From Methanothrix sp. (GTDB lineage Archaea > Halobacteriota > Methanosarcinia > Methanotrichales > Methanotrichaceae), in contig JANYKI010000027.1 in assembly GCA_025361645.1 (NCBI GenBank), positions 1 to 63,658 on the forward strand: a stretch of DNA of 63,658 nucleotides, written 5' to 3'. The translations under genes were made by a program, and so were the position numbers. A model generated the notes under the pieces. That model saw only the letters and a program-made list of their open reading frames with translations, was not told where the DNA came from and made no database searches. Shown here one piece after another: positions 1-63,658 of this stretch (positions are counted from its first letter, which is position 1; each line of letters opens with the position of its first letter).

Positions 1-1
1 C

Positions 2-118
2 TTTAGCACTCTGCGGATATTTGGAAATCGATTTCATGCTATGCTTAGAGGAGAGACCCTCGGAGAGTATTTGATCAAGAACGAAGATCTGATACAAGAT
101 GTGGATGTGAACAGATGA
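2..118 (+). CDS. 3' end of an unidentified gene (cut by window start)
   Basis: An open frame enters from the left edge and ends at TGA 116-118. The 38 visible residues end in ...IQDVDVNR and contain an FHAMLRGETLGEYL stretch. There is too little to name a family. The HEPN-type frame that follows begins within a few bases of this stop, so the two were probably co-transcribed. Being partial, it may also be a remnant. Confidence 0.4.
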   Translation, partial: FSTLRIFGNRFHAMLRGETLGEYLIKNEDLIQDVDVNR

Positions 119-164
119 AACAAATGAAGCTATAAAATCGCTTCATAAGACGCATCAATTTGTA

Positions 165-692
165 TTGCAGATCCATGAAGATGCTTATAACTGGAAATGG
201 GTTATGATCGCACTTCATAACTCCACTCAAGCATTTATGGTCTTGGCATTGAAGGGGACAGCATCATTCAATGTCTGCAAAAATAAGAAACAATTTTTAG
301 ATGCAATGCTTTCTGGAGACGACTATCCAGATCTGCGAATGGAAAATTTTATGGATTTGTATAAATACATAAAATCAGAAGATCGTATGAAGATTGGTAT
401 TGGTAGTAAGAATTTTTTGGCTTCGATGGAAACTGATTATGCCATGAAGACATTAAACGAAATTCGAAACAATTTTATTCATTTTGTGCCATCTCATTGG
501 AGTCTCGAAATATCAATGTTACCTGGATTATGCAAGTCCGTTCTATGTGTTATTGAATTTATTATTTTTGAGTCAGGAAATATTCGGTCCTACACCAACT
601 ATGAACTCGAAAAGGCGAGTCTATCAAAATTGATTTCCGAGATTAGAAAAGAACTTGAAAAGCTTGAAAACGAGTACATCACAGGCAAATAG
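165..692 (+). CDS. HEPN-like protein
   Basis: Predicted soluble, mostly helical protein of 175 residues from a TTG start. Residues 101-106 (RNNFIH) fit the RX4H signature of HEPN-fold proteins, many of which are RNases or toxins; that function is inferred from the motif only. The same frame stays open upstream to base 111 and reads like coding sequence (AIKSLHKTHQFVL before the TTG) but has no ATG, so the true N-terminus may be longer or the 5' end may be damaged. Codons are AT-richer than in the core genes, which fits an accessory gene. Neighbours include a second HEPN protein and two nucleotidyltransferases. Confidence 0.55.
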   Translation: MQIHEDAYNWKWVMIALHNSTQAFMVLALKGTASFNVCKNKKQFLDAMLSGDDYPDLRMENFMDLYKYIKSEDRMKIGIGSKNFLASMETDYAMKTLNEIRNNFIHFVPSHWSLEISMLPGLCKSVLCVIEFIIFESGNIRSYTNYELEKASLSKLISEIRKELEKLENEYITGK

Positions 693-803
693 ATTTATGG
701 GTTTCTCTTTCATTAGGACGTTATAAATCCCGCACTTAAATTCAATTTGTTTCTTGTGCAGAATCCACATGTATTTATCCCTAAAAAATGGAATAGTATT
801 ACA

Positions 804-1148
804 ATGCAACGCATGAATTCTCAAGTCGTCTCAAAGCCATTGAAATCTGTGCCAAAGCCCGCTCTGGAGGATCTAAAGCAGTTGCTTCGCGATAACCTGA
901 CAGACTTGCGTAGGGAATATCGCGTCGGTTCCCTTTGGCTCTTCGGATCCTACGTCCGGGGCGAGCAGCACATGCGTAGCGATCTTGATATTCTAGTGGA
1001 GTTCGAGGAAGTGCCCACCCTTCCCAAGTTCATCTCCCTTGAACGGAAGCTACGCGAGGTTACCGGCATCAAAGTTGATCTCGTATCAATTCGCTCCTTA
1101 AAGGGCGAGATTGGAGAGCGCATTCTTCGGGAGAAGGTAGCACTGTGA
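804..1148 (+). CDS. mntA: MntA-type nucleotidyltransferase antitoxin
   Basis: Minimal nucleotidyltransferase of about 114 residues. From the ATG at 804, residues 48-62 give the exact GSX10DXD signature of MntA proteins (G48 S49, D60, D62), followed by LVEF. In characterised HepT/MntA (type VII) systems this enzyme AMPylates a tyrosine of the HEPN toxin and silences it. The frame is open from a TTG at 747, but 804 or the ATG at 813 fits better because the upstream part has no family similarity. Its TGA overlaps the GTG of the hepT gene (GTGA, 1145-1148), so the pair is translationally coupled in the order antitoxin then toxin. Confidence 0.85.
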   Translation: MQRMNSQVVSKPLKSVPKPALEDLKQLLRDNLTDLRREYRVGSLWLFGSYVRGEQHMRSDLDILVEFEEVPTLPKFISLERKLREVTGIKVDLVSIRSLKGEIGERILREKVAL

Positions 1149-1513
1149 AGCCCGAGCGAAGGCACATCGACTTTTTGCAGGATATCATGGATAACCTGGA
1201 GAAGGCAGAGAGCTTCGTGGAGGGAATGGACGTTGAGGATTTTCTGGCTGATGAAAAGACACGCTATTCCGTGATCTGCGCGCTTGAGATCGTAGGAGAA
1301 GCTGTCAAGAAAGTGCCCACCGCAGTCAGACTGCGGAACCCTCAGGTGCCCTGGAAGGATATGGCAGGAATGAGAGATCGGCTTATCCATGGATATTTTG
1401 GGATCGATAATGAAATTGTGTGGAAGACTGCCAAGGAGTTCGCCCCAGAGATACGCTCAGAAATCGAAGCCATCCTCAACCGCGAGAGATCAAATGGGAA
1501 AAATTGCGATTAG
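1145..1513 (+). CDS. hepT: HepT-like HEPN toxin (DUF86)
   Basis: 122-residue DUF86/HepT-family protein. It carries the complete RX4HXY motif at residues 77-84 (R77, H82, Y84). Arg and His form the RNase active site in HEPN toxins, and the Tyr is the residue modified by MntA in studied homologues. It starts with GTG inside the stop of the mntA gene. Length is normal and the motif is intact, so this looks like a working module. Function as an RNase toxin is family knowledge; nothing here shows the target. The 94 bases after it, up to the convergent gene ending at 1608, contain no recognisable gene. Confidence 0.87.
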   Translation: MKPERRHIDFLQDIMDNLEKAESFVEGMDVEDFLADEKTRYSVICALEIVGEAVKKVPTAVRLRNPQVPWKDMAGMRDRLIHGYFGIDNEIVWKTAKEFAPEIRSEIEAILNRERSNGKNCD

Positions 1514-1607
1514 GATTCCGAGCAAACCCGATTACAAAATCAGCCTCTTCATTGCCCACACGGGCCCCGCCGTACTGCACGTTATGCCTGGAGACCCTGA
1601 TCCCGAT

Positions 1608-2150
1608 TCATAGCTCAGCTCCTTTTACAAGAACGTGATTTCTTAGAACGGACTCTGAGAATTTATCACCTTCTCTCTTCATCTTCTCCCACCTGAAATA
1701 AGGCAAGACCGTTAGCTGGACTTCTCGCCCCAGCCTCTCCTCCAATTTCAGAACACCATCGCGATCAGAATCCTTCTCGTCACCTATTACCAGGATATCC
1801 AGGTCGCTCCTCTCATCCAGGTTTCCGGAAGCCATGCTGCCGTAAATCGCCAGAGAGATGCAATCTCGCGCAATATCTTCAATGCCCAGCTTCTTCAGCA
1901 AAAGGAGGTGGTAGGCCCTCATCATCGCCCTCACCCCAAAATCCTCCCGATTGAGTCTGAAGAGCCTGAGGTTACCGGTCTGCTTTTCTAAGATAATTTT
2001 ATCTTTCGAGAGTTCATCGCAGTATGTCTTGACGCTTGCCGGACTGATCTCCAGCTTCCTTGCCATCTCATTGAGGTGAATTTCCACGGAGGGGTGAGTC
2101 AGGAAGAACTCCATCACTTTAAAACCGACGCATTTGCAGAGGAGCATCAT
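1608..2150 (-). CDS. Winged-helix nucleotidyltransferase (candidate autoregulated antitoxin or regulator)
   Basis: 180 residues in two parts. Residues about 1-70 form a winged helix-turn-helix (helices around EIHLNEMARKLEIS and ASVKTYCDELSKD), and residues about 85-180 form a minimal nucleotidyltransferase with GSX10DXD at 104-118 (G104 S105, D116, D118). The combination suggests DNA binding coupled to nucleotidyl transfer, as in archaeal MNT-wHTH proteins. No HEPN partner is encoded beside it on the same strand; the HepT pair is convergent with it. The promoter is wrapped in an inverted repeat at 2157-2196, which suggests autoregulation. Substrate is unknown. Confidence 0.75.
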   Translation of the reverse strand: MMLLCKCVGFKVMEFFLTHPSVEIHLNEMARKLEISPASVKTYCDELSKDKIILEKQTGNLRLFRLNREDFGVRAMMRAYHLLLLKKLGIEDIARDCISLAIYGSMASGNLDERSDLDILVIGDEKDSDRDGVLKLEERLGREVQLTVLPYFRWEKMKREGDKFSESVLRNHVLVKGAEL

Positions 2151-2156
2151 TTGATA

Positions 2157-2196
2157 TATTGAACGATCGTTTTTCTTATTAAACTATCGTTCAATA
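2157..2196. promoter_or_regulatory. Inverted repeat enclosing a TATA-like element, candidate operator
   Basis: Left arm TATTGAACGATCGTTT (2157-2172) and right arm AAACTATCGTTCAATA (2181-2196) pair over 16 bases with one mismatch around an 8-base spacer. The left arm also holds the perfect palindrome AACGATCGTT (2162-2171). On the minus strand a TTTAATAAG TATA-like element lies between the arms (about 2174-2183), about 25-30 bases before the ATG at 2150. A protein binding both arms would block the promoter. The obvious candidate binder is the winged-helix protein encoded just downstream. Confidence 0.65.
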
Positions 2197-2245
2197 CATT
2201 GGAGACCAAGAATCATCGACAGGAAAAAAGTTCTGCCGCCCTGCC

Positions 2246-2617
2246 CTACTCCACCTCCCCCTCTTCCACCGCCTCGCGCGGCGCGAGCAAGAGCTCATTG
2301 AAGAGCAGGATCTCGATCACCTGGGCCACATAGCGCCTCTGCTGATACCTCTGGATATCCTGGGTCATCATCAACTCCGCCTCCACCTGTACCCGGATCA
2401 GGCAGAGCCTCATGTCCCTCTGGTCCTCCTCCTGGATGCAGAGGTTGAAGATGTCCTTGAGCAGCCAGGGCAGCCTCATGGGATTTCTTAGAGCCCTGGC
2501 CACGAGCAGGATGTAGCTCTTGATCAGATTGGGCTCTTTGATCTCATCCACTCCGGAAAGCAGCAGCAGATCTTGGGCGGAGAAATTCTCGCCATTTACA
2601 GTTATGGTGTTATTCAA
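2246..2617 (-). CDS. Conserved-looking unknown protein at the end of the cob operon
   Basis: 123 residues from a TTG start that overlaps the cobY stop; a GGTGAT ribosome-binding sequence precedes it. I do not recognise a domain. The sequence is helical, rich in Leu, Gln and Arg, with an acidic C-terminus (EAVEEGEVE) and no cysteines that would suggest a metal site beyond C60 and C77. The overlap with cobY places it in the cobZ-cobS-cobY transcription unit, so a role linked to cobamide assembly or salvage is possible, but this is only context. Confidence 0.6.
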   Translation of the reverse strand: MNNTITVNGENFSAQDLLLLSGVDEIKEPNLIKSYILLVARALRNPMRLPWLLKDIFNLCIQEEDQRDMRLCLIRVQVEAELMMTQDIQRYQQRRYVAQVIEILLFNELLLAPREAVEEGEVE

Positions 2618-3204
2618 AGGAAATCACCTTGCATTATCTTCTCACAGAGCATGAGGTCTCCGACCACATTTACATTCACCGCCAGCTCAATTCTCTCCAA
2701 TATCAGGTGAAAGTCCTCCTGCTCCTTTTCTATATCGACTCCATCCAGCACATTTATGCCTGCCGGAACGATGAGACGGCCCTGGTAGTTGAAGAGGGAA
2801 TCGGGCCTTCGACCCAGACGACTGTGCAGATCGAGGGGAGTATGCGTGGAGAGCGCCGGCTCAGGCCGCCCCTCATAAACCTCGATGATCTCATCGATCA
2901 GATCCGAAGTGACCAGGGGCAGGTCGGCCATGATGATCATAATTGGGTCTGTAACCTCTGCTTTCTTTACGGCCTCAATCATGTCCGCCACATAGCCATA
3001 GCCACCCGTCTCCATCACACAAAGCCCCCTCTCTGTAGCCCATTTTTGGGTGCGGGGCACATTGTCCGTGGTGGCCACAAAGATCCTATCCACACCGCTG
3101 TCCTCCAAAGCCAGAGCCACATAGTCGATGAGCGGCCGGCCAAAGAGGGTCACCAGCGGCTTTTCCCCCATATTCAGCCGAGAGCCCCGGCCCCCCGCCA
3201 TCAC
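2614..3204 (-). CDS. cobY: GTP:adenosylcobinamide-phosphate guanylyltransferase CobY
   Basis: Archaeal enzyme that transfers GMP from GTP to adenosylcobinamide phosphate, giving AdoCbi-GDP for the nucleotide loop of cobamides; it replaces bacterial CobU. At 196 residues it matches the usual archaeal length. The N-terminus has the nucleotidyltransferase signature AGGRGSRL with a downstream EKPL, and MIIMADLPLV carries the metal-binding Asp. Start is GTG 3204 or the adjacent ATG 3201; the latter gives a TGATG overlap with cobS. Co-transcribed with cobZ and cobS, the order known from Methanosarcina. Confidence 0.93.
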   Translation of the reverse strand: MMAGGRGSRLNMGEKPLVTLFGRPLIDYVALALEDSGVDRIFVATTDNVPRTQKWATERGLCVMETGGYGYVADMIEAVKKAEVTDPIMIIMADLPLVTSDLIDEIIEVYEGRPEPALSTHTPLDLHSRLGRRPDSLFNYQGRLIVPAGINVLDGVDIEKEQEDFHLILERIELAVNVNVVGDLMLCEKIMQGDFL

Positions 3205-3965
3205 CAGAGCGTCCAGGGAAGAACACCCCCTAAAGTCAGAGCCACCGCCAGGGCCACCACTCTTGCCACCTCATTGGTTGCACCTATCCCGTCCCCGGTG
3301 GCCCCCCCAAAGTTCCTCTTTGCCACAAGAACCATGTAAAGGGCGGCCACCTGAGCCGCGAAGAGAGCGGCCAGGCCCAGTGGACCCAACGCCGCCGCGC
3401 ACAAGAGCGCGGATATGACCAGGCCCAGGAGAAACTGCCGCGACCCCGTTCGCTGAATCATGATCTGGCCAAAGCCCTTCTGCAGGGAAGTGGAGAAGGC
3501 GGCAAAGCAGATCATGGCCTCTTTGCAGGAGACTTCCGCGACCAGCAGAGCCAGGGGCAGAAGAGTGCGGGGTATGTCGGATACAGTCGCGAAGGCGGAA
3601 AGCAAGATTATGGCCATAAAAACAGCGCCCCCTGTTCCCAGGGAGACATCCTTCATGGCAGCGACTTTTTTCTCACGAGTGCCGTGGGCAATCACCCCAT
3701 CCCCGAAGTCGGCCAGCCCGTCGATATGATTTATGCCGCAAAGCTTGTAGATGGCAACTATCACCACAATGGCCACCAGATTAGCGGGCAGCGCCTGCCC
3801 CGCCGTATAGGCCACGCCGCCCAAAATCGCACCCAAGGCCAGGCCCACCATAGGAAATACGTAAACATGCCTCATCAGGGCCTCGATGCCCTCCATGGAG
3901 ATACCTACCGGTATGGTGGACAGCCAACCGAATCCCGACTTAAGAGCAAAGAGCAACTCCTTCAA
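3201..3965 (-). CDS. cobS: Adenosylcobinamide-GDP ribazoletransferase CobS
   Basis: Polytopic membrane enzyme of 254 residues that joins AdoCbi-GDP with alpha-ribazole (or its phosphate) to give cobalamin (phosphate). The family signature NHIDGLADFGDGV lies at about residues 78-90, and the rest is a run of hydrophobic segments (GAILGGVAYTAG, LVAIVVIVAIYKL, FMAIILLSAFATV and others). The TTG start overlaps the cobZ stop as TTGA (3962-3965), and its own stop overlaps cobY, so the three enzymes of the late pathway are tightly coupled. Confidence 0.94.
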   Translation of the reverse strand: MKELLFALKSGFGWLSTIPVGISMEGIEALMRHVYVFPMVGLALGAILGGVAYTAGQALPANLVAIVVIVAIYKLCGINHIDGLADFGDGVIAHGTREKKVAAMKDVSLGTGGAVFMAIILLSAFATVSDIPRTLLPLALLVAEVSCKEAMICFAAFSTSLQKGFGQIMIQRTGSRQFLLGLVISALLCAAALGPLGLAALFAAQVAALYMVLVAKRNFGGATGDGIGATNEVARVVALAVALTLGGVLPWTLW

Positions 3966-4441
3966 TGCAAACTCCCTTCGGACAGAGCCGCCCGAGTATA
4001 CATATTGGCGGACACCCCCCCGATGAGCCCGGCCACCACATCATCCATGAAGGGGCCCAGGCGGGAGAGGATGCCCGGCTTGGCCTTGTCGTAGCGAACG
4101 TAATCGAAAAGCCCTTTGTAGCCGCCCACATACTTGGCAATGGCAAGACCCAAGACTTCATCCGCGATAAGGCAGGTCAGATCGTTCTCATAGTCGGCTG
4201 GCCGAAGGTTAGGAAGGTTGCATCTCTCTCCCTCCGACTCCAGCAGGACTCCGGCATAAATAAGAAGCGCCAGATTGGGATCTGATAGAGCGAGAGCCAT
4301 CTCCTGGCGAAACACAGCCTCTGCCTTCTCGCGCGTCTCCACTCCCGGATGGGGAAAGTAAAGCTGCATTGCCGCGGAGACGATCTCGTCTTCGTGTATT
4401 CCCATGTTCTTCAACACATCTCTGATATCTCTCATGGTCAT
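3962..4441 (-). CDS. cobZ: Alpha-ribazole phosphate phosphatase CobZ
   Basis: 159 residues, the size of the Methanosarcina mazei CobZ that dephosphorylates alpha-ribazole phosphate or adenosylcobalamin phosphate. It belongs to the phosphatidylglycerophosphatase A-like fold: the segment from about residue 88 (LTCLIADEVLGLAIAKYVGG, then FMDDVVAGLIGG) carries the acidic residues typical of that family. It is first in the operon cobZ-cobS-cobY-unknown, starting at ATG 4441 with MTMRDIRDVL. A pure PgpA role is the alternative, but context favours cobamide synthesis. Confidence 0.88.
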   Translation of the reverse strand: MTMRDIRDVLKNMGIHEDEIVSAAMQLYFPHPGVETREKAEAVFRQEMALALSDPNLALLIYAGVLLESEGERCNLPNLRPADYENDLTCLIADEVLGLAIAKYVGGYKGLFDYVRYDKAKPGILSRLGPFMDDVVAGLIGGVSANMYTRAALSEGSLH

Positions 4442-4537
4442 GGTAAGACCTGTTTAGCTGGGGTAGGATAAAAAAATATCTGGTTAAATCGCGAAGTTAT
4501 TTAAGGTCTGATTGTCTGATATATATAGGGGAACTCT

Positions 4538-4864
4538 ATGAAGACGATGGTCAAGATTTTCGTGGATCACGAGCATCTGGTTCGAGTCATAAATACCTTA
4601 ACGGAGCTGGGCATCACCGGGTTTTACCTCGTGGAGTATCAAGGAATGGCACCGAAAACATGGAAGACCTTCCGGCTAAGCGAGAACCTTGATATGGCCT
4701 TGAAAGCGATCCGGGACCACTCTGAGCCGGGAGTCATGGTTAACACCGTCGTCGGCTCCGATAAGTGCGAAAAGATCATAAAGCAGCTCGAGGAAGCTTT
4801 AAAAGGGATAAGGTACACGATCATTGGGCACAAAGTTACATCTATAAAGGTGAAAGGGGACTGA
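4538..4864 (+). CDS. PII-like signalling protein
   Basis: 108-residue protein with the beta-alpha-beta pattern of the PII superfamily (VKIFVDHEHLVRVINTLTELGITGFYLVEYQG; YTIIGHKVTSIKV at the end). The canonical T-loop sequence of GlnB/GlnK is absent, so it is a divergent member and not an ammonium-transport regulator by default. The ATG at 4538 follows TATATATAGGGGAACTCT. It is followed within 8 bases by the NifU-domain gene, so the two probably share a transcript. The ligand is unknown. Confidence 0.7.
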   Translation: MKTMVKIFVDHEHLVRVINTLTELGITGFYLVEYQGMAPKTWKTFRLSENLDMALKAIRDHSEPGVMVNTVVGSDKCEKIIKQLEEALKGIRYTIIGHKVTSIKVKGD

Positions 4865-4871
4865 AATATTC

Positions 4872-5099
4872 ATGGAAAACCTCAAGGATGACGTCGAGCT
4901 CGCTCTGGAAAAGATCAGGGAAGGCCTTCGCGTAGATGGTGGAGATGTCGAGCTCGTCGATATAGTGGATGGAATTGTCAAGGTAAAGCTGCAAGGGCAC
5001 TGCGCAGGCTGTCCCTTCTCACAGATGACGCTTAAAAATTTCATCGAGAAAGAACTCATGAAGAGCGTAACGGGCGTAAAAGGCGTAATTTCCGCCTGA
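4872..5099 (+). CDS. NifU C-terminal domain (Nfu-type) Fe-S protein
   Basis: 75-residue stand-alone NifU C-terminal domain. It shows the typical RVDGGDVELVDI segment and the CAGC motif at residues 38-41 that holds a labile [4Fe-4S] cluster in Nfu proteins, followed by PFSQMTLKNFIEKELM. Such proteins store or deliver clusters to apo-enzymes, an important task in methanogens. The ATG lies 8 bases after the PII-like gene. No other ISC or SUF gene is in the window. Confidence 0.9.
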   Translation: MENLKDDVELALEKIREGLRVDGGDVELVDIVDGIVKVKLQGHCAGCPFSQMTLKNFIEKELMKSVTGVKGVISA

Positions 5100-5163
5100 G
5101 GATGGCGCTCAATTTTAGTCGCGCAAATTGATCAATCATTCAAATTACTAAGGAGTCTGGTTT

Positions 5164-5388
5164 ATGTTCCCAACTAAAAAAGTACAGAGTCTGGTAGGCA
5201 GTAAGATTCAGGTGGAAATGAAGGGCTCACCTCGCTATGTCTTAGAAGGAGTTCTTAACAGTGTAGATGAATACTTGAACCTTCACCTTCAGGAGACAGT
5301 GGAGCTGATCGGCGGCGAGAAGACTCGCTCTTTAGGATCGGTTATCCTGCGTGGCAACAACATTATTCTCATAAGTCCAATTGAATGA
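5164..5388 (+). CDS. Sm-like (LSm) RNA-binding protein
   Basis: 74-residue archaeal Sm-like protein. It contains the Sm1 pattern (GSKIQVEMKG..YVLEGVLNSVDEYLNLHL) and the Sm2 motif VILRGNNIILISP. Members form hexameric or heptameric rings that bind U-rich RNA and tRNA fragments. The ATG is preceded by AAGGAGT (about 5150-5156), a good ribosome-binding site. It is followed after 21 bases by the Fe-S winged-helix gene, probably on the same mRNA. Confidence 0.92.
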   Translation: MFPTKKVQSLVGSKIQVEMKGSPRYVLEGVLNSVDEYLNLHLQETVELIGGEKTRSLGSVILRGNNIILISPIE

Positions 5389-5409
5389 AGATGACTAGAG
5401 AGGTCGGAA

Positions 5410-5775
5410 ATGTCTGCTGAGGAGGCGCTGGAGTATATAAAGTCGCGCCCTGAAGGAGCCTTGCAGAGTGATCTATGGAAGGTTTTGAAGATCGATTCTC
5501 GAAAATGCTCCCGTATCGTGGCCAAGCTCCTCAAAGATAATCTCATCACCAGAGAGGTGGAGTCGGCAGAAGGCATCAGAACCTATCGACTCAGTTGCAC
5601 CATAAAGCCTCGAGGCAGGCGTTTCGATCCACTGCTGGCTCTTGATGCTTTCGAGCCCTGCGCGGGCTGCATCGAGGAGTGCATTCCTGAGCATTGTGCC
5701 AAGCTCAGTGAGTGGATATTCTCTATCGTGATGGGTGTTGAGGGCGAAGTGGCTGTAGAGAAGGTCAGATCGTAG
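5410..5775 (+). CDS. Winged-helix protein with four-cysteine cluster motif, TFE-beta/RPC39-like
   Basis: 121 residues. Residues about 1-62 form a winged helix whose core (GALQSDLWKVLKIDSRKCSRI) resembles the conserved winged helix of RPC39 and archaeal TFE-beta. Four cysteines follow at 84, 87, 91 and 96 (C-x2-C-x3-C-x4-C), fitting the [4Fe-4S] site of those proteins. TFE-beta pairs with TFE-alpha in transcription initiation by archaeal RNA polymerase. I infer this assignment by reading the sequence; the alternative is a generic Fe-S transcription regulator. It lies downstream of the Sm-like gene, so an RNA or transcription role is consistent. Confidence 0.6.
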   Translation: MSAEEALEYIKSRPEGALQSDLWKVLKIDSRKCSRIVAKLLKDNLITREVESAEGIRTYRLSCTIKPRGRRFDPLLALDAFEPCAGCIEECIPEHCAKLSEWIFSIVMGVEGEVAVEKVRS

Positions 5776-5783
5776 AAAATAGC

Positions 5784-5815
5784 AAGAGCTCTGGCTCTTT
5801 GTTATCTTATTTAAT
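5784..5815. terminator. Hairpin and T-rich stretch between convergent genes
   Basis: AAGAGC (5784-5789) pairs with GCTCTT (5794-5799) over a 4-base loop, followed by TTGTTATCTTATTTAATC. It lies between the convergent winged-helix gene and the FwdC-like gene. Archaeal termination mainly needs T-rich runs, so the hairpin may be incidental. Confidence 0.45.
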
Positions 5816-5817
5816 CA

Positions 5818-6705
5818 TCACAAGCACATTTTGCGGTACATCATGGCATGTAGCATTGGAATTTTCAGGGCCTTTGCGAGAGCTGCCAGCTCGTGGGAGC
5901 TAGGCATTTGCGCGCGAGCTGGCGGCACGCTCTTTCCTTCTTTGGCATAAACTGCCCCGCCTCTCATGCGAGCGCAGGTGAAGCTTCCTGCATCACCCTC
6001 CACCAAGATCTCGCCGCCTCGCATCTCCACGCCCGTGAAGTCACCGGCTCTGCCCCTTACCACAATTCTGCCTCCCTGCATGAGCACGCCCGTGTTGGGG
6101 CCGGCATCGCCCAAAACCTCAATTTGGCCGGCATGCATGAGTATGCCGGTACTCATTCCCGCATCGCCTTGCAGGAGGACGGTTTTATCTGCGGGATTTC
6201 TAGCTCCCAGGGTATCCCTTAAAATGCCGTCGCAGATGGTCAGGCCATTTTTATCGGCAGTGTTCGGCTCCAGGACGGGCAGGCTTTTTTCCAATGTTTC
6301 TGTGACCGAGACGAACTTTCTGTAGCCATTGAGATCGCTTTGTACCTGCACAACGTTTCCCATAGGTGATTTTATCTCCCCGGAAACATAGATGGCACCG
6401 CGTTGCATGGAGATGCCCATGTGGCTGCCCACATTGCCATCCACGATTATCTTGCCCGTTGCCTCAATGGGCCCGCCCTTCCCCCCCAGCCGCAAAAGAT
6501 CCACCCCCAGACTTGAGCCCAGGCGGCTGCCCGCGTCCCCCAAGATCTCGACTGTTTCACCCCGGCGTAGGGCCTGCACCATTTCGCGAAAGCTGGTGCC
6601 GCTTACGGTTTGATCCATGTCGAGTCTTCTGCCCTGATGCTGCCAGTAAAAATCAAAGGTAAAGTCGCAAAGACATCTCTCGCCCGACGCCTGAATTTGC
6701 AGCAT
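5818..6705 (-). CDS. Stand-alone FwdC/GltB-type GXGXG beta-helix protein
   Basis: 295 residues. From about residue 45 it consists of repeated G-D-A-G...G..M..G.I.V.G units (for example DAGMSTGILMHAGQIEVLGD and AGDFTGVEMRGGEILVEGD), the right-handed beta-helix of formylmethanofuran dehydrogenase subunit C and the glutamate synthase C-terminal domain. No fwdA, B or D gene is nearby, so it may be an orphan paralogue rather than the core subunit. The start at 6705 is supported by GGTGATGGG a few bases upstream. It follows the DUF373 gene after 20 bases, so they probably form one operon. Confidence 0.75.
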   Translation of the reverse strand: MLQIQASGERCLCDFTFDFYWQHQGRRLDMDQTVSGTSFREMVQALRRGETVEILGDAGSRLGSSLGVDLLRLGGKGGPIEATGKIIVDGNVGSHMGISMQRGAIYVSGEIKSPMGNVVQVQSDLNGYRKFVSVTETLEKSLPVLEPNTADKNGLTICDGILRDTLGARNPADKTVLLQGDAGMSTGILMHAGQIEVLGDAGPNTGVLMQGGRIVVRGRAGDFTGVEMRGGEILVEGDAGSFTCARMRGGAVYAKEGKSVPPARAQMPSSHELAALAKALKIPMLHAMMYRKMCL

Positions 6706-6725
6706 TGCCCATCACCATTTATCGA

Positions 6726-7829
6726 TTACTTGGCAGGCTGCTCTGGCCCTTCTCCGGCTATACGCTTGGAGACATTGACCCCCACCACGGTTATGAGGAT
6801 GGCAACTATCGCCGATATGGCCAGATACTGCACCGATTCCACCATACCGATGCCGAACTTCAGGTCGGCATTGCTGGCCAGGATGAAGCCGGTTGCAGAC
6901 CAGATGATAAGACCCGTTGCCAGCAAGAAAAAGAGATAGGAGATGGTGCGAGCATCTCTTATGCCCTCCAGATACATGTCCATGATCTTACCCAGATCCA
7001 CACACAGAGCCGCGACAACATACCACCAGATGCTCTGGTTAAGATAGATCATTACCAGAATGAAGAATCCGGGTGATATGGGTTCATGGTAGTACTGCCA
7101 GGAATAGGCGAATCCTCTCACCGTGGCAATGATCACCAGCATGGCCGCCAAAATGTAAGTTATGAATGCGATCTTGCCTGCATAAAGGGATTTTCTTAAA
7201 GTCTGCTTGGCTTCTTCCATGGAGTCGTCCAGCCCGAGACCCCTAAATAAAAGATAAAGGCCCACCGCTCCGGTGATGGCCACCACAGCGCCGTTGGGGT
7301 AGCCCAGGAGGCTGAAGATGGCAAACATGAGCAGAGCTAAAGCAGGTGGAACGAAAAAGGTGTGGCTGATCTTGGGATCGTTAAAGACCTGCTTAAGAAG
7401 ATAGTAAGTGCTCTCCAGGTTGGGACTTTGTTTGATAAGAACCCGGCGTACCCCGTTCACCTTGACGCGAGAATGGATAATAGGCAGTATGGCCTCGTCC
7501 TCTGCTCCATCTGAGACTACGATTACTCCGTCGGGATGCAGGCTCTCCAGTAGCATTTCCAACTGCGCGGCAAGCTTGCTGTCGGAGACCAGTCCTACCT
7601 TCAGGTCGCCGGCCAGGGAGGCAATTTCCACGGTTTTACCGGAGAGGGCCAGTTCGTCCAAGACCTTTATGCCTCCGAAGATGGTATTGACATCCGAATC
7701 CTCCGGGTCGGCCATGCCCAGCTTGAGAGCGGCATCGATATTGGCCTGCCTGCCCACAACCGGACTTATGACTCCACCCTTGCGGCCCAAATCATTGTCG
7801 CGGTCAATACAGAGCACCAGGACATCCAT
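6726..7829 (-). CDS. DUF373 family membrane protein
   Basis: 367 residues, matching archaeal DUF373 proteins. The N-terminal half (about 1-160) is soluble, opening MDVLVLCIDRDNDLGRKGG with several Asp residues and a VIVVSDGAEDEAILP segment. The C-terminal half holds about six hydrophobic helices (for example FFVPPALALLMFAIFSLLG). Function is unknown. A TATA-like TTTAAGTAC on the minus strand (about 7848-7856) lies near enough to the ATG at 7829 for a leaderless mRNA. Confidence 0.85.
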   Translation of the reverse strand: MDVLVLCIDRDNDLGRKGGVISPVVGRQANIDAALKLGMADPEDSDVNTIFGGIKVLDELALSGKTVEIASLAGDLKVGLVSDSKLAAQLEMLLESLHPDGVIVVSDGAEDEAILPIIHSRVKVNGVRRVLIKQSPNLESTYYLLKQVFNDPKISHTFFVPPALALLMFAIFSLLGYPNGAVVAITGAVGLYLLFRGLGLDDSMEEAKQTLRKSLYAGKIAFITYILAAMLVIIATVRGFAYSWQYYHEPISPGFFILVMIYLNQSIWWYVVAALCVDLGKIMDMYLEGIRDARTISYLFFLLATGLIIWSATGFILASNADLKFGIGMVESVQYLAISAIVAILITVVGVNVSKRIAGEGPEQPAK

Positions 7830-7908
7830 AGTTTACTATTTGAAAAGATTGTACTTAAAGGATTCTGTGGTGATAAGATATTTATCTCATCAAGGGTGAG
7901 CACATGCT

Positions 7909-8391
7909 ATGCAGATGCCCGTTCGAAGACACACGATCCTCTCTCTAGCAGTTTTGTTGATGCTCTTAGTCTCCTTTGCTGATGCGTTTTCATTTGACAT
8001 GCCCACCACACAAAAATATGTCGACACATATAATAACCAGATCAATAATGTTCCTACTGTCATCAAGAGCATGCTTGGCAGCGAGAAGATCAACATGATC
8101 ATAACCAGAGAAAATGGTAGCGTATTTCGCGTGGGTATGGATATGGTGAGCGCAAGGATCGAGAGAACCGTTGAGGGGGGCTTTAGCGATCCTACTATCA
8201 TAGTAACCACCACACAAAGCGCCTTAAACGAGGTTGGAAAATCGAAGGATCGAATAGCCGCTTTTAAGACACAGACGGATGCCGGCCAGATTCGCTTCGA
8301 GGGGAAAAGCTGGTTGGCAGATGCCAAGATAAAGGCCGTTCTCTCCAGCACCAGCTTTCTTCAGTTCGGCTATGATCTCTTCTTCGGCTAG
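7909..8391 (+). CDS. Secreted protein of unknown function
   Basis: 160 residues with a clear signal peptide: basic start MPVRRH, a hydrophobic core SLAVLLMLLVSFADA, and probable cleavage before FSFDMP. The mature part has mixed alpha/beta character with no cysteines and no recognised catalytic motif; its pattern (RENGSVFRVGMDMVSARIERTVEGG) is vaguely like small lipid-binding (SCP2-type) domains, which I would not assert. GGGTGA lies about 9 bases before the ATG, and AGATATTTATCTC upstream holds a TATA element. Divergent from the DUF373 gene. Confidence 0.7.
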   Translation: MQMPVRRHTILSLAVLLMLLVSFADAFSFDMPTTQKYVDTYNNQINNVPTVIKSMLGSEKINMIITRENGSVFRVGMDMVSARIERTVEGGFSDPTIIVTTTQSALNEVGKSKDRIAAFKTQTDAGQIRFEGKSWLADAKIKAVLSSTSFLQFGYDLFFG

Positions 8392-8404
8392 CTTGGTAGG
8401 TCGA

Positions 8405-8425
8405 TATTCTCTTTTCTCTTTTATC
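8405..8425 (+). terminator. T-rich terminator after the secreted protein
   Basis: Consecutive T clusters (TATTCTCTTTTCTCTTTTAT) begin about 15 bases after the stop of the secreted-protein gene and precede the transposon relic. Such U-rich runs are sufficient for archaeal termination. Confidence 0.45.
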
Positions 8426-8430
8426 TCGTG

Positions 8431-8691
8431 GGGTCAAGGGGTAGAGAAGACCGCATCCTTCAGGGTGCGGATGAATCGTACCCCTTGCATAACCACCAAA
8501 AACTATAAATCTAATAAATTTTTTTAGTATCTAATAACATGTACCGCACTATCAAGATGATTTGAATGCATCCAGGAACATCGCTACCTTCAGTAGAACT
8601 GACCGTAGCAGGCTGCCTGTCAACCAGCCAATCGTAGCGGGCTAACTAACCACTAGCTACAAGCTCCGTCCTTTAGGGTGGGGTAGTTGAC
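8431..8691 (+). mobile_element. Relic of an IS200/IS605-type tnpB element
   Basis: Fills the only gap above 300 bases (8392-8733). Left end: CAAGGGGTA (8435-8443) pairs perfectly with TACCCCTTG (8479-8487), enclosing a hairpin CCGCATCC...GGGTGCGG (8451-8470). Right end: CTCCGTCC (8664-8671), loop TTTA, GGGTGGGG (8676-8683), then TAGTTGAC, typical of IS605-family right ends. Between them 8572-8637 reads PGTSLPSVELTVAGCLSTSQS then TAG, resembling the poorly conserved C-terminal tail of TnpB proteins. The rest of tnpB is gone, leaving a deletion derivative with both subterminal hairpins. Identification rests on recall of such ends, not on a search. Confidence 0.65.
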
Positions 8692-8733
8692 AGAAAGTTA
8701 TTAAAGTCTTCAACACTCCATATTTTATTTGCA

Positions 8734-9858
8734 ATGTATGATCTGATCGTAGCGGGTGCGGGGCCAGCCGGATCAACCGCAGCCCGAGCAGCAGCTTTGC
8801 AGGGACTGGACACTCTGATCCTGGAAAAGGAGACTTTTCCCAGGTACAAACCCTGCGGCGGCGCTCTCTCCAGCAAAGCTGCCTCGCTGCTGGACTTTTC
8901 CCTTCCCTGCGATATTTGCGAGAGGACCATAACCGGAGCGCGTGTCCATTTTCGCGATAGAGTATTGGAGAAGCACAAGGGCTACAATCTCACCACCTTA
9001 ATAAACCGAAGTCTTTTCGATTATCTTCTCTTGCAGAAGGCGAAAGAGGCCGGGTCCGGCATAAAAACGCAAAAGGTCATGGACTTCCAAGAAAAGGACG
9101 GACATGTGTCTGTGAAAACGAATGCCGGGATTTATCAATGCAAGTTTCTGGTGATCGCCTCCGGATGCCAGGATGGGCTGAAAAACAGGATATTAGGCCC
9201 GGACAGGAAAGAGAGCATGGGGGTATGCCTGGTTGCCGAGATCGAGGAAGACGATCGGAAGATCGAAGAGCGGCTGGCTGGCACTCTGGACATTCACTTC
9301 GGGGTGGCAAAGAGCGGCTACGGATGGATCTTTCCGCACCGGGGATACTATTCGGTGGGCATAGGCGGCCTGTCATCTCGCCTGCGCAGTCCTCGCCAGG
9401 CCATGCTACAGTTCCTGAAGAAAAACGGCTTTTCTGAAAGGCAGAGGCTGCACGGCCACCTTATACCGCAAGGCGGCAACAAGGTGAGGACTGCCCAGGG
9501 ACGGGTTCTTTTGGCCGGAGATGCAGCCGGATTTGTGGATGCTTTCACGGGTGAGGGCATCTGCTATGCGCTCGCCTCCGGCAAGATAGCCGGCCAGATG
9601 ATCGGAGAAGTGCCCGCCCTCGAAGTGGCGAAGGCTTACCAGGAAAGAAGCAAAAAGGAATTCGGCGAGGAGCTGAGGTATGCCTTATTCTTCTCAAAAA
9701 TGATGTACAGCTATCCGGAAATATTCCTGCGCATCCTGGCCCGCCAGGAGGAGGTTTTGGACATGTATATCGAGATTGCCACGGCCAAGATATCTTACAA
9801 GGATTTTATGCGCTGGCTGCTGCCCCGTCTTCCCTTAAGCCTGCTTCGCACCCTTTGA
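8734..9858 (+). CDS. Geranylgeranyl reductase family FAD protein
   Basis: 374-residue flavoprotein. The N-terminus has the FAD-binding VAGAGPAGSTAARAAA Rossmann motif and an ILEKETFPR segment, followed by the family motif PRYKPCGGALS (about residues 37-47). A second FAD motif RVLLAGDAAGFVDAFTGEGI lies near residue 260. Members reduce isoprenoid chains of archaeal lipids, menaquinone or methanophenazine precursors; the exact substrate cannot be read here. The ATG at 8734 follows TATTTTATTTGCA closely, so the mRNA may have almost no leader. Stands alone after the tnpB relic. Confidence 0.9.
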   Translation: MYDLIVAGAGPAGSTAARAAALQGLDTLILEKETFPRYKPCGGALSSKAASLLDFSLPCDICERTITGARVHFRDRVLEKHKGYNLTTLINRSLFDYLLLQKAKEAGSGIKTQKVMDFQEKDGHVSVKTNAGIYQCKFLVIASGCQDGLKNRILGPDRKESMGVCLVAEIEEDDRKIEERLAGTLDIHFGVAKSGYGWIFPHRGYYSVGIGGLSSRLRSPRQAMLQFLKKNGFSERQRLHGHLIPQGGNKVRTAQGRVLLAGDAAGFVDAFTGEGICYALASGKIAGQMIGEVPALEVAKAYQERSKKEFGEELRYALFFSKMMYSYPEIFLRILARQEEVLDMYIEIATAKISYKDFMRWLLPRLPLSLLRTL

Positions 9859-9873
9859 TTTGAAAAAATGTTT

Positions 9874-10224
<351 letters not shown>

Positions 10225-10234
10225 CTAAGCATAT

Positions 10235-11443
10235 TCAAGCGTAAGCCTTCTCGCCATGTTGGGAGATATCAAGGCCAACGTATTCTTCTTCCTCTGTGAC
10301 CCGCAGGCCCATGACGCGGTCAACGATCTTGGCCAGGATGAGCGTCATCACGAAGGCATAAGTCACAGACGTTCCGGCGGCCATTATCTGCACCGCGAAC
10401 TGATGATAGTTGCCGTAGATCAGGCCGGTGTAGCTGTTGACTGAGGCGGTGGCGAATATGCCCGTTGCGATCGCGCCCCACAGTCCGCCCATGCCGTGCA
10501 CCGCCCAGGCGTCGCAGCTCTCATCCAGGCCGCGACCGACGCGAAAGAGCAGGGCCATGTAGCAGATCACGCCGGAGACAGCGCCAATGATCAGGGCTCC
10601 CGTCACATCAACGTAGCCTGCGGCAGGAGTTATGGCCACCAGACCGGCGATTCCGCCGCTCACCATTCCTAAGGCACTGGGCTTTCCTTTCAGCCAGCTG
10701 GCGGCAAGCCAGGTGAGCGCTCCCGCTGCCGCAGAGGTGTTGGTGACCAGCAGGGCAGAGGCGGCCAAACCGTTGGCGGCCAGGGCGGAGCCGGCGTTGA
10801 AGCCGAACCAGCCGAACCAGAGCAGGCCCGCACCGATCATGGCCATGGGAATGTTATGCGGCTCCATGACGTAGGCACCGTAGCCCATCCTCTTGCCGAT
10901 GACCAGGGCTATGGCCAGAGCGGAGAAGCCGGAGCTGATGTGCACCACCGTTCCCCCGGCAAAGTCGAGAGCCCCCATCTGGGCCATCCAGCCACCCGCC
11001 CAGACCCAGTGAGCCAGCGGATCATAGACTAGGGTGGTCCAGAGGAGAGCCAGCACGATGAAGGAGCTGAGCTTGACCCTTTCCGCCACGGCGGAGGTGA
11101 GGATGGCTAATGTAACCGCCGCGAAGACCAGCTGGAAGGCCACATAAATGAGATGCGGAATGTTGGCGGCCAGGGGGGCCTCACCCAGCCCCACGCCGTT
11201 TAATGCAAAGTAGTTCAGGCCGCCGATGATTCCCGATATATCCGAGCCGAAAGATAGGCTGTAGCCGAACAGCACCCACTGTACGCTAGCCAGAGCAAAG
11301 GCCAGGAAGGACAGGCCTATCATCGAGACGACGGTCTTGCTCCTAACCAACCCGCCATAGAACAAACCGACGCCCGGCGTCATGAGCATGACCATGGCTG
11401 TTGACACCAAAACCCATGCTGTGTCTCCACTGTTTATTGGCAA
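10235..11443 (-). CDS. amt: Ammonium transporter Amt
   Basis: 402-residue Amt/MEP/Rh channel with about 11 membrane helices. Signature stretches include [43 protein letters not shown] (with the conserved Asp and the pore His) and [15 protein letters not shown] (second pore His). It moves ammonium or ammonia across the cell membrane and is blocked by GlnK. The start is TTG at 11443, supported by GGGTGAT just upstream. Promoter for the amt-glnK pair should lie in 11444-11650. Confidence 0.95.
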
Positions 11444-11650
11444 ACTGCATCACCCTTAAATTAATATGAACGCGAGAGATATTCAATTTTTTGTATCAGC
11501 CCGCGGACCTGGCTTCGCAGATCCGGGGGCGAGATTTGCTGGATAAAGCCAGTCTCGGGGTATTTAAAATAGTATTTGATATAAATTGGGAAGAGATATG
11601 AAAAGGTCATAACGGTTCATAGATGCGCATAATTGATTTGACACGGGTCT
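11444..11650. other. Intergenic region upstream of amt, with a small hairpin
   Basis: 207 bases without a gene, carrying the amt promoter and the end of the TPR gene. CGGACCTG (11504-11511) and CAGATCCG (11518-11525) form a hairpin with one mismatch around GCTTCG. On the minus strand TTGAATATCT and TTCATATTAATTT are TATA-like. I cannot assign a regulator. Confidence 0.4.
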
Positions 11651-13246
11651 TTATGGATTGCCTATTTTCTTCTCCAGCCTTTGCCGATCCGTTTTGGCCT
11701 GGGCCGCTTCTGGGCTGCCCAATTCCACGAAGACAGACTCTGCTTGCCTGATCAGCTCCAGAGCTTTATCCATATAACCTTCATCCACTTCAAGTAAAGA
11801 CAATCGAGCGAGGGTAGAAGCAATGCCATTCTTTTCACCAAGTTCTTGAGAGATGTTCAGGCTCTCATGGTAGAGCCGTCTGGCTTCGGCAAGATTGCCC
11901 GACGCATGAGCTATCATGCCGAGTTGATGAAGCAACTTGAAAACACTACTCTTGTCACCCAGCTCTTGAGAGATTTTCATGCTCTCCTGGTATAGACTTC
12001 TGGCTTCGGCAAGATTGCCCGACGCATGAGCTAGCATGCCGAGTTGATGAAGAGACTTGGAAGGAGCGTACCGATCTCCAATCTTTTGAGCGATTTTCAT
12101 GCTTTCTTGGTAGAGCCGTCGAGCTTCAGCAAGATCGCCTGTGACATAAGCCAGATTGCCGAGTTGGTGGAGCGACCTGGAAACGCCGCTCTTGTCTCCA
12201 AGATCTTGAGCGATTTTCAGGCCCTCCTGGTAGAGCCGTCTGGCTTCACCAAGATCGCCTGTGACATAAGCCAGATTGCCGAGTTGGTGAAGCGACGCGG
12301 AAACGTCGCTTTTATCTCCAAGCTCTTCAGAGATCTTCATGCTCTCCTGGTAGAGCCGTCTGGCTTCACCAAGATCGCCCATAGCATGAGCTAGTATGCC
12401 GAGTTGACCTAGCGACTTGGAAACGCCGCTCTTGTCTCCAAGCTCTTCAGAGATCTTCATGCTCTCTTGGTAGAGCCGATAGGCCTCATTATACTCCCCA
12501 AGATAGTAACGAGTATTGCCCAAACTACGAAGAACAGAAGCCAGGGATCTATCAGTTCTTTCCTCCCGTGGCAACTCCTGATAATCCCTAATTAGCCCTT
12601 CTAGGGCCGAGGCTTTTTCTATCTTCTCCGACAAGCTTAGGCTGTCGGAAAATGAATTCCCCAGCATATTCTCAACGGCTGCGACTATTTTTAACTCAGG
12701 CGAGAACTCAAATACGCCGCTGCGCCATCCCCAAAAGTCAGGAGCTTCCCTGGCCAGACGGGTCAGAGCATAATCAGGCAGCCAGATGAGAACGGGACCA
12801 GAAAAAGATTTAGGAAAATTTTCGCGAGACTGATTCAGCTCATCCAAGGCAGGGGCCGGACCCTCGGAAGGAATGGTGCGCTCAAAGCCAAGTACCAGGA
12901 TGGCTCTCTTTCCTAAAATGTCCTGCTTATCCAATTCAAGTGCCTGCAGAACGGCCCTCCTCAAACTCACGACCGGCTCCGTCAGCTCCACGATAATAAT
13001 AATCGCTTCATCACCTAGCAGTTCCTTTAGCCGGGCGGTCATCAGGCGGCTTTGAATCGGCTGGTTGCACTTGACAAAGCCCAGGCGAAAACTCTCTGCC
13101 AGGCGAATGAGGCTGGCTATTTGAAGCAATACATCCCTGTTTTGAGGAGATATCTCCGCATCATTCCAAGGAGCTTGCCGCTTGGGCAAGTTCTTGCCGA
13201 CAGGTTTAGCCCCTTCTGCGGGCTTACTTAATTTGTTTCCAGGCAT
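11651..13246 (-). CDS. TPR-repeat protein, partner of an ATPase
   Basis: 531 residues. Residues about 30-200 form an alpha/beta domain (EAIIIIVELTEPVVSLRRAVLQAL, RAILVLGFERTIP, PVLIWLPDYALTRLAREAPDFWGWRSGVFEF) without a Walker A motif. Residues about 234-520 hold some seven tetratricopeptide units with a strict 40-residue period (pattern LHQLGNLAYVTGDLGEARRLYQE). The middle units are nearly identical at DNA level (120-base tandem repeat). The ATG lies inside the last codons of the upstream ATPase gene (23-base overlap). The pair looks like a split signal-transduction ATPase with a protein-binding arm; the role is unknown. Confidence 0.75.
   Translation of the reverse strand: MPGNKLSKPAEGAKPVGKNLPKRQAPWNDAEISPQNRDVLLQIASLIRLAESFRLGFVKCNQPIQSRLMTARLKELLGDEAIIIIVELTEPVVSLRRAVLQALELDKQDILGKRAILVLGFERTIPSEGPAPALDELNQSRENFPKSFSGPVLIWLPDYALTRLAREAPDFWGWRSGVFEFSPELKIVAAVENMLGNSFSDSLSLSEKIEKASALEGLIRDYQELPREERTDRSLASVLRSLGNTRYYLGEYNEAYRLYQESMKISEELGDKSGVSKSLGQLGILAHAMGDLGEARRLYQESMKISEELGDKSDVSASLHQLGNLAYVTGDLGEARRLYQEGLKIAQDLGDKSGVSRSLHQLGNLAYVTGDLAEARRLYQESMKIAQKIGDRYAPSKSLHQLGMLAHASGNLAEARSLYQESMKISQELGDKSSVFKLLHQLGMIAHASGNLAEARRLYHESLNISQELGEKNGIASTLARLSLLEVDEGYMDKALELIRQAESVFVELGSPEAAQAKTDRQRLEKKIGNP
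11860..12500 (-). repeat. Tandem 120-base repeats encoding TPR units
   Basis: About five consecutive 120-base units inside the TPR gene share long identical runs such as TGGTAGAGCCGTCTGGCTTC and GATCGCCTGTGACATAAGCC on the plus strand. Each unit encodes one 40-residue TPR. The high nucleotide identity, above what protein constraint requires, points to recent unit duplication or gene conversion. Confidence 0.85.
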
Positions 13247-14573
13247 CCTTGAACTCCGCCAGCTCCCTCACGGCAGGATGAACATCACACCAGCGATCTC
13301 CATTCATATACTCCAGCACGCTCAGGTTGTAAAGCATAGCCTGGTGCTGGGTATCATTTCGTACCTGCTTATTCTTGGCCACTTTGGCCAGAAGATCGAA
13401 ATGCTCATCCGGGACCATACGCCCGTACTCATTGATTAAGCGCCGAAATGCCTTTTCCGCCACCTTTTTGGTGATAGGGATTTTTCCGCCTTCCGCCTGG
13501 TCCAGCTCAACGGTGTAGCCAAGCAATCGTATGAAATCCCGCAACATCCCGCCGCTCTTTTCGGCCAAAAAATCCACAACGCCCGTCTGGAAAAGCGACT
13601 CGACATCGATCCTCTTCCCGGCCACATTACAGAGAAGATCGATGCCCCCCTGGCAAAACGATCCATCCTGTTCCTCGACCTTAATCATGGGCAGTATTTC
13701 ATAATTGGGGAAGGCCCCGGCCAGTTGAGTGGCCTTTAGGGAATAGAACATGGAGATGGGCACGGTGTAGACGATATGCGCATCCAGGGCTTTGAGCTGT
13801 TCGGCGTGCTCCAGATAAAGGGCATCATGAGTTGTTCTTCCTGTCTTTTCATCGAGCACCCGCAGAACAATACGATCCAGGTTATCGATGATGAGCACCA
13901 GATCTCGATATCCCTTCTTTTGGATCTCGGGAAGAGCGGCCCGGATGAACTCATTGATCCTCTCAATGAATTGATAGATCTGGGGGTCCAGATTGAGGCG
14001 AATCTCCTTTCGTATCTCGTGACCGGTCCGAATTTGGCCGGTGATGCGGGCCAGCAATTTGGCAATCAATGGAAGAGGGGCGGGTGCTTTCAATCCCAGT
14101 TCAAATTCGGTCTTTAGCTTCGCCTCCATTACAGCTTCATCCTTCCATCCGTAAGCCACTTCAGCAAACCACATCATGATGCCATCAGACAGCCGCTCAT
14201 CTATCTTGATTCCTTTATCGAACAACGTTCGTTCCAGGCGTTTGATTATGGAGAGGAGAAGATCGGTATAAACCAGATCGCCCATATCGATATCCTCGTC
14301 GGCGGCAAAGTAAACCACGAGAAAATTCTCCCTCTCCAGGTGATTGACCAGGCGCAGAAGCTCTGTGGACTTTCCGCAGCCTCTGTGCCCGCTAATCAAT
14401 TGAGCCGTAGGGCTTGAGCCTTCAATACGCAGAGCCAAAAGTCCCATAACATCCGTTCCTCCCCGTGCTGGAGAGCAATCAACCCAGCGGGGGTCTCCGC
14501 TTTGCAGAGGATCCAGCCTTACAGCATTGTACGCGTCTTTAAGATTGGTGGCAGGAGGGTCGCGGTTCATCAT
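13224..14573 (-). CDS. P-loop ATPase (AAA/STAND-like), first gene of a two-gene module
   Basis: 449 residues. Walker A is GHRGCGKST (62-70) and Walker B is LVLIIDNLDRI (225-235). The region before the P-loop (AYNAVRLDPLQSGDPRWVDCSPARGG) and the C-terminal winged-helix-like part (ALYNLSVLEYMNGDRWCDVHPAV) resemble signalling ATPases of the AAA/KAP/STAND group. It overlaps the TPR gene by 23 bases, so the two are coupled. No nuclease or membrane effector is visible in either protein. The function is not known; regulation or a defence-type switch are both possible. Confidence 0.78.
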   Translation of the reverse strand: MMNRDPPATNLKDAYNAVRLDPLQSGDPRWVDCSPARGGTDVMGLLALRIEGSSPTAQLISGHRGCGKSTELLRLVNHLERENFLVVYFAADEDIDMGDLVYTDLLLSIIKRLERTLFDKGIKIDERLSDGIMMWFAEVAYGWKDEAVMEAKLKTEFELGLKAPAPLPLIAKLLARITGQIRTGHEIRKEIRLNLDPQIYQFIERINEFIRAALPEIQKKGYRDLVLIIDNLDRIVLRVLDEKTGRTTHDALYLEHAEQLKALDAHIVYTVPISMFYSLKATQLAGAFPNYEILPMIKVEEQDGSFCQGGIDLLCNVAGKRIDVESLFQTGVVDFLAEKSGGMLRDFIRLLGYTVELDQAEGGKIPITKKVAEKAFRRLINEYGRMVPDEHFDLLAKVAKNKQVRNDTQHQAMLYNLSVLEYMNGDRWCDVHPAVRELAEFKDAWKQIK

Positions 14574-14701
14574 GAATAGTTGTTACTCGATTTTCGTATA
14601 AATATTACTATGAAGATTACTGCGAAATCGAAAGAAAAGGAGGGAGGCAAAAGATGCAAAATTAAGAACCGTATCGATCTGGGCGTTTGAGTGTGCGACC
14701 C

Positions 14702-15046
<345 letters not shown>

Positions 15047-15055
15047 TCATTCCGC

Positions 15056-16267
15056 TCAAAAGTCAAACAGCGACCTTTGCCCACCATTTCCTTTTCCCAC
15101 CGCATTCGATACTCCCACCAGCCTGACCTCTCCGTACTTGCCCCCGCCCCCAGGTTGCACCTCTATCCGGCCCATGCGAAAATTCTGGATGGCTTCGATT
15201 ACTCTCGGCTCCGCCTTCAGATCGGCAAGATCGATCTGCATCAATACCTCAATCTCCGTTCGGGACTCTGTCAGCTCGCTCCAGCTTTTTTGCACGCCGG
15301 CCGTCATGACGCTCTTGTGGCCCAGGGCCAGAGCAATGATCTCGGCCAGGGGAATGATATGCAAATAAGGTGGCCGGTGCGAAGGATGTACGGGCTTTTC
15401 ATAATCGGCCAGAAGATTTACCCGGTCCGCCACGCCAAGCTTGATTCGCCCCCCACACTCTGGACAGCGTCCCATCAGTTCGTCCTTCTGCTTAAGGGAG
15501 TATTGCCGGTAGCAGCGCGTGCAGGCAGTGCGATTGTACTTTCCTTCCTCCGGGAAAAGGCCCACATTCTTCGTAGGACGTCGCCCGCCCTCGCGCTTGA
15601 TGGCGAGGATGAGATCCTGATAGCTGAAAGAATCCAGCTCCATCTGGTTGAACTCCCGGGCCAGCTTGTTAGAGCGGGGCGAATGAGCATCGGAGTTAGA
15701 GAGAAAAGTCCGGGAGGAGAGCTCGGCAATCCTGTCCGCATAATCCGTGTCCGCAGAGAGACCCAGCTCAATGAACCTGATCTGGTCCGCCTTCTCCTGG
15801 TAGCACTCAGCCAAAGTCCGAAAGTAAGCATAGATGCCCGTCCAGGGTGTGAAGGCGTGGGCCGGACCCAGCAGGCCGCCCGCTTCAAGAACGTGATCGG
15901 CAATCTCAGAGCCGTTCAAATGCAGCCTGGGCCTGCCGTCTGCCGACAGGTTCGTCGAGTAGGGGGCGAAGGCTTCCTGCAGCTCTTCAGCCTTGGAGGT
16001 ATCGGGCAAAAATATGAGATGATGCACGCGGCTACTATCCTCCACCTCCACGCTGAGGACAAAATGGGTATCGCCCAGGAGAAAGAGCCCGTCTGCCTCG
16101 GGAAGCTTCTTTATGGCTTCCAGCCACAAAGGATGCAGGCAGTCTCCCGTGGCCACGATCTTCACTCCTTTACGCGCTGCCTCTCTGGCAATCTCAGGTA
16201 GCTGCATGTCTGCGGAGACCGCCATCGAATACTTGGAATGGATATGAAGATCAAGGTTTACAAGCAT
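15056..16267 (-). CDS. endQ: Endonuclease Q (PHP-domain deaminated-base endonuclease)
   Basis: 403 residues. The N-terminal PHP metal site is visible (H8, H10 in LDLHIHSKYS; D42 in ATGDCLHP; NSDAHS at 191-196). A zinc ribbon follows with C249, C252, C268 and C271, then a helical C-terminal region. The last residues QRSLFDF (397-403) form a PCNA-interacting (PIP) box. EndoQ cuts 5' of uracil, hypoxanthine, xanthine or abasic sites in DNA. Start ATG 16267. It precedes glnK2 by 15 bases. Confidence 0.88.
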   Translation of the reverse strand: MLVNLDLHIHSKYSMAVSADMQLPEIAREAARKGVKIVATGDCLHPLWLEAIKKLPEADGLFLLGDTHFVLSVEVEDSSRVHHLIFLPDTSKAEELQEAFAPYSTNLSADGRPRLHLNGSEIADHVLEAGGLLGPAHAFTPWTGIYAYFRTLAECYQEKADQIRFIELGLSADTDYADRIAELSSRTFLSNSDAHSPRSNKLAREFNQMELDSFSYQDLILAIKREGGRRPTKNVGLFPEEGKYNRTACTRCYRQYSLKQKDELMGRCPECGGRIKLGVADRVNLLADYEKPVHPSHRPPYLHIIPLAEIIALALGHKSVMTAGVQKSWSELTESRTEIEVLMQIDLADLKAEPRVIEAIQNFRMGRIEVQPGGGGKYGEVRLVGVSNAVGKGNGGQRSLFDF

Positions 16268-16296
16268 CTTCTTTCATTCTTTGTGCGGGGATAAAC

Positions 16297-16304
16297 CCTT
16301 TATG
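16297..16304 (+). promoter_or_regulatory. TATA element for larB
   Basis: CTTTATGC lies about 27 bases before the GTG start at 16328, which predicts a leaderless or nearly leaderless transcript. Confidence 0.45.
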
Positions 16305-16327
16305 CTTGACGATCTATTTTAAAGGCC

Positions 16328-17104
16328 GTGCAAGAGAACCTGAGAGAGCTGCTGGAGTGCTTTGGTGGGGGCGAGATCACCCTGGAAGAGGCTTTACGCC
16401 GCATCAAACGCCAGAGCTTCCTGGCCGTAGGAGAGGTGGCAAAGCTAGACATCTGCCGGGCGGAACGCATCGGCATACCTGAAGCCATTCTCGCGGAAGG
16501 AAAGGATAAAACCGATCTAGTGGCCATCTCCCTGGCTCACCTGCGGGCAACCGGCAATGTGATCATCACTCGCGTCTCGGCTGAGCAGCTGGAGCTGCTG
16601 CGGTGCGCAGAGCTGCCCGAGGGCAGTGAGCTGGTGCACAACGTTCGAGCCAGGAGCGTGGTCATCCGATCCGAGAAACCGCAGGCCAAAAGGGGATGGG
16701 TGGGCATCCTGGCCGCAGGCACTGCCGACATGCCGGTAGCTGAGGAGGCGCGCGTGGTGGCGGAGGAAATGGGCTGCAACGTCATCTCAGAGTACGACGT
16801 AGGAGTAGCAGGCATTCACAGGCTCTTTCCCTGCCTGGAGAAGATGGCAAATGTTGATGCCTTCGTGGTGGCAGCCGGGCGGGAGGGGACACTGCCGGCG
16901 GTTGTAGCGGGACTGGTAGAGGCCCCGGTAATCGGCCTGCCGGTTTCCACCGGCTATGGTCTGGGTGGAGGCGGCCGGGCAGCCCTTTATTCCATGCTGC
17001 AGTCCTGCTCCGTTCTCACGGTGGTAAATATAGATGCGGGCTTTGTAGCTGGCGCTTATGCGGCAAAGATCGCCAGACAAAAAGCATATGGACAAAAACA
17101 GTAG
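16328..17104 (+). CDS. larB: LarB, nickel-pincer cofactor biosynthesis carboxylase
   Basis: 258 residues with the C-terminal PurE-like core of LarB: GWVGILAAGTADMPVAEEARVVAE (about 123-146), YDVGVAGIHRL, VVAAGREGTLPAVVAGL and a glycine-rich GYGLGGGGRAAL. LarB carboxylates and hydrolyses nicotinic acid adenine dinucleotide, the first step to the nickel-pincer nucleotide of lactate racemase-type enzymes. larC and larE are not in the window. Start is GTG 16328. It sits beside, but convergent with, the cobalt/nickel transporter, which suggests a metal theme. Confidence 0.92.
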   Translation: MQENLRELLECFGGGEITLEEALRRIKRQSFLAVGEVAKLDICRAERIGIPEAILAEGKDKTDLVAISLAHLRATGNVIITRVSAEQLELLRCAELPEGSELVHNVRARSVVIRSEKPQAKRGWVGILAAGTADMPVAEEARVVAEEMGCNVISEYDVGVAGIHRLFPCLEKMANVDAFVVAAGREGTLPAVVAGLVEAPVIGLPVSTGYGLGGGGRAALYSMLQSCSVLTVVNIDAGFVAGAYAAKIARQKAYGQKQ

Positions 17105-17211
17105 TAAATTATTGCCAGAAAAGTATTTATACGATTAATAGATTGTTGAGGCGAGAGCGGGTACACACATCTTTTTCACTAACCCCCACTCCCCTACCCG
17201 CTCGTTACTTA

Positions 17212-18366
17212 TCATTGCAAAAGCCCGATCGCCTCGATCTTCGTCCCGGACTCCAGGCCGTAGTCCTTGATTCTCTGCAAAGTGTGTTCTACCATTCCCC
17301 CAGAGGTCATGATGATGGAGCTCTTGCCGATCAATGCTTTGAGTATGCACTTGTCGATAACGCCGTAGGTAAAATCTATGGAGATGCCGCACTTCTCCGC
17401 CATAACCTTGGCACTGGTACCCATCGCGCCCTTAAAGTCGACAGGAATTTTATCGAGCATGGCCCGAATCTCTTCCCCATCTATCTCATCTACGTTGCAG
17501 ATGTAGATTTTACCCCAAACCCCGGCCCGCGTCTCAGCTTTTGGTTGCAAGAGGTCGCATAGCTCAAGGATGTTCCTGGGCGGCTTTGCTCCCCGGACAA
17601 TGCTTCGACCCGCCAGCTCCTGGTAGAGGTCCACCACGAGGGGAAGCTTAAGCCGGGCATCCCTTATCAACTCGGCATCTCCGAATACCTCCTGCCCAGT
17701 GCCCCGGCGCACTACGCCACCATCCTTCATGAGTATTACCTCATCCGCCCAGCGGTAAGCCAGGTCCACATCATGAGTGGAAATGATCAATGTCTTTCCA
17801 CCTAAGTTCAGCTCATCGAGCATCTCCATGATCTCTTCCGAGCTGGCCGGATCGAGGTTGGAGGTAGGCTCATCGAGAATAATCACCTCCGGCTCCATAG
17901 CCAGTATACCGGCAATGGCCACCCTCTTCTTCTCGCCGCCGCTCAGGTGATGCGGTGGACGGCGCTCGTATCCCAAGAGACCCACGTACTGCAAGGCAAA
18001 GCCCGCGTACCTCTTCACTTTCTCCGCTGCATAGCCCAGATTGGTGGGACCGAAAGCCACGTCCTGGTAAACGGTAGGCGCGAATAGCTGGTCGTCCGAA
18101 TTCTGGAAGACCATGCCCACGGCCCGCCGGATGGATCGCAAACTGGCGGCATCGTAACTCATGGACCGGCCCCGGAAGAGAACTTCTCCTTCACGAGGCC
18201 TCAGGATGCCGTTGAACATGAGCATGAGTGTGGATTTGCCGGCTCCATTGGGCCCCACCAGAGCCACCTTTTTCCCCGCCTCCAGAGAGATGCTCACATC
18301 CTTCAGAGCCTTTGTTCCATCCCCATAGGAATAGCTGAGACTTCTGGTTTCAAGGATAATCGTCAT
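17212..18366 (-). CDS. cbiO: Cobalt/nickel ECF transporter ATPase CbiO with C-terminal extension
   Basis: 384 residues. Residues about 1-275 are a normal CbiO ATPase: Walker A GPNGAGKST, Q-loop FQNSDDQLFAPTV, signature LSGGEKKRVAIAG, Walker B VIILDEPTSNLDP, H-loop STHDVDLA. The remaining roughly 110 residues (from about AGVWGKIYICNVDEIDG to the end) are an extra alpha/beta domain with a TSGGMVEHTLQRIKDYG motif that I do not recognise; CbiO proteins are usually near 270 residues. Last gene of cbiM-cbiN-cbiQ-cbiO. Confidence 0.92.
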   Translation of the reverse strand: MTIILETRSLSYSYGDGTKALKDVSISLEAGKKVALVGPNGAGKSTLMLMFNGILRPREGEVLFRGRSMSYDAASLRSIRRAVGMVFQNSDDQLFAPTVYQDVAFGPTNLGYAAEKVKRYAGFALQYVGLLGYERRPPHHLSGGEKKRVAIAGILAMEPEVIILDEPTSNLDPASSEEIMEMLDELNLGGKTLIISTHDVDLAYRWADEVILMKDGGVVRRGTGQEVFGDAELIRDARLKLPLVVDLYQELAGRSIVRGAKPPRNILELCDLLQPKAETRAGVWGKIYICNVDEIDGEEIRAMLDKIPVDFKGAMGTSAKVMAEKCGISIDFTYGVIDKCILKALIGKSSIIMTSGGMVEHTLQRIKDYGLESGTKIEAIGLLQ

Positions 18367-18373
18367 AGTAGCC

Positions 18374-19156
18374 TCATAGAAGAATGACGCCCCTGGTTAA
18401 AACCGCGATGGCTGTAGCTGCGGCCAAATATGCAGCCACCGCCAAAATCGCCAAAGGCTTTGCCCCCTTTGCAGGCTCCATGAGATCGAGCTTGCCGTCG
18501 TAACAGCGAGAGTCCATGGCCACGATGAGCCTTTCCCCCTGCTCCCAGGAACGCAGGAATAGGACGCTGCAGAGCATGGCAAATGAGTTCAGGGAATTTT
18601 TTGTCCCGGCATCACCCAGGCGCATCATCTGGGCGCTGTGGATCATGGCCGCCTGATCTAAAAAGACGAAGATGTATCGATAAATCATCATGGACAGTTC
18701 AATGACTGACTGCGGTATGTGCAAAGTTTTGAGCACGGCGAATATCTCAATCATGGGCGTGGTTAAAGCTATAAAATACAAAGAGCACATGCCGCCAAAG
18801 GTCCGGGCAATAAGAAGAACGGCCAGGTTTGCTCCTTCCTCTCTGATGGCCAAATTAAGGCCGAAGAGCTGCAGGGAAAATAATGTCTGGCCGCTGCCAT
18901 GCATGAAGGCCACCACGCCGGCGCTAAGCAAGGCGAAGGAGAGGGGCACCAGCAGCAGCCGGGAATAGATGCGTCCGGGAATTTTGGCCAGCATCACAGT
19001 TATCAGGCTCATGGTTATGGCCAGGAATAAAGGCGCAATGGGAGTCGTGGATGATACGGAAAGGAGGATGGCCCAGAGGCCCAAGAACAATTTGAGACGG
19101 GCACTGGTCTCCCGCAGGGCATTGCTAATGGCGTAGTCGTCAAGAAGGTTATGCAT
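18374..19156 (-). CDS. cbiQ: ECF transporter transmembrane protein CbiQ
   Basis: 260-residue integral membrane T-component. It has several hydrophobic helices and the coupling segment with short basic/Ala-rich motifs that contact CbiO (FAMLCSVLFLRSWEQGERLIVAMDSRCYDG). It overlaps cbiN by 8 bases and is followed by cbiO after 7. It transmits ATP hydrolysis by CbiO to the CbiMN substrate-binding unit. Confidence 0.92.
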   Translation of the reverse strand: MHNLLDDYAISNALRETSARLKLFLGLWAILLSVSSTTPIAPLFLAITMSLITVMLAKIPGRIYSRLLLVPLSFALLSAGVVAFMHGSGQTLFSLQLFGLNLAIREEGANLAVLLIARTFGGMCSLYFIALTTPMIEIFAVLKTLHIPQSVIELSMMIYRYIFVFLDQAAMIHSAQMMRLGDAGTKNSLNSFAMLCSVLFLRSWEQGERLIVAMDSRCYDGKLDLMEPAKGAKPLAILAVAAYLAAATAIAVLTRGVILL

Positions 19157-19478
19157 CCGACTTTCCTTCTTTCTCCGGGGCAGATTTTTCTGCTTTTATC
19201 TTGGACATAGCCCGGTAGTAGCCTAAAAAATAGCCGATGATGAGGCTGCCGATAGCTGCCTGCAGGGCAAAGAGGAGGCTCTCGATCTCGCCACTGGGAG
19301 GCTGGTAAATGGACTGGAACCATGGAATGTAGGTGCCGCCGGTAAGATCTGAAATTACACCCTCTGCTTGGCTGTCTGCTCCACTCCACTCGTGATTTTG
19401 GGTAGAGCTGACATAAGCAAAGGCGGCGATAAAGAGCACGATGACGCCTAAAGTTAAAAGCTCCAGTTTTATTTTCAT
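19149..19478 (-). CDS. cbiN: ECF cobalt transporter small subunit CbiN
   Basis: 109 residues with two membrane helices (LLTLGVIVLFIAAFAYV near the start and LFALQAAIGSLIIGYFLGYY near residue 70) flanking an extracytoplasmic loop. This architecture is that of CbiN, which helps load metal into CbiM. Its presence favours cobalt, though NikN-type variants exist. It overlaps cbiM by 4 bases and cbiQ by 8. Confidence 0.9.
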   Translation of the reverse strand: MKIKLELLTLGVIVLFIAAFAYVSSTQNHEWSGADSQAEGVISDLTGGTYIPWFQSIYQPPSGEIESLLFALQAAIGSLIIGYFLGYYRAMSKIKAEKSAPEKEGKSDA

Positions 19479-20170
19479 GTCAAAGCCTCCTTTAGCTTTT
19501 TTATCGTATTTTGGGAGACCACGTTCATTCTCACCAGCACATCGCTCCTCAGTTGCACGATGTATTTGAACATCAATGCCGTCACCATTCCTTCCACTAT
19601 AGCCAGGGGAATCTGGGTTATGGCAAAGATCGCGGCAAATGCCTCAAAAGAGGCCAAGACGCCACCAAAAGTCGCCGGAAAGGCCAGCGCCAGCTGAACG
19701 GATGTGACAAGATAAGTGGCCCAATCGGCCAAAGTCGCAGCCAGGAAAACGGCCAGGTACAGATGCAGCCCGACTTTTGTGGCGGCTTTGTAGACCAGGT
19801 ATCCGACAGCTGGCCCGGCAATGCCCATGGAAAAGGTATTCGCTCCTAGGGTGGTCAGGCCGCCGTGCGCCAGAAATACAGCCTGGTAGACCAGGACGAT
19901 CACGGCCAGGACCGATGTTATCCAGGGGCCGAAGATTATGGTGCCCATTCCCGTACCCGTGGGATGAGAGCAGCTCCCGGTAACGGAAGGCAGCTTCAGA
20001 GAAGAGAGGACGAATACGAAAGCACCGGCCACGGCCAGCAAGGGCAGAGTCTCCCGACTCTCCATGATCATCCGGTTCATTTTGTAGACACCAAAGGCTA
20101 CGACTGGAAGGGAGAGCAGAAACCAGATCTCCCACCAGGGATGAGGAAGAAAACCCTCCATTATGTGCAT
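19475..20170 (-). CDS. cbiM: Cobalt/nickel ECF substrate-specific component CbiM
   Basis: 231 residues starting MHIMEGFLP, the hallmark N-terminus whose Met1 amine, His2 and later His coordinate the metal in CbiM/NikM. A second ligand region is SCSHPTGTGMGT. Seven or so hydrophobic helices follow. First gene of the operon. Cobalt (for cobamides) or nickel (for F430 and the LarB product) are both plausible substrates; cbiN and the cob operon in the window support cobalt. Confidence 0.93.
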   Translation of the reverse strand: MHIMEGFLPHPWWEIWFLLSLPVVAFGVYKMNRMIMESRETLPLLAVAGAFVFVLSSLKLPSVTGSCSHPTGTGMGTIIFGPWITSVLAVIVLVYQAVFLAHGGLTTLGANTFSMGIAGPAVGYLVYKAATKVGLHLYLAVFLAATLADWATYLVTSVQLALAFPATFGGVLASFEAFAAIFAITQIPLAIVEGMVTALMFKYIVQLRSDVLVRMNVVSQNTIKKLKEALT

Positions 20171-20192
20171 TGCAATGGCAAAGATATTCTGC

Positions 20193-20233
20193 CATATAAA
20201 GTTTTCTTGTGTTAGGATCAGATAAGTTTAACA
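20193..20233 (-). promoter_or_regulatory. cbiM promoter with an upstream dyad
   Basis: On the minus strand CTTTATAT (20194-20201) is a TATA element about 25-30 bases before the cbiM ATG at 20170, predicting a leaderless mRNA. Just upstream TGTTA (20210-20214) and TAACA (20229-20233) form an inverted repeat with a 14-base spacer. The spacing is reminiscent of metal-regulator sites such as those of NikR, but the half-sites are short and this is only a candidate. Confidence 0.4.
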
Positions 20234-20343
20234 AAGTGATAATTCGACCGATGCATCACTAAAACAGAAAATGTCATTCTTCATCAGTTTCGCTCCAAGC
20301 ATGAATCGCACTTAAATATTCAGCCTGTGCAAAGGAATCCATC

Positions 20344-21549
20344 TTGACCCAGATATTCACAGTCACCGACCTGAATCAGAGGATAGCAGACCGCCTGGAG
20401 AACGATCCCCGCCTGCATGACCTCTGGGCACGAGGCGAGGTCTCCAACTACCTGCATCACCGGTCGGGGCACAGGTATTTCACCCTCAAGGACCAGGGCT
20501 CTTCCATCTCCTGCGTTCTCTTCAAAGGTAGCGCCCTCTCCCTGAACTTTGAGCTAAAGGACGGCACAAATGTAATGGTCTTCGGAGATGTTGCCGTTTA
20601 CAGGCCGCAGGGCAGAGTGCAGCTGGTAGCTCGCGGCATAAAGCAGGATGAGGGGCTGGGATTTCGGCACCTGCAACTGGAGGCCCTCAAAAAGAAGCTG
20701 GCCGGGGAGGGGTTATTCGTCCTGGAGAGAAAGCGGGCGCTGCCTTTGTATCCGGAACGTATCGGCATTGTCACCTCCCCCCAGGGAGCGGCACTGCAAG
20801 ATGTTCTGCGAACCATTGGCACCTATCCCGCCAGAATCATCCTCTCTCCGGCCCAGGTGCAGGGAGAGGGAGCCGAGGAGAGCATTGCCTCTGCCATCTT
20901 AGCCCTGCGAGGCCGCGCCGACGTGATCATAGTCTGTCGCGGGGGCGGCTCGACTGAGGATTTGTGGTGCTTCAACTCCGAAATTGTAGCCCGTGCCATA
21001 TTCGCCTGCGACGTGCCTGTCATCTCCGCCGTCGGTCACGAGACGGATGTAACCATTGCCGACTATGTGGCGGATATGCGAGCAGCGACGCCCACGGCGG
21101 CAGCAAAGATGGCTGTGCCGGATGTGGAGGAGATAAAGGAAGGACTGCGCTCCACAAAGGTCAGAATAATGCGCGCCCTCTGGACGAACCTGGAACGAAA
21201 AGAGGAGCGCCTGGAATATCTAAAGCACAATGTCTCCGCCAAAAGGATGTACTCCCTGGCGCGGGACGCTCGCCAGCGCCTGGATATTCTTTGCCAAAGC
21301 CTGGATGCCGCCCAGGCGGATAAGATGCAAAGCCTGAAAAGCCGTCTGGAGCTGGCCAAAGGACGCCTGACGGCTGTGGGGCCGCGAGCCACCCTTCTGC
21401 GAGGCTATGCCATCGCCCGCTCAGAGAAGGGCCTGATACTGCAAGCCCAGGACGCCCGGTCTGGTGAGGAGATAGAACTGATATTGGGGAAGGGAAGGCT
21501 GCGGTGCAGGGTGCTGGAATGCCGGGATGATAGCGAGGGAGCACTATGA
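20344..21549 (+). CDS. xseA: Exodeoxyribonuclease VII large subunit
   Basis: 401 residues. An N-terminal OB fold (about 1-100, with HLHHRSGHRYFTLKDQGSSISCVLF-like core) is followed by the catalytic region with PERIGIVTSPQGAALQDVL, VIIVCRGGGSTEDLWCFNSE and ISAVGHETDVTIADYVADMRAATPTAAA, all typical of XseA. The C-terminal part is a long coiled-coil. The enzyme degrades single-stranded DNA from both ends. This is a bacterial-type enzyme found in some methanogens. Start TTG 20344, with TATA-like CTTAAATATTC about 27 bases before it. Confidence 0.95.
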   Translation: MTQIFTVTDLNQRIADRLENDPRLHDLWARGEVSNYLHHRSGHRYFTLKDQGSSISCVLFKGSALSLNFELKDGTNVMVFGDVAVYRPQGRVQLVARGIKQDEGLGFRHLQLEALKKKLAGEGLFVLERKRALPLYPERIGIVTSPQGAALQDVLRTIGTYPARIILSPAQVQGEGAEESIASAILALRGRADVIIVCRGGGSTEDLWCFNSEIVARAIFACDVPVISAVGHETDVTIADYVADMRAATPTAAAKMAVPDVEEIKEGLRSTKVRIMRALWTNLERKEERLEYLKHNVSAKRMYSLARDARQRLDILCQSLDAAQADKMQSLKSRLELAKGRLTAVGPRATLLRGYAIARSEKGLILQAQDARSGEEIELILGKGRLRCRVLECRDDSEGAL

Positions 21550-21755
21550 AGAAGGAAGAGATCGGCCTGGAAGAGGCTCTGGACAGTCTGGAGCAGATTG
21601 TAGAGGTGCTGGAAGAAGGAAAGATGACCTTAGAGGAGAGTTTGGACCTGTATGAAAAGGGCATGAAGCTGGTCAAGCTCTGCAATGCCCGGTTGGAGAG
21701 CGCACAGAGAAGGATAGAGTGCCTGACCGGAGAGCTGCCCCCCGATCTGAGCTGA
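21546..21755 (+). CDS. xseB: Exodeoxyribonuclease VII small subunit
   Basis: 69 residues, nearly all helical, matching XseB: GLEEALDSLEQIVEVLEEGKMTLEESLDLYEKG followed by ARLESAQRRIE. Several copies wrap each XseA in the holoenzyme. The ATG overlaps the xseA stop as ATGA (21546-21549), so the subunits are coupled. Confidence 0.94.
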   Translation: MKKEEIGLEEALDSLEQIVEVLEEGKMTLEESLDLYEKGMKLVKLCNARLESAQRRIECLTGELPPDLS

Positions 21756-21759
21756 TACG

Positions 21760-21815
21760 TTTAAATACAACCAATGATGTACTTTTTAATACATCATAGT
21801 ATCAATTAGTACATC
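21760..21815 (+). promoter_or_regulatory. trpBA promoter with repeated GTAC-type operator sites
   Basis: TTTAAATAC (21760-21768) is a TATA element. About 20-30 bases downstream, over the expected transcription start, GATGTA (21776-21781) and TACATC (21790-21795) form a perfect inverted repeat with an 8-base spacer; GTACATC recurs at 21809-21815. TGTACA-like boxes bound by TrpY control trp genes in Methanothermobacter; a related repressor is a reasonable guess. A GGTGAT ribosome-binding site lies at 21833-21838. Confidence 0.5.
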
Positions 21816-21841
21816 TAAAGCTTATACAAGCCGGTGATCCT

Positions 21842-23038
21842 TTGCATAGTCTGATATCCGATACATCCGCAGTCAAGTTCGGCAGGTACGGTGGCCTCTT
21901 TGTGCCCGAGACGCTGGTGCCGCCCCTGGCAGAGCTGGCGAAAGCTTACCAGCGCCTCATGAAGTGCGAAGATTTCAAAGAGGAGTTGAACCTTGCTTTA
22001 AAAACCTTTGCCGGTAGGCCAACCCCCCTCTACTATGCCCGAAACCTCAGCCAAAAACTGGGTCGTAAGGTCTACCTGAAGAGAGAGGATCTGGTGCACG
22101 GCGGGGCGCACAAGCTCAACAATACCCTGGGCCAGGCTCTGGTGGCCAAGAAGATGGGCAAGACCCGACTCATCGCCGAGACGGGCGCCGGCCAGCATGG
22201 CGTGGCCACGGCCATAGTGGGAGCCAATCTGGGTTTTGAGACCCAGGTCTACATGGGCGAGGTGGACATCGAGCGGCAGAAGATGAATGTCTACCGCATG
22301 CAGCTCATGGGGGCGGAGGTTATACCAGTGCGCTCCGGGTCACGGACCCTCAAGGACGCCATCAACGAGGCCATGCGAGACTGGGCCTCCAGTTTTGATC
22401 ACACCCATTATCTGCTGGGCACGGCGGCGGGCGCCCATCCCTTCCCCAGCATGGTGCGTGACTTTCAGAGCGTCATAGGCAAAGAGGCGAGAAGCCAGAT
22501 CCTGCAAGCAGAAGGCCGACTGCCGGACAGCATCACGGCCTGCGTAGGAGGAGGCAGCAATGCCATGGGCATATTCGCTCCTTTCCTGGAGGACGAAGAC
22601 GTTCGGCTTTTGGCCGTGGAGGCAGGCGGGCGAGGCCTTGGCAAGACGGATAGAATTGCGGACCACGGAGCCAGTCTGGGTCTGGGCACGGATGGCGTTT
22701 TGCACGGCGCTCTTACCAAGATCCTGCAGGACCCTTACGGCCAGATTCTGGAGTCCTATTCCGTGGCCGCCGGCCTGGACTATCCCGGTGTGGGCCCGGA
22801 GCTGGCTTTTCTGGCGGAGAAGGGGCGCGTGCTGACCAAGATCGCTGATGATAAGACGGCCATGCGAGGATTTCATGCCCTCTCCAAACTGGAGGGCATC
22901 ATCCCGGCTCTGGAGTCAGCGCACGCTGTGGGCTATGCCCTGCAGGAGCCAGAGGCCTTGGGAGATCTGGCCATCATCAACATCTCCGGTCGCGGTGACA
23001 AGGATCTGGCAACGGTGATGGACTATGAAAATCTCTGA
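21842..23038 (+). CDS. trpB: Tryptophan synthase beta subunit
   Basis: 398 residues, TrpB1 type. It makes L-tryptophan from indole and L-serine with pyridoxal phosphate. The PLP lysine lies in [15 protein letters not shown], the phosphate-binding glycines in [12 protein letters not shown], and the catalytic Glu in [12 protein letters not shown]. Start is TTG 21842 with a good ribosome-binding site. The end overlaps trpA by 14 bases, coupling the two subunits. Confidence 0.96.
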
Positions 23039-23810
23039 AGCATTTATTGCAGCGCCCTTGCTCATTGTTTACATCTGCGCCGGGGACCCGACGCCGGCGG
23101 CAACGCCCGACTTGGTGCGGCGACTGGCCGCCGCCGGAGCGGATATCATTGAGCTGGGGCTGCCCCACTCCGATCCCATTGCGGACGGACCTACCATCCA
23201 GGCGGCAGCGCAAAGGGCCATCGCCGCCGGCATGAACACGGATGTCTATTTCCAGGTGGCAGCAGAGGCGGACGTCGCCATCCCCAAGGTCTTCATGGGC
23301 TACTACAACATGATCTATGCCCGCGGCCTGGACCGGTTTGCTGGAGACTGTGCCCGTTCGGGCATAACGGGCATGATTGTGCCCGACCTGCCCCCCGAAG
23401 AGGCCGGACCTCTCCAGGAGGCCTGCGCCAAATTCGACGTGGACCTGATCTTCCTGGCGGCGCCCAACACACCCGCGGAGCGGTTGAAGATGATCGAAAA
23501 AGAGACGTCGGGCTTTCTTTATCTGGTGGCCCGCACGGGCGTCACTGGTGCACAAAGCGATATCCTGCAAAGCACGCGTGACCTCATCGCTCGCGTGCCG
23601 GGCAGCAAGCCCAAGGCTGTCGGCTTTGGCATCTCCACTCCCGCCCAGGCAGCCGAAGTTATTGCCGCCGGAGCAGATGCGGCCATTGTGGGCTCGGTCT
23701 GCGTGGACCTGATCGCACGGGGAGAGGTGGAGAGGCTGGAGCAGTTGATCCGCGATATGAAGGCGGCGGTAAAGGCTGCCGGAAAGAGCAAAGCTCCAAT
23801 AGTTGGCTGA
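23025..23810 (+). CDS. trpA: Tryptophan synthase alpha subunit
   Basis: 261-residue TIM barrel that cleaves indole-3-glycerol phosphate to indole, which passes to TrpB. The N-terminal catalytic Glu is in [19 protein letters not shown] and the second acid in [21 protein letters not shown] is the phosphate loop. It starts [24 protein letters not shown]. The other tryptophan genes are not in the window. Confidence 0.96.
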
Positions 23811-23824
23811 AGGATTCTACCCAT

Positions 23825-24439
23825 ATGGACGAAGGGAAAAGATTTGTGGAAAAGACGAGGAGAGACCTGGAAAGCGGCTGCAATGTTACCATTGTGGCCT
23901 TTGGCGACTCCATCACCGCCGGCTACTGCGTACGGCGCGGCTTTCCCTCCATTTGGAAAGCATTGCTGGCAGAAAAGTATCCCGACGCGAGAGTGGAGAT
24001 GATCAACTCCGGCATCTCCGGAGACACAAGCCTGGACGGCCGGGCCCGGCTGGACTGGGCGGTTCTTTCCTACGAGCCCGACTTAGTTACGATCAACTTC
24101 GGCATCAACGACTGCGCACTCGGCCTGGATCTGGAGGAGTTCGAGATGAACTTCGTGGAGATGGTGCGACGCATCCGGTCCGGCCCCAACTCAGAGATAC
24201 TGCTGCTCTCCTCCCAGCCCCTGGAGACGCCGCCCTACGATCGGCTGGTGCAAGATTACTATCAGGCCATAGAAAGGGTGGCCAGGGAGATGGATGTGGG
24301 CTATGTGGATGTCTACGGGGCCTGGATGCGGCACGTTCAGGCGGGCACGCCCCTGGGATCGCTGATCCTGCCCGGGCTTGACCACCCCAACGAGGCAGGC
24401 TACAAAATCATAGCCGAGGAGCTGATGAGGCTATTCTAA
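23825..24439 (+). CDS. SGNH/GDSL-family hydrolase
   Basis: 204 residues with all four SGNH blocks: GDSITAGY (Ser nucleophile, block I), GISGDTS (Gly, block II), NFGINDC (Asn, block III) and DHPNEAGY (Asp-His, block V). Such enzymes are lipases, esterases or deacylases; no signal peptide is seen, so a cytoplasmic role is likely. It starts 14 bases after trpA and may be co-transcribed, but I see no functional link to tryptophan. Confidence 0.88.
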   Translation: MDEGKRFVEKTRRDLESGCNVTIVAFGDSITAGYCVRRGFPSIWKALLAEKYPDARVEMINSGISGDTSLDGRARLDWAVLSYEPDLVTINFGINDCALGLDLEEFEMNFVEMVRRIRSGPNSEILLLSSQPLETPPYDRLVQDYYQAIERVAREMDVGYVDVYGAWMRHVQAGTPLGSLILPGLDHPNEAGYKIIAEELMRLF

Positions 24440-25137
24440 TCATAATAGCCACCCGTATAGTCGCACATTCCGACTCGGGGTGAATTGACCACAGGCAGAA
24501 GCATATCCTCTCCGCATTCATGCTTCTTCCCACACTCCTCGCACACCCGGCCAGCGTCCTCGTCGCTACACACGCAGCACACCCCTGTGGCCGGCTTGCC
24601 GCAGACCTCGCATTTGATCTCAGGCGGCTCGTTTCTGGCCATGATGCGAACCGCATCCTTATCTTGAGCCAAACCCTTTCTGGATGATATCACCGTGAGG
24701 AGGAGCTCGGTTGAGGTTCCAAAGTCGTAGATGTACTCGAACTTCATGCCGAGAGCCATAACTTTTTCCAGGGCGACACTCATGCTTCGATCTCCCGGCT
24801 CAATCTTTTCAGAGATGAAAGACTCGCCTGCAATCTCAAAGCTGCTCAGGTGGCCGCAGCACTCCAGCCAGACCGCCCTCAAAAAGCGGTCCAAATCCTC
24901 TAATGTGGCCTTGGCTGGAATCTCGATGTGCAGCCAGTACATGGGCCGATAGATCCCTTCCACCTTTAGATGAAAGATGGTCCTAGCCGGTCCTCTGCCT
25001 GGGCCTTTTCCTATCGGCGCATCGTTCTCCTCTTTTCTGGCCTGGCAGGCCTGAAGATGCCTGGATATGGCCGATTTGGCATAGCTTCCCTTGCAAAAGC
25101 TACAGATGCCTTTTGAACTCTGCCTGGTAATTCTCAT
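24436..25137 (-). CDS. pRiA4b ORF-3-like protein with zinc-finger ends
   Basis: 233 residues. An N-terminal zinc-finger-like segment (C12-x2-C15 ... H27-x3-C31) is followed by a pRiA4b ORF-3-like domain (FHLKVEGIYRPMYWLHIEIPAKATLEDLDRFLRAVW ... FEYIYDFGTSTELLLTV), and then by a cysteine-rich tail with CxxC pairs (CEVCGKPATGVCCVC ... CEECGKKHECG). The domain occurs widely in mobile-associated and chromosomal genes without a known reaction. It ends 4 bases inside the convergent hydrolase gene. Confidence 0.8.
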   Translation of the reverse strand: MRITRQSSKGICSFCKGSYAKSAISRHLQACQARKEENDAPIGKGPGRGPARTIFHLKVEGIYRPMYWLHIEIPAKATLEDLDRFLRAVWLECCGHLSSFEIAGESFISEKIEPGDRSMSVALEKVMALGMKFEYIYDFGTSTELLLTVISSRKGLAQDKDAVRIMARNEPPEIKCEVCGKPATGVCCVCSDEDAGRVCEECGKKHECGEDMLLPVVNSPRVGMCDYTGGYYD

Positions 25138-25301
25138 CCCTCCAATCAGTCGATAGAACGTCTCAGTATCGTGGCACTACCATGATCTTGAGACCTTAGG
25201 AGGTACTGACCTAAATATTTATGGGGTTTCGTAGATGGAACTCCACTGAGGGTCAGAGTTGTCCGCAAAATTGAACTCTCAATAGTTTCCAGGATTTCAT
25301 C
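25138..25301. other. Divergent promoter region
   Basis: 164 bases between two divergent zinc-finger genes. CTAAATATTTATGG (about 25211-25224) holds a TATA element usable on either strand. No small gene or RNA is apparent. Confidence 0.35.
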
Positions 25302-25490
25302 ATGAAGCTAGAGAAGATGATGGAGGTCTGCCCGGTCTGCGGCAGCGCTGACCTGTATTACGAGGCGGGCGGCTACACAGGCAAGATCTACCGCTGCAAG
25401 AACTGTGATTACATGGGCGCTTTGATCGTGGAAGCGGACGAGGAGATGGCCAGAGCCATACGAGAGGACTACGAGCAAAAGTTGTTTTAA
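25302..25490 (+). CDS. Small zinc-ribbon protein
   Basis: 62 residues with a CPVC (C10, C13) and CKNC (C32, C35) pair separated by about 18 residues, a classic zinc ribbon, followed by an acidic helix (VEADEEMARAIREDYEQ). Typical of small archaeal zinc proteins of unknown role. The gene stands alone and is convergent with serS; an A/T-rich run (AAAAAAATTTAAA) separates them and may stop both transcripts. Confidence 0.75.
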   Translation: MKLEKMMEVCPVCGSADLYYEAGGYTGKIYRCKNCDYMGALIVEADEEMARAIREDYEQKLF

Positions 25491-25496
25491 AAAAAT

Positions 25497-26999
25497 TTAA
25501 AGGAACCTGATCCCTTTGGGCATCTTCCCAATACGTTTTTGGAATTCCTCAGGCCAATTGGCCGCGTCCAGGCCCTTCTGACTCAGCAATGCCGAGGCCC
25601 AGCGCTCCAGGCCCACGCCGCTGCATCCCGACCAGAGCGCTTCTCCCGATTGGGACTTCACTGTGAAGCCCTTGGGATACTTCTCTCCATTGACGGACAA
25701 ATTCTGAAACTCGATCCAGTTGCCGTTGTAGGGAAGCACGGCCTCGTAGTCCACAGTTCCCGCTCCGGACATCTCCGCCAGGCCCGTCTTTCCTTCCTGG
25801 GCCATGAACCAGGGCGTGACCCAGGCCGTCCTCCAGTGCAGCTCCAGGATATCTTCGAAGATGTGCTTGTAGCAGGCCTTCAGCTTCTCTGCTTCAGCCA
25901 GGACCTGTTCGCGCGTCCCCAGCCACACGATCTCTATCCTGTGGAACTCGTCCACCCGCTCGATGCCGTGAATGCCCCCTGACTCATAGCGGTGAGAGGT
26001 GCCGGAGCGGTCGAAGACCGTGATGGGCATCTCTTCGCGAGGCAAGGTCATGCCCTGCAGAAATCCCCAGAAGGTAGGGCATTGGGCATAGCACATGCCT
26101 CCGATGGGTAAATCTATCTTCTCTTTGACCAGTTCGAGGGGCACCTCATGGGTGACCTTGTAGTGGTCCATGACCTCTTCCCAGAAGGCCGGATCGCGAG
26201 TCTTGGGCGGGCAGACGAAGTAGATCTCCGGGTAGACGCCTAGGGCGTGGCCGCTCTTCTTCCAGACGTCCCATGTGTCTAGCTTGGGAAAGATCATCTC
26301 GCGATAGCCCAGAGGCCTCACGATCTCTTCCAGCACAATTTTCTCGAAGGTGCGAAATACGTGCGTCGCCTCCGGCCCGTAGATCCACTGGCCGCGGCTC
26401 GAACCATGCTTGATCCAGCCCGCCTTTTGCATCTCTTCGGTAGGATCGCCTGTGAACTTGGGGGGGCGCGGTGCGCTCTCCCAGAGCAGCTCCCAGTGCT
26501 CGGTTTTGCCTCCATAGCCGCTTTGCAGTTTCTCTTCCAGAAGGCTGATTATCCTATCCGGTATGCGGTTTTCCATCTCCGACTGGCCCAAAGTCCCGTC
26601 GGTGCCCACATCCAGGGATAGATGCAGCCAGCCATCCTCAAATGTTATCTCTCGAACATAGGGTATCTTGTGCTTGATGGCCCTCTCCGACTCAACCTCT
26701 ATCTCGAATTTGTTTACATCCAGGCCGCGCACGCCGATACGAAATTCTTTCCCCAAAAGCTCGGACAGCGGCCGGCGCAGCCTGAGCAGCGCATCGTGGG
26801 CTCGCACAAACCGATCACTGTCAATGACCAGATCGATCTTGCTACCGGCCAGCTTCCATGCCGTAATCATGGCGCCCTGGCCAACAGGTGCGCCCTTCTG
26901 CAATATGGGCCCGGCGTTGCCAAAAAAGTCTGAAACGGCTGCCTCGGCCTTTTCCGCGTCCGCGCTCAGCCGGAAGCTTGCCTCTAAATGGAATTTCAT
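25497..26999 (-). CDS. serS: Seryl-tRNA synthetase, rare methanogen type (SerRS2)
   Basis: About 500 residues. It matches the rare methanogen SerRS with its own N-terminal tRNA-binding domain ([22 protein letters not shown]) and a zinc-dependent class II core; [14 protein letters not shown] and the [22 protein letters not shown] motif 2 region are recognisable. The start is the ATG at 26999, not the upstream GTG: GGAGGA lies at 27003-27008 and the ATG overlaps the pcc1 stop as ATGA. Last gene of rpsO-recJ-pcc1-serS. Confidence 0.93.
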
Positions 27000-27217
27000 C
27001 TCTCCTCCGCACAAGATTGTGTCTCTTCCGCTATTTTAATGTTCATCAGTAGATCGTCAACCGTGGAGAGCAGAGTGCCTATCTTCTCCGTGGAGAATTG
27101 CAGGCAGAGACGGTCGGCATCTATCACAAGACTCATATTGGGCAGGTTATCGGGCTGAACCGCCTTCGCCACAGTTTCTGCTTGCGTCCCCCAAAAAGTC
27201 AGACGGGCCCATGTCAT
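26996..27217 (-). CDS. pcc1: KEOPS complex subunit Pcc1
   Basis: 73 residues with the Pcc1 pattern: an N-terminal strand, then [42 protein letters not shown], closing with a long helix. Pcc1 is the dimerisation subunit of KEOPS, which makes t6A37 in ANN-decoding tRNAs. It overlaps recJ upstream and serS downstream by 4 bases each (ATGA). The assignment rests on length, pattern and a neighbourhood of translation genes. Confidence 0.78.
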
Positions 27218-28524
27218 GTGGCATCCTCTACCTCTGGCGCATCCTTACGCAGTTGCTCCCCCACAATCTCGTCCAGAATGGCCAGGAACCGATCCTCTGC
27301 GCCAGGTGGGATAGAAGCGCCACTGGCGATGGTGTGCCCCCCGCCCACTCCCCCCACGGCCCCGGCGGCCTTCCGAAGAGCAATCGATAAGTCAAGGCCC
27401 CTGGATATGAGCGGCTTGGTTCCGCGTGCCGATATCTTGACCATATCGTCCTTGTGATTCAGGGTGATGAGCGGCAGGTCGGCGTACAAATACCGGATTC
27501 CCAGTCCCGAAACAATAGCTCCCGCTTCCATATTCACCATTTTGAGGTAGCGGATGTTCTGTAGCACTTTATTTTGCTCTCGCAGCATGCCAACCTCTCG
27601 CAGGATATGGCCTTTGTATTTTTGGGCCAGGCTTCTGGCAGGCTCAAGTGCGCCAGTATCGCGCAGGCACAGTGTCAAGCCCAGGCCAGGAACGTCTCTA
27701 TTGCCGCAGGCATTGAGCAGTTCTACCATTTCCAGGGAGTTTTCCACCACTTCGTGTTTGAGGCGGATGGCCTCTCCGATGATTGAATCGGCTGCAAAGC
27801 TTCCTTGCATAAGTAATTTTAGAGTAATGGCCGTGCATAATTTTGCCAGGTCATCTCTTGCCAGGCTCTCTACATTGCCCTTTATCTTCAAATCATCTAA
27901 AAATTGGCGGGTTTTTTCTGTGTCGCCGGTAAAGTCCAAGAGCGGCTCTATGCTGCTCTGAAAAACTTCTTCGATCGGGCCGTCTTCAGACATCTTCAAG
28001 CCGGATTTCAACTCTACGGCTCCGCAAGCGATGGCCTCTTCCAGAATGGTTTTATTCGCGCCGATCATGCCCTGCCGATCGCCCATGGCACCTACCAGTG
28101 CCAGGCCGGATAGATCCGCGTTCTCGCCCATGTGGCGCACCACAGAATATACGGTACCTGCGGCAGACAACTCAAAGGCCCCATCTATGCCGAAGAGATG
28201 GGGGTTGAGGTGCATGCAGTCCAGCGTGCCCACGGGCCGATGGTGGTCCAGAACAAAGCAGTCATCTTTGACGCGGGAGATAAGTTCTGGCTTGCCGCTG
28301 CCCATATCGCAGAATACCACCGCCCCCTCTAGCCCGGCAAGCACGGACTCGTCCAGCCGATTTAGCAGAGAGGCCTGAAAAGGTATCCCCGCGCGATGGA
28401 GGGCACTACAAATCAGCCCTGCGGATGTGATCCCGTCCGCGTCGTTATGCGAGATCACGCGCATGCTGTCGCATTGCATTATCGACCTGGCAATAGCCTC
28501 TGCAGCTTTGTCCAGCCGCTTCAT
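27214..28524 (-). CDS. RecJ-like DHH-family exonuclease
   Basis: 436 residues. DHH-family motifs are visible: motif I SHNDADGITSAG, motif II VVFCDMGSG, motif III FVLDHHRP (DHH) and a C-terminal DHHA1 domain ending GGVGGGHTIASGASIPPG. Archaeal RecJ-like proteins act as single-strand DNA or RNA exonucleases, and some bind GINS. The order S15-RecJ-Pcc1 is typical for euryarchaea. Both ends overlap neighbours by ATGA. Confidence 0.9.
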   Translation of the reverse strand: MKRLDKAAEAIARSIMQCDSMRVISHNDADGITSAGLICSALHRAGIPFQASLLNRLDESVLAGLEGAVVFCDMGSGKPELISRVKDDCFVLDHHRPVGTLDCMHLNPHLFGIDGAFELSAAGTVYSVVRHMGENADLSGLALVGAMGDRQGMIGANKTILEEAIACGAVELKSGLKMSEDGPIEEVFQSSIEPLLDFTGDTEKTRQFLDDLKIKGNVESLARDDLAKLCTAITLKLLMQGSFAADSIIGEAIRLKHEVVENSLEMVELLNACGNRDVPGLGLTLCLRDTGALEPARSLAQKYKGHILREVGMLREQNKVLQNIRYLKMVNMEAGAIVSGLGIRYLYADLPLITLNHKDDMVKISARGTKPLISRGLDLSIALRKAAGAVGGVGGGHTIASGASIPPGAEDRFLAILDEIVGEQLRKDAPEVEDAT

Positions 28525-28976
28525 GAGATGAGAATCTCAGCCGTCTCAGGCGAGTAAGTCCAATCCGGTGCCAATCGCCCGGAGTCGTGATAGTATTTTA
28601 CCAATCTTCGGACCTTGTTCTCGGTGAGATGCAGGGATCTCTTGTTATGGACGTCCTTCTTGTTGGTCTTGATGTGCTTTCTGACGTGCAGAGCTTTCCT
28701 CATCAGATTGGTGAGGTCCTCAGGTATGTCAGGCAGGACTTTGTTCTCCTTCAGGAAGCCGGTTATATTCTTGCCCAAGACCAATTTGGTGCTTGGCACT
28801 CCGTACTGATCACGAAGAGTGAGCCCAATGCGGCTGGGAGGCATTCCGCTCTCGTGCAGCTTCATGATTGTCTTTTCCAGCTCCTCGTTGGATACATCGG
28901 ACCACGCGGGTATTTTGGCAACCACGGGTGGTCTGGATCGGGAGGAACCCTTTTTTCTGCTGTGCATTTTAGCCAT
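28521..28976 (-). CDS. rpsO: 30S ribosomal protein S15
   Basis: 151 residues from the ATG at 28976 (MAKMHSRKKGSSRSRPP), the normal archaeal/eukaryotic uS15 length. RIGLTLRDQYGVPSTKLVLGKNI and NLMRKALHVRKHIKTNKKDVHNKRSLHLTENKVRRLVKYY are diagnostic (the second spans helices that bind 16S rRNA). A longer frame to 28991 exists, but homologues start with MA(K/R)MH. First gene of the operon. Confidence 0.96.
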   Translation of the reverse strand: MAKMHSRKKGSSRSRPPVVAKIPAWSDVSNEELEKTIMKLHESGMPPSRIGLTLRDQYGVPSTKLVLGKNITGFLKENKVLPDIPEDLTNLMRKALHVRKHIKTNKKDVHNKRSLHLTENKVRRLVKYYHDSGRLAPDWTYSPETAEILIS

Positions 28977-29068
28977 TTTGATAGTCCTCATTAAATTTCA
29001 TAAAGGCGAAGGTGTAATGCTCACTGCCAGGTGGGATAAAAAACTTGCGCCGCTCTGTAGGCAACAAA

Positions 29069-29076
29069 TTTATAGG
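29069..29076 (+). promoter_or_regulatory. TATA element for the DUF116 gene
   Basis: AATTTATA lies about 27-30 bases before the ATG at 29102, which predicts a leaderless mRNA and supports that start over the TTG at 29045. GGAGG at 29079-29083 lies too far upstream to serve the ATG. Confidence 0.5.
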
Positions 29077-29101
29077 CAGGAGGTTTTTCAAGACCATTGT
29101 C

Positions 29102-29764
29102 ATGTTTCCCGAGTATATAAACCAGCTATTTTATCTGGTGGGCGAAGCGGTAATACTTTTAGCTTTATTGATCTTGATTCTGTCGATAATAGTATCTATG
29201 CTCGTTCTTTACTCCTTTAAGACCGGCAATTTCTTCGCGGCCCGGTACATGCTTTTAGGCATCGTTCTTCTCGAGAATGTAATAACGACTCTTTTCTGGA
29301 TCACCCGTGTTGATGATTCCATAGTGGACGATGTGGGTGTGCGGCTACGTAATTACATTAACAACAAGGAGTTTTTGAAGACACCATGTGCTATGCGATT
29401 TATCTTCATGCCCCAATGCGTTCGCAGCACAGAGTGTCCGGCCAAGCTCACGCCGGAGGGCATAAAGTGCGTGAACTGCGGGCGCTGCAACGTAGGCGAG
29501 GCCCAGAAATATGCCGAGAGCCTTGGTTATCGGTTCTTCATCGTGCCCGGCTCCAGCTTCATAAAGAGAATAATCAAGAAATACCGGCCGCGAGCTATCG
29601 TGGGCGTCGGCTGCCATATGGAGATAAAAGAGGGCTTGGATCTTTGCCACCGCCACGGCATACCGGCGCGAGGGGTGCTGCTCTTAAAAGCGGGTTGTGT
29701 GGCTACGACACTGGACTGGGAGCTGTTCTATGAGGCCATAAAAGAAAAAGAACCGCATGCCTAA
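29102..29764 (+). CDS. DUF116 membrane-anchored cysteine protein
   Basis: About 220 residues. Two N-terminal hydrophobic helices (AVILLALLILILSIIVSMLVLY and YMLLGIVLLENVITTLFWI) anchor a cytoplasmic domain with conserved cysteines (PQCVRSTECPAK, CVNCGRCNV, VGVGCHMEIKEGLDLCHRHG, LKAGCVATTLDW), the DUF116 pattern. The cysteines suggest metal or Fe-S binding; the reaction is unknown. I chose ATG 29102 because a TATA element sits at leaderless distance. Divergent from rpsO. Confidence 0.82.
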   Translation: MFPEYINQLFYLVGEAVILLALLILILSIIVSMLVLYSFKTGNFFAARYMLLGIVLLENVITTLFWITRVDDSIVDDVGVRLRNYINNKEFLKTPCAMRFIFMPQCVRSTECPAKLTPEGIKCVNCGRCNVGEAQKYAESLGYRFFIVPGSSFIKRIIKKYRPRAIVGVGCHMEIKEGLDLCHRHGIPARGVLLLKAGCVATTLDWELFYEAIKEKEPHA

Positions 29765-29787
29765 AAAAATTTGCTGAATGGTACAGT

Positions 29788-29964
29788 TTATTCCATGCTG
29801 ATGGCTTCGGATGGGCAAGCCTCAATGCATGTCTTGCACTCATTGCACTTTTCTTTATTTACAACTGCAATTTCCTCGTCGTCCAAGGTGATGGCTTCTT
29901 CCGGGCACTCCTCGACGCAAGTTCCACAGCTTACGCATTCTTCTCGGTTAATAACTGCAGGCAT
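29788..29964 (-). CDS. Ferredoxin with two [4Fe-4S] motifs
   Basis: 58 residues from the ATG at 29964 ([14 protein letters not shown]). Two CxxCxxCxxxCP motifs ([12 protein letters not shown] and [12 protein letters not shown]) bind two [4Fe-4S] clusters. GGAGGAG lies 6-12 bases before this ATG; the longer frame to 29979 contains that ribosome-binding site and so is unlikely. It carries electrons in the cytoplasm. The neighbouring gene upstream is anaerobic ribonucleotide reductase on the same strand, but 29788 lies downstream of it only in the opposite sense of transcription order: nrdD is read first, toward this gene's promoter region. Confidence 0.92.
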
Positions 29965-30047
29965 TAGTAACTCCTCCAATTTGCCTCACTAGGGCAAATC
30001 CACCTGTAAGTATATCCGATATATACCTTTCGTTGGACCATGTTAGC

Positions 30048-32330
30048 CTATGCCAGTTCGTTGTACCTTTTTCGGTCTTTCAGCTCCTGGCGTTTGGCGC
30101 TGTTCCATCCGCTCACAGCCTGGAGGTACCCGGTAATTCGGCTAATGTGATCCACGTCGTCCGATCCGCAGCTCGGGCACTTATCTTCCAGTCCACCTGA
30201 AACCTTGGAGCATCCCAGGCATACGGTCATATCCCTGCTGAAAGTGAAGTAGCCGATCTGGGTCTCTTTGGCCAGGCGCATTCCAAAGTCCATCAGGCCC
30301 TGGGGGTCTGGGGTGGCTTCTCCCATGAAGATATGGAAGATGTTGCCGCCATCGACTATGGGGAAGAAGACATGTTCGAGCTTTGCTCTCTCGAAGATGG
30401 TCACGTCGGCGCTGGGCGGCAGATGAGTGCCGTTGGTGTAATAGACGGGCAGATCGCGCGTCTTCTGCAAATTCTTCTTCACGGCGTCCAGGTCGCCCTT
30501 GACAACCTTCTCCGCACAGTCCCGGAACTCCTCGTGGATCAGGTCGGATACCGCGAATCGCTGGGCGGTGGTTTCCGCGGGTGTACGCGCCAGGGCAATG
30601 GTCATACCGTGCTGCAAAGAGAGTTTTTTGGCGTAGATCTCCATCTCCGTCATGGCGCGCACGGCCAGCTTCCAGGCCTCTTTGGACTCGTGCATCTGCT
30701 TTCCCGTGTGGAACTGTACCATCTCGTTGACGCCCACCACGCCGATGGTATAGACCAGGCCCTCCAGGCCCACGGCGACAGAGCCCTTCTCGCCCGTGCG
30801 CGGGTCGCGCGGCCGCTGGGTGGCGAAGGGCATGCGGTGGTTCTTGATGATCTGGTTCATCCACTCACGCTTAACTTTGAAGATCTCCACAGAGGTGTCC
30901 ATCAGCTCTCGCAGGTACTCGAAGAGCAGCTCATCGTCACCCCTAGCCAGGTAAGCGGCGCGAGGACAATTGAGGGATACCACCTGCCAGGAGCCCATGG
31001 AGAAGTGCTTGCCGTCTTTGAAGTACAGCTTGTCCTCAAACTGGCTGTCGCTGTCATAAGTGGCCGCGAATTGGTAGGCGCAACATTGATAGCATGATAT
31101 TCCTTCGCCTGCACCGCGGTAAGCGGGAAGCTGGTTGTCAAAGTAAGGTGTGCCGTACTCAGCGGCCAGCTTAAAGGTCAAAAGATATAGCTGCTGATAG
31201 GTGGGCAGATCCGGATGGGCGGCATTGAAGGCCTCATCCTCCTTCATGAAGTCCGGCTCAATGCTGATCTCGGGCTTGGGGAAGTTGAAGGGCTTGCCCC
31301 AGTAGTCACCGGCCAGCATGACCTCCATGAGGGCTTTGAAGGCTAAACGGACCTCGCGCTCAAATTCGCCATAGGTCTTCAGGGGTGCATCAGGTGATGA
31401 GCCGTTCCAGACCTTTCCCGCGTAAACGGCAGGCTTGTCTCGCCACAGTTTGGGAACGCCCGGCGTGAGCTGCACTGAGGAGAAGACGAGCTGGCCGCCG
31501 CGAGCGACCATCATCTGTGTCATCTCGTAGACGAACATCTGCATGAGCTGCACGATCTCGGCGTAGCTCTTGCTCTCAAAGTAGGGGGCGATGAAGGTGA
31601 GGAAGTTGTAGAAGCCCTGCCCTCCCGCGAAGTTGGTCTGGGCACTGCCCAGGGCTTTTACAGCGTGCAGCATGGCCACCTCTGGTTTCTTGGCAGGACC
31701 GGCAACGCTGGCTTTGGTGCCCAGACCATCGGGCATCAGGCCGTAGTATAAGAAATAGCGGAGATCCCAGTCCTGGCAGAACGGCCTTGTCCCGAAGTAT
31801 TCCAGATCGTGGATGTGCAGGTCTCCGGCCAGGTGGCGGTCGGCGAGATGGGGGGGCAGTAGCAGCAGGTACTGCTCTTTGCTGATCTTGTCTGCCTTCT
31901 TCTTGTGGCTGGTCTCGGCATTTTCCTGGAGGTTGGCATTCTCCTTGGACTCAAAACCCGTACCGATGTCGATGAGGTGGGCATCGTAGACCGGAGTTCC
32001 CACGCGGGTGCAGATGTTGCGCCACTCCGTATGGTGCCTCTCTAAGAGGATTACATTCATGATCTCGCGCACCAGGGGGCCGCTCAGGTACTGAACGTTC
32101 ATCCATCGCACCCGGCGCTCCACCTCTTTGGCGATGTCCTGGGCCTCTTCCTCCGTAATGCCCGGCTCCTTGTAAAATTGTTCAGATAGCTTTGTCTCCT
32201 TGAGGAGCTGCTTGGCTATGGCCTCTCTATCCCAGTCCAGCAGATGGCCGTCCGTGGTCCTAACTCTGGGCATGGCAGAAACGGCCAGCCCTTCCAGGGT
32301 CTGCTGCACAATTCTGCTGCTCAACGCCAT
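30048..32330 (-). CDS. nrdD: Anaerobic (class III) ribonucleoside-triphosphate reductase
   Basis: 760 residues. The N-terminal ATP-cone (VRTTDGHLLDWDREAIAKQLL) senses dATP/ATP; the body is the glycyl-radical fold; the C-terminus has the zinc site CLGCSKVSGGLEDKCPSCG and the glycyl radical motif RITGYLQ followed by GWNSAKRQELKDRKRY. It reduces NTPs to dNTPs anaerobically. The activase NrdG is not in the window. GAGGGGA lies just before the ATG at 32330. A TATA-like TATAATAAG on the minus strand lies at about 32377-32386. Confidence 0.96.
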   Translation of the reverse strand: MALSSRIVQQTLEGLAVSAMPRVRTTDGHLLDWDREAIAKQLLKETKLSEQFYKEPGITEEEAQDIAKEVERRVRWMNVQYLSGPLVREIMNVILLERHHTEWRNICTRVGTPVYDAHLIDIGTGFESKENANLQENAETSHKKKADKISKEQYLLLLPPHLADRHLAGDLHIHDLEYFGTRPFCQDWDLRYFLYYGLMPDGLGTKASVAGPAKKPEVAMLHAVKALGSAQTNFAGGQGFYNFLTFIAPYFESKSYAEIVQLMQMFVYEMTQMMVARGGQLVFSSVQLTPGVPKLWRDKPAVYAGKVWNGSSPDAPLKTYGEFEREVRLAFKALMEVMLAGDYWGKPFNFPKPEISIEPDFMKEDEAFNAAHPDLPTYQQLYLLTFKLAAEYGTPYFDNQLPAYRGAGEGISCYQCCAYQFAATYDSDSQFEDKLYFKDGKHFSMGSWQVVSLNCPRAAYLARGDDELLFEYLRELMDTSVEIFKVKREWMNQIIKNHRMPFATQRPRDPRTGEKGSVAVGLEGLVYTIGVVGVNEMVQFHTGKQMHESKEAWKLAVRAMTEMEIYAKKLSLQHGMTIALARTPAETTAQRFAVSDLIHEEFRDCAEKVVKGDLDAVKKNLQKTRDLPVYYTNGTHLPPSADVTIFERAKLEHVFFPIVDGGNIFHIFMGEATPDPQGLMDFGMRLAKETQIGYFTFSRDMTVCLGCSKVSGGLEDKCPSCGSDDVDHISRITGYLQAVSGWNSAKRQELKDRKRYNELA

Positions 32331-32608
32331 TCCCCTCTACCATAACGCAACATAACTCATCATCTCAGCAATCAACTTATTATACCAGTATTTCACCTAT
32401 GGTTTATTCGCGTTTCGCTCCGAACTCCATCAAAATTTTTCTACAGGCATCTCTTCTCTGGGTAATAAACTGATCTGCCAAAATCTGCGTCCGGAATTAT
32501 TAAACCCAATCGTGCACGGGGCGAAAGTAATCTGTCGTGCAATACGAAAACTATTTCTCATTTAAAAAATCATGTTGATCAGATTATCTTGTTTGAGGTG
32601 GAAAAATA
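32331..32608. other. Divergent intergenic region between nrdD and a lipoprotein gene
   Basis: 278 bases. It holds the nrdD promoter (TATA about 32377-32386, minus strand) and, for the lipoprotein, CATTTAAAAAATC (about 32559-32571) with GAGGTGG just before the ATG. Nothing else is evident. Confidence 0.35.
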
Positions 32609-33250
32609 ATGAAACGCAATCTCCTTTTAGGGCTGCTGGTCCTTCTGGCTTTCAGCCTCTCTCTGTCGGGATGCATTGCCCAATGCTGCGGTGCACCTGC
32701 CTCCCAGGAAAGCCCGGCAAAGGCCAATGATTCCCCCAATGAACCGCTGAATACATCCGGTGCCGTCGGCCTGTCCGACTTGAGAGAGATGCAACTTTAC
32801 GAAAATGCAGAAAGCGACTTAACTGTCACATATCCCTCGGGCTGGATTGCGGAAGATGCCGATGCCAACGATCTAGGGCTGGTGGCCGGCTTCCTGGCTC
32901 CTGGAGTGGACATGAACAACTCTTCTATATACATCACCTTGCAGGTCGAGGCGCTGCCTGAAGGCATGAATTTGACTCTGGCTCAGTATGGCAAGGCGGC
33001 ATTAGGCAACCTGAAGGAAGCTTTGCCGGACCTGCAGATACTGGCGGAAAGTGACATTCCCATGGGTGGGCAGCCGGGACACGCCGTGGTCTACAACCTC
33101 ACGAGCGATGGCGCTGAATACAAAGTTCTTAGAGCCTGGACCGTCCAGGGAGATGCGGCTTACATCTTCACCTACAATGCACCAGTCGGTCGCTACGAGG
33201 AGTTCGCAAAAGATGCCAGCAAAATAATCGGATCACTTGCCGTGGTCTGA
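32609..33250 (+). CDS. PsbP-like lipoprotein
   Basis: 213 residues. A signal peptide MKRNLLLGLLVLLAFSLSLS ends in the lipobox LSGC, so the Cys at 22 is a likely lipid anchor on the cell surface. A Ser/Pro/Asn linker leads to an alpha/beta domain (DLTVTYPSGWIAEDADAND ... GHAVVYNLTSDGAEYKVLRAWTVQGDAAYIFTYNAP) of the PsbP/Mog1 type common in methanogen lipoproteins. Ligand unknown. GAGGTGG precedes the ATG. Confidence 0.78.
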   Translation: MKRNLLLGLLVLLAFSLSLSGCIAQCCGAPASQESPAKANDSPNEPLNTSGAVGLSDLREMQLYENAESDLTVTYPSGWIAEDADANDLGLVAGFLAPGVDMNNSSIYITLQVEALPEGMNLTLAQYGKAALGNLKEALPDLQILAESDIPMGGQPGHAVVYNLTSDGAEYKVLRAWTVQGDAAYIFTYNAPVGRYEEFAKDASKIIGSLAVV

Positions 33251-33252
33251 TT

Positions 33253-33276
33253 TATTCTCTTTTTATAAAAAAAAGG
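33253..33276. terminator. Bidirectional T/A-run terminator
   Basis: TATTCTCTTTTTATAAAAAAAAGG lies between two convergent genes. The T run serves the lipoprotein gene and the A run (T on the minus strand) serves the superoxide dismutase gene. Confidence 0.6.
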
Positions 33277-33891
33277 TTATTTAGCTATCGCCTCTAGCCT
33301 CTTATTAACTTCATCCCAATTCACTATGTTCCAGAAGGCCTCCACGAACTTGGGCCTCTCGTTCTTGTAGTCCAGATAGTAGGCATGCTCCCAGACATCC
33401 AGGACCATAAGAATGCGAAACATGGGGTAAACGTTCACATTATGCTTTTCGATCTGCATGATCAGCGGCCTGCCGGTCATGCCGCACCAGGCTAAAGCCG
33501 CCCAGCCCGAGCCCTCTGTGCTGGCGGCCGCCGCAGAAAACTCCTTCTTGAAGCGCTCGAAGGATCCGAACTCTTTATTCAGGGCGTCAGCCAGAGCGCC
33601 GCCCGGCTCCTTGCCGGCCTTCGCCGCGGAGGCCAGATTTTGCCAGAAGAGGCTGTGCAGAACATGACCCCCTGCCTGGAAGGACAGTTCCTTCAAGGTG
33701 GCTTTCATGTCCACGTCGGTCCCCGTCTGGCGGGCCTTATCCAGTCTCTCCAGGATGGCGTTGGCTCCATTCACGTAGGCGGCATGGTGCTTGTCGTGAT
33801 GCAGGCGCAGCTGTGCCTCGGAGATAAACGGCTCAAGGGCATTGTAGGCATAGGGCAGATCCGGCAGGGAATATAATTTTTTATCAGACAT
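33277..33891 (-). CDS. sod: Superoxide dismutase (Fe/Mn family)
   Basis: 204 residues. Metal ligands are visible: H31-type in [16 protein letters not shown], His in [12 protein letters not shown], and Asp/His in [26 protein letters not shown]. It converts superoxide to oxygen and peroxide. The gene has AGGTGAG before the ATG. Metal identity (Fe, Mn or cambialistic) cannot be decided by eye. Confidence 0.95.
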
Positions 33892-33977
33892 ACTATCTCA
33901 CCTTTGGTAAAAACAATCTAACGCATTCTATTTAGCTTTTCTTGCGAATAGGCTTGCAGCGACAATTATGACTGCGA

Positions 33978-34550
33978 TTATTTTTCGAGGAAATCTTGTG
34001 AACTCTCTTCAGGAATTTCCCTTGCTGCTTTCAGTGCCCGGGCGTACCAGATCAGCTCCTCTAAAAGTCTCTTGGCCTGGCCGTGCTGAGATCTGCCCAG
34101 AAGGCGGCCTTCTTCGTCAAATAGCTCCTGTACCTTAGGAAAGTGCACTGCTTCAGAGGTGGGGACCATGTGGAAGGCCAGGCAGACCAGGCGAAGCTGC
34201 TCAACCATACGCGTCCCGCCCCAGGCTCCGGAGGAAACGCCGCAGATGCCCACGGGCTTATGGGCATACTGAGAAAAGAGCATATCCAGCAGCATCTTCA
34301 ATTCGCCGGGGTAGCCGTGGTTATACTCCGGTGAGACTATGATGAAGCCGTCGGCGTGCCTGGCTTTTTCAGCAAGACGTTGGGCTTGCGGGCTTTTTTC
34401 CGTGTTGTCTGTAGCCTCCAGACGATAGTCTCGCACATCAATGATCTCGCCCTCCAGTCTGGCCTCTTGCACTTTTTGCAGCATGAATCGGGCCGCTTTT
34501 TCGGACTGGCGGCCCAGCCGGGCTGTGCCCAGGATTACGGGGATGTACAT
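33978..34550 (-). CDS. NADPH-dependent FMN reductase family flavoprotein
   Basis: 190 residues with a flavodoxin-like fold: ILGTARLGRQSEKAARFM (phosphate loop), FIIVSPEYNHGYPGELKMLLDML (the SPEYNHGYPG motif of this family) and GICGVSSGAWGGTRMVEQLR. Members reduce FMN, quinones or metals with NAD(P)H. It lies downstream of a GNAT pseudogene and a zinc/winged-helix gene on the same strand, and beside superoxide dismutase, so an oxidative-stress role is possible. Confidence 0.88.
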   Translation of the reverse strand: MYIPVILGTARLGRQSEKAARFMLQKVQEARLEGEIIDVRDYRLEATDNTEKSPQAQRLAEKARHADGFIIVSPEYNHGYPGELKMLLDMLFSQYAHKPVGICGVSSGAWGGTRMVEQLRLVCLAFHMVPTSEAVHFPKVQELFDEEGRLLGRSQHGQAKRLLEELIWYARALKAAREIPEESSQDFLEK

Positions 34551-34597
34551 TGTATCTCTATACTATCACTATTGCTTTTTTATGCTTTTCCTTGCTT

Positions 34598-34851
34598 TTA
34601 AACGGCAGGAACACCTTCCCACTGGCTGGCAATGCCGTACAGGGAGGCGCGCGCGAAGCCGAAGCGGGGATCGTATTCAGGATGTGGCCCACGATCTCAT
34701 CCCCCACGAGGGCCACCAGGAAGAGCAGGCAGGGACAGCTCTGGCGTAGCCGATCGACTATATCTGCCTCATCTGGCTGGCCGAAGGCCTTTTCGTTCAC
34801 CGCACGGACCGCGCCCTCATCTTCCTGTCTCCCCTCACGAATGATGATCAT
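34598..34851 (-). pseudogene. GNAT acetyltransferase with internal deletion and frameshift
   Basis: The frame from ATG 34851 begins like a complete GNAT enzyme (MIIIREGRQEDEGAVRAVNEKAF ... LVALVGDEIVGHIL). Right after GHIL the matching sequence jumps to the family's C-terminal part in another frame: EYDPRFGFARASLYGI, ending at TAA 34598-34600. The central part with the acetyl-CoA loop (Q/RxxGxG/A), normally about 60-70 residues, is missing. Frame-following translation instead runs on with unrelated residues to 34558. The product cannot be a working acetyltransferase. It starts 4 bases after the zinc/winged-helix gene. Confidence 0.8.
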
Positions 34852-34855
34852 GTCT

Positions 34856-35239
34856 TCACCAGAGTATAATGTACACCGCGTCTCCTTCCTTTTTGCCCTT
34901 GAGAAGCTGGCAGTGGCGTAGTATGGCAAACTGGTTCTCCAGCTCCGATGCAGGCAACTTGAATTTCTCCATCAGCTCCATCTTGGTGGCCTTGCCTTTC
35001 TCCCGAATGTACTCGTAGATCACCTTTTGCAGATCCGTGAGGCCGTTCGTTCCTTCCAGGCCGTGGCTCTCTCGGAATATCTGCTTCGACCTCACTGCCC
35101 AGGGATCGCAGACGCGAATTCTGTGGCCGACATCGATGTAGCAGTTCTCGCAAAGGGTCTTGCCTTCAGTTGCGAATACTTCGTCCTCGGCGATCTCTTT
35201 GCCGCAGCTTTGACACTTTATGCCTTCCAGCATTTCCAT
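34856..35239 (-). CDS. Zinc-finger plus winged-helix protein
   Basis: 127 residues. The N-terminal part has C-x2-C pairs (CQSCGKEI at 9-12 and CENCYIDVGH near 30) forming a LIM- or treble-clef-like zinc site. The C-terminal half (about 66-127) is a winged helix (LTDLQKVIYEYIREKGKATKMELMEKFKLPASELENQFAILRHCQLL). Probably a DNA-binding regulator. It heads a co-directional group with the GNAT remnant and the flavin reductase, and is divergent from the surface protein gene. Confidence 0.75.
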   Translation of the reverse strand: MEMLEGIKCQSCGKEIAEDEVFATEGKTLCENCYIDVGHRIRVCDPWAVRSKQIFRESHGLEGTNGLTDLQKVIYEYIREKGKATKMELMEKFKLPASELENQFAILRHCQLLKGKKEGDAVYIILW

Positions 35240-35294
35240 CTACCTCAATATTAATGAAAAAGTTCTAATAGAAAGAAGCTACTACGAGAAAATT

Positions 35295-36020
35295 ATGAGG
35301 GCAGGCTTAATATTAATACTCATCCCAATTCTGGTCCTGGGGTTTGCCAATGCCTCCAAGATAACCGTGGGGCCGAAGGATGCAAATTATTCGCAGATTC
35401 AGCAGGCAATAGACAATTCCAGCCAGGGAGATACCATTGAGGTGCAAAGTGGAGTTTATCGCGAGAACGTTTACATCTTTAAGACTCTTACCTTGCAGGG
35501 CATTGACAGCGGCAAAGGGCAACCGGTCGTGGATGCCGATGGATCGGGAAGCGTCATCAGCATAACGTCCAACGGTACGATTGTTGAGGGCTTTAATATA
35601 ACGGGCTCGGGCGGTTGCGGATGCGGCAATGCCGGGATAAAGGTTGAATCCAGCAATAATATTGTGCAAGGCAATACGATTTACAAGAATAAGTATGGAA
35701 TTTATATCCAGTCAGGCAATGAAAATAACACTTTTCTGTCCAACGACCTGCTGGAGAATGAAATAGCTGTAAGCGACAGTGGAATCAATAATCGATGGAA
35801 TGGGAGCGTACCGGCAGGAGGATTGCAGGGCCTATTGGAGCTGATAAGCGGCCCGCGGGTTATGGGAAACCATTACAGCGATTACGATGAGGTGGCAGAG
35901 GGCTGTAATGATACCAACCAGGATAAAATTTGTGACATGCCAAGGAAAATAGGAAGTGGCCCAGGTATGGATAATTATCCATCCATTTCCTCCGCGAATA
36001 GAAATGCTCGAGTTAACTGA
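35295..36020 (+). CDS. Secreted parallel beta-helix (NosD-like) surface protein
   Basis: 241 residues from ATG 35295, which begins a signal peptide (MRAGLILILIPILVLGFANA). The mature protein has the start of surface repeat proteins (KITVGPKDANYSQIQQAIDNSSQGDTIEVQSGVY) and right-handed beta-helix coils (NGTIVEGFNITGSG, NAGIKVESSNNIVQGNTIYKNKYGIYIQSG), the NosD/PbH1 pattern, and a short CGCG insert. N-x-S/T sites suggest glycosylation. It ends with a Ca-binding-like DTNQDKICD segment. The longer frame to 35220 lacks a signal peptide at its start. Confidence 0.82.
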   Translation: MRAGLILILIPILVLGFANASKITVGPKDANYSQIQQAIDNSSQGDTIEVQSGVYRENVYIFKTLTLQGIDSGKGQPVVDADGSGSVISITSNGTIVEGFNITGSGGCGCGNAGIKVESSNNIVQGNTIYKNKYGIYIQSGNENNTFLSNDLLENEIAVSDSGINNRWNGSVPAGGLQGLLELISGPRVMGNHYSDYDEVAEGCNDTNQDKICDMPRKIGSGPGMDNYPSISSANRNARVN

Positions 36021-36510
36021 TGGCAGCATAGGCAAGTGGCCGTCCGTTCGTGCTTCTATCGATTTTTCAGTCGTGCCCGTTTCTGAAGCCGAGGCAAGAA
36101 ATGCCAGCTTCTGCCGGGAGCTTTGCCGCCTCTTCGACCGGCTGCAGGAGGGCTTCGATCGCCTGGGGTCAGCAGAGAAGACGAGATGCGGCCTGGATGG
36201 GGTGGCATTTGAGGTCTTTCTGCAAATCGATCTGGAAAAGAGGAAAATAGTGCTGGATAAGCTCTTCAAATACGTTGATCTGGATTTTCATCTCTTCACA
36301 GAGCTTTTAGAGATACTGCAGCGCCATTTTCCCATCTGGGATCTGGCGGTTCCCGTTCTGCAGGGATACGAGCTGGCCAGGGAGATCCGGCGATTTCTCG
36401 GAGTGCCCGAAGTGGAGTGCGTCTTCCTGAAGGGAGACACTGAGGAGCGACTGCTCATGGACGAAGCTTTGCAGGGGCTGAGCTTCGAGGGCATCCTGGA
36501 GGATACATAG
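36004..36510 (+). CDS. Unknown protein; frame continues past an in-frame TAG
   Basis: About 168 residues from ATG 36004, which overlaps the end of the beta-helix gene by 17 bases. I recognise no domain; it is soluble and helical (LCRLFDRLQEGFDRLGSAEK, LFKYVDLDFHLFTELLEILQRHF). After the TAG at 36508-36510 the same frame stays open for 48 more codons to TGA 36655-36657, reading RHYEERGGVEKKRQELGRGR and so on, with coding-like charge pattern. The gene may be truncated by a nonsense mutation, or the protein may really end here. Confidence 0.6.
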   Translation: MLELTDGSIGKWPSVRASIDFSVVPVSEAEARNASFCRELCRLFDRLQEGFDRLGSAEKTRCGLDGVAFEVFLQIDLEKRKIVLDKLFKYVDLDFHLFTELLEILQRHFPIWDLAVPVLQGYELAREIRRFLGVPEVECVFLKGDTEERLLMDEALQGLSFEGILEDT

Positions 36511-36681
36511 AGGCACTACGAGGAGCGGGGCGGCGTGGAGAAAAAGAGGCAGGAACTGGGGCGGGGCAGGGAGCTTTCCATGTACTGGCGGGGGGCTGAG
36601 GGCGAGGAGGATGTCTTGTGGATGCAGGTGAGAATTGGATTAGCGAAGATTTTTTGATAAAGATAAGTCTACTGGTAAAAT

Positions 36682-37392
36682 ATGGAAACGGATGTCCTGG
36701 TGGCCGTGCGCCAAGAGCTGCTGCAAAGCATTGACGAGAAGACTCGGGAGTGCGCTCAGCGCTTTTTCAAGGAGGAAGTCAAGTTTCACGGCGTGAAGAG
36801 CGCCCTTGTCAAGAAAATCGCCACAAAATATTTCCGGGAAATAAAGGACCGAGACAAAAAAGAGATCTTCTCTCTCTGTGAAAATCTCCTGCAGGCCAAT
36901 TTTGGTGAAGAGGCCTTCATCGCCTTTGAGTGGGCCTACACTCTGCGGCGCAAGTATGAACCAGAGGACTTTGCCGTATTCGAGAGATGGGTGGATCTGT
37001 ATGTGGACAACTGGGCCAAGTGCGACACCCTCTGCAACCACACCCTGGGCACTTTCGTGGAGACCTATCCGCAGTTTATGGAAAACCTGGCGGTCTGGGC
37101 CCGCACTGAGAATCGCTGGCTGCGGCGCGCCTCCGCTGTGACTCTCATCCTTCCTGCTCGGAAGGGGGCATTTTTGCAGGAGGTTTTTGAGATCTCGGAC
37201 ATTCTACTCACGGACAAGGACGACATGGTGCAGAAGGGCTACGGCTGGCTGCTTAAGGAGGCAAGCCGCAAGCACCAGGCGGAGGTCTTCGACTACGTGA
37301 TGAGGCAGAAGGCGAAGATGCCGCGCACGGCGCTACGGTATGCTATCGAGAAGATGCCAGTGGAGATGAAAAAAGAGGCGATGGCGAGGTAG
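36682..37392 (+). CDS. AlkD-like DNA alkylation repair protein
   Basis: 236 residues of ALK/HEAT-like helical repeats, matching AlkD-family DNA glycosylases that release 3- and 7-alkyl purines. Recognisable parts are FFKEEVKFHGVKSALVKKIATKY near the start, WVDLYVDNWAKCDTLCNHTLG in the middle (family WxxxxxxWDxxD-like region) and RWLRRASAVTLILPARKG with KGYGWLLKEASRKH near the end. It acts on DNA without base flipping. It stands alone before a repeat region. Confidence 0.85.
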   Translation: METDVLVAVRQELLQSIDEKTRECAQRFFKEEVKFHGVKSALVKKIATKYFREIKDRDKKEIFSLCENLLQANFGEEAFIAFEWAYTLRRKYEPEDFAVFERWVDLYVDNWAKCDTLCNHTLGTFVETYPQFMENLAVWARTENRWLRRASAVTLILPARKGAFLQEVFEISDILLTDKDDMVQKGYGWLLKEASRKHQAEVFDYVMRQKAKMPRTALRYAIEKMPVEMKKEAMAR

Positions 37393-37412
37393 GTGCATTT
37401 ATGATTTTTTAA

Positions 37413-37487
37413 CTTCGCGGCTTCGCGCCTTCGCGTGAAACCGGAACCGTTTGAATCTCACGCGAAGCCTTGATTAGCGCGAAAAAC
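37413..37487. repeat. GCGAAG-type palindromic repeat (copy 1)
   Basis: CTTCGCGGCTTCGCGCC then TTCGCGTGA (37413-37438) is followed by its partial reverse complement TCACGCGAAGCC (37458-37469) and a decayed GCGCGAA tail. The same unit occurs at 50690-50788. It lies between two convergent genes and looks like a dispersed intergenic palindrome. Confidence 0.7.
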
Positions 37488-37532
37488 GGTCAACCGTTCA
37501 CAAAGGCACATTATCCTCTCACAATCATTGCT

Positions 37533-38516
37533 TCAATTAGGCCCGGAAGTACCAGGCGCCCTGGACGAAGCCGCCAGGCAGAGAATTTCAAACATCAGCG
37601 TGGCTCCGGCCAGAGCCGTAATCCCGCTGGGATCGTAGGGTGGGGCTACCTCCACCAGATCTCCGCCGATGACATTCAACCCTGACAGGCCCCTTAAGAC
37701 CTGCAAGGCCTCGAAGCTGCTCATGCCTCCAACCACCGGGGTTCCTGTGCCCGGAGCGAAGGCCGGGTCAAGACAGTCGATGTCGACGGATATGTAGACC
37801 GGACCGTCTCCCACCCGGCTCTTGATTTCCGAGACTACTTTCTTCATTCCCAGCTCATAGAACTCTTCTATGTGAATTACTCTCATGCCGCAGTCGTAAG
37901 AGAATTGCCAGAGCAGCTCCGCCGCGCCACGGATGCCGAGCTGCACAGTGCGCTTTGGGTCCACCAGCCCTGCCTCCACGGCATTTCGCATGGGGCAGCC
38001 GTGCTGCAGTCCGCTTCCGTGAAAAGGTGCCGACGTGTCGCAATGCGAATCGAAATGAATGAGGCCGACCTTCTCTTTTGAAGAGAGGCCTTTGAGAATA
38101 GGAAAGGTTATGGAGTGATCCCCGCCAGCGGTTATGGCCAGGACTCCGGAGGAGGACATTTTCCGGTAGAATGATTCAATATCTTTGAGGGCCTCATCCA
38201 GATTGTAGGTGGTATGAAAGGGCACATCCCCCACATCCGCCACTCTGTGAGCGGCAAAGGGCGTCATGCGACTGTAGTGGTTGTAGACTCCCACCAGCCG
38301 GGACTGGTTCCTGATCTCTCGTGGGCCCAGGCGCGCGCCGCTGCGGTTGGTCACGCCCAGGTCGAAGGGCACGCCCACCAGAGCAATGTCCATATCTTTT
38401 ATCTCCGGCTGGTGCGGCGCCCCGAAAAAGGTAGGGATACCAGAGTAAGGTGGTTCCAGCATCTGGGGCGTGAAGGTCTTCACGCTCTTTGCGAGCTTTT
38501 TCAAGTTGTCGTCCAT
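37533..38516 (-). CDS. speB: Agmatinase/ureohydrolase family enzyme
   Basis: 327 residues from ATG 38516. Manganese-binding motifs are GGDHSITFP, IHFDSHCDTSAPFHGS (the usual DAHxD has Ser in place of Ala) and SVDIDCLDPAFAPGTGTPVVGGM. The family hydrolyses agmatine, guanidinobutyrate or related guanidino compounds to urea and an amine. Agmatine is the usual polyamine route in archaea, but substrate is not certain. The longer frame to 38606 runs into the next gene's 3' end. Confidence 0.87.
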   Translation of the reverse strand: MDDNLKKLAKSVKTFTPQMLEPPYSGIPTFFGAPHQPEIKDMDIALVGVPFDLGVTNRSGARLGPREIRNQSRLVGVYNHYSRMTPFAAHRVADVGDVPFHTTYNLDEALKDIESFYRKMSSSGVLAITAGGDHSITFPILKGLSSKEKVGLIHFDSHCDTSAPFHGSGLQHGCPMRNAVEAGLVDPKRTVQLGIRGAAELLWQFSYDCGMRVIHIEEFYELGMKKVVSEIKSRVGDGPVYISVDIDCLDPAFAPGTGTPVVGGMSSFEALQVLRGLSGLNVIGGDLVEVAPPYDPSGITALAGATLMFEILCLAASSRAPGTSGPN

Positions 38517-38541
38517 AACATTTCTCCGAAGATCTCTGCGT

Positions 38542-39846
38542 TTACACCAAGTTCCAAAATCGTATATACCAGTTGCTTCCTGCTTTTCCACGAATTTCTG
38601 ATCCACCTTCTAGATTTCTGTTATTCATAATAAATTGAACTGACTTATCCACTCTTGCATCATATTCATCATAAACAAGCATCGCTTGTATTATGGTTGT
38701 TGCAGACGCTGTGTCGCTTATATCTGTAAATTCAAAGTGCATCAAATGCTTTGAATTGTAAATTTCCCGAATGCGCCTTGGCATCTCCTTTGCGTTATCA
38801 TTCGAATCCAGGACAATGCAATCAGCCATGGCACGAAAATTTGGCTTGGGATTTTTCCAGATCGAAAGAAATTCTGCTAGCCGTTGCTCGGGTGTTCCTG
38901 CATCATACATTTCTGGACCACCGGTTGCTGGAATATCCTGGCCGATCTTACTGGCTCTTGGTTTCCATCTCGACAGCTCTAGATTTTCGGCTCCATTATC
39001 GCTGATCTGCTTGATCACTTGACTCCACGTTATCGGCTTTTCCGGAGGTTGTGGGTCCAATAATCCGTGTTCCGCTTTCATAGCCCAATCGCGTATAGAA
39101 AACAGCGCTGCCCAAGCTTTTGCTGCAACCATTTTATTATCGTAGCCAAGATCCATGCCATGCAAAATGCCGTTTCGATACGGGATGGTTATCTGATCGG
39201 ATGTTGTTTTATAGCGACCTTTATTGAAAACACCGGCCAGTGCCTTCAAGCCTTTGCTGTGGCCAGAGATAGAATTCCATGCTTCCAGATTAGCATTTTC
39301 TGCAAAAAAGCCGAGTTTTGATCCTCTTCCTCTCTCGTGCGCGTCATTGACTATTCCATCAAGCAGAGCAAGAACAACAGGGACACAAGCATGATAACGC
39401 GCCTCACGATAATCAATTCGCGCCTTTTGTGCCAGATGCCACCTTGCGCTGAATGCATCCACACGTTTCATATTCTTTATGTTCCACCCAACTTTCTCGT
39501 CATTATAGTAATTTACAAGGTCAGTTTCGGCACCATCAATATCTCCTGACTCTGCCTTCTTTATCGCAGCCTTAGCAACTTCAGGATTCATAAGTTCATA
39601 GATGATCCAGCCGCGCTCAGCGAATAGATCATTGAATCGATCTGGGATAGATGCCAGCTCTTCAGCCGAGCGACTTAGCGCCTCTACCTTTGCCAGCTCT
39701 AAATCGATATTATCTCCCTCAATTCCAAATTGCTTTAAGAATGGTTTTAAAAGCGGCAAAGCATCTTTCGCATTTTTGAGATTTTGAATGTCTTGAATTG
39801 GCTTATTAATTGTTGGTATATCCCGAATGCTTGGCTCTTTTTCCAT
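38542..39846 (-). CDS. Large HEPN-motif protein, function unknown
   Basis: 434 residues. The N-terminal 170 residues are helical. Residues 224-229 (RNGILH, followed by GMDLGY) match the HEPN RX4H signature, inside a region (ACVPVVLALLDGIVNDA ... YRNGILHGMDLGYDNKMVAAKAWAALFSIRDW) typical of large HEPN-fold proteins. The C-terminal 150 residues form a separate alpha/beta part. Codon use is clearly AT-richer than that of the flanking ureohydrolase and channel genes, which suggests an acquired gene. An RNase or abortive-infection role is possible but not shown. Confidence 0.65.
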   Translation of the reverse strand: MEKEPSIRDIPTINKPIQDIQNLKNAKDALPLLKPFLKQFGIEGDNIDLELAKVEALSRSAEELASIPDRFNDLFAERGWIIYELMNPEVAKAAIKKAESGDIDGAETDLVNYYNDEKVGWNIKNMKRVDAFSARWHLAQKARIDYREARYHACVPVVLALLDGIVNDAHERGRGSKLGFFAENANLEAWNSISGHSKGLKALAGVFNKGRYKTTSDQITIPYRNGILHGMDLGYDNKMVAAKAWAALFSIRDWAMKAEHGLLDPQPPEKPITWSQVIKQISDNGAENLELSRWKPRASKIGQDIPATGGPEMYDAGTPEQRLAEFLSIWKNPKPNFRAMADCIVLDSNDNAKEMPRRIREIYNSKHLMHFEFTDISDTASATTIIQAMLVYDEYDARVDKSVQFIMNNRNLEGGSEIRGKAGSNWYIRFWNLV

Positions 39847-39930
39847 AGTAATTCGCCCTGAATCGCACTTTGGTAATCTATAACAAATGGATCCGCGGTC
39901 TTGTGAATTATGTCATGTGATGGGGGACTA

Positions 39931-40107
39931 TTACTTCTTCCATCCCACATCATATCGTGCCCCGCACTCCGGGCAGATGAGGATGATCCGATAGCCCGCC
40001 TCTGCCCTCAAAAAAGAGCTGTGAAATCCCAGCTCATAGCCGCATTGGGGACAGATCCTAAACTCTTCTGCCAGATCAACCTTGACGATATCGCGAGAAG
40101 CCTTCAT
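39931..40107 (-). CDS. Small zinc-ribbon protein (58 residues)
   Basis: Starts MKASRDIVKVDLAEEF and carries CPQC and CPEC pairs (C19, C22, C45, C48) separated by about 22 residues, then ends GWKK. This is a small rubredoxin-like or ribbon-type zinc fold. It lies between the HEPN gene and the first channel gene, all on the minus strand. Its role is unknown. Confidence 0.7.
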   Translation of the reverse strand: MKASRDIVKVDLAEEFRICPQCGYELGFHSSFLRAEAGYRIILICPECGARYDVGWKK

Positions 40108-40134
40108 GCGGTAGCATTATCCTTGTGATCTATT

Positions 40135-40983
40135 CTATTTTTCCTCTGGATCCTCATCACATGGCCCGGCTGAGCCTGCCAGGTCACCGATATACCGCCC
40201 ACAATGCGGGCATCTAAATTTTTGCATCTTCCGATCCTCCTTTCTCTTAGCCAGCACCTCGGCAAAACCGGAGGCCAGAACCCCGGTGGGCAGGGCGAAG
40301 AGTCCTATGCCTAATATTACTACGATCGAGCCGATCAACTTGCCCCAGAGTGTCACGGGATATACATCTCCGTAGCCCACCGTGGCCAGGGTCACAATGC
40401 CCCACCACATGGCCACCGGAATGCTGGAGAAGGCCTCGGGCTGAGCAGCGTTCTCCGCCTCGTACATGAGGCTGGAGGAGACGACGAGTAGTATCATGAT
40501 GGCAAAGAACATGAGCAAAATCTCTTCCTTCTTCAGCCGCAGCACATCCACGAAGGTCTGCAGCGCCTCGGAGTAGCGGGCCAGCTTCAGCACCCGGAAG
40601 AGCCGGAAGAGGCGCATGGCTCGCATGAACCTCAAATCCAGGAAGAAGATGGGCAGATAGAAAGGCAACACTGCTATGATATCGACTAAGGCCAGGGGCG
40701 TCACCAGGAATTGCAGCCTGCCCCGCACCGGATCTTTGAATCTGGGATTTACGGTGCAGCTCCAAACGCGAAGGATGTATTCAACGGTGAAGACGGCCAC
40801 GGAAAAAACATCGAAAGCACGAAAGAGGGGGGCGTAGGCAGAGTAGATCGACTGCACCGTCTCCAGGACCACAGCGGCTACGTTTAATACAATCAGACCC
40901 ATGATGAAGGGGTCGAAGTACTTGCTGTCTTCATCCCCCGGCTCCAGTATGCCGTAGATGCGTGTCTTGAGGTCCTGCTTCAT
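40135..40983 (-). CDS. Voltage-gated potassium channel with C-terminal zinc finger
   Basis: 282 residues. Six membrane segments are visible. S4 is arginine-rich (RFMRAMRLFRLFRVLKLARY), and the pore carries the canonical K+ selectivity filter TVGYGD (in TLATVGYGDVYP). S6 follows (IGSIVVILGIGLFALPTGVLASGF). The cytoplasmic tail has CPHCGRYIG, a half zinc ribbon, and an acidic end. It is the second of two tandem channel paralogues, 53 bases after the other. Confidence 0.9.
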   Translation of the reverse strand: MKQDLKTRIYGILEPGDEDSKYFDPFIMGLIVLNVAAVVLETVQSIYSAYAPLFRAFDVFSVAVFTVEYILRVWSCTVNPRFKDPVRGRLQFLVTPLALVDIIAVLPFYLPIFFLDLRFMRAMRLFRLFRVLKLARYSEALQTFVDVLRLKKEEILLMFFAIMILLVVSSSLMYEAENAAQPEAFSSIPVAMWWGIVTLATVGYGDVYPVTLWGKLIGSIVVILGIGLFALPTGVLASGFAEVLAKRKEDRKMQKFRCPHCGRYIGDLAGSAGPCDEDPEEK

Positions 40984-41036
40984 TGTCGGCTTTTATGGAG
41001 TGCAGTTCTGCATTTAAATTCTTTCCAGTACAATTT

Positions 41037-41837
41037 TTAAGGGCCCTTTTCAAGGCTTTCTTTCGCTGCGGCTTCCTTCTCCCCCCGACGTCTTTCCAGC
41101 TCGTCCACAAAGCCTGAGGTGAGAATCGACGTAGGCAGGGCGAAGGTGGCCACGCCCAAAATTATGATCAGCCCGCCTGCTAATTTTCCCAGTGGGGTTA
41201 TGGGATAAAAATTGTCTCCAACGGTGGTCATGGTCAGCACCGCCCACCACATGGTAGCGGGTATGTCCGGAAAACGCTGGGGTTGAGCCTCATGCTCCAG
41301 GAAATAAATCACCGTCGAGGATAACACCATGAAGAAAATGATGGCCGAGAAACTCATGACCAGCTCGCGCTGTTGGGCGCGTACCACATCCATTATGGTC
41401 TGCAGGGACTCGGAGTAGCGGCTCATCTTGAGCAGCCGGAAGGTCCAAAGCACGCGAAGGCTTCGCAGTAGCTTATGATCTGTGGGAAAGGCAAGGGCGG
41501 CATAGGTCGGCAATATCACCAGAAGATCGATCAGCGCCAAAGGAGTCAGGGCGAAGCGCAATCTTCCCTGGAAGGGATGTCTGTATTTCGGATCCACATC
41601 GCATGACCACAGGCGCAAAATGTATTCGATGGTGAATACTACTACGGATATGTCCGATAAGTAATGGAACAGATCCTTGTGGGCCGCATAGATGCTCTCC
41701 ACAGTTTCCAGGACGACCGCAGTGACATTGAGGACCACCAGTACCAGCATAAAGAGATTTACAGCCTCCGCCGTTTTGTCTTCTGCATTGGTCGACTCCA
41801 GGATCTCGTAAATGCGGAGCTTGTAGCTCTTGGCCAT
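41037..41837 (-). CDS. Voltage-gated channel paralogue with altered selectivity filter
   Basis: 266 residues, clearly homologous to the next channel over its whole length (S4: LLRSLRVLWTFRLLKMSRYSE). The filter reads TTVGDNFYPIT instead of TVGYGDVYP: one residue is lost and the GYGD core is replaced by GDN. Potassium selectivity of the usual kind is therefore unlikely. The tail is basic then acidic (LERRRGEKEAAAKES) with no cysteines. It is first in the pair, and its promoter region is shared with the divergent nitrilase gene. Confidence 0.85.
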   Translation of the reverse strand: MAKSYKLRIYEILESTNAEDKTAEAVNLFMLVLVVLNVTAVVLETVESIYAAHKDLFHYLSDISVVVFTIEYILRLWSCDVDPKYRHPFQGRLRFALTPLALIDLLVILPTYAALAFPTDHKLLRSLRVLWTFRLLKMSRYSESLQTIMDVVRAQQRELVMSFSAIIFFMVLSSTVIYFLEHEAQPQRFPDIPATMWWAVLTMTTVGDNFYPITPLGKLAGGLIIILGVATFALPTSILTSGFVDELERRRGEKEAAAKESLEKGP

Positions 41838-41873
41838 TTCAACCTCGCTATATTCGGCTTGATATGTCTATCT

Positions 41874-41882
41874 TAATATATA
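41874..41882 (+). promoter_or_regulatory. TATA element for the nitrilase-family gene
   Basis: TAATATATA lies 22-30 bases before the ATG at 41904, which predicts a leaderless transcript for the gene leading into the priS cluster. Confidence 0.5.
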
Positions 41883-41903
41883 CGAACTTGCCTTATTTTT
41901 GAT

Positions 41904-42674
41904 ATGCGAGCCGCTTGCCTCCAGCTTTCCGTAGAGCCCTGCGCTCCCGATAAAAATCTCTCTCGCGCATTGCAGATGGCAGGCGCGGCTTTAGCCGAAG
42001 GAGTTGAGATCCTGGTATTTCCTGAGCTCTTCCTGACCGGCTTTTGCTACGAGCCTTCTTTGCAGTCCTCCCCCAACGCTTCGGATCATCCGCCCTATCC
42101 CTCACTTGATCCCTTTCGGACGCTGGCTCGCGATCACAATTGCCTTTTCATCGGCTTCATTCGCAGCGGCCGACAGAACCTGGGCTTTTGTCTTGGCGGC
42201 GACGGCCTGCAGCTTCGCCCCAAGATCCACCCCTTCGCGGAGGAGAAGGAGCATTTTGAAGGCGGAGACTCCATCTCGCCCGTAGCCACGAAGTGGGGCC
42301 TGGCGGGGTTAGAGATCTGCTACGACCTGCGCTTTCCTGAAGTGGCGCGCACCCTTGCCCTGCAGGGCGTAGATTTTCTGGTTACCGTGGCCCAGTTTCC
42401 CGCGTCGCGACGCGAGCAGTGGCGCGCGCTGGCCATGGCCCGGGCCGTCGAAAATCAGATGCCTCATCTGGCCTGCAACTGGTCTCGCGGCGGGGGCTCA
42501 TTGATCATTGATGCGCGCGGCCGGGTGTTGGCCGAGGCCGGCTCAGAGCAAGCTCTGCTATGGGCTGATATCGACCTGGCTGATCGGGATGCTTTTCGTC
42601 GCGAGGTTTCCTGTTTTGCTGATCGCCGGCCAGAGATCTATGGAAGGTGGGAGGCTGAACGCTCTAACCCATAA
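41904..42674 (+). CDS. Carbon-nitrogen hydrolase (nitrilase family)
   Basis: 256 residues with the Glu-Lys-Cys triad: FPELFLTGF (Glu), RPKIHPF (Lys) and LEICYDLRFPE (Cys). The family includes omega-amidase, N-carbamoyl hydrolases and amidases; the closest subgroup cannot be read here. A probable leaderless start at ATG 41904. It overlaps priS by about 35 bases. Confidence 0.9.
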   Translation: MRAACLQLSVEPCAPDKNLSRALQMAGAALAEGVEILVFPELFLTGFCYEPSLQSSPNASDHPPYPSLDPFRTLARDHNCLFIGFIRSGRQNLGFCLGGDGLQLRPKIHPFAEEKEHFEGGDSISPVATKWGLAGLEICYDLRFPEVARTLALQGVDFLVTVAQFPASRREQWRALAMARAVENQMPHLACNWSRGGGSLIIDARGRVLAEAGSEQALLWADIDLADRDAFRREVSCFADRRPEIYGRWEAERSNP

Positions 42675-43860
42675 TTTCCTGGTCTCCAAGTTCCGGGGCT
42701 ATTACATTGAATCCTCCCTGGATGCCCCGCCTAGCCTCGCTTCTCGCGAGTGGGGCTTTCTCTTCTTCGACGATTCCGGCATGCGCCGGCACAAGTCATT
42801 CTTCTCGCGAGGGGAACTGGTCGATTATGTGCGTTCCATGGTGCCGCGCCACGTCTATCACTCCGCCGCTTACTACCAGCGGCCCGGCGCGCCCACTATG
42901 AAAGAGAAGCTCTGGCAAGGCGCTGACCTCATCTTCGATCTGGATGCCGATCACCTGAGAAATGCGCCCAAGAGCTATAGCGAGATGCTGGAATTGGTAA
43001 AGAAGGAGACACAAAAGCTCCTGACGTTTCTTTTATCCGACTTCGGCCTTAGCGAGAGCAAAATGAGTGTGGTCTTTTCCGGAGGCAGGGGCTATCACAT
43101 CCACGTTCGAGACCCGCGTGTTTTTAGTTTCGGCAGCGACGAGCGCCGGGAGATCGTGGATTATCTGGCTGGTCGGGGTCTGGCCATGGATCGGTTCATA
43201 CACATGGCACCCATGGAAGGCGATTGGGGAAAAGATAGGGCTTTTCGGCTGCATGCGCCTCCCGCAGGCGCGCCGGGCTGGGGGGGCAGGATCAATCGAT
43301 CCATCATCTCCTTTGTCGAAGATCTGCGCGGCTTGAACGAAGCGGAGGCGATCGTGGTTCTATCGAAACGAAAGGGCATTGGACCCAAAAAAGCCGCCAG
43401 CTTTTACAAAAGCCTGCAAGGGGAAAATGTCTTGGAAGAGATAGGCCGGGGAAATCTGGACCTCTTTCGGGGCAGTGCCGCTATCTGGAAGCTTCTTCTC
43501 GTGGAGTTCTTGGACAGCGAGGGCGTGAAGGTAGGCTTCAATTTAGATGAGGAGCGTGGCGAGACCGATGAGCCGGTGACTGCCGATGTGCGCCGGCTGA
43601 TTCGCTGTCCCGGCAGCCTGCACGGCGGCTCGGGAATGCGCGTGACGTCCCTCACGCTGTGCGACCTCGATGACTTCGATCCTCTGCAAGATGCTGTGGT
43701 CTTCGGAGAGGAGGCCGTGCCTCTGCATATCTTAAAGCCCTTCAAAACACAGATGAGAGGCGTTAGCTATAATCTGGAAGAGGGTCCCACGGAGCTGCCC
43801 GCCTGCGTCGCGGTCTTTCTCATGGCGCGGGGTGTGGCGGAAGCCTGCACAAAGCATTAA
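42640..43860 (+). CDS. priS: DNA primase small (catalytic) subunit PriS
   Basis: About 406 residues from ATG 42640. The catalytic carboxylates are in GADLIFDLDADHLRN (DLD), and the ribose/nucleotide-binding SGGRGYHIHVRD motif follows. IRCPGSLHGGSGMRVT is the conserved C-terminal catalytic segment. It makes primers for replication together with PriL, encoded at 52568-53590. The frame is open to 42508, but homology begins near NALTHNFLVSKFRGYY, so a slightly later start is also possible. It overlaps the nitrilase gene. Confidence 0.94.
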   Translation: MEGGRLNALTHNFLVSKFRGYYIESSLDAPPSLASREWGFLFFDDSGMRRHKSFFSRGELVDYVRSMVPRHVYHSAAYYQRPGAPTMKEKLWQGADLIFDLDADHLRNAPKSYSEMLELVKKETQKLLTFLLSDFGLSESKMSVVFSGGRGYHIHVRDPRVFSFGSDERREIVDYLAGRGLAMDRFIHMAPMEGDWGKDRAFRLHAPPAGAPGWGGRINRSIISFVEDLRGLNEAEAIVVLSKRKGIGPKKAASFYKSLQGENVLEEIGRGNLDLFRGSAAIWKLLLVEFLDSEGVKVGFNLDEERGETDEPVTADVRRLIRCPGSLHGGSGMRVTSLTLCDLDDFDPLQDAVVFGEEAVPLHILKPFKTQMRGVSYNLEEGPTELPACVAVFLMARGVAEACTKH

Positions 43861-43904
43861 TCTATATATTATTTGATTCTCAGATAACAGGCCCGCAGAG
43901 GGGC

Positions 43905-44486
43905 ATGAAGGTGGAAGAATTGGATCTGGCCAATGCGCTTCGAGAGGAGCGCAAATCCGCGGAGCTTCAGCATCTGGATAAGGACTTTTACCAGCAGGTG
44001 GGCGTCTATCTGGCCGGCCTGGGGCAGGAGCTCTCACAAGTAGGGGACCCCTTCAGCGTAGAGGCTCAGATTCTGCAAGACACCCTCAAGAGTGAAAAGA
44101 ACAGCGTCAATAAGCTCATCGACCAGAGGGTGAAAAAGATCGTCCGCCGGGCGCTACGTAGTGCCCGATCCGCTTCTCGGGAAGAGGTCCTCCCGGGCAT
44201 GACCGAGGAGGAGGAGGAGATCTACCGGCAGATGCTCTCTGCCATTGCCTCTGGACGCGAAGCCATCTTGGCCCATGTGGCTCACACCGAAAGGCCTTTA
44301 ACGGGCAAGAAAGATATATCTCGGGAATACGAAATTGTGCGGTTGCTGGATAGTGTTCCTCTGTTCGTGGGAGTTGACGGGAGAAATTACCTTCTCGGGA
44401 AGGATGATGTGGCTGTGCTCCCGGCCGTTCACGCCAGAAATCTGCGCAACAAAAAATTAGCTTCTGAAGTGAAGATTGAGAGATGA
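43905..44486 (+). CDS. GINS complex subunit (Gins15/51 type)
   Basis: 193 residues. The helical A domain (DFYQQVGVYLAGLGQELS ... NSVNKLIDQRVKKIVRRAL) is followed by the small C-terminal B domain (YEIVRLLDSVPLFVGVDGRNYLLGKDDVAVLPAVHARNL), the order of archaeal Gins51. GINS links MCM helicase with primase and RecJ/Cdc45. It lies 44 bases after priS, as in many euryarchaea. Confidence 0.92.
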   Translation: MKVEELDLANALREERKSAELQHLDKDFYQQVGVYLAGLGQELSQVGDPFSVEAQILQDTLKSEKNSVNKLIDQRVKKIVRRALRSARSASREEVLPGMTEEEEEIYRQMLSAIASGREAILAHVAHTERPLTGKKDISREYEIVRLLDSVPLFVGVDGRNYLLGKDDVAVLPAVHARNLRNKKLASEVKIER

Positions 44487-44492
44487 TGCGTT

Positions 44493-44774
44493 GTGAAGAT
44501 GCCAAAAAAGCTTAACGCTTACTGTCCGTTCTGCAAAAAGCATACCCCCCAAACGGTGGAGAGGGTGAGAAAAGGCCGTGCTTCCTCGATGACTCATATC
44601 GTGAGGCAGAAGGCGCGAGCCAATGGAATAGGAAATCAGGGCAAGTTCTCTAAAGTTCCGGGCGGCGACAAGCCTGTCAAGAGGCTGAACCTGCGCTACC
44701 GCTGCAACACTTGCAAGAAGGCCCATAACCGTCCTGGCTTTAGGGCTGGCAAGTTCGATCTGGTGGAGGGATAA
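44493..44774 (+). CDS. rpl44e: 50S ribosomal protein L44e
   Basis: About 93 residues from GTG 44493 (or ATG 44499, MPKKLN). The zinc site is CPFCKKH near the start with CNTCKK near residue 72. [21 protein letters not shown] is near universal for eL42 (L44e). Seven bases after the GINS gene, followed by rps27e after 2 bases. Confidence 0.96.
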
Positions 44775-44776
44775 AT

Positions 44777-44944
44777 TTGCCATCTAAGTTCGTCAAGGTA
44801 AAGTGCAACGACTGCGAGAACGAGCAGGTTATATTCGCTCATGCCTCTACGGTTGTCAAATGCCTGGTCTGCGGGCGCACGCTTGCTGAGCCCACGGGCG
44901 GCAAGGCTGAGATCAAGACTACCGTAGTAGAAGTCTTAGAGTGA
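44777..44944 (+). CDS. rps27e: 30S ribosomal protein S27e
   Basis: 55 residues starting at TTG 44777: [17 protein letters not shown], then [25 protein letters not shown]. The zinc ribbon is C10, C13, C29, C32. The length is short but normal for archaeal eS27. It lies 2 bases after rpl44e; its TGA is immediately followed by the aif2a gene. Confidence 0.95.
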
Positions 44945-44950
44945 TTGATA

Positions 44951-45724
44951 ATGCAACGTGAGGGCTGGCCAGAGCTCGGATCTCTAGTCGTCTGCACCGT
45001 GACTCAGGTAGTGGACTTCGGAGCTTTCGTCTCCATGGACGAGTATTCCGGTAAGCAGGGCCTGATTCACATCTCGGAAGTGGCCAGCGGATGGATCAAG
45101 TACATTCGCGACCACGTACGAGAGGGGCAGAAGATCGTCTGCAAGGTATTGAATGTAGACACGTCCCGGCACCACATAGATCTCTCCCTGAAAGACGTAA
45201 ATGAGCATCAGCGTCGGGAGAAGATTCAGGAGTGGAAGGCGGACCAAAAAGCCTGGAAATGGCTGGAGATGGCTTACAAGGACCGGCCCGAGGACGTCAA
45301 GCGTGTCGCTGATGTTCTGGTGGCAGCGTACGACAGCCTCTATCTGGCCATGGAGGAGGCGGCGATCAGCGGTGTGGAAGCACTGGCCGATGAGCGCCTG
45401 ACGGAAGAAGACCTGAAGATGCTGGAGAGCCTCTCCAAGGATAACGTCAAGATACCCTCCGTTGATATCAGCGGCTATGTGGATATCACCTCCCCTGCTC
45501 CTGACGGCGTGGATGTCATCAGGAAGGCCCTCAAGCAGGCCAAGCGCATAAAAGACAAAGATGCTACGCTCTTCATCACATATATTGGAGCGCCGCGCTA
45601 TCGCATTCATGTAACCGCGCCGGACTACAAGCATGCGGAGTCTGTTCTCAAGAAGTCTGCTCAGGCTGTGGTGAAATACATAGAACAGCACGGCGGAGAA
45701 GGCACTTTCCTTAGAGAGGCATGA
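44951..45724 (+). CDS. aif2a: Translation initiation factor 2 subunit alpha
   Basis: 257 residues from ATG 44951. The N-terminal S1 domain (GSLVVCTVTQVVDFGAFVSM ... GLIHISEVASGWIKYIRDHV) is followed by the helical domain and a C-terminal alpha/beta domain (YVDITSPAPDGVDVIRKALK ... APRYRIHVTAPDYKHAE). As part of aIF2 it delivers Met-tRNAi to the ribosome. The stop overlaps nop10 as ATGA (45721-45724). Confidence 0.96.
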   Translation: MQREGWPELGSLVVCTVTQVVDFGAFVSMDEYSGKQGLIHISEVASGWIKYIRDHVREGQKIVCKVLNVDTSRHHIDLSLKDVNEHQRREKIQEWKADQKAWKWLEMAYKDRPEDVKRVADVLVAAYDSLYLAMEEAAISGVEALADERLTEEDLKMLESLSKDNVKIPSVDISGYVDITSPAPDGVDVIRKALKQAKRIKDKDATLFITYIGAPRYRIHVTAPDYKHAESVLKKSAQAVVKYIEQHGGEGTFLREA

Positions 45725-45882
45725 GATCCAAAATCCTGAGGTGTACGGCATGCGGCCGCTACACCCTTATGGATATCTGCTCCGCCTGTGGGGGCCATAC
45801 TACTATTACTAAGCCCGCCAGATTCTCTCCTGATGATCCTTACGGCAAGTACAGGAGAGCTCTCGGCCAGGAGGCAAAATGA
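45721..45882 (+). CDS. nop10: H/ACA ribonucleoprotein Nop10
   Basis: 53 residues: MRSKILRCTACGRYTLMDICSACGGHTTITKP. The archaeal zinc ribbon is C8, C11, C20, C23 and is followed by the flexible tail ending PYGKYRRALGQEAK that binds Cbf5. It is part of the box H/ACA pseudouridylation complex. The stop overlaps the next gene as ATGA. Confidence 0.94.
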   Translation: MRSKILRCTACGRYTLMDICSACGGHTTITKPARFSPDDPYGKYRRALGQEAK

Positions 45883-46652
45883 AGGATACCCTGGTTTCCC
45901 GTATCAAAGAAGTAACCCTTAAGGACCCAATTCTTGTTGAGGGTCTGCCGGGCGTGGGCCACGTGGGAAAGCTTGTAGCCGATCACATGGTGGAAGAGCT
46001 CAAGGCAGAGAAGATCATAGAGATCTACTCACCCCATTTTCCACCCCAGGTGATGGTAAAAGAGGACGGAACCATCAAGCAGGTCCGAAATGAGATCTAT
46101 GCCTATCATGGCAAGAACGATGAGCCGGATCTGCTCATCCTCATAGGCGACTATCAGAGTGCCACCAACGAGGGGCATTACGAGCTTTGCAGCATTTTCC
46201 TGGACATCGCCCAGAGCTTCCATGTAAAGAGGATCTATGCTCTGGGGGGCTATGGTACGGGCCAGTTCGTGGACAAGCCAAACGTCATGGGGGCGGCCAC
46301 AAGTATCGAGCTTGTAGAGGAGATGAAACAAAAGGATGTCGTCTTTCATGAGAATGAGCCGGGCGGGGGCATAATCGGTGTCTCGGGACTGCTGCTGGGC
46401 ATGGGTGCCCTGCGGGGTATCGATGCCGTCTGTCTCATGGGGGTGACCTCCGGCTATCTGGTCGATCCCAAAGCCGCTTCCGAAGTTCTGCGCATTCTCT
46501 CCGGCATTCTGGGTATTGTTGTGGACATGCAGGCTTTAGAGGAGAGGGCCAAGGAGATGGAGAAGATCATAGGCAAGCTGCAGGAGATGGAACGAGCTCA
46601 GGCTCCTTATGAGGCGGGCGGCGGGGATGAAGATCTCAGATACATCGGATAG
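45879..46652 (+). CDS. Proteasome assembly chaperone family protein (PAC2)
   Basis: 257 residues with the PAC2/PbaB pattern: VEGLPGVGHVGKLVADHMVEEL, PDLLILIGDYQSATNEGHYEL, YALGGYGTGQFVDKPNVMGAAT and GGGIIGVSGLLLGMG. A C-terminal coiled segment (LEERAKEMEKIIGKLQEMERAQ) follows. In archaea such proteins help proteasome or other ring assembly. Follows nop10 with an ATGA overlap. Confidence 0.9.
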   Translation: MKDTLVSRIKEVTLKDPILVEGLPGVGHVGKLVADHMVEELKAEKIIEIYSPHFPPQVMVKEDGTIKQVRNEIYAYHGKNDEPDLLILIGDYQSATNEGHYELCSIFLDIAQSFHVKRIYALGGYGTGQFVDKPNVMGAATSIELVEEMKQKDVVFHENEPGGGIIGVSGLLLGMGALRGIDAVCLMGVTSGYLVDPKAASEVLRILSGILGIVVDMQALEERAKEMEKIIGKLQEMERAQAPYEAGGGDEDLRYIG

Positions 46653-47970
46653 TATCGACGCTCTCTTGAATTATGGGCATACGCTCCTCTCTCAAGCCTT
46701 GCGAGAGGGGGCGGAGCAGGCGGAAGTCTACGGCATGGTTGGTCGCTCGGTCGATATTGATCTACGTAGAGATGTCGTGGAGCTGGCCAGCGAGAGCTTT
46801 CATCGCGGCCTGGGGCTTCGGGCTGTGATCGCTGGCGGCGTAGGGTTTTCCAGTACCAGCGACATGTCGCTCTTGTCGTTCGTGGCCAAAAGCGCCATTG
46901 TATCCGCTCGGGCCAGAGGTGCTGACGAATCCTGGCGCTCTCTTCCCCTACTGGAAAAGGTGGTGCGCCCGGAGGGCATCTTCGATTTGCGTTTGCAGCA
47001 AATCGGCCCCGAGGAATGCCTTGACATCGCAGAGAGCATGCTTTCCGGCTGCAGGACCATCAAGGAAGCAGAGCCGGTAGCTGGCAGTGTGGCCTGTATT
47101 TGCGGCAGCGGTTTTGTGATAAACTCGCTGGGGATGGAACTTCTGGAGACCTCCACACTCATGCATGCCTCTTTGGAAACTATTGCCAAGGCGGCAGATG
47201 TGGCCACAGGCAGCGAGTTCTTCAACTCTCGCGGCTATCAGCCCTCAATGGAGGACGTCGGCCGCGCCGCCGCAAAGATGGCTCTCTCCTCTCTGGGCGG
47301 CTGCCGGGCAGAGAGCGGAACCTTTGATGTGCTCTTAAAGCCTCTGGCTGTAGCCGAGCTGCTCGATTATACCCTGCTTTCCGCTCTTGCTGCCGACAAT
47401 GTGCAAAAGGGCAGATCCACTCTTGCCGGACGGGTGGGCGAAAAGATCTCTGCTGAAAGCCTCGTGATCACCGATGACGGACTTCTCCCGGGGGGCATGG
47501 ACTCCTCGGCCTTTGATGGCGAAGGTGTGCCTTCCCAAAGGACGGTCCTCATTGATAAGGGCATTTTAAAGGGCTATCTCTACGACAGCTACACGGCTGG
47601 AAAGGAGGGCGTGCCATCCACGGGCAATGCTGTGCGCTCCGGATACACGGGTGTTCCCTCTGTGGGAAGCCGAAATCTCATTGTCACTTCCCCTCAGCCC
47701 CAGGATCTTCTGGCGGAGACAAAAGGCTATCTGGTAAACGGTCTCATCGGTGCTCACACTGCTAATCCCATCTCCGGCGACTTCTCGGTGGAGGCAAAAA
47801 ATGCCTTTCTTATTGCGCCGGGTGAAGAGGCTAAGCCCATTCGCTCTTTGATGCTGGCCGGAAATTTCTTCGAGCTCTTGAAGGATGTCGAGATTGGCAG
47901 AGACGTGCGGGCCATTGGGGCCATTGTCACGCCCACCATCAAAGTCAGAATGAAGGTAGTAGGAAGCTAA
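46627..47970 (+). CDS. TldD/PmbA family metalloprotease-like protein (PmbA/TldE type)
   Basis: About 447 residues. N-terminal EAEVYG-type start (EQAEVYGMVGRSVDIDLRRDVVELASE) and C-terminal core (FDVLLKPLAVAELLDYTLLSALAADNVQKGRSTLAGRVGEKIS ... GVPSQRTVLIDKGILKGYLYDSYTA) match the family. It lacks the zinc HExxxH motif, so it is the E/PmbA-type partner. It shares 26 bases with the preceding gene; ATG 46627 is preferred. Confidence 0.88.
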   Translation: MKISDTSDSIDALLNYGHTLLSQALREGAEQAEVYGMVGRSVDIDLRRDVVELASESFHRGLGLRAVIAGGVGFSSTSDMSLLSFVAKSAIVSARARGADESWRSLPLLEKVVRPEGIFDLRLQQIGPEECLDIAESMLSGCRTIKEAEPVAGSVACICGSGFVINSLGMELLETSTLMHASLETIAKAADVATGSEFFNSRGYQPSMEDVGRAAAKMALSSLGGCRAESGTFDVLLKPLAVAELLDYTLLSALAADNVQKGRSTLAGRVGEKISAESLVITDDGLLPGGMDSSAFDGEGVPSQRTVLIDKGILKGYLYDSYTAGKEGVPSTGNAVRSGYTGVPSVGSRNLIVTSPQPQDLLAETKGYLVNGLIGAHTANPISGDFSVEAKNAFLIAPGEEAKPIRSLMLAGNFFELLKDVEIGRDVRAIGAIVTPTIKVRMKVVGS

Positions 47971-47982
47971 AGGTGGTTTTTG

Positions 47983-48837
47983 ATGATTATTGGAGGGCCT
48001 GCCTCCCAGCTTCTCGCTGGCCGGGTGGCTACAATCTTAAATGAAACGCTTGCTCTTTGCGATTACAAGACATTTCCCGATGGCGAGTCGTATACGCAAA
48101 TTGTAACGCCTCTTGATGATGAGATAGTAATAATTCAGTCTACACCCACCGATCAAGACCTGGTCTATCTCTTGCAGCTTCTGGACATCTGCCGGGGCCG
48201 GCGTGTATCTCTGGTCATACCCTACTTCGGTTATGCCCGCCAGGACAAGATCTTCCAGCCAGGCGAGCCCATGACCGCGAGGGCGCTGGCTACGGCCTTG
48301 AATCCCTTTTTGCAGAACGGTCGTGTCCATCTGGTCAACATTCATGCCCCTTCCATTATGGCCCATTTCCTGTGCCCGATTGAGAATCTGGATGCGACGG
48401 CCCTCTTAGCGGAGCGGATCGGCAGCATGGGACTGAAGGACATCGTGGTTATCTCTCCCGACAAAGGGGCGGTGGCCATGGCCAAAACCGCCGCGGCCTG
48501 TCTTGGCTGCGACTCAGACTATTTGCAAAAGACCCGCCTCTCCGGAACGGAGGTCTCCATGGCCCCCAAAGAGGTGGCGGTTAAAGGTAGGGACGTGGTC
48601 ATCTTCGACGACATGATCGCGACAGGCGGCACCATGGCCACGGCCATAGCGCTTTTGCGCCAGCAGGGGGCGCGGCGCGTCTTTCTGGCAGCCGTGCATC
48701 CCGTCCTGACCGGATCGGCGATTCTCAAGCTCTACCGCTCCGGAGTGGAGGCGGTGCTGGCCACGGACACCCTGGATAAAGGAGTGAGCACGGTTTCTGT
48801 GGCGCCATTGATTGCGAAGGCGCGGAAAGCTAGATAA
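47983..48837 (+). CDS. prs: Ribose-phosphate pyrophosphokinase
   Basis: About 284 residues; makes PRPP from ribose 5-phosphate and ATP. Diagnostic motifs are VSLVIPYFGYARQDKIFQPGEP, LVNIHAP (with the metal-binding His) and the PRPP loop VVIFDDMIATGGTMATAI. AGGTGG lies about 7 bases before ATG 47983; the TTG at 47980 is less likely. Last gene of the priS cluster. Confidence 0.96.
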   Translation: MIIGGPASQLLAGRVATILNETLALCDYKTFPDGESYTQIVTPLDDEIVIIQSTPTDQDLVYLLQLLDICRGRRVSLVIPYFGYARQDKIFQPGEPMTARALATALNPFLQNGRVHLVNIHAPSIMAHFLCPIENLDATALLAERIGSMGLKDIVVISPDKGAVAMAKTAAACLGCDSDYLQKTRLSGTEVSMAPKEVAVKGRDVVIFDDMIATGGTMATAIALLRQQGARRVFLAAVHPVLTGSAILKLYRSGVEAVLATDTLDKGVSTVSVAPLIAKARKAR

Positions 48838-48902
48838 AATTATTTAGTTGTCAACCCTATGACCACCAGAGCAGAGCTTATAAACGTATACGCCCATAAC
48901 TA

Positions 48903-49565
48903 ATGGTCAATATGAAGCTGGAAGCGAAGATAATGGGCCAAAAGGTCCATGAGGTTGGATATAGAATATTTTTGATGCATCGTGCCGTTGAGCTGGGGTG
49001 CAGGAATTTCTCCGCGTACAACCGATTTGAAGATGGCTGCCAAATGGTTGTTGCTTTGGTCGAGGGTGACGAAAGGGAAATAACCGGATTCAGGAAATAC
49101 GCATCTGAATGCAAACCAGAGGGTGCAATCGTTTCTAGCATCGATTTCGATGAATATTACAACAACGTGATGCCCATCGACGATTATCTACGCATTTCCA
49201 CAGTCGAACAACTCAACAAAGGTATTCCTGCTATCCTGAGACTGGATAAAAAACAAGATAAAATGCTTGAGACTCAGGATAAGATGCTTGAGATGCAAGA
49301 AAGGATGCTTGGGATAGAAGGCAAGATGCTTGAGATACAAAGCAAAATGCTCGAAAAGCAGGACAAAACAATTGCAAAACTAGATGAGACCAGAGCCGAC
49401 ATCGTCTCGGAGATACGAGTCTCACGAGAAGAGGTGATTGCCAAACTGGACGAGAATCGCGAGGCAATCATCGGTGAGATTGGGGAACAAAATATGACCC
49501 ACGATGATCGCTTCAAACGGATAGAAAGCGAGATTTCCAAGCTTAAAGCAAAGGTCGGCATCTGA
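48903..49565 (+). CDS. Acylphosphatase-like domain fused to a coiled coil
   Basis: 220 residues. Residues about 5-85 form an acylphosphatase-like fold: GQKVHEVGYRIFL with the phosphate-binding Arg (R21) and YNRFEDG with the Asn (N40) are in register with the family. Residues about 118-159 are six perfect heptads of the pattern Q(D/E)KMLE-, then a second coiled stretch (ADIVSEIRVSREEVIAKLDENREAIIGEIGEQN) to about 215. No hydrophobic membrane segment. Probably an oligomer; whether the domain hydrolyses acyl phosphates is unknown. Confidence 0.72.
   Translation: MVNMKLEAKIMGQKVHEVGYRIFLMHRAVELGCRNFSAYNRFEDGCQMVVALVEGDEREITGFRKYASECKPEGAIVSSIDFDEYYNNVMPIDDYLRISTVEQLNKGIPAILRLDKKQDKMLETQDKMLEMQERMLGIEGKMLEIQSKMLEKQDKTIAKLDETRADIVSEIRVSREEVIAKLDENREAIIGEIGEQNMTHDDRFKRIESEISKLKAKVGI
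49254..49379 (+). repeat. Heptad-encoding 21-base tandem repeat
   Basis: Six 21-base units encode the coiled-coil heptads QDKMLET, QDKMLEM, QERMLGI, EGKMLEI, QSKMLEK, QDKTIAK. Identical runs such as AAGATGCTTGAGA recur. This is consistent with expansion of the coiled coil by unit duplication. Confidence 0.75.
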
Positions 49566-49574
49566 GACATAATT

Positions 49575-50663
49575 ATGTCCGGAAACACCTTTGGCACCAT
49601 ATTTCGCATCACCACCTGGGGCGAGTCGCATGGCTCTGCGGTGGGCGTGGTCGTGGACGGCTGCCCGGCGGGCATGGCCCTGGCCGCGGAAGATATTCAG
49701 AAGGAGCTGGACCGCAGGCGTCCCGGCCAGAGCCGCGCCTCTACGGCCCGGCAGGAAGCGGACCGCGTTGAAATACTGTCCGGCATCTTCGAGGGCCAGA
49801 CCACGGGCATGCCCATCTCTCTGCTGGTCTGGAACAAGGACGCAAACTCCTCCGCCTACGATCTCCTGCGCGACAAGCCCCGACCGGGGCACGCCGACTA
49901 TACCTACCAGATGAAATACGGCCTTCGCGATCACCGGGGCGGGGGCAGGGCCTCGGCGCGCGAGACGGTGGGCCGCGTCGCTGCCGGGGCCGTCGCCAAG
50001 AAGCTGCTGGCCACAGAGGACATCGAGGTCGTGGCCTACGTGACACAGCTGGGCGGAATTTTGGCGGAAATCGCTTCTTCCGATCTGAATGAACTTCGAG
50101 TGCTAGCCGAGTCCAATGCCGTTCGCTGTCCCGATCCCGCTGCAGCGCAGCGGATGCTGGAGCGACTGGACAGCGTGCGCGGGGAGGGCGACAGCCTGGG
50201 TGGGGTAGTAGTAATAATCGCAGAGGGCGTGCCTGCCGGTTTGGGCGAGCCGGTCTTCGATAAGCTGGACGCCGACCTGGCCAAGGGGCTCATGAGCATC
50301 GGGGCGGTGAAGGCGGTGGAGATAGGCGCGGGCTGTGAGTGCGCCGGCATGAGGGGAAGCGAGATGAACGACCCGCTGCTCTGGCGGGAGGGCAAGGTTG
50401 ATTTCGAGAGCAACCACGCCGGCGGCATTTTGGGCGGCATCTCCACTGGCGCGCCCATCGTTTGCACCATTGCCGTGAAGCCCACGCCTTCCATTGCCCT
50501 AGCCCAGAGCACGGTCGATCTCGCTCGGGGCGAAGTGGCAGAAATCGAGATTAAGGGTAGGCACGACCCGGCCATTCCACCCAGAATTGTGCCGGTGGCC
50601 GAGGCCATGGTAGCTCTGGTGCTGGCCGATCACCTCCTCCGGCAGAGGGCGGCGAGGCTCTAA
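49575..50663 (+). CDS. aroC: Chorismate synthase
   Basis: 362 residues; converts EPSP to chorismate with reduced FMN, last step of the shikimate pathway. Signatures are [19 protein letters not shown] near the start, [24 protein letters not shown] in the middle, and [17 protein letters not shown] with [17 protein letters not shown] near the end. It begins 10 bases after the preceding gene. Confidence 0.97.
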
Positions 50664-50689
50664 TTTTTTGGCTAGCGTGAACAGCGATC

Positions 50690-50788
50690 TCACGCGAAGC
50701 CGCGAAGGGCGCGAAGGGCAATTAGGTAATTTTGTGTTGTTGCGGGAATGAAAATTCTCGTTCTTCGCGGCTTCGCGCCTTCGCGTGA
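50690..50788. repeat. GCGAAG-type palindromic repeat (copy 2, two arms)
   Basis: Left arm TCACGCGAAGCCGCGAAGG then GCGCGAA (50690-50715) and right arm CTTCGCGGCTTCGCGCC then TTCGCGTGA (50763-50788) are imperfect inverted repeats around a spacer of about 47 bases. Same unit as at 37413-37487. It lies between aroC and moeA and may be a mobile or structured intergenic element. Confidence 0.75.
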
Positions 50789-50820
50789 CCCGGTCCGGTG
50801 ATGAAAACGCGAAGAGCCTT

Positions 50821-50828
50821 TTATATAT
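50821..50828 (+). promoter_or_regulatory. TATA element for moeA
   Basis: TTATATAT lies about 24-30 bases before ATG 50851 and 14-21 before ATG 50842. It fits a leaderless start at 50851 or a short leader. Confidence 0.45.
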
Positions 50829-50841
50829 TTTCGCGTCCAAA

Positions 50842-52611
50842 ATGAGCATCATGCGTAAGGAGTTTCGTAGCCTCATCTCGCTGGAGGAAGCCCAATCGAT
50901 AGTTCAGAGCCGCCTTCCCCGCACGGCGACAAAAGCCGTGCCACTGCAAGAGGCCCGGGGCCGCATCCAGGCCGAGAAGGTCGTTTCCTCTCTGGATGTG
51001 CCGGGCTTCGCTCGCGCCTCCATGGACGGTTTTGCCGTGCAGGCAGAGGACACTCTGGCGGCCAGGGAGGATCGGCCCGTCTGCATGCGCCTGGCAGGCA
51101 CTGTTCCCATGGGCGCACTCCCCCAGTTGCGCGTAGCGAGGGGCGAGGCAGCCGAGGTCTCCACCGGCTCCATGATGCCTCCCGGCGCAGATGCGGTGGT
51201 CATGATTGAATACAGTCAGGCCCAAGGAGATCGGGTCCAGATCAGAAGGCCCGTCTACGGTGGCGAAAACGTGCAGGCAGCGGGAAGCGATATCTCTTTT
51301 GGCGAGGCCGTGCTCTTTCCCGGCACAAGGCTCACTATGCGCGAGATGGGGGTTCTGGCCGCCCTTGGCTGCACTCATGTGAAAGTTCGCAGCCTGACTG
51401 TGGGTGTGGCCTCTACTGGCAATGAGCTGGTGCCGCCCGGCCAGCCGCTGGCCGCGGGCCAAATCTATGACATCAACAGCTACACCATCGCAGCAGCGGT
51501 TGCCGACTGCGGTGCTCTCGCTATCCCCTACGGCATCCTTCCCGATGAAAAGGGATCAATGGCAGCGATGCTGCTGAAGATGGCCGCAGAGTGCGACATG
51601 CTCCTGGTAAGCGGCAGCACCTCCGCCGGCGTTGGGGACATGATCTTTCAGGTGATCGAGGAGGAGGGCGAGCTGATATTTCACGGCGTGAACCTCAAGC
51701 CCGGCAAGCCCACCATCTTCGGCACAATCGATGACAAGCCCTGCCTGGGTCTGCCCGGCTATCCCACCAGTGCTCTGACCGTCTTCTCCTGCCTGGCAGC
51801 GCCTGCCATTCGCGCCGCTTTGGGGCAAAAGCATACGGGAAAAATGGTGGCAGGACGGCTGGCCGGGCCGCTGCGATTCGATGGCCGCCGCCAGATGCTG
51901 GCCGTGGGCCTATCCGGCGAGCTGGTCTATCCTGTGGACAAGGGCAGCGGCTCCATCACCACTCTGGCCGGGGCGGATGGGATCATAGACATCCCGGCAG
52001 GCGTCGAGTATCTGGAGAAGGGCGAGAAGGTAGAGGTGGAGCTCTTTAGTGAGGTGGAAGCTGCCGATCTAGTGGTGGCGGGTGAAAACTGCATGCTCCT
52101 GGAGCAGCTGGCCGAAAGAGTGCCCTGGCGTCTGGTGCTCCTGAATACCGGCTCGCTCCAAGCCAGACTCTACCTGGAGGACGGCGTGGCTGACCTGGCC
52201 TGCGTTTCGGGGGAGGCGGCGGAAGGCATGGCGTTGATCTGGGGGTTCAAAAGAGAGCTGGGCCTGGTCTTCCAGGATGCTGATGTTTTGTCGGACCTTT
52301 CTGACCGGCGCATTGTGGGCTGGCACCGGGACTCTGTCATGCAGGCCGCATTTGAGCGACACCTTTTGGCCCTGGGCCTGATAGAGCCTCGGTATGTGCG
52401 AGTGGCCAGGACACATTCGTCGGTGGCGGCAGCCGTCGCTTCCGGGCGGGCGGACTTAGGCTTTGCAGAACGCCGGGCCGCAGCCCAGGCGGGCCTGGGG
52501 TTTCGGCCCCTGGGACACGATGAGATTAGACTGCTGGCCAGGCCAGACAATGTTGGTGATGCCCGGCTCAAGTCCCTTGTTTTTGCTCTTTCTCAGGCGG
52601 AAGGGGCTTAA
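50842..52611 (+). CDS. moeA: MoeA-type molybdopterin molybdotransferase with C-terminal binding domain
   Basis: About 589 residues. Residues about 1-400 are MoeA: DVPGFARASMDGFAVQAEDT, STGSMMPPGADAVVMIEY, GVASTGNELVPPGQPL, LLVSGSTSAGVGDMI and KPGKPTIFGTIDDKPCLGLPGYPTSAL, which insert Mo or W into molybdopterin. The last 190 residues form a periplasmic-binding-protein-like domain (found fused to MoeA in archaea). Formylmethanofuran dehydrogenase needs this cofactor. Start 50842 or 50851. Confidence 0.92.
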   Translation: MSIMRKEFRSLISLEEAQSIVQSRLPRTATKAVPLQEARGRIQAEKVVSSLDVPGFARASMDGFAVQAEDTLAAREDRPVCMRLAGTVPMGALPQLRVARGEAAEVSTGSMMPPGADAVVMIEYSQAQGDRVQIRRPVYGGENVQAAGSDISFGEAVLFPGTRLTMREMGVLAALGCTHVKVRSLTVGVASTGNELVPPGQPLAAGQIYDINSYTIAAAVADCGALAIPYGILPDEKGSMAAMLLKMAAECDMLLVSGSTSAGVGDMIFQVIEEEGELIFHGVNLKPGKPTIFGTIDDKPCLGLPGYPTSALTVFSCLAAPAIRAALGQKHTGKMVAGRLAGPLRFDGRRQMLAVGLSGELVYPVDKGSGSITTLAGADGIIDIPAGVEYLEKGEKVEVELFSEVEAADLVVAGENCMLLEQLAERVPWRLVLLNTGSLQARLYLEDGVADLACVSGEAAEGMALIWGFKRELGLVFQDADVLSDLSDRRIVGWHRDSVMQAAFERHLLALGLIEPRYVRVARTHSSVAAAVASGRADLGFAERRAAAQAGLGFRPLGHDEIRLLARPDNVGDARLKSLVFALSQAEGA

Positions 52612-53590
52612 AAGTCCTCATCCTTCGCTCATAGTAGCTGAGGGGATGCCTTATCCTGCGGCATAGCTCGTCTTCGCCGGGACAGTTGCCGTAGGTGGCC
52701 ATGGTGGCACAGGCCGGAGGCTTGTAGTGAGTGCCGGAGGCTCCCGCGATGTGCCCCACCTGGTATCTTGTCCTCTCCTCATCAAAGTCCGGACTGGTGT
52801 TGAAGAGAGATACGACCTCGTCGGCTGTCATATTGATCTGCAAGAGAAAGCTGACCAGAGCAAAACGCGCACTGTGGGCCAGATTGGTGCCTTTGGCAAC
52901 CTCGGAGAGCATCTTCTTGATGCAGGGCGGAAAGGCCCCCTCCTCTACCTTGCCCAGGTCCACCTTGTCGCGGGCTCTTATAATATCGAGCTGTTCTTTG
53001 AGCGGCCCCAGGTATTCCTGAAGAGTGGCGCAAATCTTTTCGTCTACGGGCAAAGGCAGCCCTTTTAAGATCTTCTCACGAACAGCTTCTTCCATGATTC
53101 TTTTCAGCTCCTCTTCCGTAACTGTGAGGTAGCCCTGCTGAAGATCGCGGTTCGTCAGCTTCCATTTAGGGCTGTGCATGCTGTGCGCCGCCCGAATATA
53201 CTCGGAAAAATGAATCTTGTAGGGCCCCGGTCCCTGGGGATGAAGCCCCAGGTCGTCTGCGATGGCCGCCAGACCTTCCTTCTCATTTTGCATCCTTCGA
53301 TAGGCCAGCTTTGCCTCAGCCAGAGCATAGCGGCGTAGCAAAATGGAGTCGCCTAGACACGAGACCATGACTCTGGCCAGGGGATAAGAGAGAAGCTCAG
53401 CCAATAGCTCAGCTTCCGTATTGGCTGAGCTTTCGGAAATAGTGCCGCTCATAGACTCTGCTACCCTTTCTGCGGCCCGGCCCCGCACCGTCTTAAAAGA
53501 GGTTTTGCAGAGAAGGCTTTCTAAAGAGTAGCCGACCTTTCGCACCAGGCTAGCAGATTCTTCTGTAAATGGGTAATCGGAGATCCTCAT
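52568..53590 (-). CDS. priL: DNA primase large subunit PriL
   Basis: 340 residues. The C-terminal half has the four-Cys [4Fe-4S] site: first C in FPPCIKKML, then HYKPPACATMATYGNCPGEDELC near the end. HPLSYYERRM is the family tail. It partners PriS. The start overlaps the pcna stop as ATGA (53587-53590). It converges with moeA, overlapping it by 44 bases. Confidence 0.94.
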   Translation of the reverse strand: MRISDYPFTEESASLVRKVGYSLESLLCKTSFKTVRGRAAERVAESMSGTISESSANTEAELLAELLSYPLARVMVSCLGDSILLRRYALAEAKLAYRRMQNEKEGLAAIADDLGLHPQGPGPYKIHFSEYIRAAHSMHSPKWKLTNRDLQQGYLTVTEEELKRIMEEAVREKILKGLPLPVDEKICATLQEYLGPLKEQLDIIRARDKVDLGKVEEGAFPPCIKKMLSEVAKGTNLAHSARFALVSFLLQINMTADEVVSLFNTSPDFDEERTRYQVGHIAGASGTHYKPPACATMATYGNCPGEDELCRRIRHPLSYYERRMRTFKPLPPEKEQKQGT

Positions 53591-54321
53591 TCCTGTTCGA
53601 TTCGGGGGGCTAGTAGGTAATTGATCTCCACATGCTGGCCCAGCTTGAGGTGAATGCGTAGCGGGTAGTCTATGCCCATCTCCAGCGTGACCTCGCCCGC
53701 CTTGCTGATGGATTTGGACATGTCTTCCAGATAGTCCAGAGAGAAGAGACTCCTGGCCTCGCCGGGCTTCATGCCTAAGAGCTCGGTGCTGGGGATCTTT
53801 AGCTTGAGCGAATCGATGTCTCCTTTGGCTTCCATGTAAAAGCCCTCATCAGAGACGCCCAGTATTACATGATCGCTGACCTTTTCTGCGGCTTTTACAG
53901 CCCGGCGTAGCTCCACACCCGGTAGTGTTACGTGGGCCGGCAGATCCAGTTCGGGTATGCGCGGCTCTTTCCGAATGGCGGTGGGATCGATCAGGCTTAA
54001 GGTGTAGGAGAGGGATCCCACTCCAATCTTTAGCTTGTGGCTCTCTTCTTCCAGCTCCAGTTGCACATTTTCGCCCTTATCGGCCATGCTCAGTACATCA
54101 CTGAGCCGAACCAAGTCTATGCCGATTTCACAAGTATCGGCTTTGAAGTATTCGAAGGCCTCATTGCCGATCTGAAGCGATACCATAGCCACGTTCGCAG
54201 GGTCTACAGCCTTCAGTTCCAGGCCATTTTCCGATATGGAGAACTTGACTTCATCCACCAGAGAAGAGACTGAATCGATTGCATCGCGCAGAGTTTCTGC
54301 GTTGATTACTGCCTTGAACAT
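53587..54321 (-). CDS. pcn: DNA sliding clamp PCNA
   Basis: 244 residues from ATG 54321 (MFKAVINAETLRDAIDSVSSLVDEVKFSISENGLELKAVDPANVAMV). This sequence of the N-terminal domain and the interdomain loop are standard; LRIHLKLGQHVEINYLLAPRIEQE is the C-terminus. Forms a trimer around DNA. It binds PIP boxes such as that at the end of EndoQ in this window. The longer frame to 54339 is unlikely, since GGAGG lies within it before ATG 54321. Confidence 0.96.
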   Translation of the reverse strand: MFKAVINAETLRDAIDSVSSLVDEVKFSISENGLELKAVDPANVAMVSLQIGNEAFEYFKADTCEIGIDLVRLSDVLSMADKGENVQLELEEESHKLKIGVGSLSYTLSLIDPTAIRKEPRIPELDLPAHVTLPGVELRRAVKAAEKVSDHVILGVSDEGFYMEAKGDIDSLKLKIPSTELLGMKPGEARSLFSLDYLEDMSKSISKAGEVTLEMGIDYPLRIHLKLGQHVEINYLLAPRIEQE

Positions 54322-54371
54322 TCCTTGAGCCTCCTCCATCAGAACCGTTTAATATTTAATATAGTTGATGC

Positions 54372-54686
54372 TTAGTCATACTCTCGCCAGGTTCTGCTAC
54401 ATTTGGTGCAGCGGAAGAAGCGAACCTCGCTCTCATCAGCGGAACGAAGCTGGCGAAGCCACCAGTATGCTATATTGTTGCCGCACTCCGGACACCTGGA
54501 ATTGGTCGTAGGCAGGCCCGACGACTCCTGCTCTAAGACAGGCACTACGCGATCCAGCTGTTTGGTCTTGCTGACCATGGATTCGCCTACGGTTTTCGGT
54601 ATCATGTGGCCGCACTTTCTGCAGACCATCATGCCGTCCTTGGGCATCATCATGCTCTTACATTGGGGACAAAAATCCATCGGCAT
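54372..54686 (-). CDS. tfs: Transcription elongation factor TFS
   Basis: 104 residues from ATG 54686 (MPMDFCPQCKSMMMPKDG). N-terminal zinc ribbon C6, C9, C22, C25; C-terminal TFIIS-type ribbon CPECGNNIAYWWLRQLRSADESEVRFFRCTKC with the catalytic acidic pair DE (in SADESE). It rescues stalled RNA polymerase by transcript cleavage. It lies just upstream of pcna on the same strand. Confidence 0.94.
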   Translation of the reverse strand: MPMDFCPQCKSMMMPKDGMMVCRKCGHMIPKTVGESMVSKTKQLDRVVPVLEQESSGLPTTNSRCPECGNNIAYWWLRQLRSADESEVRFFRCTKCSRTWREYD

Positions 54687-54748
54687 AAAGTAAACCACTA
54701 GTCATATTAAAGTTTCCCAGCACCATTTGGTGATAATGAGGCACGATT

Positions 54749-55414
54749 ATGAGCACAGCGATTAATGTGATATGTTTGGATCGTCCGGGAATGCTGCGCG
54801 ACATCGCCGGCGCGGTGGCCAAAAGGGGCGGCAACATCGTCTACACTCAACAGTTTGTTGTGGAAAGAGGCATGAATCGGGGCAAAGCCTCGGTTTATAT
54901 GGAGATAGACTGCCCGGAAGATGATATTTTAGGGGTTGTAGAAGAATTGACCTCCTTTGATTCCATCTTCGATGTCTCCATCCACGAGCCTTTCGAGAAG
55001 ATCTACGGCTCCCGGGTGATCATCATAGGCGGTGGCGCCCAGGTGGCTCAGGTCGCGGTAGGTGCTGTGAGCGAGGCCGACCGGCATAATCTGCGAGGCG
55101 AGCGTATCAGTGTGGATACCATCCCCCTGGTAGGAGAAGATGCTATTGCCGATGCCGTGAGCGCTGTCTGCAGGCTGCCGCGCGCCTCTATCCTGGTATT
55201 GGCCGGGGCTCTCATGGGCGGACGCATCACGAAAGAGGTGAAAAGACTACAGGCGGAAGGGATACCGGTTATTGCCCTGAAGATGGCCGGCTCGGTTCCT
55301 CTGCAGGCGGATCTGGTAGTAACTGATCCCATTCAAGCAGGCACCTTCGCGGTAATGCATGTAGCCAGCACCGCAGTCTTCGATATAAGTCGCGTGCGGG
55401 GCAGGGAGTTTTAG
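54749..55414 (+). CDS. ACT-domain regulatory protein (DUF5612 type)
   Basis: 221 residues. An N-terminal ACT domain (INVICLDRPGMLRDIAGAVAKRGGNIVYTQQFV) is followed by a larger alpha/beta domain (ILVLAGALMGGRITKEVKRLQAEGIPVIALKMAGSVPLQADLVVTDPIQAGTFAVMHVASTAVFDI). ACT domains bind amino acids; the second domain is typical for a methanogen-conserved family. Ligand unknown. Convergent with the glutaredoxin-like gene (4-base overlap). Confidence 0.85.
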   Translation: MSTAINVICLDRPGMLRDIAGAVAKRGGNIVYTQQFVVERGMNRGKASVYMEIDCPEDDILGVVEELTSFDSIFDVSIHEPFEKIYGSRVIIIGGGAQVAQVAVGAVSEADRHNLRGERISVDTIPLVGEDAIADAVSAVCRLPRASILVLAGALMGGRITKEVKRLQAEGIPVIALKMAGSVPLQADLVVTDPIQAGTFAVMHVASTAVFDISRVRGREF

Positions 55415-55659
55415 CTCTTGAGGATCTCGGCCAGATCCACAAGCTTCTCGCCGGAGAAAAGCTCCACTACGGTGTAGAACTTATCATCCACCTCAAGCAC
55501 GGGCGCAGAAAGGGTGAATACCCCATTTATGCGTAGCTCCGTGAGGGCTTCGGGGGTGCTCATATCCCGATTCTCAAAAGAGATGCAGGCCTTTCCCAGC
55601 GCAGCTTTGAGCAGTTCGCATTTGGGGCAGGACTGTGTGGAATATACTCTGTACTTCAA
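55411..55659 (-). CDS. Glutaredoxin-like thiol protein
   Basis: 82 residues with a thioredoxin fold: RVYSTQSCPKCELLKAAL (CPKC redox motif, residues 11-14) and a cis-Pro region FTLSAPVLEVDDKFYTVVE. Length fits NrdH-like or methanogen glutaredoxins. It may reduce class III ribonucleotide reductase or other partners. It follows the Cys-rich gene by 18 bases. Confidence 0.85.
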   Translation of the reverse strand: MKYRVYSTQSCPKCELLKAALGKACISFENRDMSTPEALTELRINGVFTLSAPVLEVDDKFYTVVELFSGEKLVDLAEILKS

Positions 55660-55677
55660 AGGGATACCTCTTGGTTT

Positions 55678-56013
55678 TTAGCGCAGTGCTCGCGGGTAAG
55701 ATTTCGTGGCATAGGTCGCATACCCGCTCTCTATTGCCTTCTCTGCACACTCTGAACAGCAAGAGAAGTTGGCCATGTACTCTGTGCCTTCCATCTCATG
55801 CTCAAAGACCTGGTTGCAGGTAAATCCCGAGGTTCGCCTGAAATCAAAGCCCTTGCAAAATTCGTCATACTCCGCCTGAGGGGGGCGCTCCACTACGACC
55901 CAGTCCCGGGGAAGAAGTACGGGCAGAGTGGCCAGGTTCATGCCGCATCCACAGGGGCCATAAACATCTTCTAAATCTTTATAGATAATAGCCTTACATA
56001 CCAGCTCGCTCAT
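55678..56013 (-). CDS. Cysteine-rich protein of unknown function
   Basis: 111 residues from ATG 56013 (MSELVCKAII). Eight cysteines are spread through it: C6, then GPCGCGMN, CKGF, CNQVF and CCSECAEKA. The last resembles a metal-binding zinc finger. The frame opens at 56061, but the upstream part has no coding quality. It precedes the glutaredoxin-like gene by 18 bases, so a redox partnership is possible. Not recognised beyond this. Confidence 0.65.
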   Translation of the reverse strand: MSELVCKAIIYKDLEDVYGPCGCGMNLATLPVLLPRDWVVVERPPQAEYDEFCKGFDFRRTSGFTCNQVFEHEMEGTEYMANFSCCSECAEKAIESGYATYATKSYPRALR

Positions 56014-56234
56014 CGTTTGCTCCTCTCTTGCTAATGTTATTAGCGGCAACCTAAATAACATTTCCCATCCGCTTTTTGGATTTTTCCCATTGTTTGGCTT
56101 TATTTTTTAAATAAACCTATAATGTTGGTGCGATTTTTTAATAGATGCAGATAATGAAAAACTATGCCCAACAAAAATTATATATGGAATTGCAGGTGAA
56201 TAGACAGCTTATTCTGGCTTGTAGCTCTCGAAGA

Positions 56235-56280
56235 TTTAAATTTTGTCTTTTTTGGCTGCAAAATCCGGATTTATGAGGTG
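56235..56280 (+). promoter_or_regulatory. Histone gene promoter and ribosome-binding site
   Basis: TTTAAATTTT (56235-56244) is the likely TATA element; GAGGTG (56275-56280) is a good ribosome-binding site 8 bases before ATG 56289. The rest of 56014-56234 is AT-rich and shows no gene. Confidence 0.55.
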
Positions 56281-56288
56281 TATGACAA

Positions 56289-56519
56289 ATGCCGATACTT
56301 CCTGTTGCCCCGGTGAGCAGACTCATCCGCGAGGCGGGAGCTAAGAGAGTGAGCGAAGGCGCGAGGGATGCGCTGGCAGAGGTTTTAGAAGGCTATGGCT
56401 TAGAGGTGGCCCGGGAAGCTGTCGGCTGGGCCAATCATGCCAAGAGAAAGACGGTCAAGTCCGAGGATATCAGAGAGGCAGTCAAAAGAGTTAAACCTCC
56501 CCTGGTCTCAGAAAGGTAG
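56289..56519 (+). CDS. Archaeal histone
   Basis: 76 residues, single histone fold: LPVAPVSRLIREAGAKRVSEGARDALAEVLEGYGLEVAREAVGWANHAKRKTVKSEDIREAVKR. The pattern helix-strand-long helix-strand with RKTVKSEDI is the HMf-type fold. The C-terminal VKPPLVSER tail is a little longer than the usual 67-69 residues. It is followed after 4 bases by gatE. Confidence 0.95.
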   Translation: MPILPVAPVSRLIREAGAKRVSEGARDALAEVLEGYGLEVAREAVGWANHAKRKTVKSEDIREAVKRVKPPLVSER

Positions 56520-56523
56520 ATCG

Positions 56524-58407
56524 ATGGCATTAGATTACCGTGCTCTAGGCCTGATATGCGGCATTGAGATTCACCAGCAGCTTGACACGGCTTGTAAGCT
56601 CTTCTGCGGTTGCCCCACCAAACATCGGGAGGTAGAGGAGTCCAATTTCGAGTTCTTCCGGTATCTTCGACCCTCGCGTAGCGAGCTTGGCGAGATCGAT
56701 CGCGCCGCTCTGGAAGAGGTCTTGGTTACGCGAAGGTTCCATTACAAGTCCTATGACAGCACCTGTCTGGTAGAAGCGGATGAGGAGCCGCCCCGGGAGA
56801 TAAATGCCGAGGCTCTCGAGATATCTCTGGTCATTGCCCGGCTGCTCAACATGAAAATCGTAGATGAGCTGGAGACCATGCGTAAAATGGTGATAGACGG
56901 CTCCAATACCTCCGGTTTCCAGCGCACCGGCTACGTCGGCTCGGACGGCATCATCGAGACCAGCGAGGGCTCTGTCGGCATAAGCATCCTCAGCCTGGAA
57001 GAGGAGGCGGCGCGCATCATCGAGGACCGAGGAGACAGCGTAGTCTACTCATTAGATCGACTGGGAATACCGCTGGTGGAGATCGGCACGGCTCCGGATA
57101 TCGTCTCTCCGGCGCACGCCCATGAGGTTGCCTCTTATCTGGGAATGATCCTGCGCTCTACCGGTCGCGTGAAAAGGGGCCTTGGCACCATTCGCCAGGA
57201 TGTCAATGTCTCCATCAAAGGCGGAGCGCGGGTGGAAGTCAAAGGTGTGCAGGCCCTCAACCTGGTCGATAAGGTGGTGGAGTTTGAGGCACTACGCCAG
57301 GTGCGGCTACTGGAGATAAAAGAGGAGCTGGTCTGTCGCAGGGCTTCGGTTGATGCCACGGTTTGGGATGTCTCTGATGTCTTCGCGAATACCGGCTCCA
57401 AGGTGCTGGCCCGCTCCATCAAAAGTGGCGGGGTGGTCCTGGCCTGCCGGCTGGCGGGCTTTGCCGGACTGGTGGGCCGGGAGATTCAGCCCGACCGTCG
57501 GCTGGGCTCCGAGATGTCGGACCGAGCCAAGCGGGCAGGTGTGGGCGGCATATTTCATAGCGATGAGCTTCCCGCGTATGGCATAACACCTGCTGAGGTA
57601 GAGGCCGTGCGCTGCCTTCTGGCGGCAGGCGAAGGTGACGCCGTGATCATGGTCACCGGGCCGCGGGACAGAGCGGACAAGGCGCTACAAGCTGTGCTGG
57701 TTCGAGCCCGTGAGGCGCTGGCCTTCGTGCCGGAGGAGACGCGCCGGGCTCTGCCCAACGGCTGCTCGGAGTACATGCGGCCCCTGCCCGGCTCGGCCCG
57801 TATGTATCCGGAGACTGATGTGCCAGCGGTGGTGATCACGCAGGAGATGCTGGACGGTCTGAAGATGCCCGAGCTTTTCGCAGATAGATCGAAACGCTAT
57901 CAGAAGGATTACGATCTGTCCGCCGAGCAGGCTCGCGTTATGGCTGCTTCCCCCAACTATCCGCTCTTTGAGGAAATTATGAAGACGAATCTTTCTGGCT
58001 CCATTGCCGTCAGGACTTTGGAGACCATTCCCATTGAGCTGGCCAGAGAGGGGGTAGCCGTCTCCAATCTGACGGAGCAGCATTTCAAGGACTGCTTTGC
58101 TCTGGTCAGCCAGGGCCGCGTGGCCAAAGAGGGCCTGACGGATCTGCTGCGCGCCCTGGCCGAGCATCCGGAAATGACGGCTGATGAAGCGGCGGCTGCG
58201 GCGGGCCTGGCGGGCGTGGGTGAGGCAGAAGTAGAGAAGGCCGTGCGGGCAATTGTGGCGAGCAAGGCCGATCTGGTGCGCTCTCGGGGAGAGAGGGCCG
58301 CAGCACCACTTATGGGCCTGGTGATGAAGGAATTGAGGGGTAAAGCCGATGGCGGCATGGTGAGCGCCATATTGAAGAAGGAAATACAAAATATACTCAA
58401 TGAGTGA
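56524..58407 (+). CDS. gatE: Glutamyl-tRNA(Gln) amidotransferase subunit E
   Basis: About 627 residues from ATG 56524. GLICGIEIHQQLDTACKLFCGCPT is the GatB/GatE signature, and VGSDGIIETSEGSVGI plus TIRQDVNVSIKGGARVEVKGVQALNL are the catalytic-domain parts. The C-terminal YqeY/GatB tail is present. GatDE transamidates Glu-tRNAGln in archaea; gatD is not in the window. Stop overlaps cdc6 start as GTGA (58404-58407). Confidence 0.96.
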   Translation: MALDYRALGLICGIEIHQQLDTACKLFCGCPTKHREVEESNFEFFRYLRPSRSELGEIDRAALEEVLVTRRFHYKSYDSTCLVEADEEPPREINAEALEISLVIARLLNMKIVDELETMRKMVIDGSNTSGFQRTGYVGSDGIIETSEGSVGISILSLEEEAARIIEDRGDSVVYSLDRLGIPLVEIGTAPDIVSPAHAHEVASYLGMILRSTGRVKRGLGTIRQDVNVSIKGGARVEVKGVQALNLVDKVVEFEALRQVRLLEIKEELVCRRASVDATVWDVSDVFANTGSKVLARSIKSGGVVLACRLAGFAGLVGREIQPDRRLGSEMSDRAKRAGVGGIFHSDELPAYGITPAEVEAVRCLLAAGEGDAVIMVTGPRDRADKALQAVLVRAREALAFVPEETRRALPNGCSEYMRPLPGSARMYPETDVPAVVITQEMLDGLKMPELFADRSKRYQKDYDLSAEQARVMAASPNYPLFEEIMKTNLSGSIAVRTLETIPIELAREGVAVSNLTEQHFKDCFALVSQGRVAKEGLTDLLRALAEHPEMTADEAAAAAGLAGVGEAEVEKAVRAIVASKADLVRSRGERAAAPLMGLVMKELRGKADGGMVSAILKKEIQNILNE

Positions 58408-59528
58408 AACCCGAAAAACCTGATATGCTCCTCTGGGAGGAGACACTCTTCAAAGACAGAGATATGTTGGAGTTAGATCACCTGCCCGAGCACTTCCTGC
58501 ACCGGGAAGATCAGATGAACAGCCTCAAATTCTGCATACGTCCGGCAATGCAAGATGCCCGTCCCGTCAATGCCCTCTGCCTCGGCCCACCCGGCACGGG
58601 CAAGACCACGGCTCTTTTCAAGCTCTTCGAGGAAATTGAGGCGCATTCTACAAAGGTCATTCCCGTACATGTCAACTGCCAGATGGACTCCACCAAATAT
58701 TCCGTTTTTTATCAGATCTACAAAAAGGTCTTCGATCATGCTCCACCCTCCAGCGGCATATCCTTCAAACGCATCTTCGAGAAGGTAGCCTTGGCCGTAG
58801 CAGACCAGAATAAGGTGCTGATGGTGGCTTTAGACGATATAAATTATCTCTTCCACGAAAAAGAGGTGGATCACGTCTTGTACTCCCTCTTGCGGGCCCA
58901 TGAGACCTGTCCCGGTGCCCGGATGGGTGTGATCGGAGTTATGAGCGAGCTTGCCTTGAATTATGTTCTCGACCCACGCGTGGTCTCCGTCTTTCAGCCG
59001 GAAGAAATCATCTTTCCTCTCTATGCCCGATCAGAGATACGCGACATCTTAAGCCGCCGGGTGCAGATGGGTTTTTATCCCAGCGTGATGAATGATGATG
59101 TTCTGGAGGCGGTTGTGGACTGCACAGAGAGGTCCGGGGACCTGCGGGTGGGAATTGACCTTCTCAAGAGGTCCGGCCTATCTGCGGAAAAGCGTGCCTC
59201 CAAAAGCGTCTCGCTTGTTGATGTGGCCGGCTCTTGCGATCGTTCCCGCCTGGTTCACCTCACCTATGCCTTGAAAACTCTGAAAGACGATGAACTGGTC
59301 GTGCTGCGTCTGGCAGCGGAGCAAAAAAGCTGGCGCGCTGGCGAACTATTTGCTCGCTTTCATGAGCAGACGGATGCGGAATACACTCGTTTTCATGAGA
59401 TTCTCAATAAGCTCGATTCTATCCGGCTGATAAATGCTGATTTTACCGGGACGGGGGAGCGGGGCCGAAGCCGCGTCATCAGCGTGCGCTATGAGCCAGA
59501 GGAGATCTTAAGCCGACTGGGTCCATGA
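58404..59528 (+). CDS. cdc6: Orc1/Cdc6 family replication initiator
   Basis: 374 residues from GTG 58404. AAA+ motifs: Walker A LGPPGTGKTTALF, Walker B VLMVALDDINYLF, and Sensor-like parts (MGVIGVMSEL). A C-terminal winged helix (ELFARFHEQTDAEYTRFHEILNKLDSIRLINADF) follows. It binds origins and loads MCM. I saw no clear ORB-type origin repeat within a few hundred bases, so no origin is claimed. Confidence 0.93.
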   Translation: MKPEKPDMLLWEETLFKDRDMLELDHLPEHFLHREDQMNSLKFCIRPAMQDARPVNALCLGPPGTGKTTALFKLFEEIEAHSTKVIPVHVNCQMDSTKYSVFYQIYKKVFDHAPPSSGISFKRIFEKVALAVADQNKVLMVALDDINYLFHEKEVDHVLYSLLRAHETCPGARMGVIGVMSELALNYVLDPRVVSVFQPEEIIFPLYARSEIRDILSRRVQMGFYPSVMNDDVLEAVVDCTERSGDLRVGIDLLKRSGLSAEKRASKSVSLVDVAGSCDRSRLVHLTYALKTLKDDELVVLRLAAEQKSWRAGELFARFHEQTDAEYTRFHEILNKLDSIRLINADFTGTGERGRSRVISVRYEPEEILSRLGP

Positions 59529-59550
59529 ATAATTATTTGTAAAAGATGCC

Positions 59551-59560
59551 TATATATAAA
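59551..59560 (+). promoter_or_regulatory. TATA element upstream of pstC
   Basis: TATATATAAA lies about 75 bases before the ATG at 59635; a second TATA-like CTATATAGATAATATAG occurs at about 59580. A short leader mRNA is likely. Confidence 0.45.
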
Positions 59561-59634
59561 CCGTGTTTTGTATCACACCTATATAGATAATATAGACAAG
59601 GGCTTTAACCCGCTAATGCGTTCCATCACGGCGT

Positions 59635-60543
59635 ATGGATCGGCCAAGGTTAAGGATGCCTCGCAAATACGGGGAGATGTTCGTAGAGGCTCTACTATTC
59701 ATGTCTGCCATCGCCTCCATCCTCATTATGATTCTCATCTTCTACTTCCTCATTCATGAAAGCCTCCCTGCTTTTTCACAACTTGGCATATTCTCCCTGC
59801 TATCTGGCTCGAAATGGCATCCTTCAGGCGAGATTTATGGATTACTGCCCATTATCGCTTCCTCGTTGATTATCACGCTTCTGGCCCTCTTTATAAATAT
59901 CATGATCGGTTTTCCTCTGGCCATTTACCTGGCGGAGCTGGCCGGGCCTAAGAGTAAGGCCTTATTGAAACCGTCCATTGAACTCTTGGCAGGCGTCCCT
60001 TCCATTGTCTATGGTTTTTTAGGGGTAATAATTCTCGTATCCTACCTGCAGGACAGCTTTGATATGCTCACCGGCAGGTCGATCCTGGCCGGATCGATCC
60101 TTCTGGGAGTAATGTTCATTCCCCGCCTTACCACCATCTGCGAGGATGCTCTGCGGGCTGTGCCCAGCGAATTCAAGGAGGGCTCACTTGCGCTGGGGGC
60201 CAATCGCTGGCAGACGCTTCGAAATGTGACCATACCGGCGGCGTCCTCTGGAATTACGGCAGCCGTTCTCCTCAACATAGGAAGCATAATCGGGGAGACC
60301 ATGGCCGTGCTCTTGGTGGTGGGAAACGTTGCCAGACTGGCCTCTCCTCCGTACGATATATTTGATCAGGGCGCATCCTTCACCTCGATCATCGCTGGTG
60401 AGATGGGCGAGGTGGCCAGAGGTTCAATGCATTACCATGTCCTTTTTGCAGTTGGATTCGTTCTTCTCATAGTAGTTACCCTATTCAGTCTGGTAGCAGA
60501 TTATGCTCGGGTTCGTATCAGGCGAAAATTCGGGGGATACTAA
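59635..60543 (+). CDS. pstC: Phosphate ABC transporter permease PstC
   Basis: 302 residues. Six membrane segments and the coupling EAA motif (EDALRAVPSEFKEGSLALGANRWQTLRNVTIPAASSGI) mark it as a PstC permease. It ends just before pstA (stop 60541-60543, next ATG 60544). Start may be ATG 59656 (MPRKYGEM). The periplasmic-binding partner PstS is encoded at 62573. Confidence 0.92.
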   Translation: MDRPRLRMPRKYGEMFVEALLFMSAIASILIMILIFYFLIHESLPAFSQLGIFSLLSGSKWHPSGEIYGLLPIIASSLIITLLALFINIMIGFPLAIYLAELAGPKSKALLKPSIELLAGVPSIVYGFLGVIILVSYLQDSFDMLTGRSILAGSILLGVMFIPRLTTICEDALRAVPSEFKEGSLALGANRWQTLRNVTIPAASSGITAAVLLNIGSIIGETMAVLLVVGNVARLASPPYDIFDQGASFTSIIAGEMGEVARGSMHYHVLFAVGFVLLIVVTLFSLVADYARVRIRRKFGGY

Positions 60544-61791
60544 ATGAAGACCAAGCCCGCTCTGGCGGCCTCTCTCGTCATATCGGCGTTTCTATTCGTC
60601 TCCTCGCTAGCATGTATTTTCCTTCAGCCCGACCTGGAAAAGCTGACGCCGATCTGGCAGATCGGCCTTTTCGTAAGCCTTCTGCTGATTATTGCGTCTT
60701 ATATGTTCTCGCGGGCCGTTTCCCTGAAGACGGCTCCCTTCTTGGCTCTGGACGTTCTCATCTGTTCAGCCATCCTTTCAATGATGTATTTCGGGACACT
60801 TCATGCCGGATTTGTCATTCGCCGGCCACTAGGGGTGGGCGCATCCTTTGATTATTCGTTTATACTCTCTCTTCTGATACTTTTTGCCAGCATTCTGTGC
60901 ATAAAGGACGCTTTTAATATCATCTATGGATATAGCGCTCGGGGTCGGGAGGTTCTGGTATTTCTGGCGGTCCGGCTATCCGCAGTGCTCTCGCTTTTGC
61001 TCTTAGGCGCGATACTCTTCATAATAATCTACAAAGGAATGGGGGTCATTAGCTGGGAGTTTTTAACCATGCCCCACAGGCGCCTGGGCCAGGCGGGCGG
61101 GATCAGCACAGCCATATTGGGCTCTTTATGGATGGTTTTAGGTGCCATGATTGTCTCTTCTCCCCTAGGCATCGGTGCGGCCATCTATCTTCATGAATAC
61201 TCCAAGAGCCAGAGGCTTAACCGTCTCATCACCATTGCGGTAAGCTGCTTAAACGGCGTTCCTTCTGTGGTCTTCGGACTCTTCGGCCTGGCCTTTCTGG
61301 TGACATACTTCGGAGTCTCTCTATTATCCGGCTCCATAATACTGGGATTAATAAATATCCCTACCATAATCCTGACCTGCCATGAGGCCCTAAAGAGCGT
61401 TCCCAACTCCCTGCGGGAGGGGAGCATGGCTTTGGGGGCTACCAAGTGGCAGACGATAAGCAAGGTGGTCTTGCCCTCGGCCATGCCCGGCATACTTACG
61501 GGCGTGATCATTGGGGTGGCCAAGGCCTCAGGAGAGACAGCGCCCATCATGTGGACGGCGGTGACCTTTACGGCCACGCCCGTGCAGATGATTTACGGAG
61601 TTATCCCCAATGTATTTCAGCCGGTCAATAACCTGGATTATCATCTCTTGAACCTGATCTACTTCCTGGGGGCATGGGATGTGGAGGCCAGGGCCTGGGG
61701 TACAGCTCTGGTGTTGATCGCGTTAGTGCTGGGCACCAATATGCTGGCCATAGTGGTGCGAAATCACTACCGAAAGAAGATATCCTGGTAG
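60544..61791 (+). CDS. pstA: Phosphate ABC transporter permease PstA
   Basis: 415 residues, longer than typical PstA because of an N-terminal helical part (about 1-150). The C-terminal half carries the permease EAA loop (HEALKSVPNSLREGSMALGATKWQTISKVVLPSAMPGILTG) and ends in a helix with a basic tail. It directly abuts pstC. No pstB ATPase is found in the window. Confidence 0.92.
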   Translation: MKTKPALAASLVISAFLFVSSLACIFLQPDLEKLTPIWQIGLFVSLLLIIASYMFSRAVSLKTAPFLALDVLICSAILSMMYFGTLHAGFVIRRPLGVGASFDYSFILSLLILFASILCIKDAFNIIYGYSARGREVLVFLAVRLSAVLSLLLLGAILFIIIYKGMGVISWEFLTMPHRRLGQAGGISTAILGSLWMVLGAMIVSSPLGIGAAIYLHEYSKSQRLNRLITIAVSCLNGVPSVVFGLFGLAFLVTYFGVSLLSGSIILGLINIPTIILTCHEALKSVPNSLREGSMALGATKWQTISKVVLPSAMPGILTGVIIGVAKASGETAPIMWTAVTFTATPVQMIYGVIPNVFQPVNNLDYHLLNLIYFLGAWDVEARAWGTALVLIALVLGTNMLAIVVRNHYRKKISW

Positions 61792-61801
61792 ATATAAAAG
61801 T

Positions 61802-62293
61802 TCATACGCAGGGAGCAAAGCCCTGTCCTTTCCTCGCGGAAAAGTCCACCATTACCTGGTTAAGTAGGTCGAAAATTTTCGGCATATCATCTTTTTTGAG
61901 GTCATGAGGCATTAGTGGTAAGGCAAACATAACCGTGACGTCCAATTGCATTGAGTTGCTTGGACTACAATTATGCAGCACCATTTGGGCTTTTTCCCGA
62001 ACGGCTGCGATGCTGCTACGCATTGTCTTAATCTCTTCTTCACCATGCACTAACATCTTATCATTGCTGTTCATCTCCCAGCTGCTCAAGACTGAACTGA
62101 TCAAATTGGCCTTTAAGTCCTCGGCGATATTTACCATTTTCAATAGATCTAAGGTCAATCCCAGTTTGAGGGATCTAATTTCTCCTATTCTGGCCACCAG
62201 TCCTTTTCTATCTAAAATTGCCTCGTAGTATCCCAGAAGGCCAAGCAGGCTCTCGCTTTTTCGAGAATCCTCACATCCGATAGCTTCTAACAT
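61802..62293 (-). CDS. Unknown helical protein between pstA and pstS
   Basis: 163 residues, mostly helical (LLGLLGYYEAILDRKGLVARIGEIRSLKLGLTLDLLKMV...). It has no recognised domain. GAAAGG lies just before the ATG at 62293. It is convergent with pstA and divergent from pstS, which is unusual for phosphate clusters. A PhoU-like role is a loose guess on position only. Confidence 0.5.
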   Translation of the reverse strand: MLEAIGCEDSRKSESLLGLLGYYEAILDRKGLVARIGEIRSLKLGLTLDLLKMVNIAEDLKANLISSVLSSWEMNSNDKMLVHGEEEIKTMRSSIAAVREKAQMVLHNCSPSNSMQLDVTVMFALPLMPHDLKKDDMPKIFDLLNQVMVDFSARKGQGFAPCV

Positions 62294-62572
62294 CCTTTCT
62301 CCGATAAAGCGTTTAACACCAATTTCATCTCATTTGAATTCGTCCAATATATTCCTTCTCTCATTAAAATATATACATCTATTTTGTGACAATATTCTAT
62401 ATACAATCTTATCTTATATAATAAATTACAATAGATATTGAGTTCTGCCGGGATGAGTGAAACTAAATCAGAATAAATTCCAAGAATATAGACTATATAT
62501 TTATGTATTTTGTAATGTAGATTTGCACAGAAATATATTTTATTTAGCTTAACTTCATATATCAGACCAGCA
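62294..62572. other. AT-rich pstS upstream region
   Basis: 279 bases, strongly AT-rich, with CAATATTCTAT (62391-62401) opposed to ATAGATATTG (62432-62441) as an imperfect inverted repeat and CTTCATATATCAG (62553-62565) as a TATA-like element before pstS. Could carry phosphate control sites; I see no small gene. Confidence 0.4.
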
Positions 62573-63418
62573 TTGCCTTCGCCGGTGAATGCTACGAGAA
62601 AGCTAATCAGTGCTCTAATAATCGCTTTGATCGTGGGTGCTATCGGCACCTCTCTGGTCATGGCCAAGGAGACGGTTCGTGTCTCCGGATCGACAACGGT
62701 ATTGCCTCTGGCAGAGGGCGGAGCGGAGGCCTTCAATGGCGAGCAGTCCGATTTCCAGGTGCTTATAACAGGGGGCGGCACCGGGGTGGGCATGAAGAAT
62801 ATTGCCGAGGGCAACTCCGATATAGCAATGGCCTCACGCGAGGTTACTCCAGATGAGAAGAGCAGTTTCGGCGACAAATTCCAGGAGAATCTGGTGGGCT
62901 ATGACGGCATAGTTATTGGCGTGAGCAAGCAGATCTATGATGCCGGCGTTACCGCTCTTCGCAAGGATCAGGTCAAGAAGATCTACTCAGGAGAGACCAC
63001 CAACTGGCAAGATGTAGGTGGCCCGGATTCGGAAATACTGGTCGTTGCCAGGGAGCAGGGCTCCGGCACCAGAGACACCTTCAATGAAGACATCATGAAT
63101 GACAAGAAAGCCGAGACACCCGGAGTGAACACCGTAGCCGGCAGCAATGCCGAGATCAGGACGGCCCTTACTGGCAGCAATAAAGCTATCGGATATCTGG
63201 GATTCAGCTATGCAGAGGATGGAGCCGTCGGTGCCATCTCCCTGGACGGAGTCACGCCCACGGCAGAGACCATCAAGGATGGAAGCTACGAGCTTGCTCG
63301 TAAATTGTACTTCTACACCTTTGGCGATGCCAAGCCTAGCGCCCAGGCCTTTATAGATTTCATGAAGGGACCCAAGGGCCAGAAAGTTGCCGAAGAGTAC
63401 GGCTTCGTACCACTGTAA
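62573..63418 (+). CDS. pstS: Phosphate-binding protein PstS
   Basis: 281 residues. N-terminal hydrophobic signal (KLISALIIALIVGAIGTSLVMA) leads into the binding protein: VRVSGSTTVLPLAEGGAEAFN (phosphate contact GSTT), ITGGGTGVGMKNIAEGNSDIAMASREVTPDE and VAREQGSGTRDTFNE. Start is TTG 62573 or GTG 62585; no ATG is in frame. The mature part binds phosphate outside the membrane for PstCA. Confidence 0.9.
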   Translation: MPSPVNATRKLISALIIALIVGAIGTSLVMAKETVRVSGSTTVLPLAEGGAEAFNGEQSDFQVLITGGGTGVGMKNIAEGNSDIAMASREVTPDEKSSFGDKFQENLVGYDGIVIGVSKQIYDAGVTALRKDQVKKIYSGETTNWQDVGGPDSEILVVAREQGSGTRDTFNEDIMNDKKAETPGVNTVAGSNAEIRTALTGSNKAIGYLGFSYAEDGAVGAISLDGVTPTAETIKDGSYELARKLYFYTFGDAKPSAQAFIDFMKGPKGQKVAEEYGFVPL

Positions 63419-63436
63419 AATCATCTCTTAATCTCC

Positions 63437-63450
63437 TTTTTTTCTTTTTT
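63437..63450 (+). terminator. T-run terminator after pstS
   Basis: TTTTTTTCTTTTTT follows the pstS stop by about 18 bases. A run of this length is a strong archaeal intrinsic terminator. Confidence 0.65.
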
Positions 63451-63600
63451 CCTAATTCCTGATATTGAGACATTCCTTTCTTATTTTGCCACTAAAAACG
63501 TGCATCGATGGCAATTGCAGAACATGCTCAATACGTTGAATTTTCCATTAAGAATACGACCGCAAAATATAATTAGTTGATGATACCATAACTAAAACTA

Positions 63601-63658
63601 ATGGCGGTGATTATAGACGACAGCATAATCAATATCGATCCAGATAAGATCGACTTTG
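63601..63658 (+). CDS. 5' end of an unidentified gene (cut by window end)
   Basis: ATG GCG GTG ATT... opens MAVIIDDSIINIDPDKIDF and runs off the window. AAATATAAT (about 63567-63575) lies about 27-34 bases before it, so a leaderless mRNA is likely. The family cannot be named from 19 residues. Confidence 0.4.
   Translation, partial: MAVIIDDSIINIDPDKIDF

Follow-up and report, generated by a model that had tools for sequence, protein, structure and literature searches.

A clade-wide short selectivity filter, putatively of the non-selective CNG type, in Kv-like channels of Methanothrix and its relatives

Does a channel gene that has lost the GYGD core of the potassium filter encode a damaged protein, or a channel that conducts in a different way? 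The question is raised by two adjacent genes in the window, the whole stretch of 63,658 nucleotides of Methanothrix DNA that was analysed, and the channels which they encode are referred to below as A and B (Table 1). The first-pass annotation had described them as tandem duplicates that share a fold, one with TVGDNFYP in place of the TVGYGDVYP of the other, and both open reading frames bear this out. A, the minus-strand translation of which contains MWWAVLTMTTVGDNFYPITPLGK, lies upstream of B with 53 bp between its stop codon and the start of B, and the two proteins are 46–47% identical and alignable along their whole length. Each matches the families Ion_trans (PF00520; E 1.9e-27 for A and 1.1e-34 for B) and Ion_trans_2. 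The Ion_trans match of A covers residues 26–249, spans S1–S6 and scores 96.5 bits against a gathering cut-off of 25; no other domain was found in A at E<=0.001, and the protein ends 17 residues past the match. A and B are the sole matches to A in their own assembly (2.43 Mb, 97% complete), which encodes one further, distant PF00520/PF07885 protein on contig C107.

Table 1. Coordinates of the channel pair and its landmarks, counted from the first nucleotide of the window.
Feature	Position	Strand	Basis
Channel A (266 aa, 6TM, Kv-like; short filter TTVGDNFYP)	41037..41837	-	ORF; Ion_trans; AlphaFold2 model
Channel B (282 aa, paralogue of A; canonical K+ filter TVGYGDVYP)	40135..40983	-	ORF; Ion_trans
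Channel A filter residues T204-P212 (TTVGDNFYP)	41202..41228	-	Position computed from residue numbers
Channel A S4 segment (R125-R140), in which W131 takes the place of the third arginine	41418..41465	-	Position computed from residue numbers
Carbon-nitrogen hydrolase, divergent neighbour that marks the conserved channel locus	41904..42674	+	Pfam/NCBIfam

The hydrolase gene adjoins the channel in all 15 of the relatives' loci that were compared and also in L034 and L036 (L and G numbers denote loci and genomes, respectively). It is followed by genes for PriS, a Sld5/GINS-type protein, an L44e-like ORF and aIF2-alpha, all assigned by Pfam or NCBIfam except the L44e-like ORF, a label that we presume to fit the frame between the Sld5/GINS-type protein and aIF2-alpha. 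The longest PriS frame (42508–43860, plus strand) shares 167 bases with the hydrolase gene, and the actual start of PriS therefore probably lies further in. At L056 (955–4248) PriS matches two ORFs with another ORF (2430–3074) between them, an arrangement that resembles a rearrangement or an insertion. Between B and an arginase-family gene the window holds a 434-aa ORF (38542–39846, minus strand) that has no Pfam match and no matching ORF in the loci of 15 relatives, five of which span the B–arginase interval (L049, L052, L053, L056 and L058); this ORF is probably an insertion.

When 60 relatives and 50 family genomes were searched, the compared genomes being mostly metagenome bins, 15 genomes including that of the window yielded a close orthologue of A (66–98% identity), 14 in the genus of the window and one, from G027, in another. 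A normal filter in such relatives had been named beforehand as the sign of a sequencing error or a recent mutation; instead all 15 orthologues, 14 of which come from other assemblies, carry the short filter T[VI]G[DEMT]N[FVIY]YP, which is one residue shorter than that of B (TVGDNFYP against TVGYGDVYP). TVGDNFYP occurs seven times, TVGENFYP three times, and TVGENYYP, TIGENVYP, TIGENIYP, TIGMNVYP and TIGTNVYP once each. T204, T205, G207, N209, Y211 and P212 are invariant, and residue 208 is Asp or Glu in 13 members and Met or Thr in one each, so that the tetrad reads TVGD, TVGE or TIGE in 13 of the 15 and TIGM or TIGT in the other two. Both members that lack an acid at this position (G022 and G027) are from genomes without B, and there are none such among the 11 A proteins that have a B partner, a pattern drawn from genomes too few and too closely related for it to carry weight. 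GYG is found in none of the 15 orthologues, which likewise fail to match the K+ channel signature TxGYG.

Codons around the filter site of A vary synonymously. Among pairs with dS<1.5, dN/dS has a median of 0.136 in A (73 of 105 pairs) and of 0.172 in B (51 of 55 pairs), and A is under purifying selection. A filter that is shared by the whole clade, with invariant positions and under purifying selection, indicates that A is not broken, as the first-pass annotation had called it, and S4 and S6 have changed as well. The further claim of that annotation, that the GYGD core is lost and that selectivity or gating should change, holds for the core in all 15 orthologues, and an altered selectivity would follow naturally from it.

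The short filter appears to be rare. An alignment of 215 rows of archaeal and bacterial homologues contains 15 short filters, three of the form GYD[DE], 11 other variants and two pieces of a single stop-interrupted gene; the remainder after these 31 itemised rows is 184 GYGD filters, and no short filter was found among the 215 rows outside the clade of A. The bacterial rows come from among the best 80 of 207 matches, which were retrieved with the patterns IPATMWW and LGVATFALP and not by the filter, and the other archaeal rows derive from 392 genomes of the phylum, as 30 loci plus 80 further listed matches, weaker ones being left out. Thirty loci from 60 genomes around G303 comprise 24 with GYGD, two with GSGT, one with GYGA and three without a pattern match, the short filter being absent from the 27 that could be read. 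Three related channel loci of one archaeal genus (L133, L134 and L142, of G400, G303 and G326) carry, in place of GYGD, the filters TAGSGTMYP or TVGSGEMHP; each of these genomes has a second channel copy elsewhere, and the closest relative of the three loci (L140/L232, G385) has a canonical filter. Two homologues from the phylum survey, L179:226-1146 and L184:244-1119, have the filters GIGYPDVYP and AGFAGLYP. A channel from a deltaproteobacterial bin (L064:4968-5792) reads TNIGSVNFYP, a filter of full length without GYG and with Asn-Phe-Tyr-Pro as in A, which is apparently a change separate from that of A. The titles and opening parts of abstracts in the open literature that was searched report no prokaryotic channel with this short filter. 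No paper pairing Methanothrix with a cation channel was found in that search, and the papers on Methanosaeta and potassium channels are, judging by their titles, not concerned with this channel.

A possible origin of the short filter is suggested by the sister genera. In G034, G061 and G067 the protein nearest to A has the filter TIGYDDIYP or TIGYDEIYP, and its gene occupies the same chromosomal place beside the same divergent hydrolase and PriS genes. In a tree of 79 rows, hand-chosen from the 215 and computed with the filter and W131 columns removed, the 15 short-filter rows form one clade (100/100) and the same 15 with the three GYDD/GYDE rows form another (100/99.8), the bootstrap values being flagged as rough by the program. 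These 18 rows again form a clade (100/100) in a tree that retains all columns and contains 132 of 134 rows. The three GYDD/GYDE rows group together at 92/23 in the 79-row tree and do not form one group in the 132-row tree, and they are living relatives of the short-filter clade, not its ancestors. In a simple reading, the order of which we infer, the filter would have passed from GYGD to GYDD and then, by loss of the Tyr codon and a change of the last Asp to Asn, to the short form; the codons TAC GAT GAT of the GYDD gene at L017 fit this path.

A and B are separated by 18 alignment columns, defined by a differing residue in at least 14 of 15 A rows and at least 24 of 27 B rows; 13 of these are located in S4, the pore helix/filter or S6, the segment limits being the analyst's reading. 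In S4, the position of the third arginine of B is Trp (W131) in all 18 rows of the A clade and Arg in all 27 B rows, and the basic residues R125, R128, R134, K137 and R140 are invariant in the 15 A proteins. KCNQ2 has a Gln aligned with W131, and a neutral residue at this place is therefore compatible with voltage sensing. In S6, a Gly is replaced by Ala in all 15 short-filter proteins. The short-filter rows are marked by A199, M203 and N209 in the pore helix/filter and by A230, T231, S237 and T240 in S6, where the GYDD/GYDE rows mostly have other residues, B-like at several of these positions. That most of the S6 and filter changes are confined to the 15 short-filter rows counts against the explanation preferred below.

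The AlphaFold2 monomer of A (mean pLDDT 83.5) shows a Kv fold, the model containing no tetrameric pore, and it can be superimposed onto Kv4.2 with a Z score of 20.7 over 252 residues (rmsd 2.4). Among solved structures A is nearest in sequence to KCNQ2 and Kv2.1, the 60 of 149 rows listed being Kv and KCNQ channels. Its pore segment matches Kv, KCNQ and KcsA-type channels and mll3241 in the 60 of 173 rows listed, the last, which we take to be MloK1, providing the only CNG-type entries there, and eukaryotic CNG channels are absent from the 50 fold matches listed. The filters of the matched structure chains were read in four KCNQ2 alignments.

How A compares with characterised channels depends on whether the fold or the filter is considered. 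By sequence and fold it is closest to Kv and KCNQ channels, and its neutral third S4 position resembles that of KCNQ2; unlike these channels it has a filter without GYGD, and at 266 aa it presumably also lacks their T1 domain or calmodulin-binding tail. Its likeness to another voltage-gated K+ channel family, the hyperpolarization-activated channels of methanogens (NF040645, which we take to be MVP), amounts to a weak match of 38.2 bits, below the family cut-off of 300.

By its filter, A resembles the metazoan CNG channels, in which TIGE, or TVGD in human CNGA4, is described as replacing TVGYG (PMC10761061). The Glu of this filter stands at the external entrance and its neutralisation lowers the inward current, and the filter of vertebrate CNG channels is reported to be wide and not to discriminate between monovalent cations (PMC10761061). 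Like them, A is a 6TM protein with a TVGD, TVGE or TIGE tetrad and, in 13 of 15 members, an acid at the outer end of the filter. Unlike them, it is a protein of archaeal Kv-like type without a C-linker/nucleotide-binding domain, and residue 208 is followed by N-[FVIY]-Y-P where CNG channels have T-P-P. A CNG tetrad without a nucleotide-binding domain means that A is not a CNG channel. The prokaryotic CNG channel MloK is stated to keep a canonical K+ filter (PMC4607889).

The filter of A also starts with T-V-G-D like those of the engineered NaK2CNG (TVGDTPP, non-selective, with three sites S2–S4; PMC12376597) and of NaK (TVGDGN, with the two sites S3 and S4; PMC9822992), and TVGDNF shares its Asn with NaK. 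NaK is, however, a 2TM channel (PMC4607889), and A differs from it in the absence of the second Gly from all 15 members and in the presence of a voltage-sensor-like S1–S4 domain, so that A is not a NaK channel. Among prokaryotes, the K+ channel superfamily already includes proteins with changed filters that experiments have found to be non-selective, such as NirBac (PMC4607889) and NaKTs, the latter with the filter LPMGNGPLSP (PMC5052707); in contrast to A these are Kir-type or 2TM channels and their filter sequences are unrelated. In the data set of PMC7576140 the metazoan CNG channels are given as the sole clade-wide exception to the canonical filter, the plant CNGC filters, which are also non-canonical, being named there but not analysed, and the same source warns that selectivity is not predictable from primary sequence.

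It is proposed, with a probability of about 0.6, that A is a functional tetrameric cation channel that descended from a K+-selective Kv-like ancestor, and whose filter was rebuilt in a CNG-like, non-selective form. The CNG-type tetrad would then have been reached, apparently, independently of the metazoan CNG channels. Loss of the Tyr and of the second Gly would remove or alter the outer K+ sites and leave the inner T-V-G carbonyl sites, and in most members the outer mouth would be surrounded by an acidic ring of four Asp or Glu side chains, to which partly hydrated cations are drawn. Two members have Met or Thr instead, which shows that such a ring is neither universal in the clade nor essential to it. 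Na+ and K+, and perhaps Ca2+ or NH4+, would pass A with little discrimination, so that its opening would depolarise the cell, an effect opposite to that of the K+-type B. Gating may still proceed via the S1–S4 domain, with a reduced gating charge.

Where A stands beside B, the pair may form heteromers with a changed pore, as the first-pass annotation had suggested. An unlikely extension of this idea would make A a modifier subunit that works solely in A–B heterotetramers, altering the selectivity of B or silencing it. It is consistent with the alignment of the two proteins along their length and with gene order, since in 11 of the 15 genomes A immediately precedes B on one strand (49–139 bp from the A stop to the start of the B profile match), which makes co-expression likely. 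Gene content argues against it. The 50 family genomes comprise 11 with short-filter A and B, one with a GYDE form and B, four with short-filter A alone, two with a GYDD form alone, 17 with B alone and 15 with neither at that match level, several of the last being incomplete. Short-filter A occurs without a B match in G013 (99% complete), G022 (96%), G027 (93%) and G009 (84%), and tblastn detected no remnant of B beside A in the one locus examined from each (L059, L061, L265 and L266); G034, which has the GYDD form and is 99% complete, and G061 likewise lack B. Fifteen of the 17 B-alone genomes are at least 90% complete, and among the 17 there is one case cut by a contig end and one with an internal stop. 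The same hydrolase gene adjoins B in six of 11 B-only loci, the others showing none within short flanks. At L041 (G065) a TGA codon interrupts the B gene. At L264:1333-1545 (G002, contig 131) a C-terminal remnant of A, its last 43 residues, precedes an intact B, a complete A–B pair being present on another contig of G002; this remnant indicates that A can be lost. The locus looks like an old A–B tandem from which either partner has repeatedly been lost, which argues against an obligate A–B channel and leaves room for facultative mixing. Nor is the median dN/dS of A above that of B. Judged by gene content, obligate heteromers are unlikely. Each paralogue is most likely able to form a channel by itself, with mixed tetramers possible in the 11 genomes in which A stands beside B.

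Still less likely is a channel selective for another ion such as Na+ or Ca2+ by means of the acidic ring. Asp or Glu at the filter mouth of 13 members would suit such a channel, and metazoan CNG channels with the same tetrad are described as binding and conducting Ca2+ (PMC10761061), but two members have no acid and the vertebrate CNG channels with this tetrad are, by the same account, non-selective among monovalents. That A remained K+-selective through a different filter geometry, or became a non-conducting voltage sensor, is improbable. K+-selective Kv and KCNQ channels are the nearest solved structures by both sequence and fold, which also weighs against the non-selective reading, the filter has kept its T-V/I-G half and five basic S4 residues are invariant; on the other side, GYG is gone from every member, and a pore under selection is suggested by the invariance of several filter residues and by the changes in S6. 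Scarcely any weight can be given to A being a relic, a sequencing error or a recent mutation. The truncated second copy of A in G002 speaks for a relic in so far as A can be lost, but these explanations are ruled out by 15 open frames with the short filter in separate assemblies and by the median dN/dS of 0.136.

The A proteins are another clade, this one archaeal, in which a TIGE/TVGD-type filter occurs in the absence of a nucleotide-binding domain. Odd filters in non-selective prokaryotic channels are already known, and what is new here is that archaeal Kv-like channels have a filter of the CNG type, apparently by convergence. A more far-reaching possibility, put forward tentatively and at low probability, is that this is a further independent clade-wide CNG-type filter, that A, with an inward and depolarising current, and B, with an outward and repolarising K+ current, may constitute a minimal two-gene unit of electrical signalling, and that the GYGD, GYDD/GYDE and G-D/E-N forms at the same locus in sister genera may be living intermediates. 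Overall, the sister lineages would preserve at one locus what look like stages in the shortening of a K+ filter, and the route from a selective to a non-selective channel would thereby become testable on small natural proteins.
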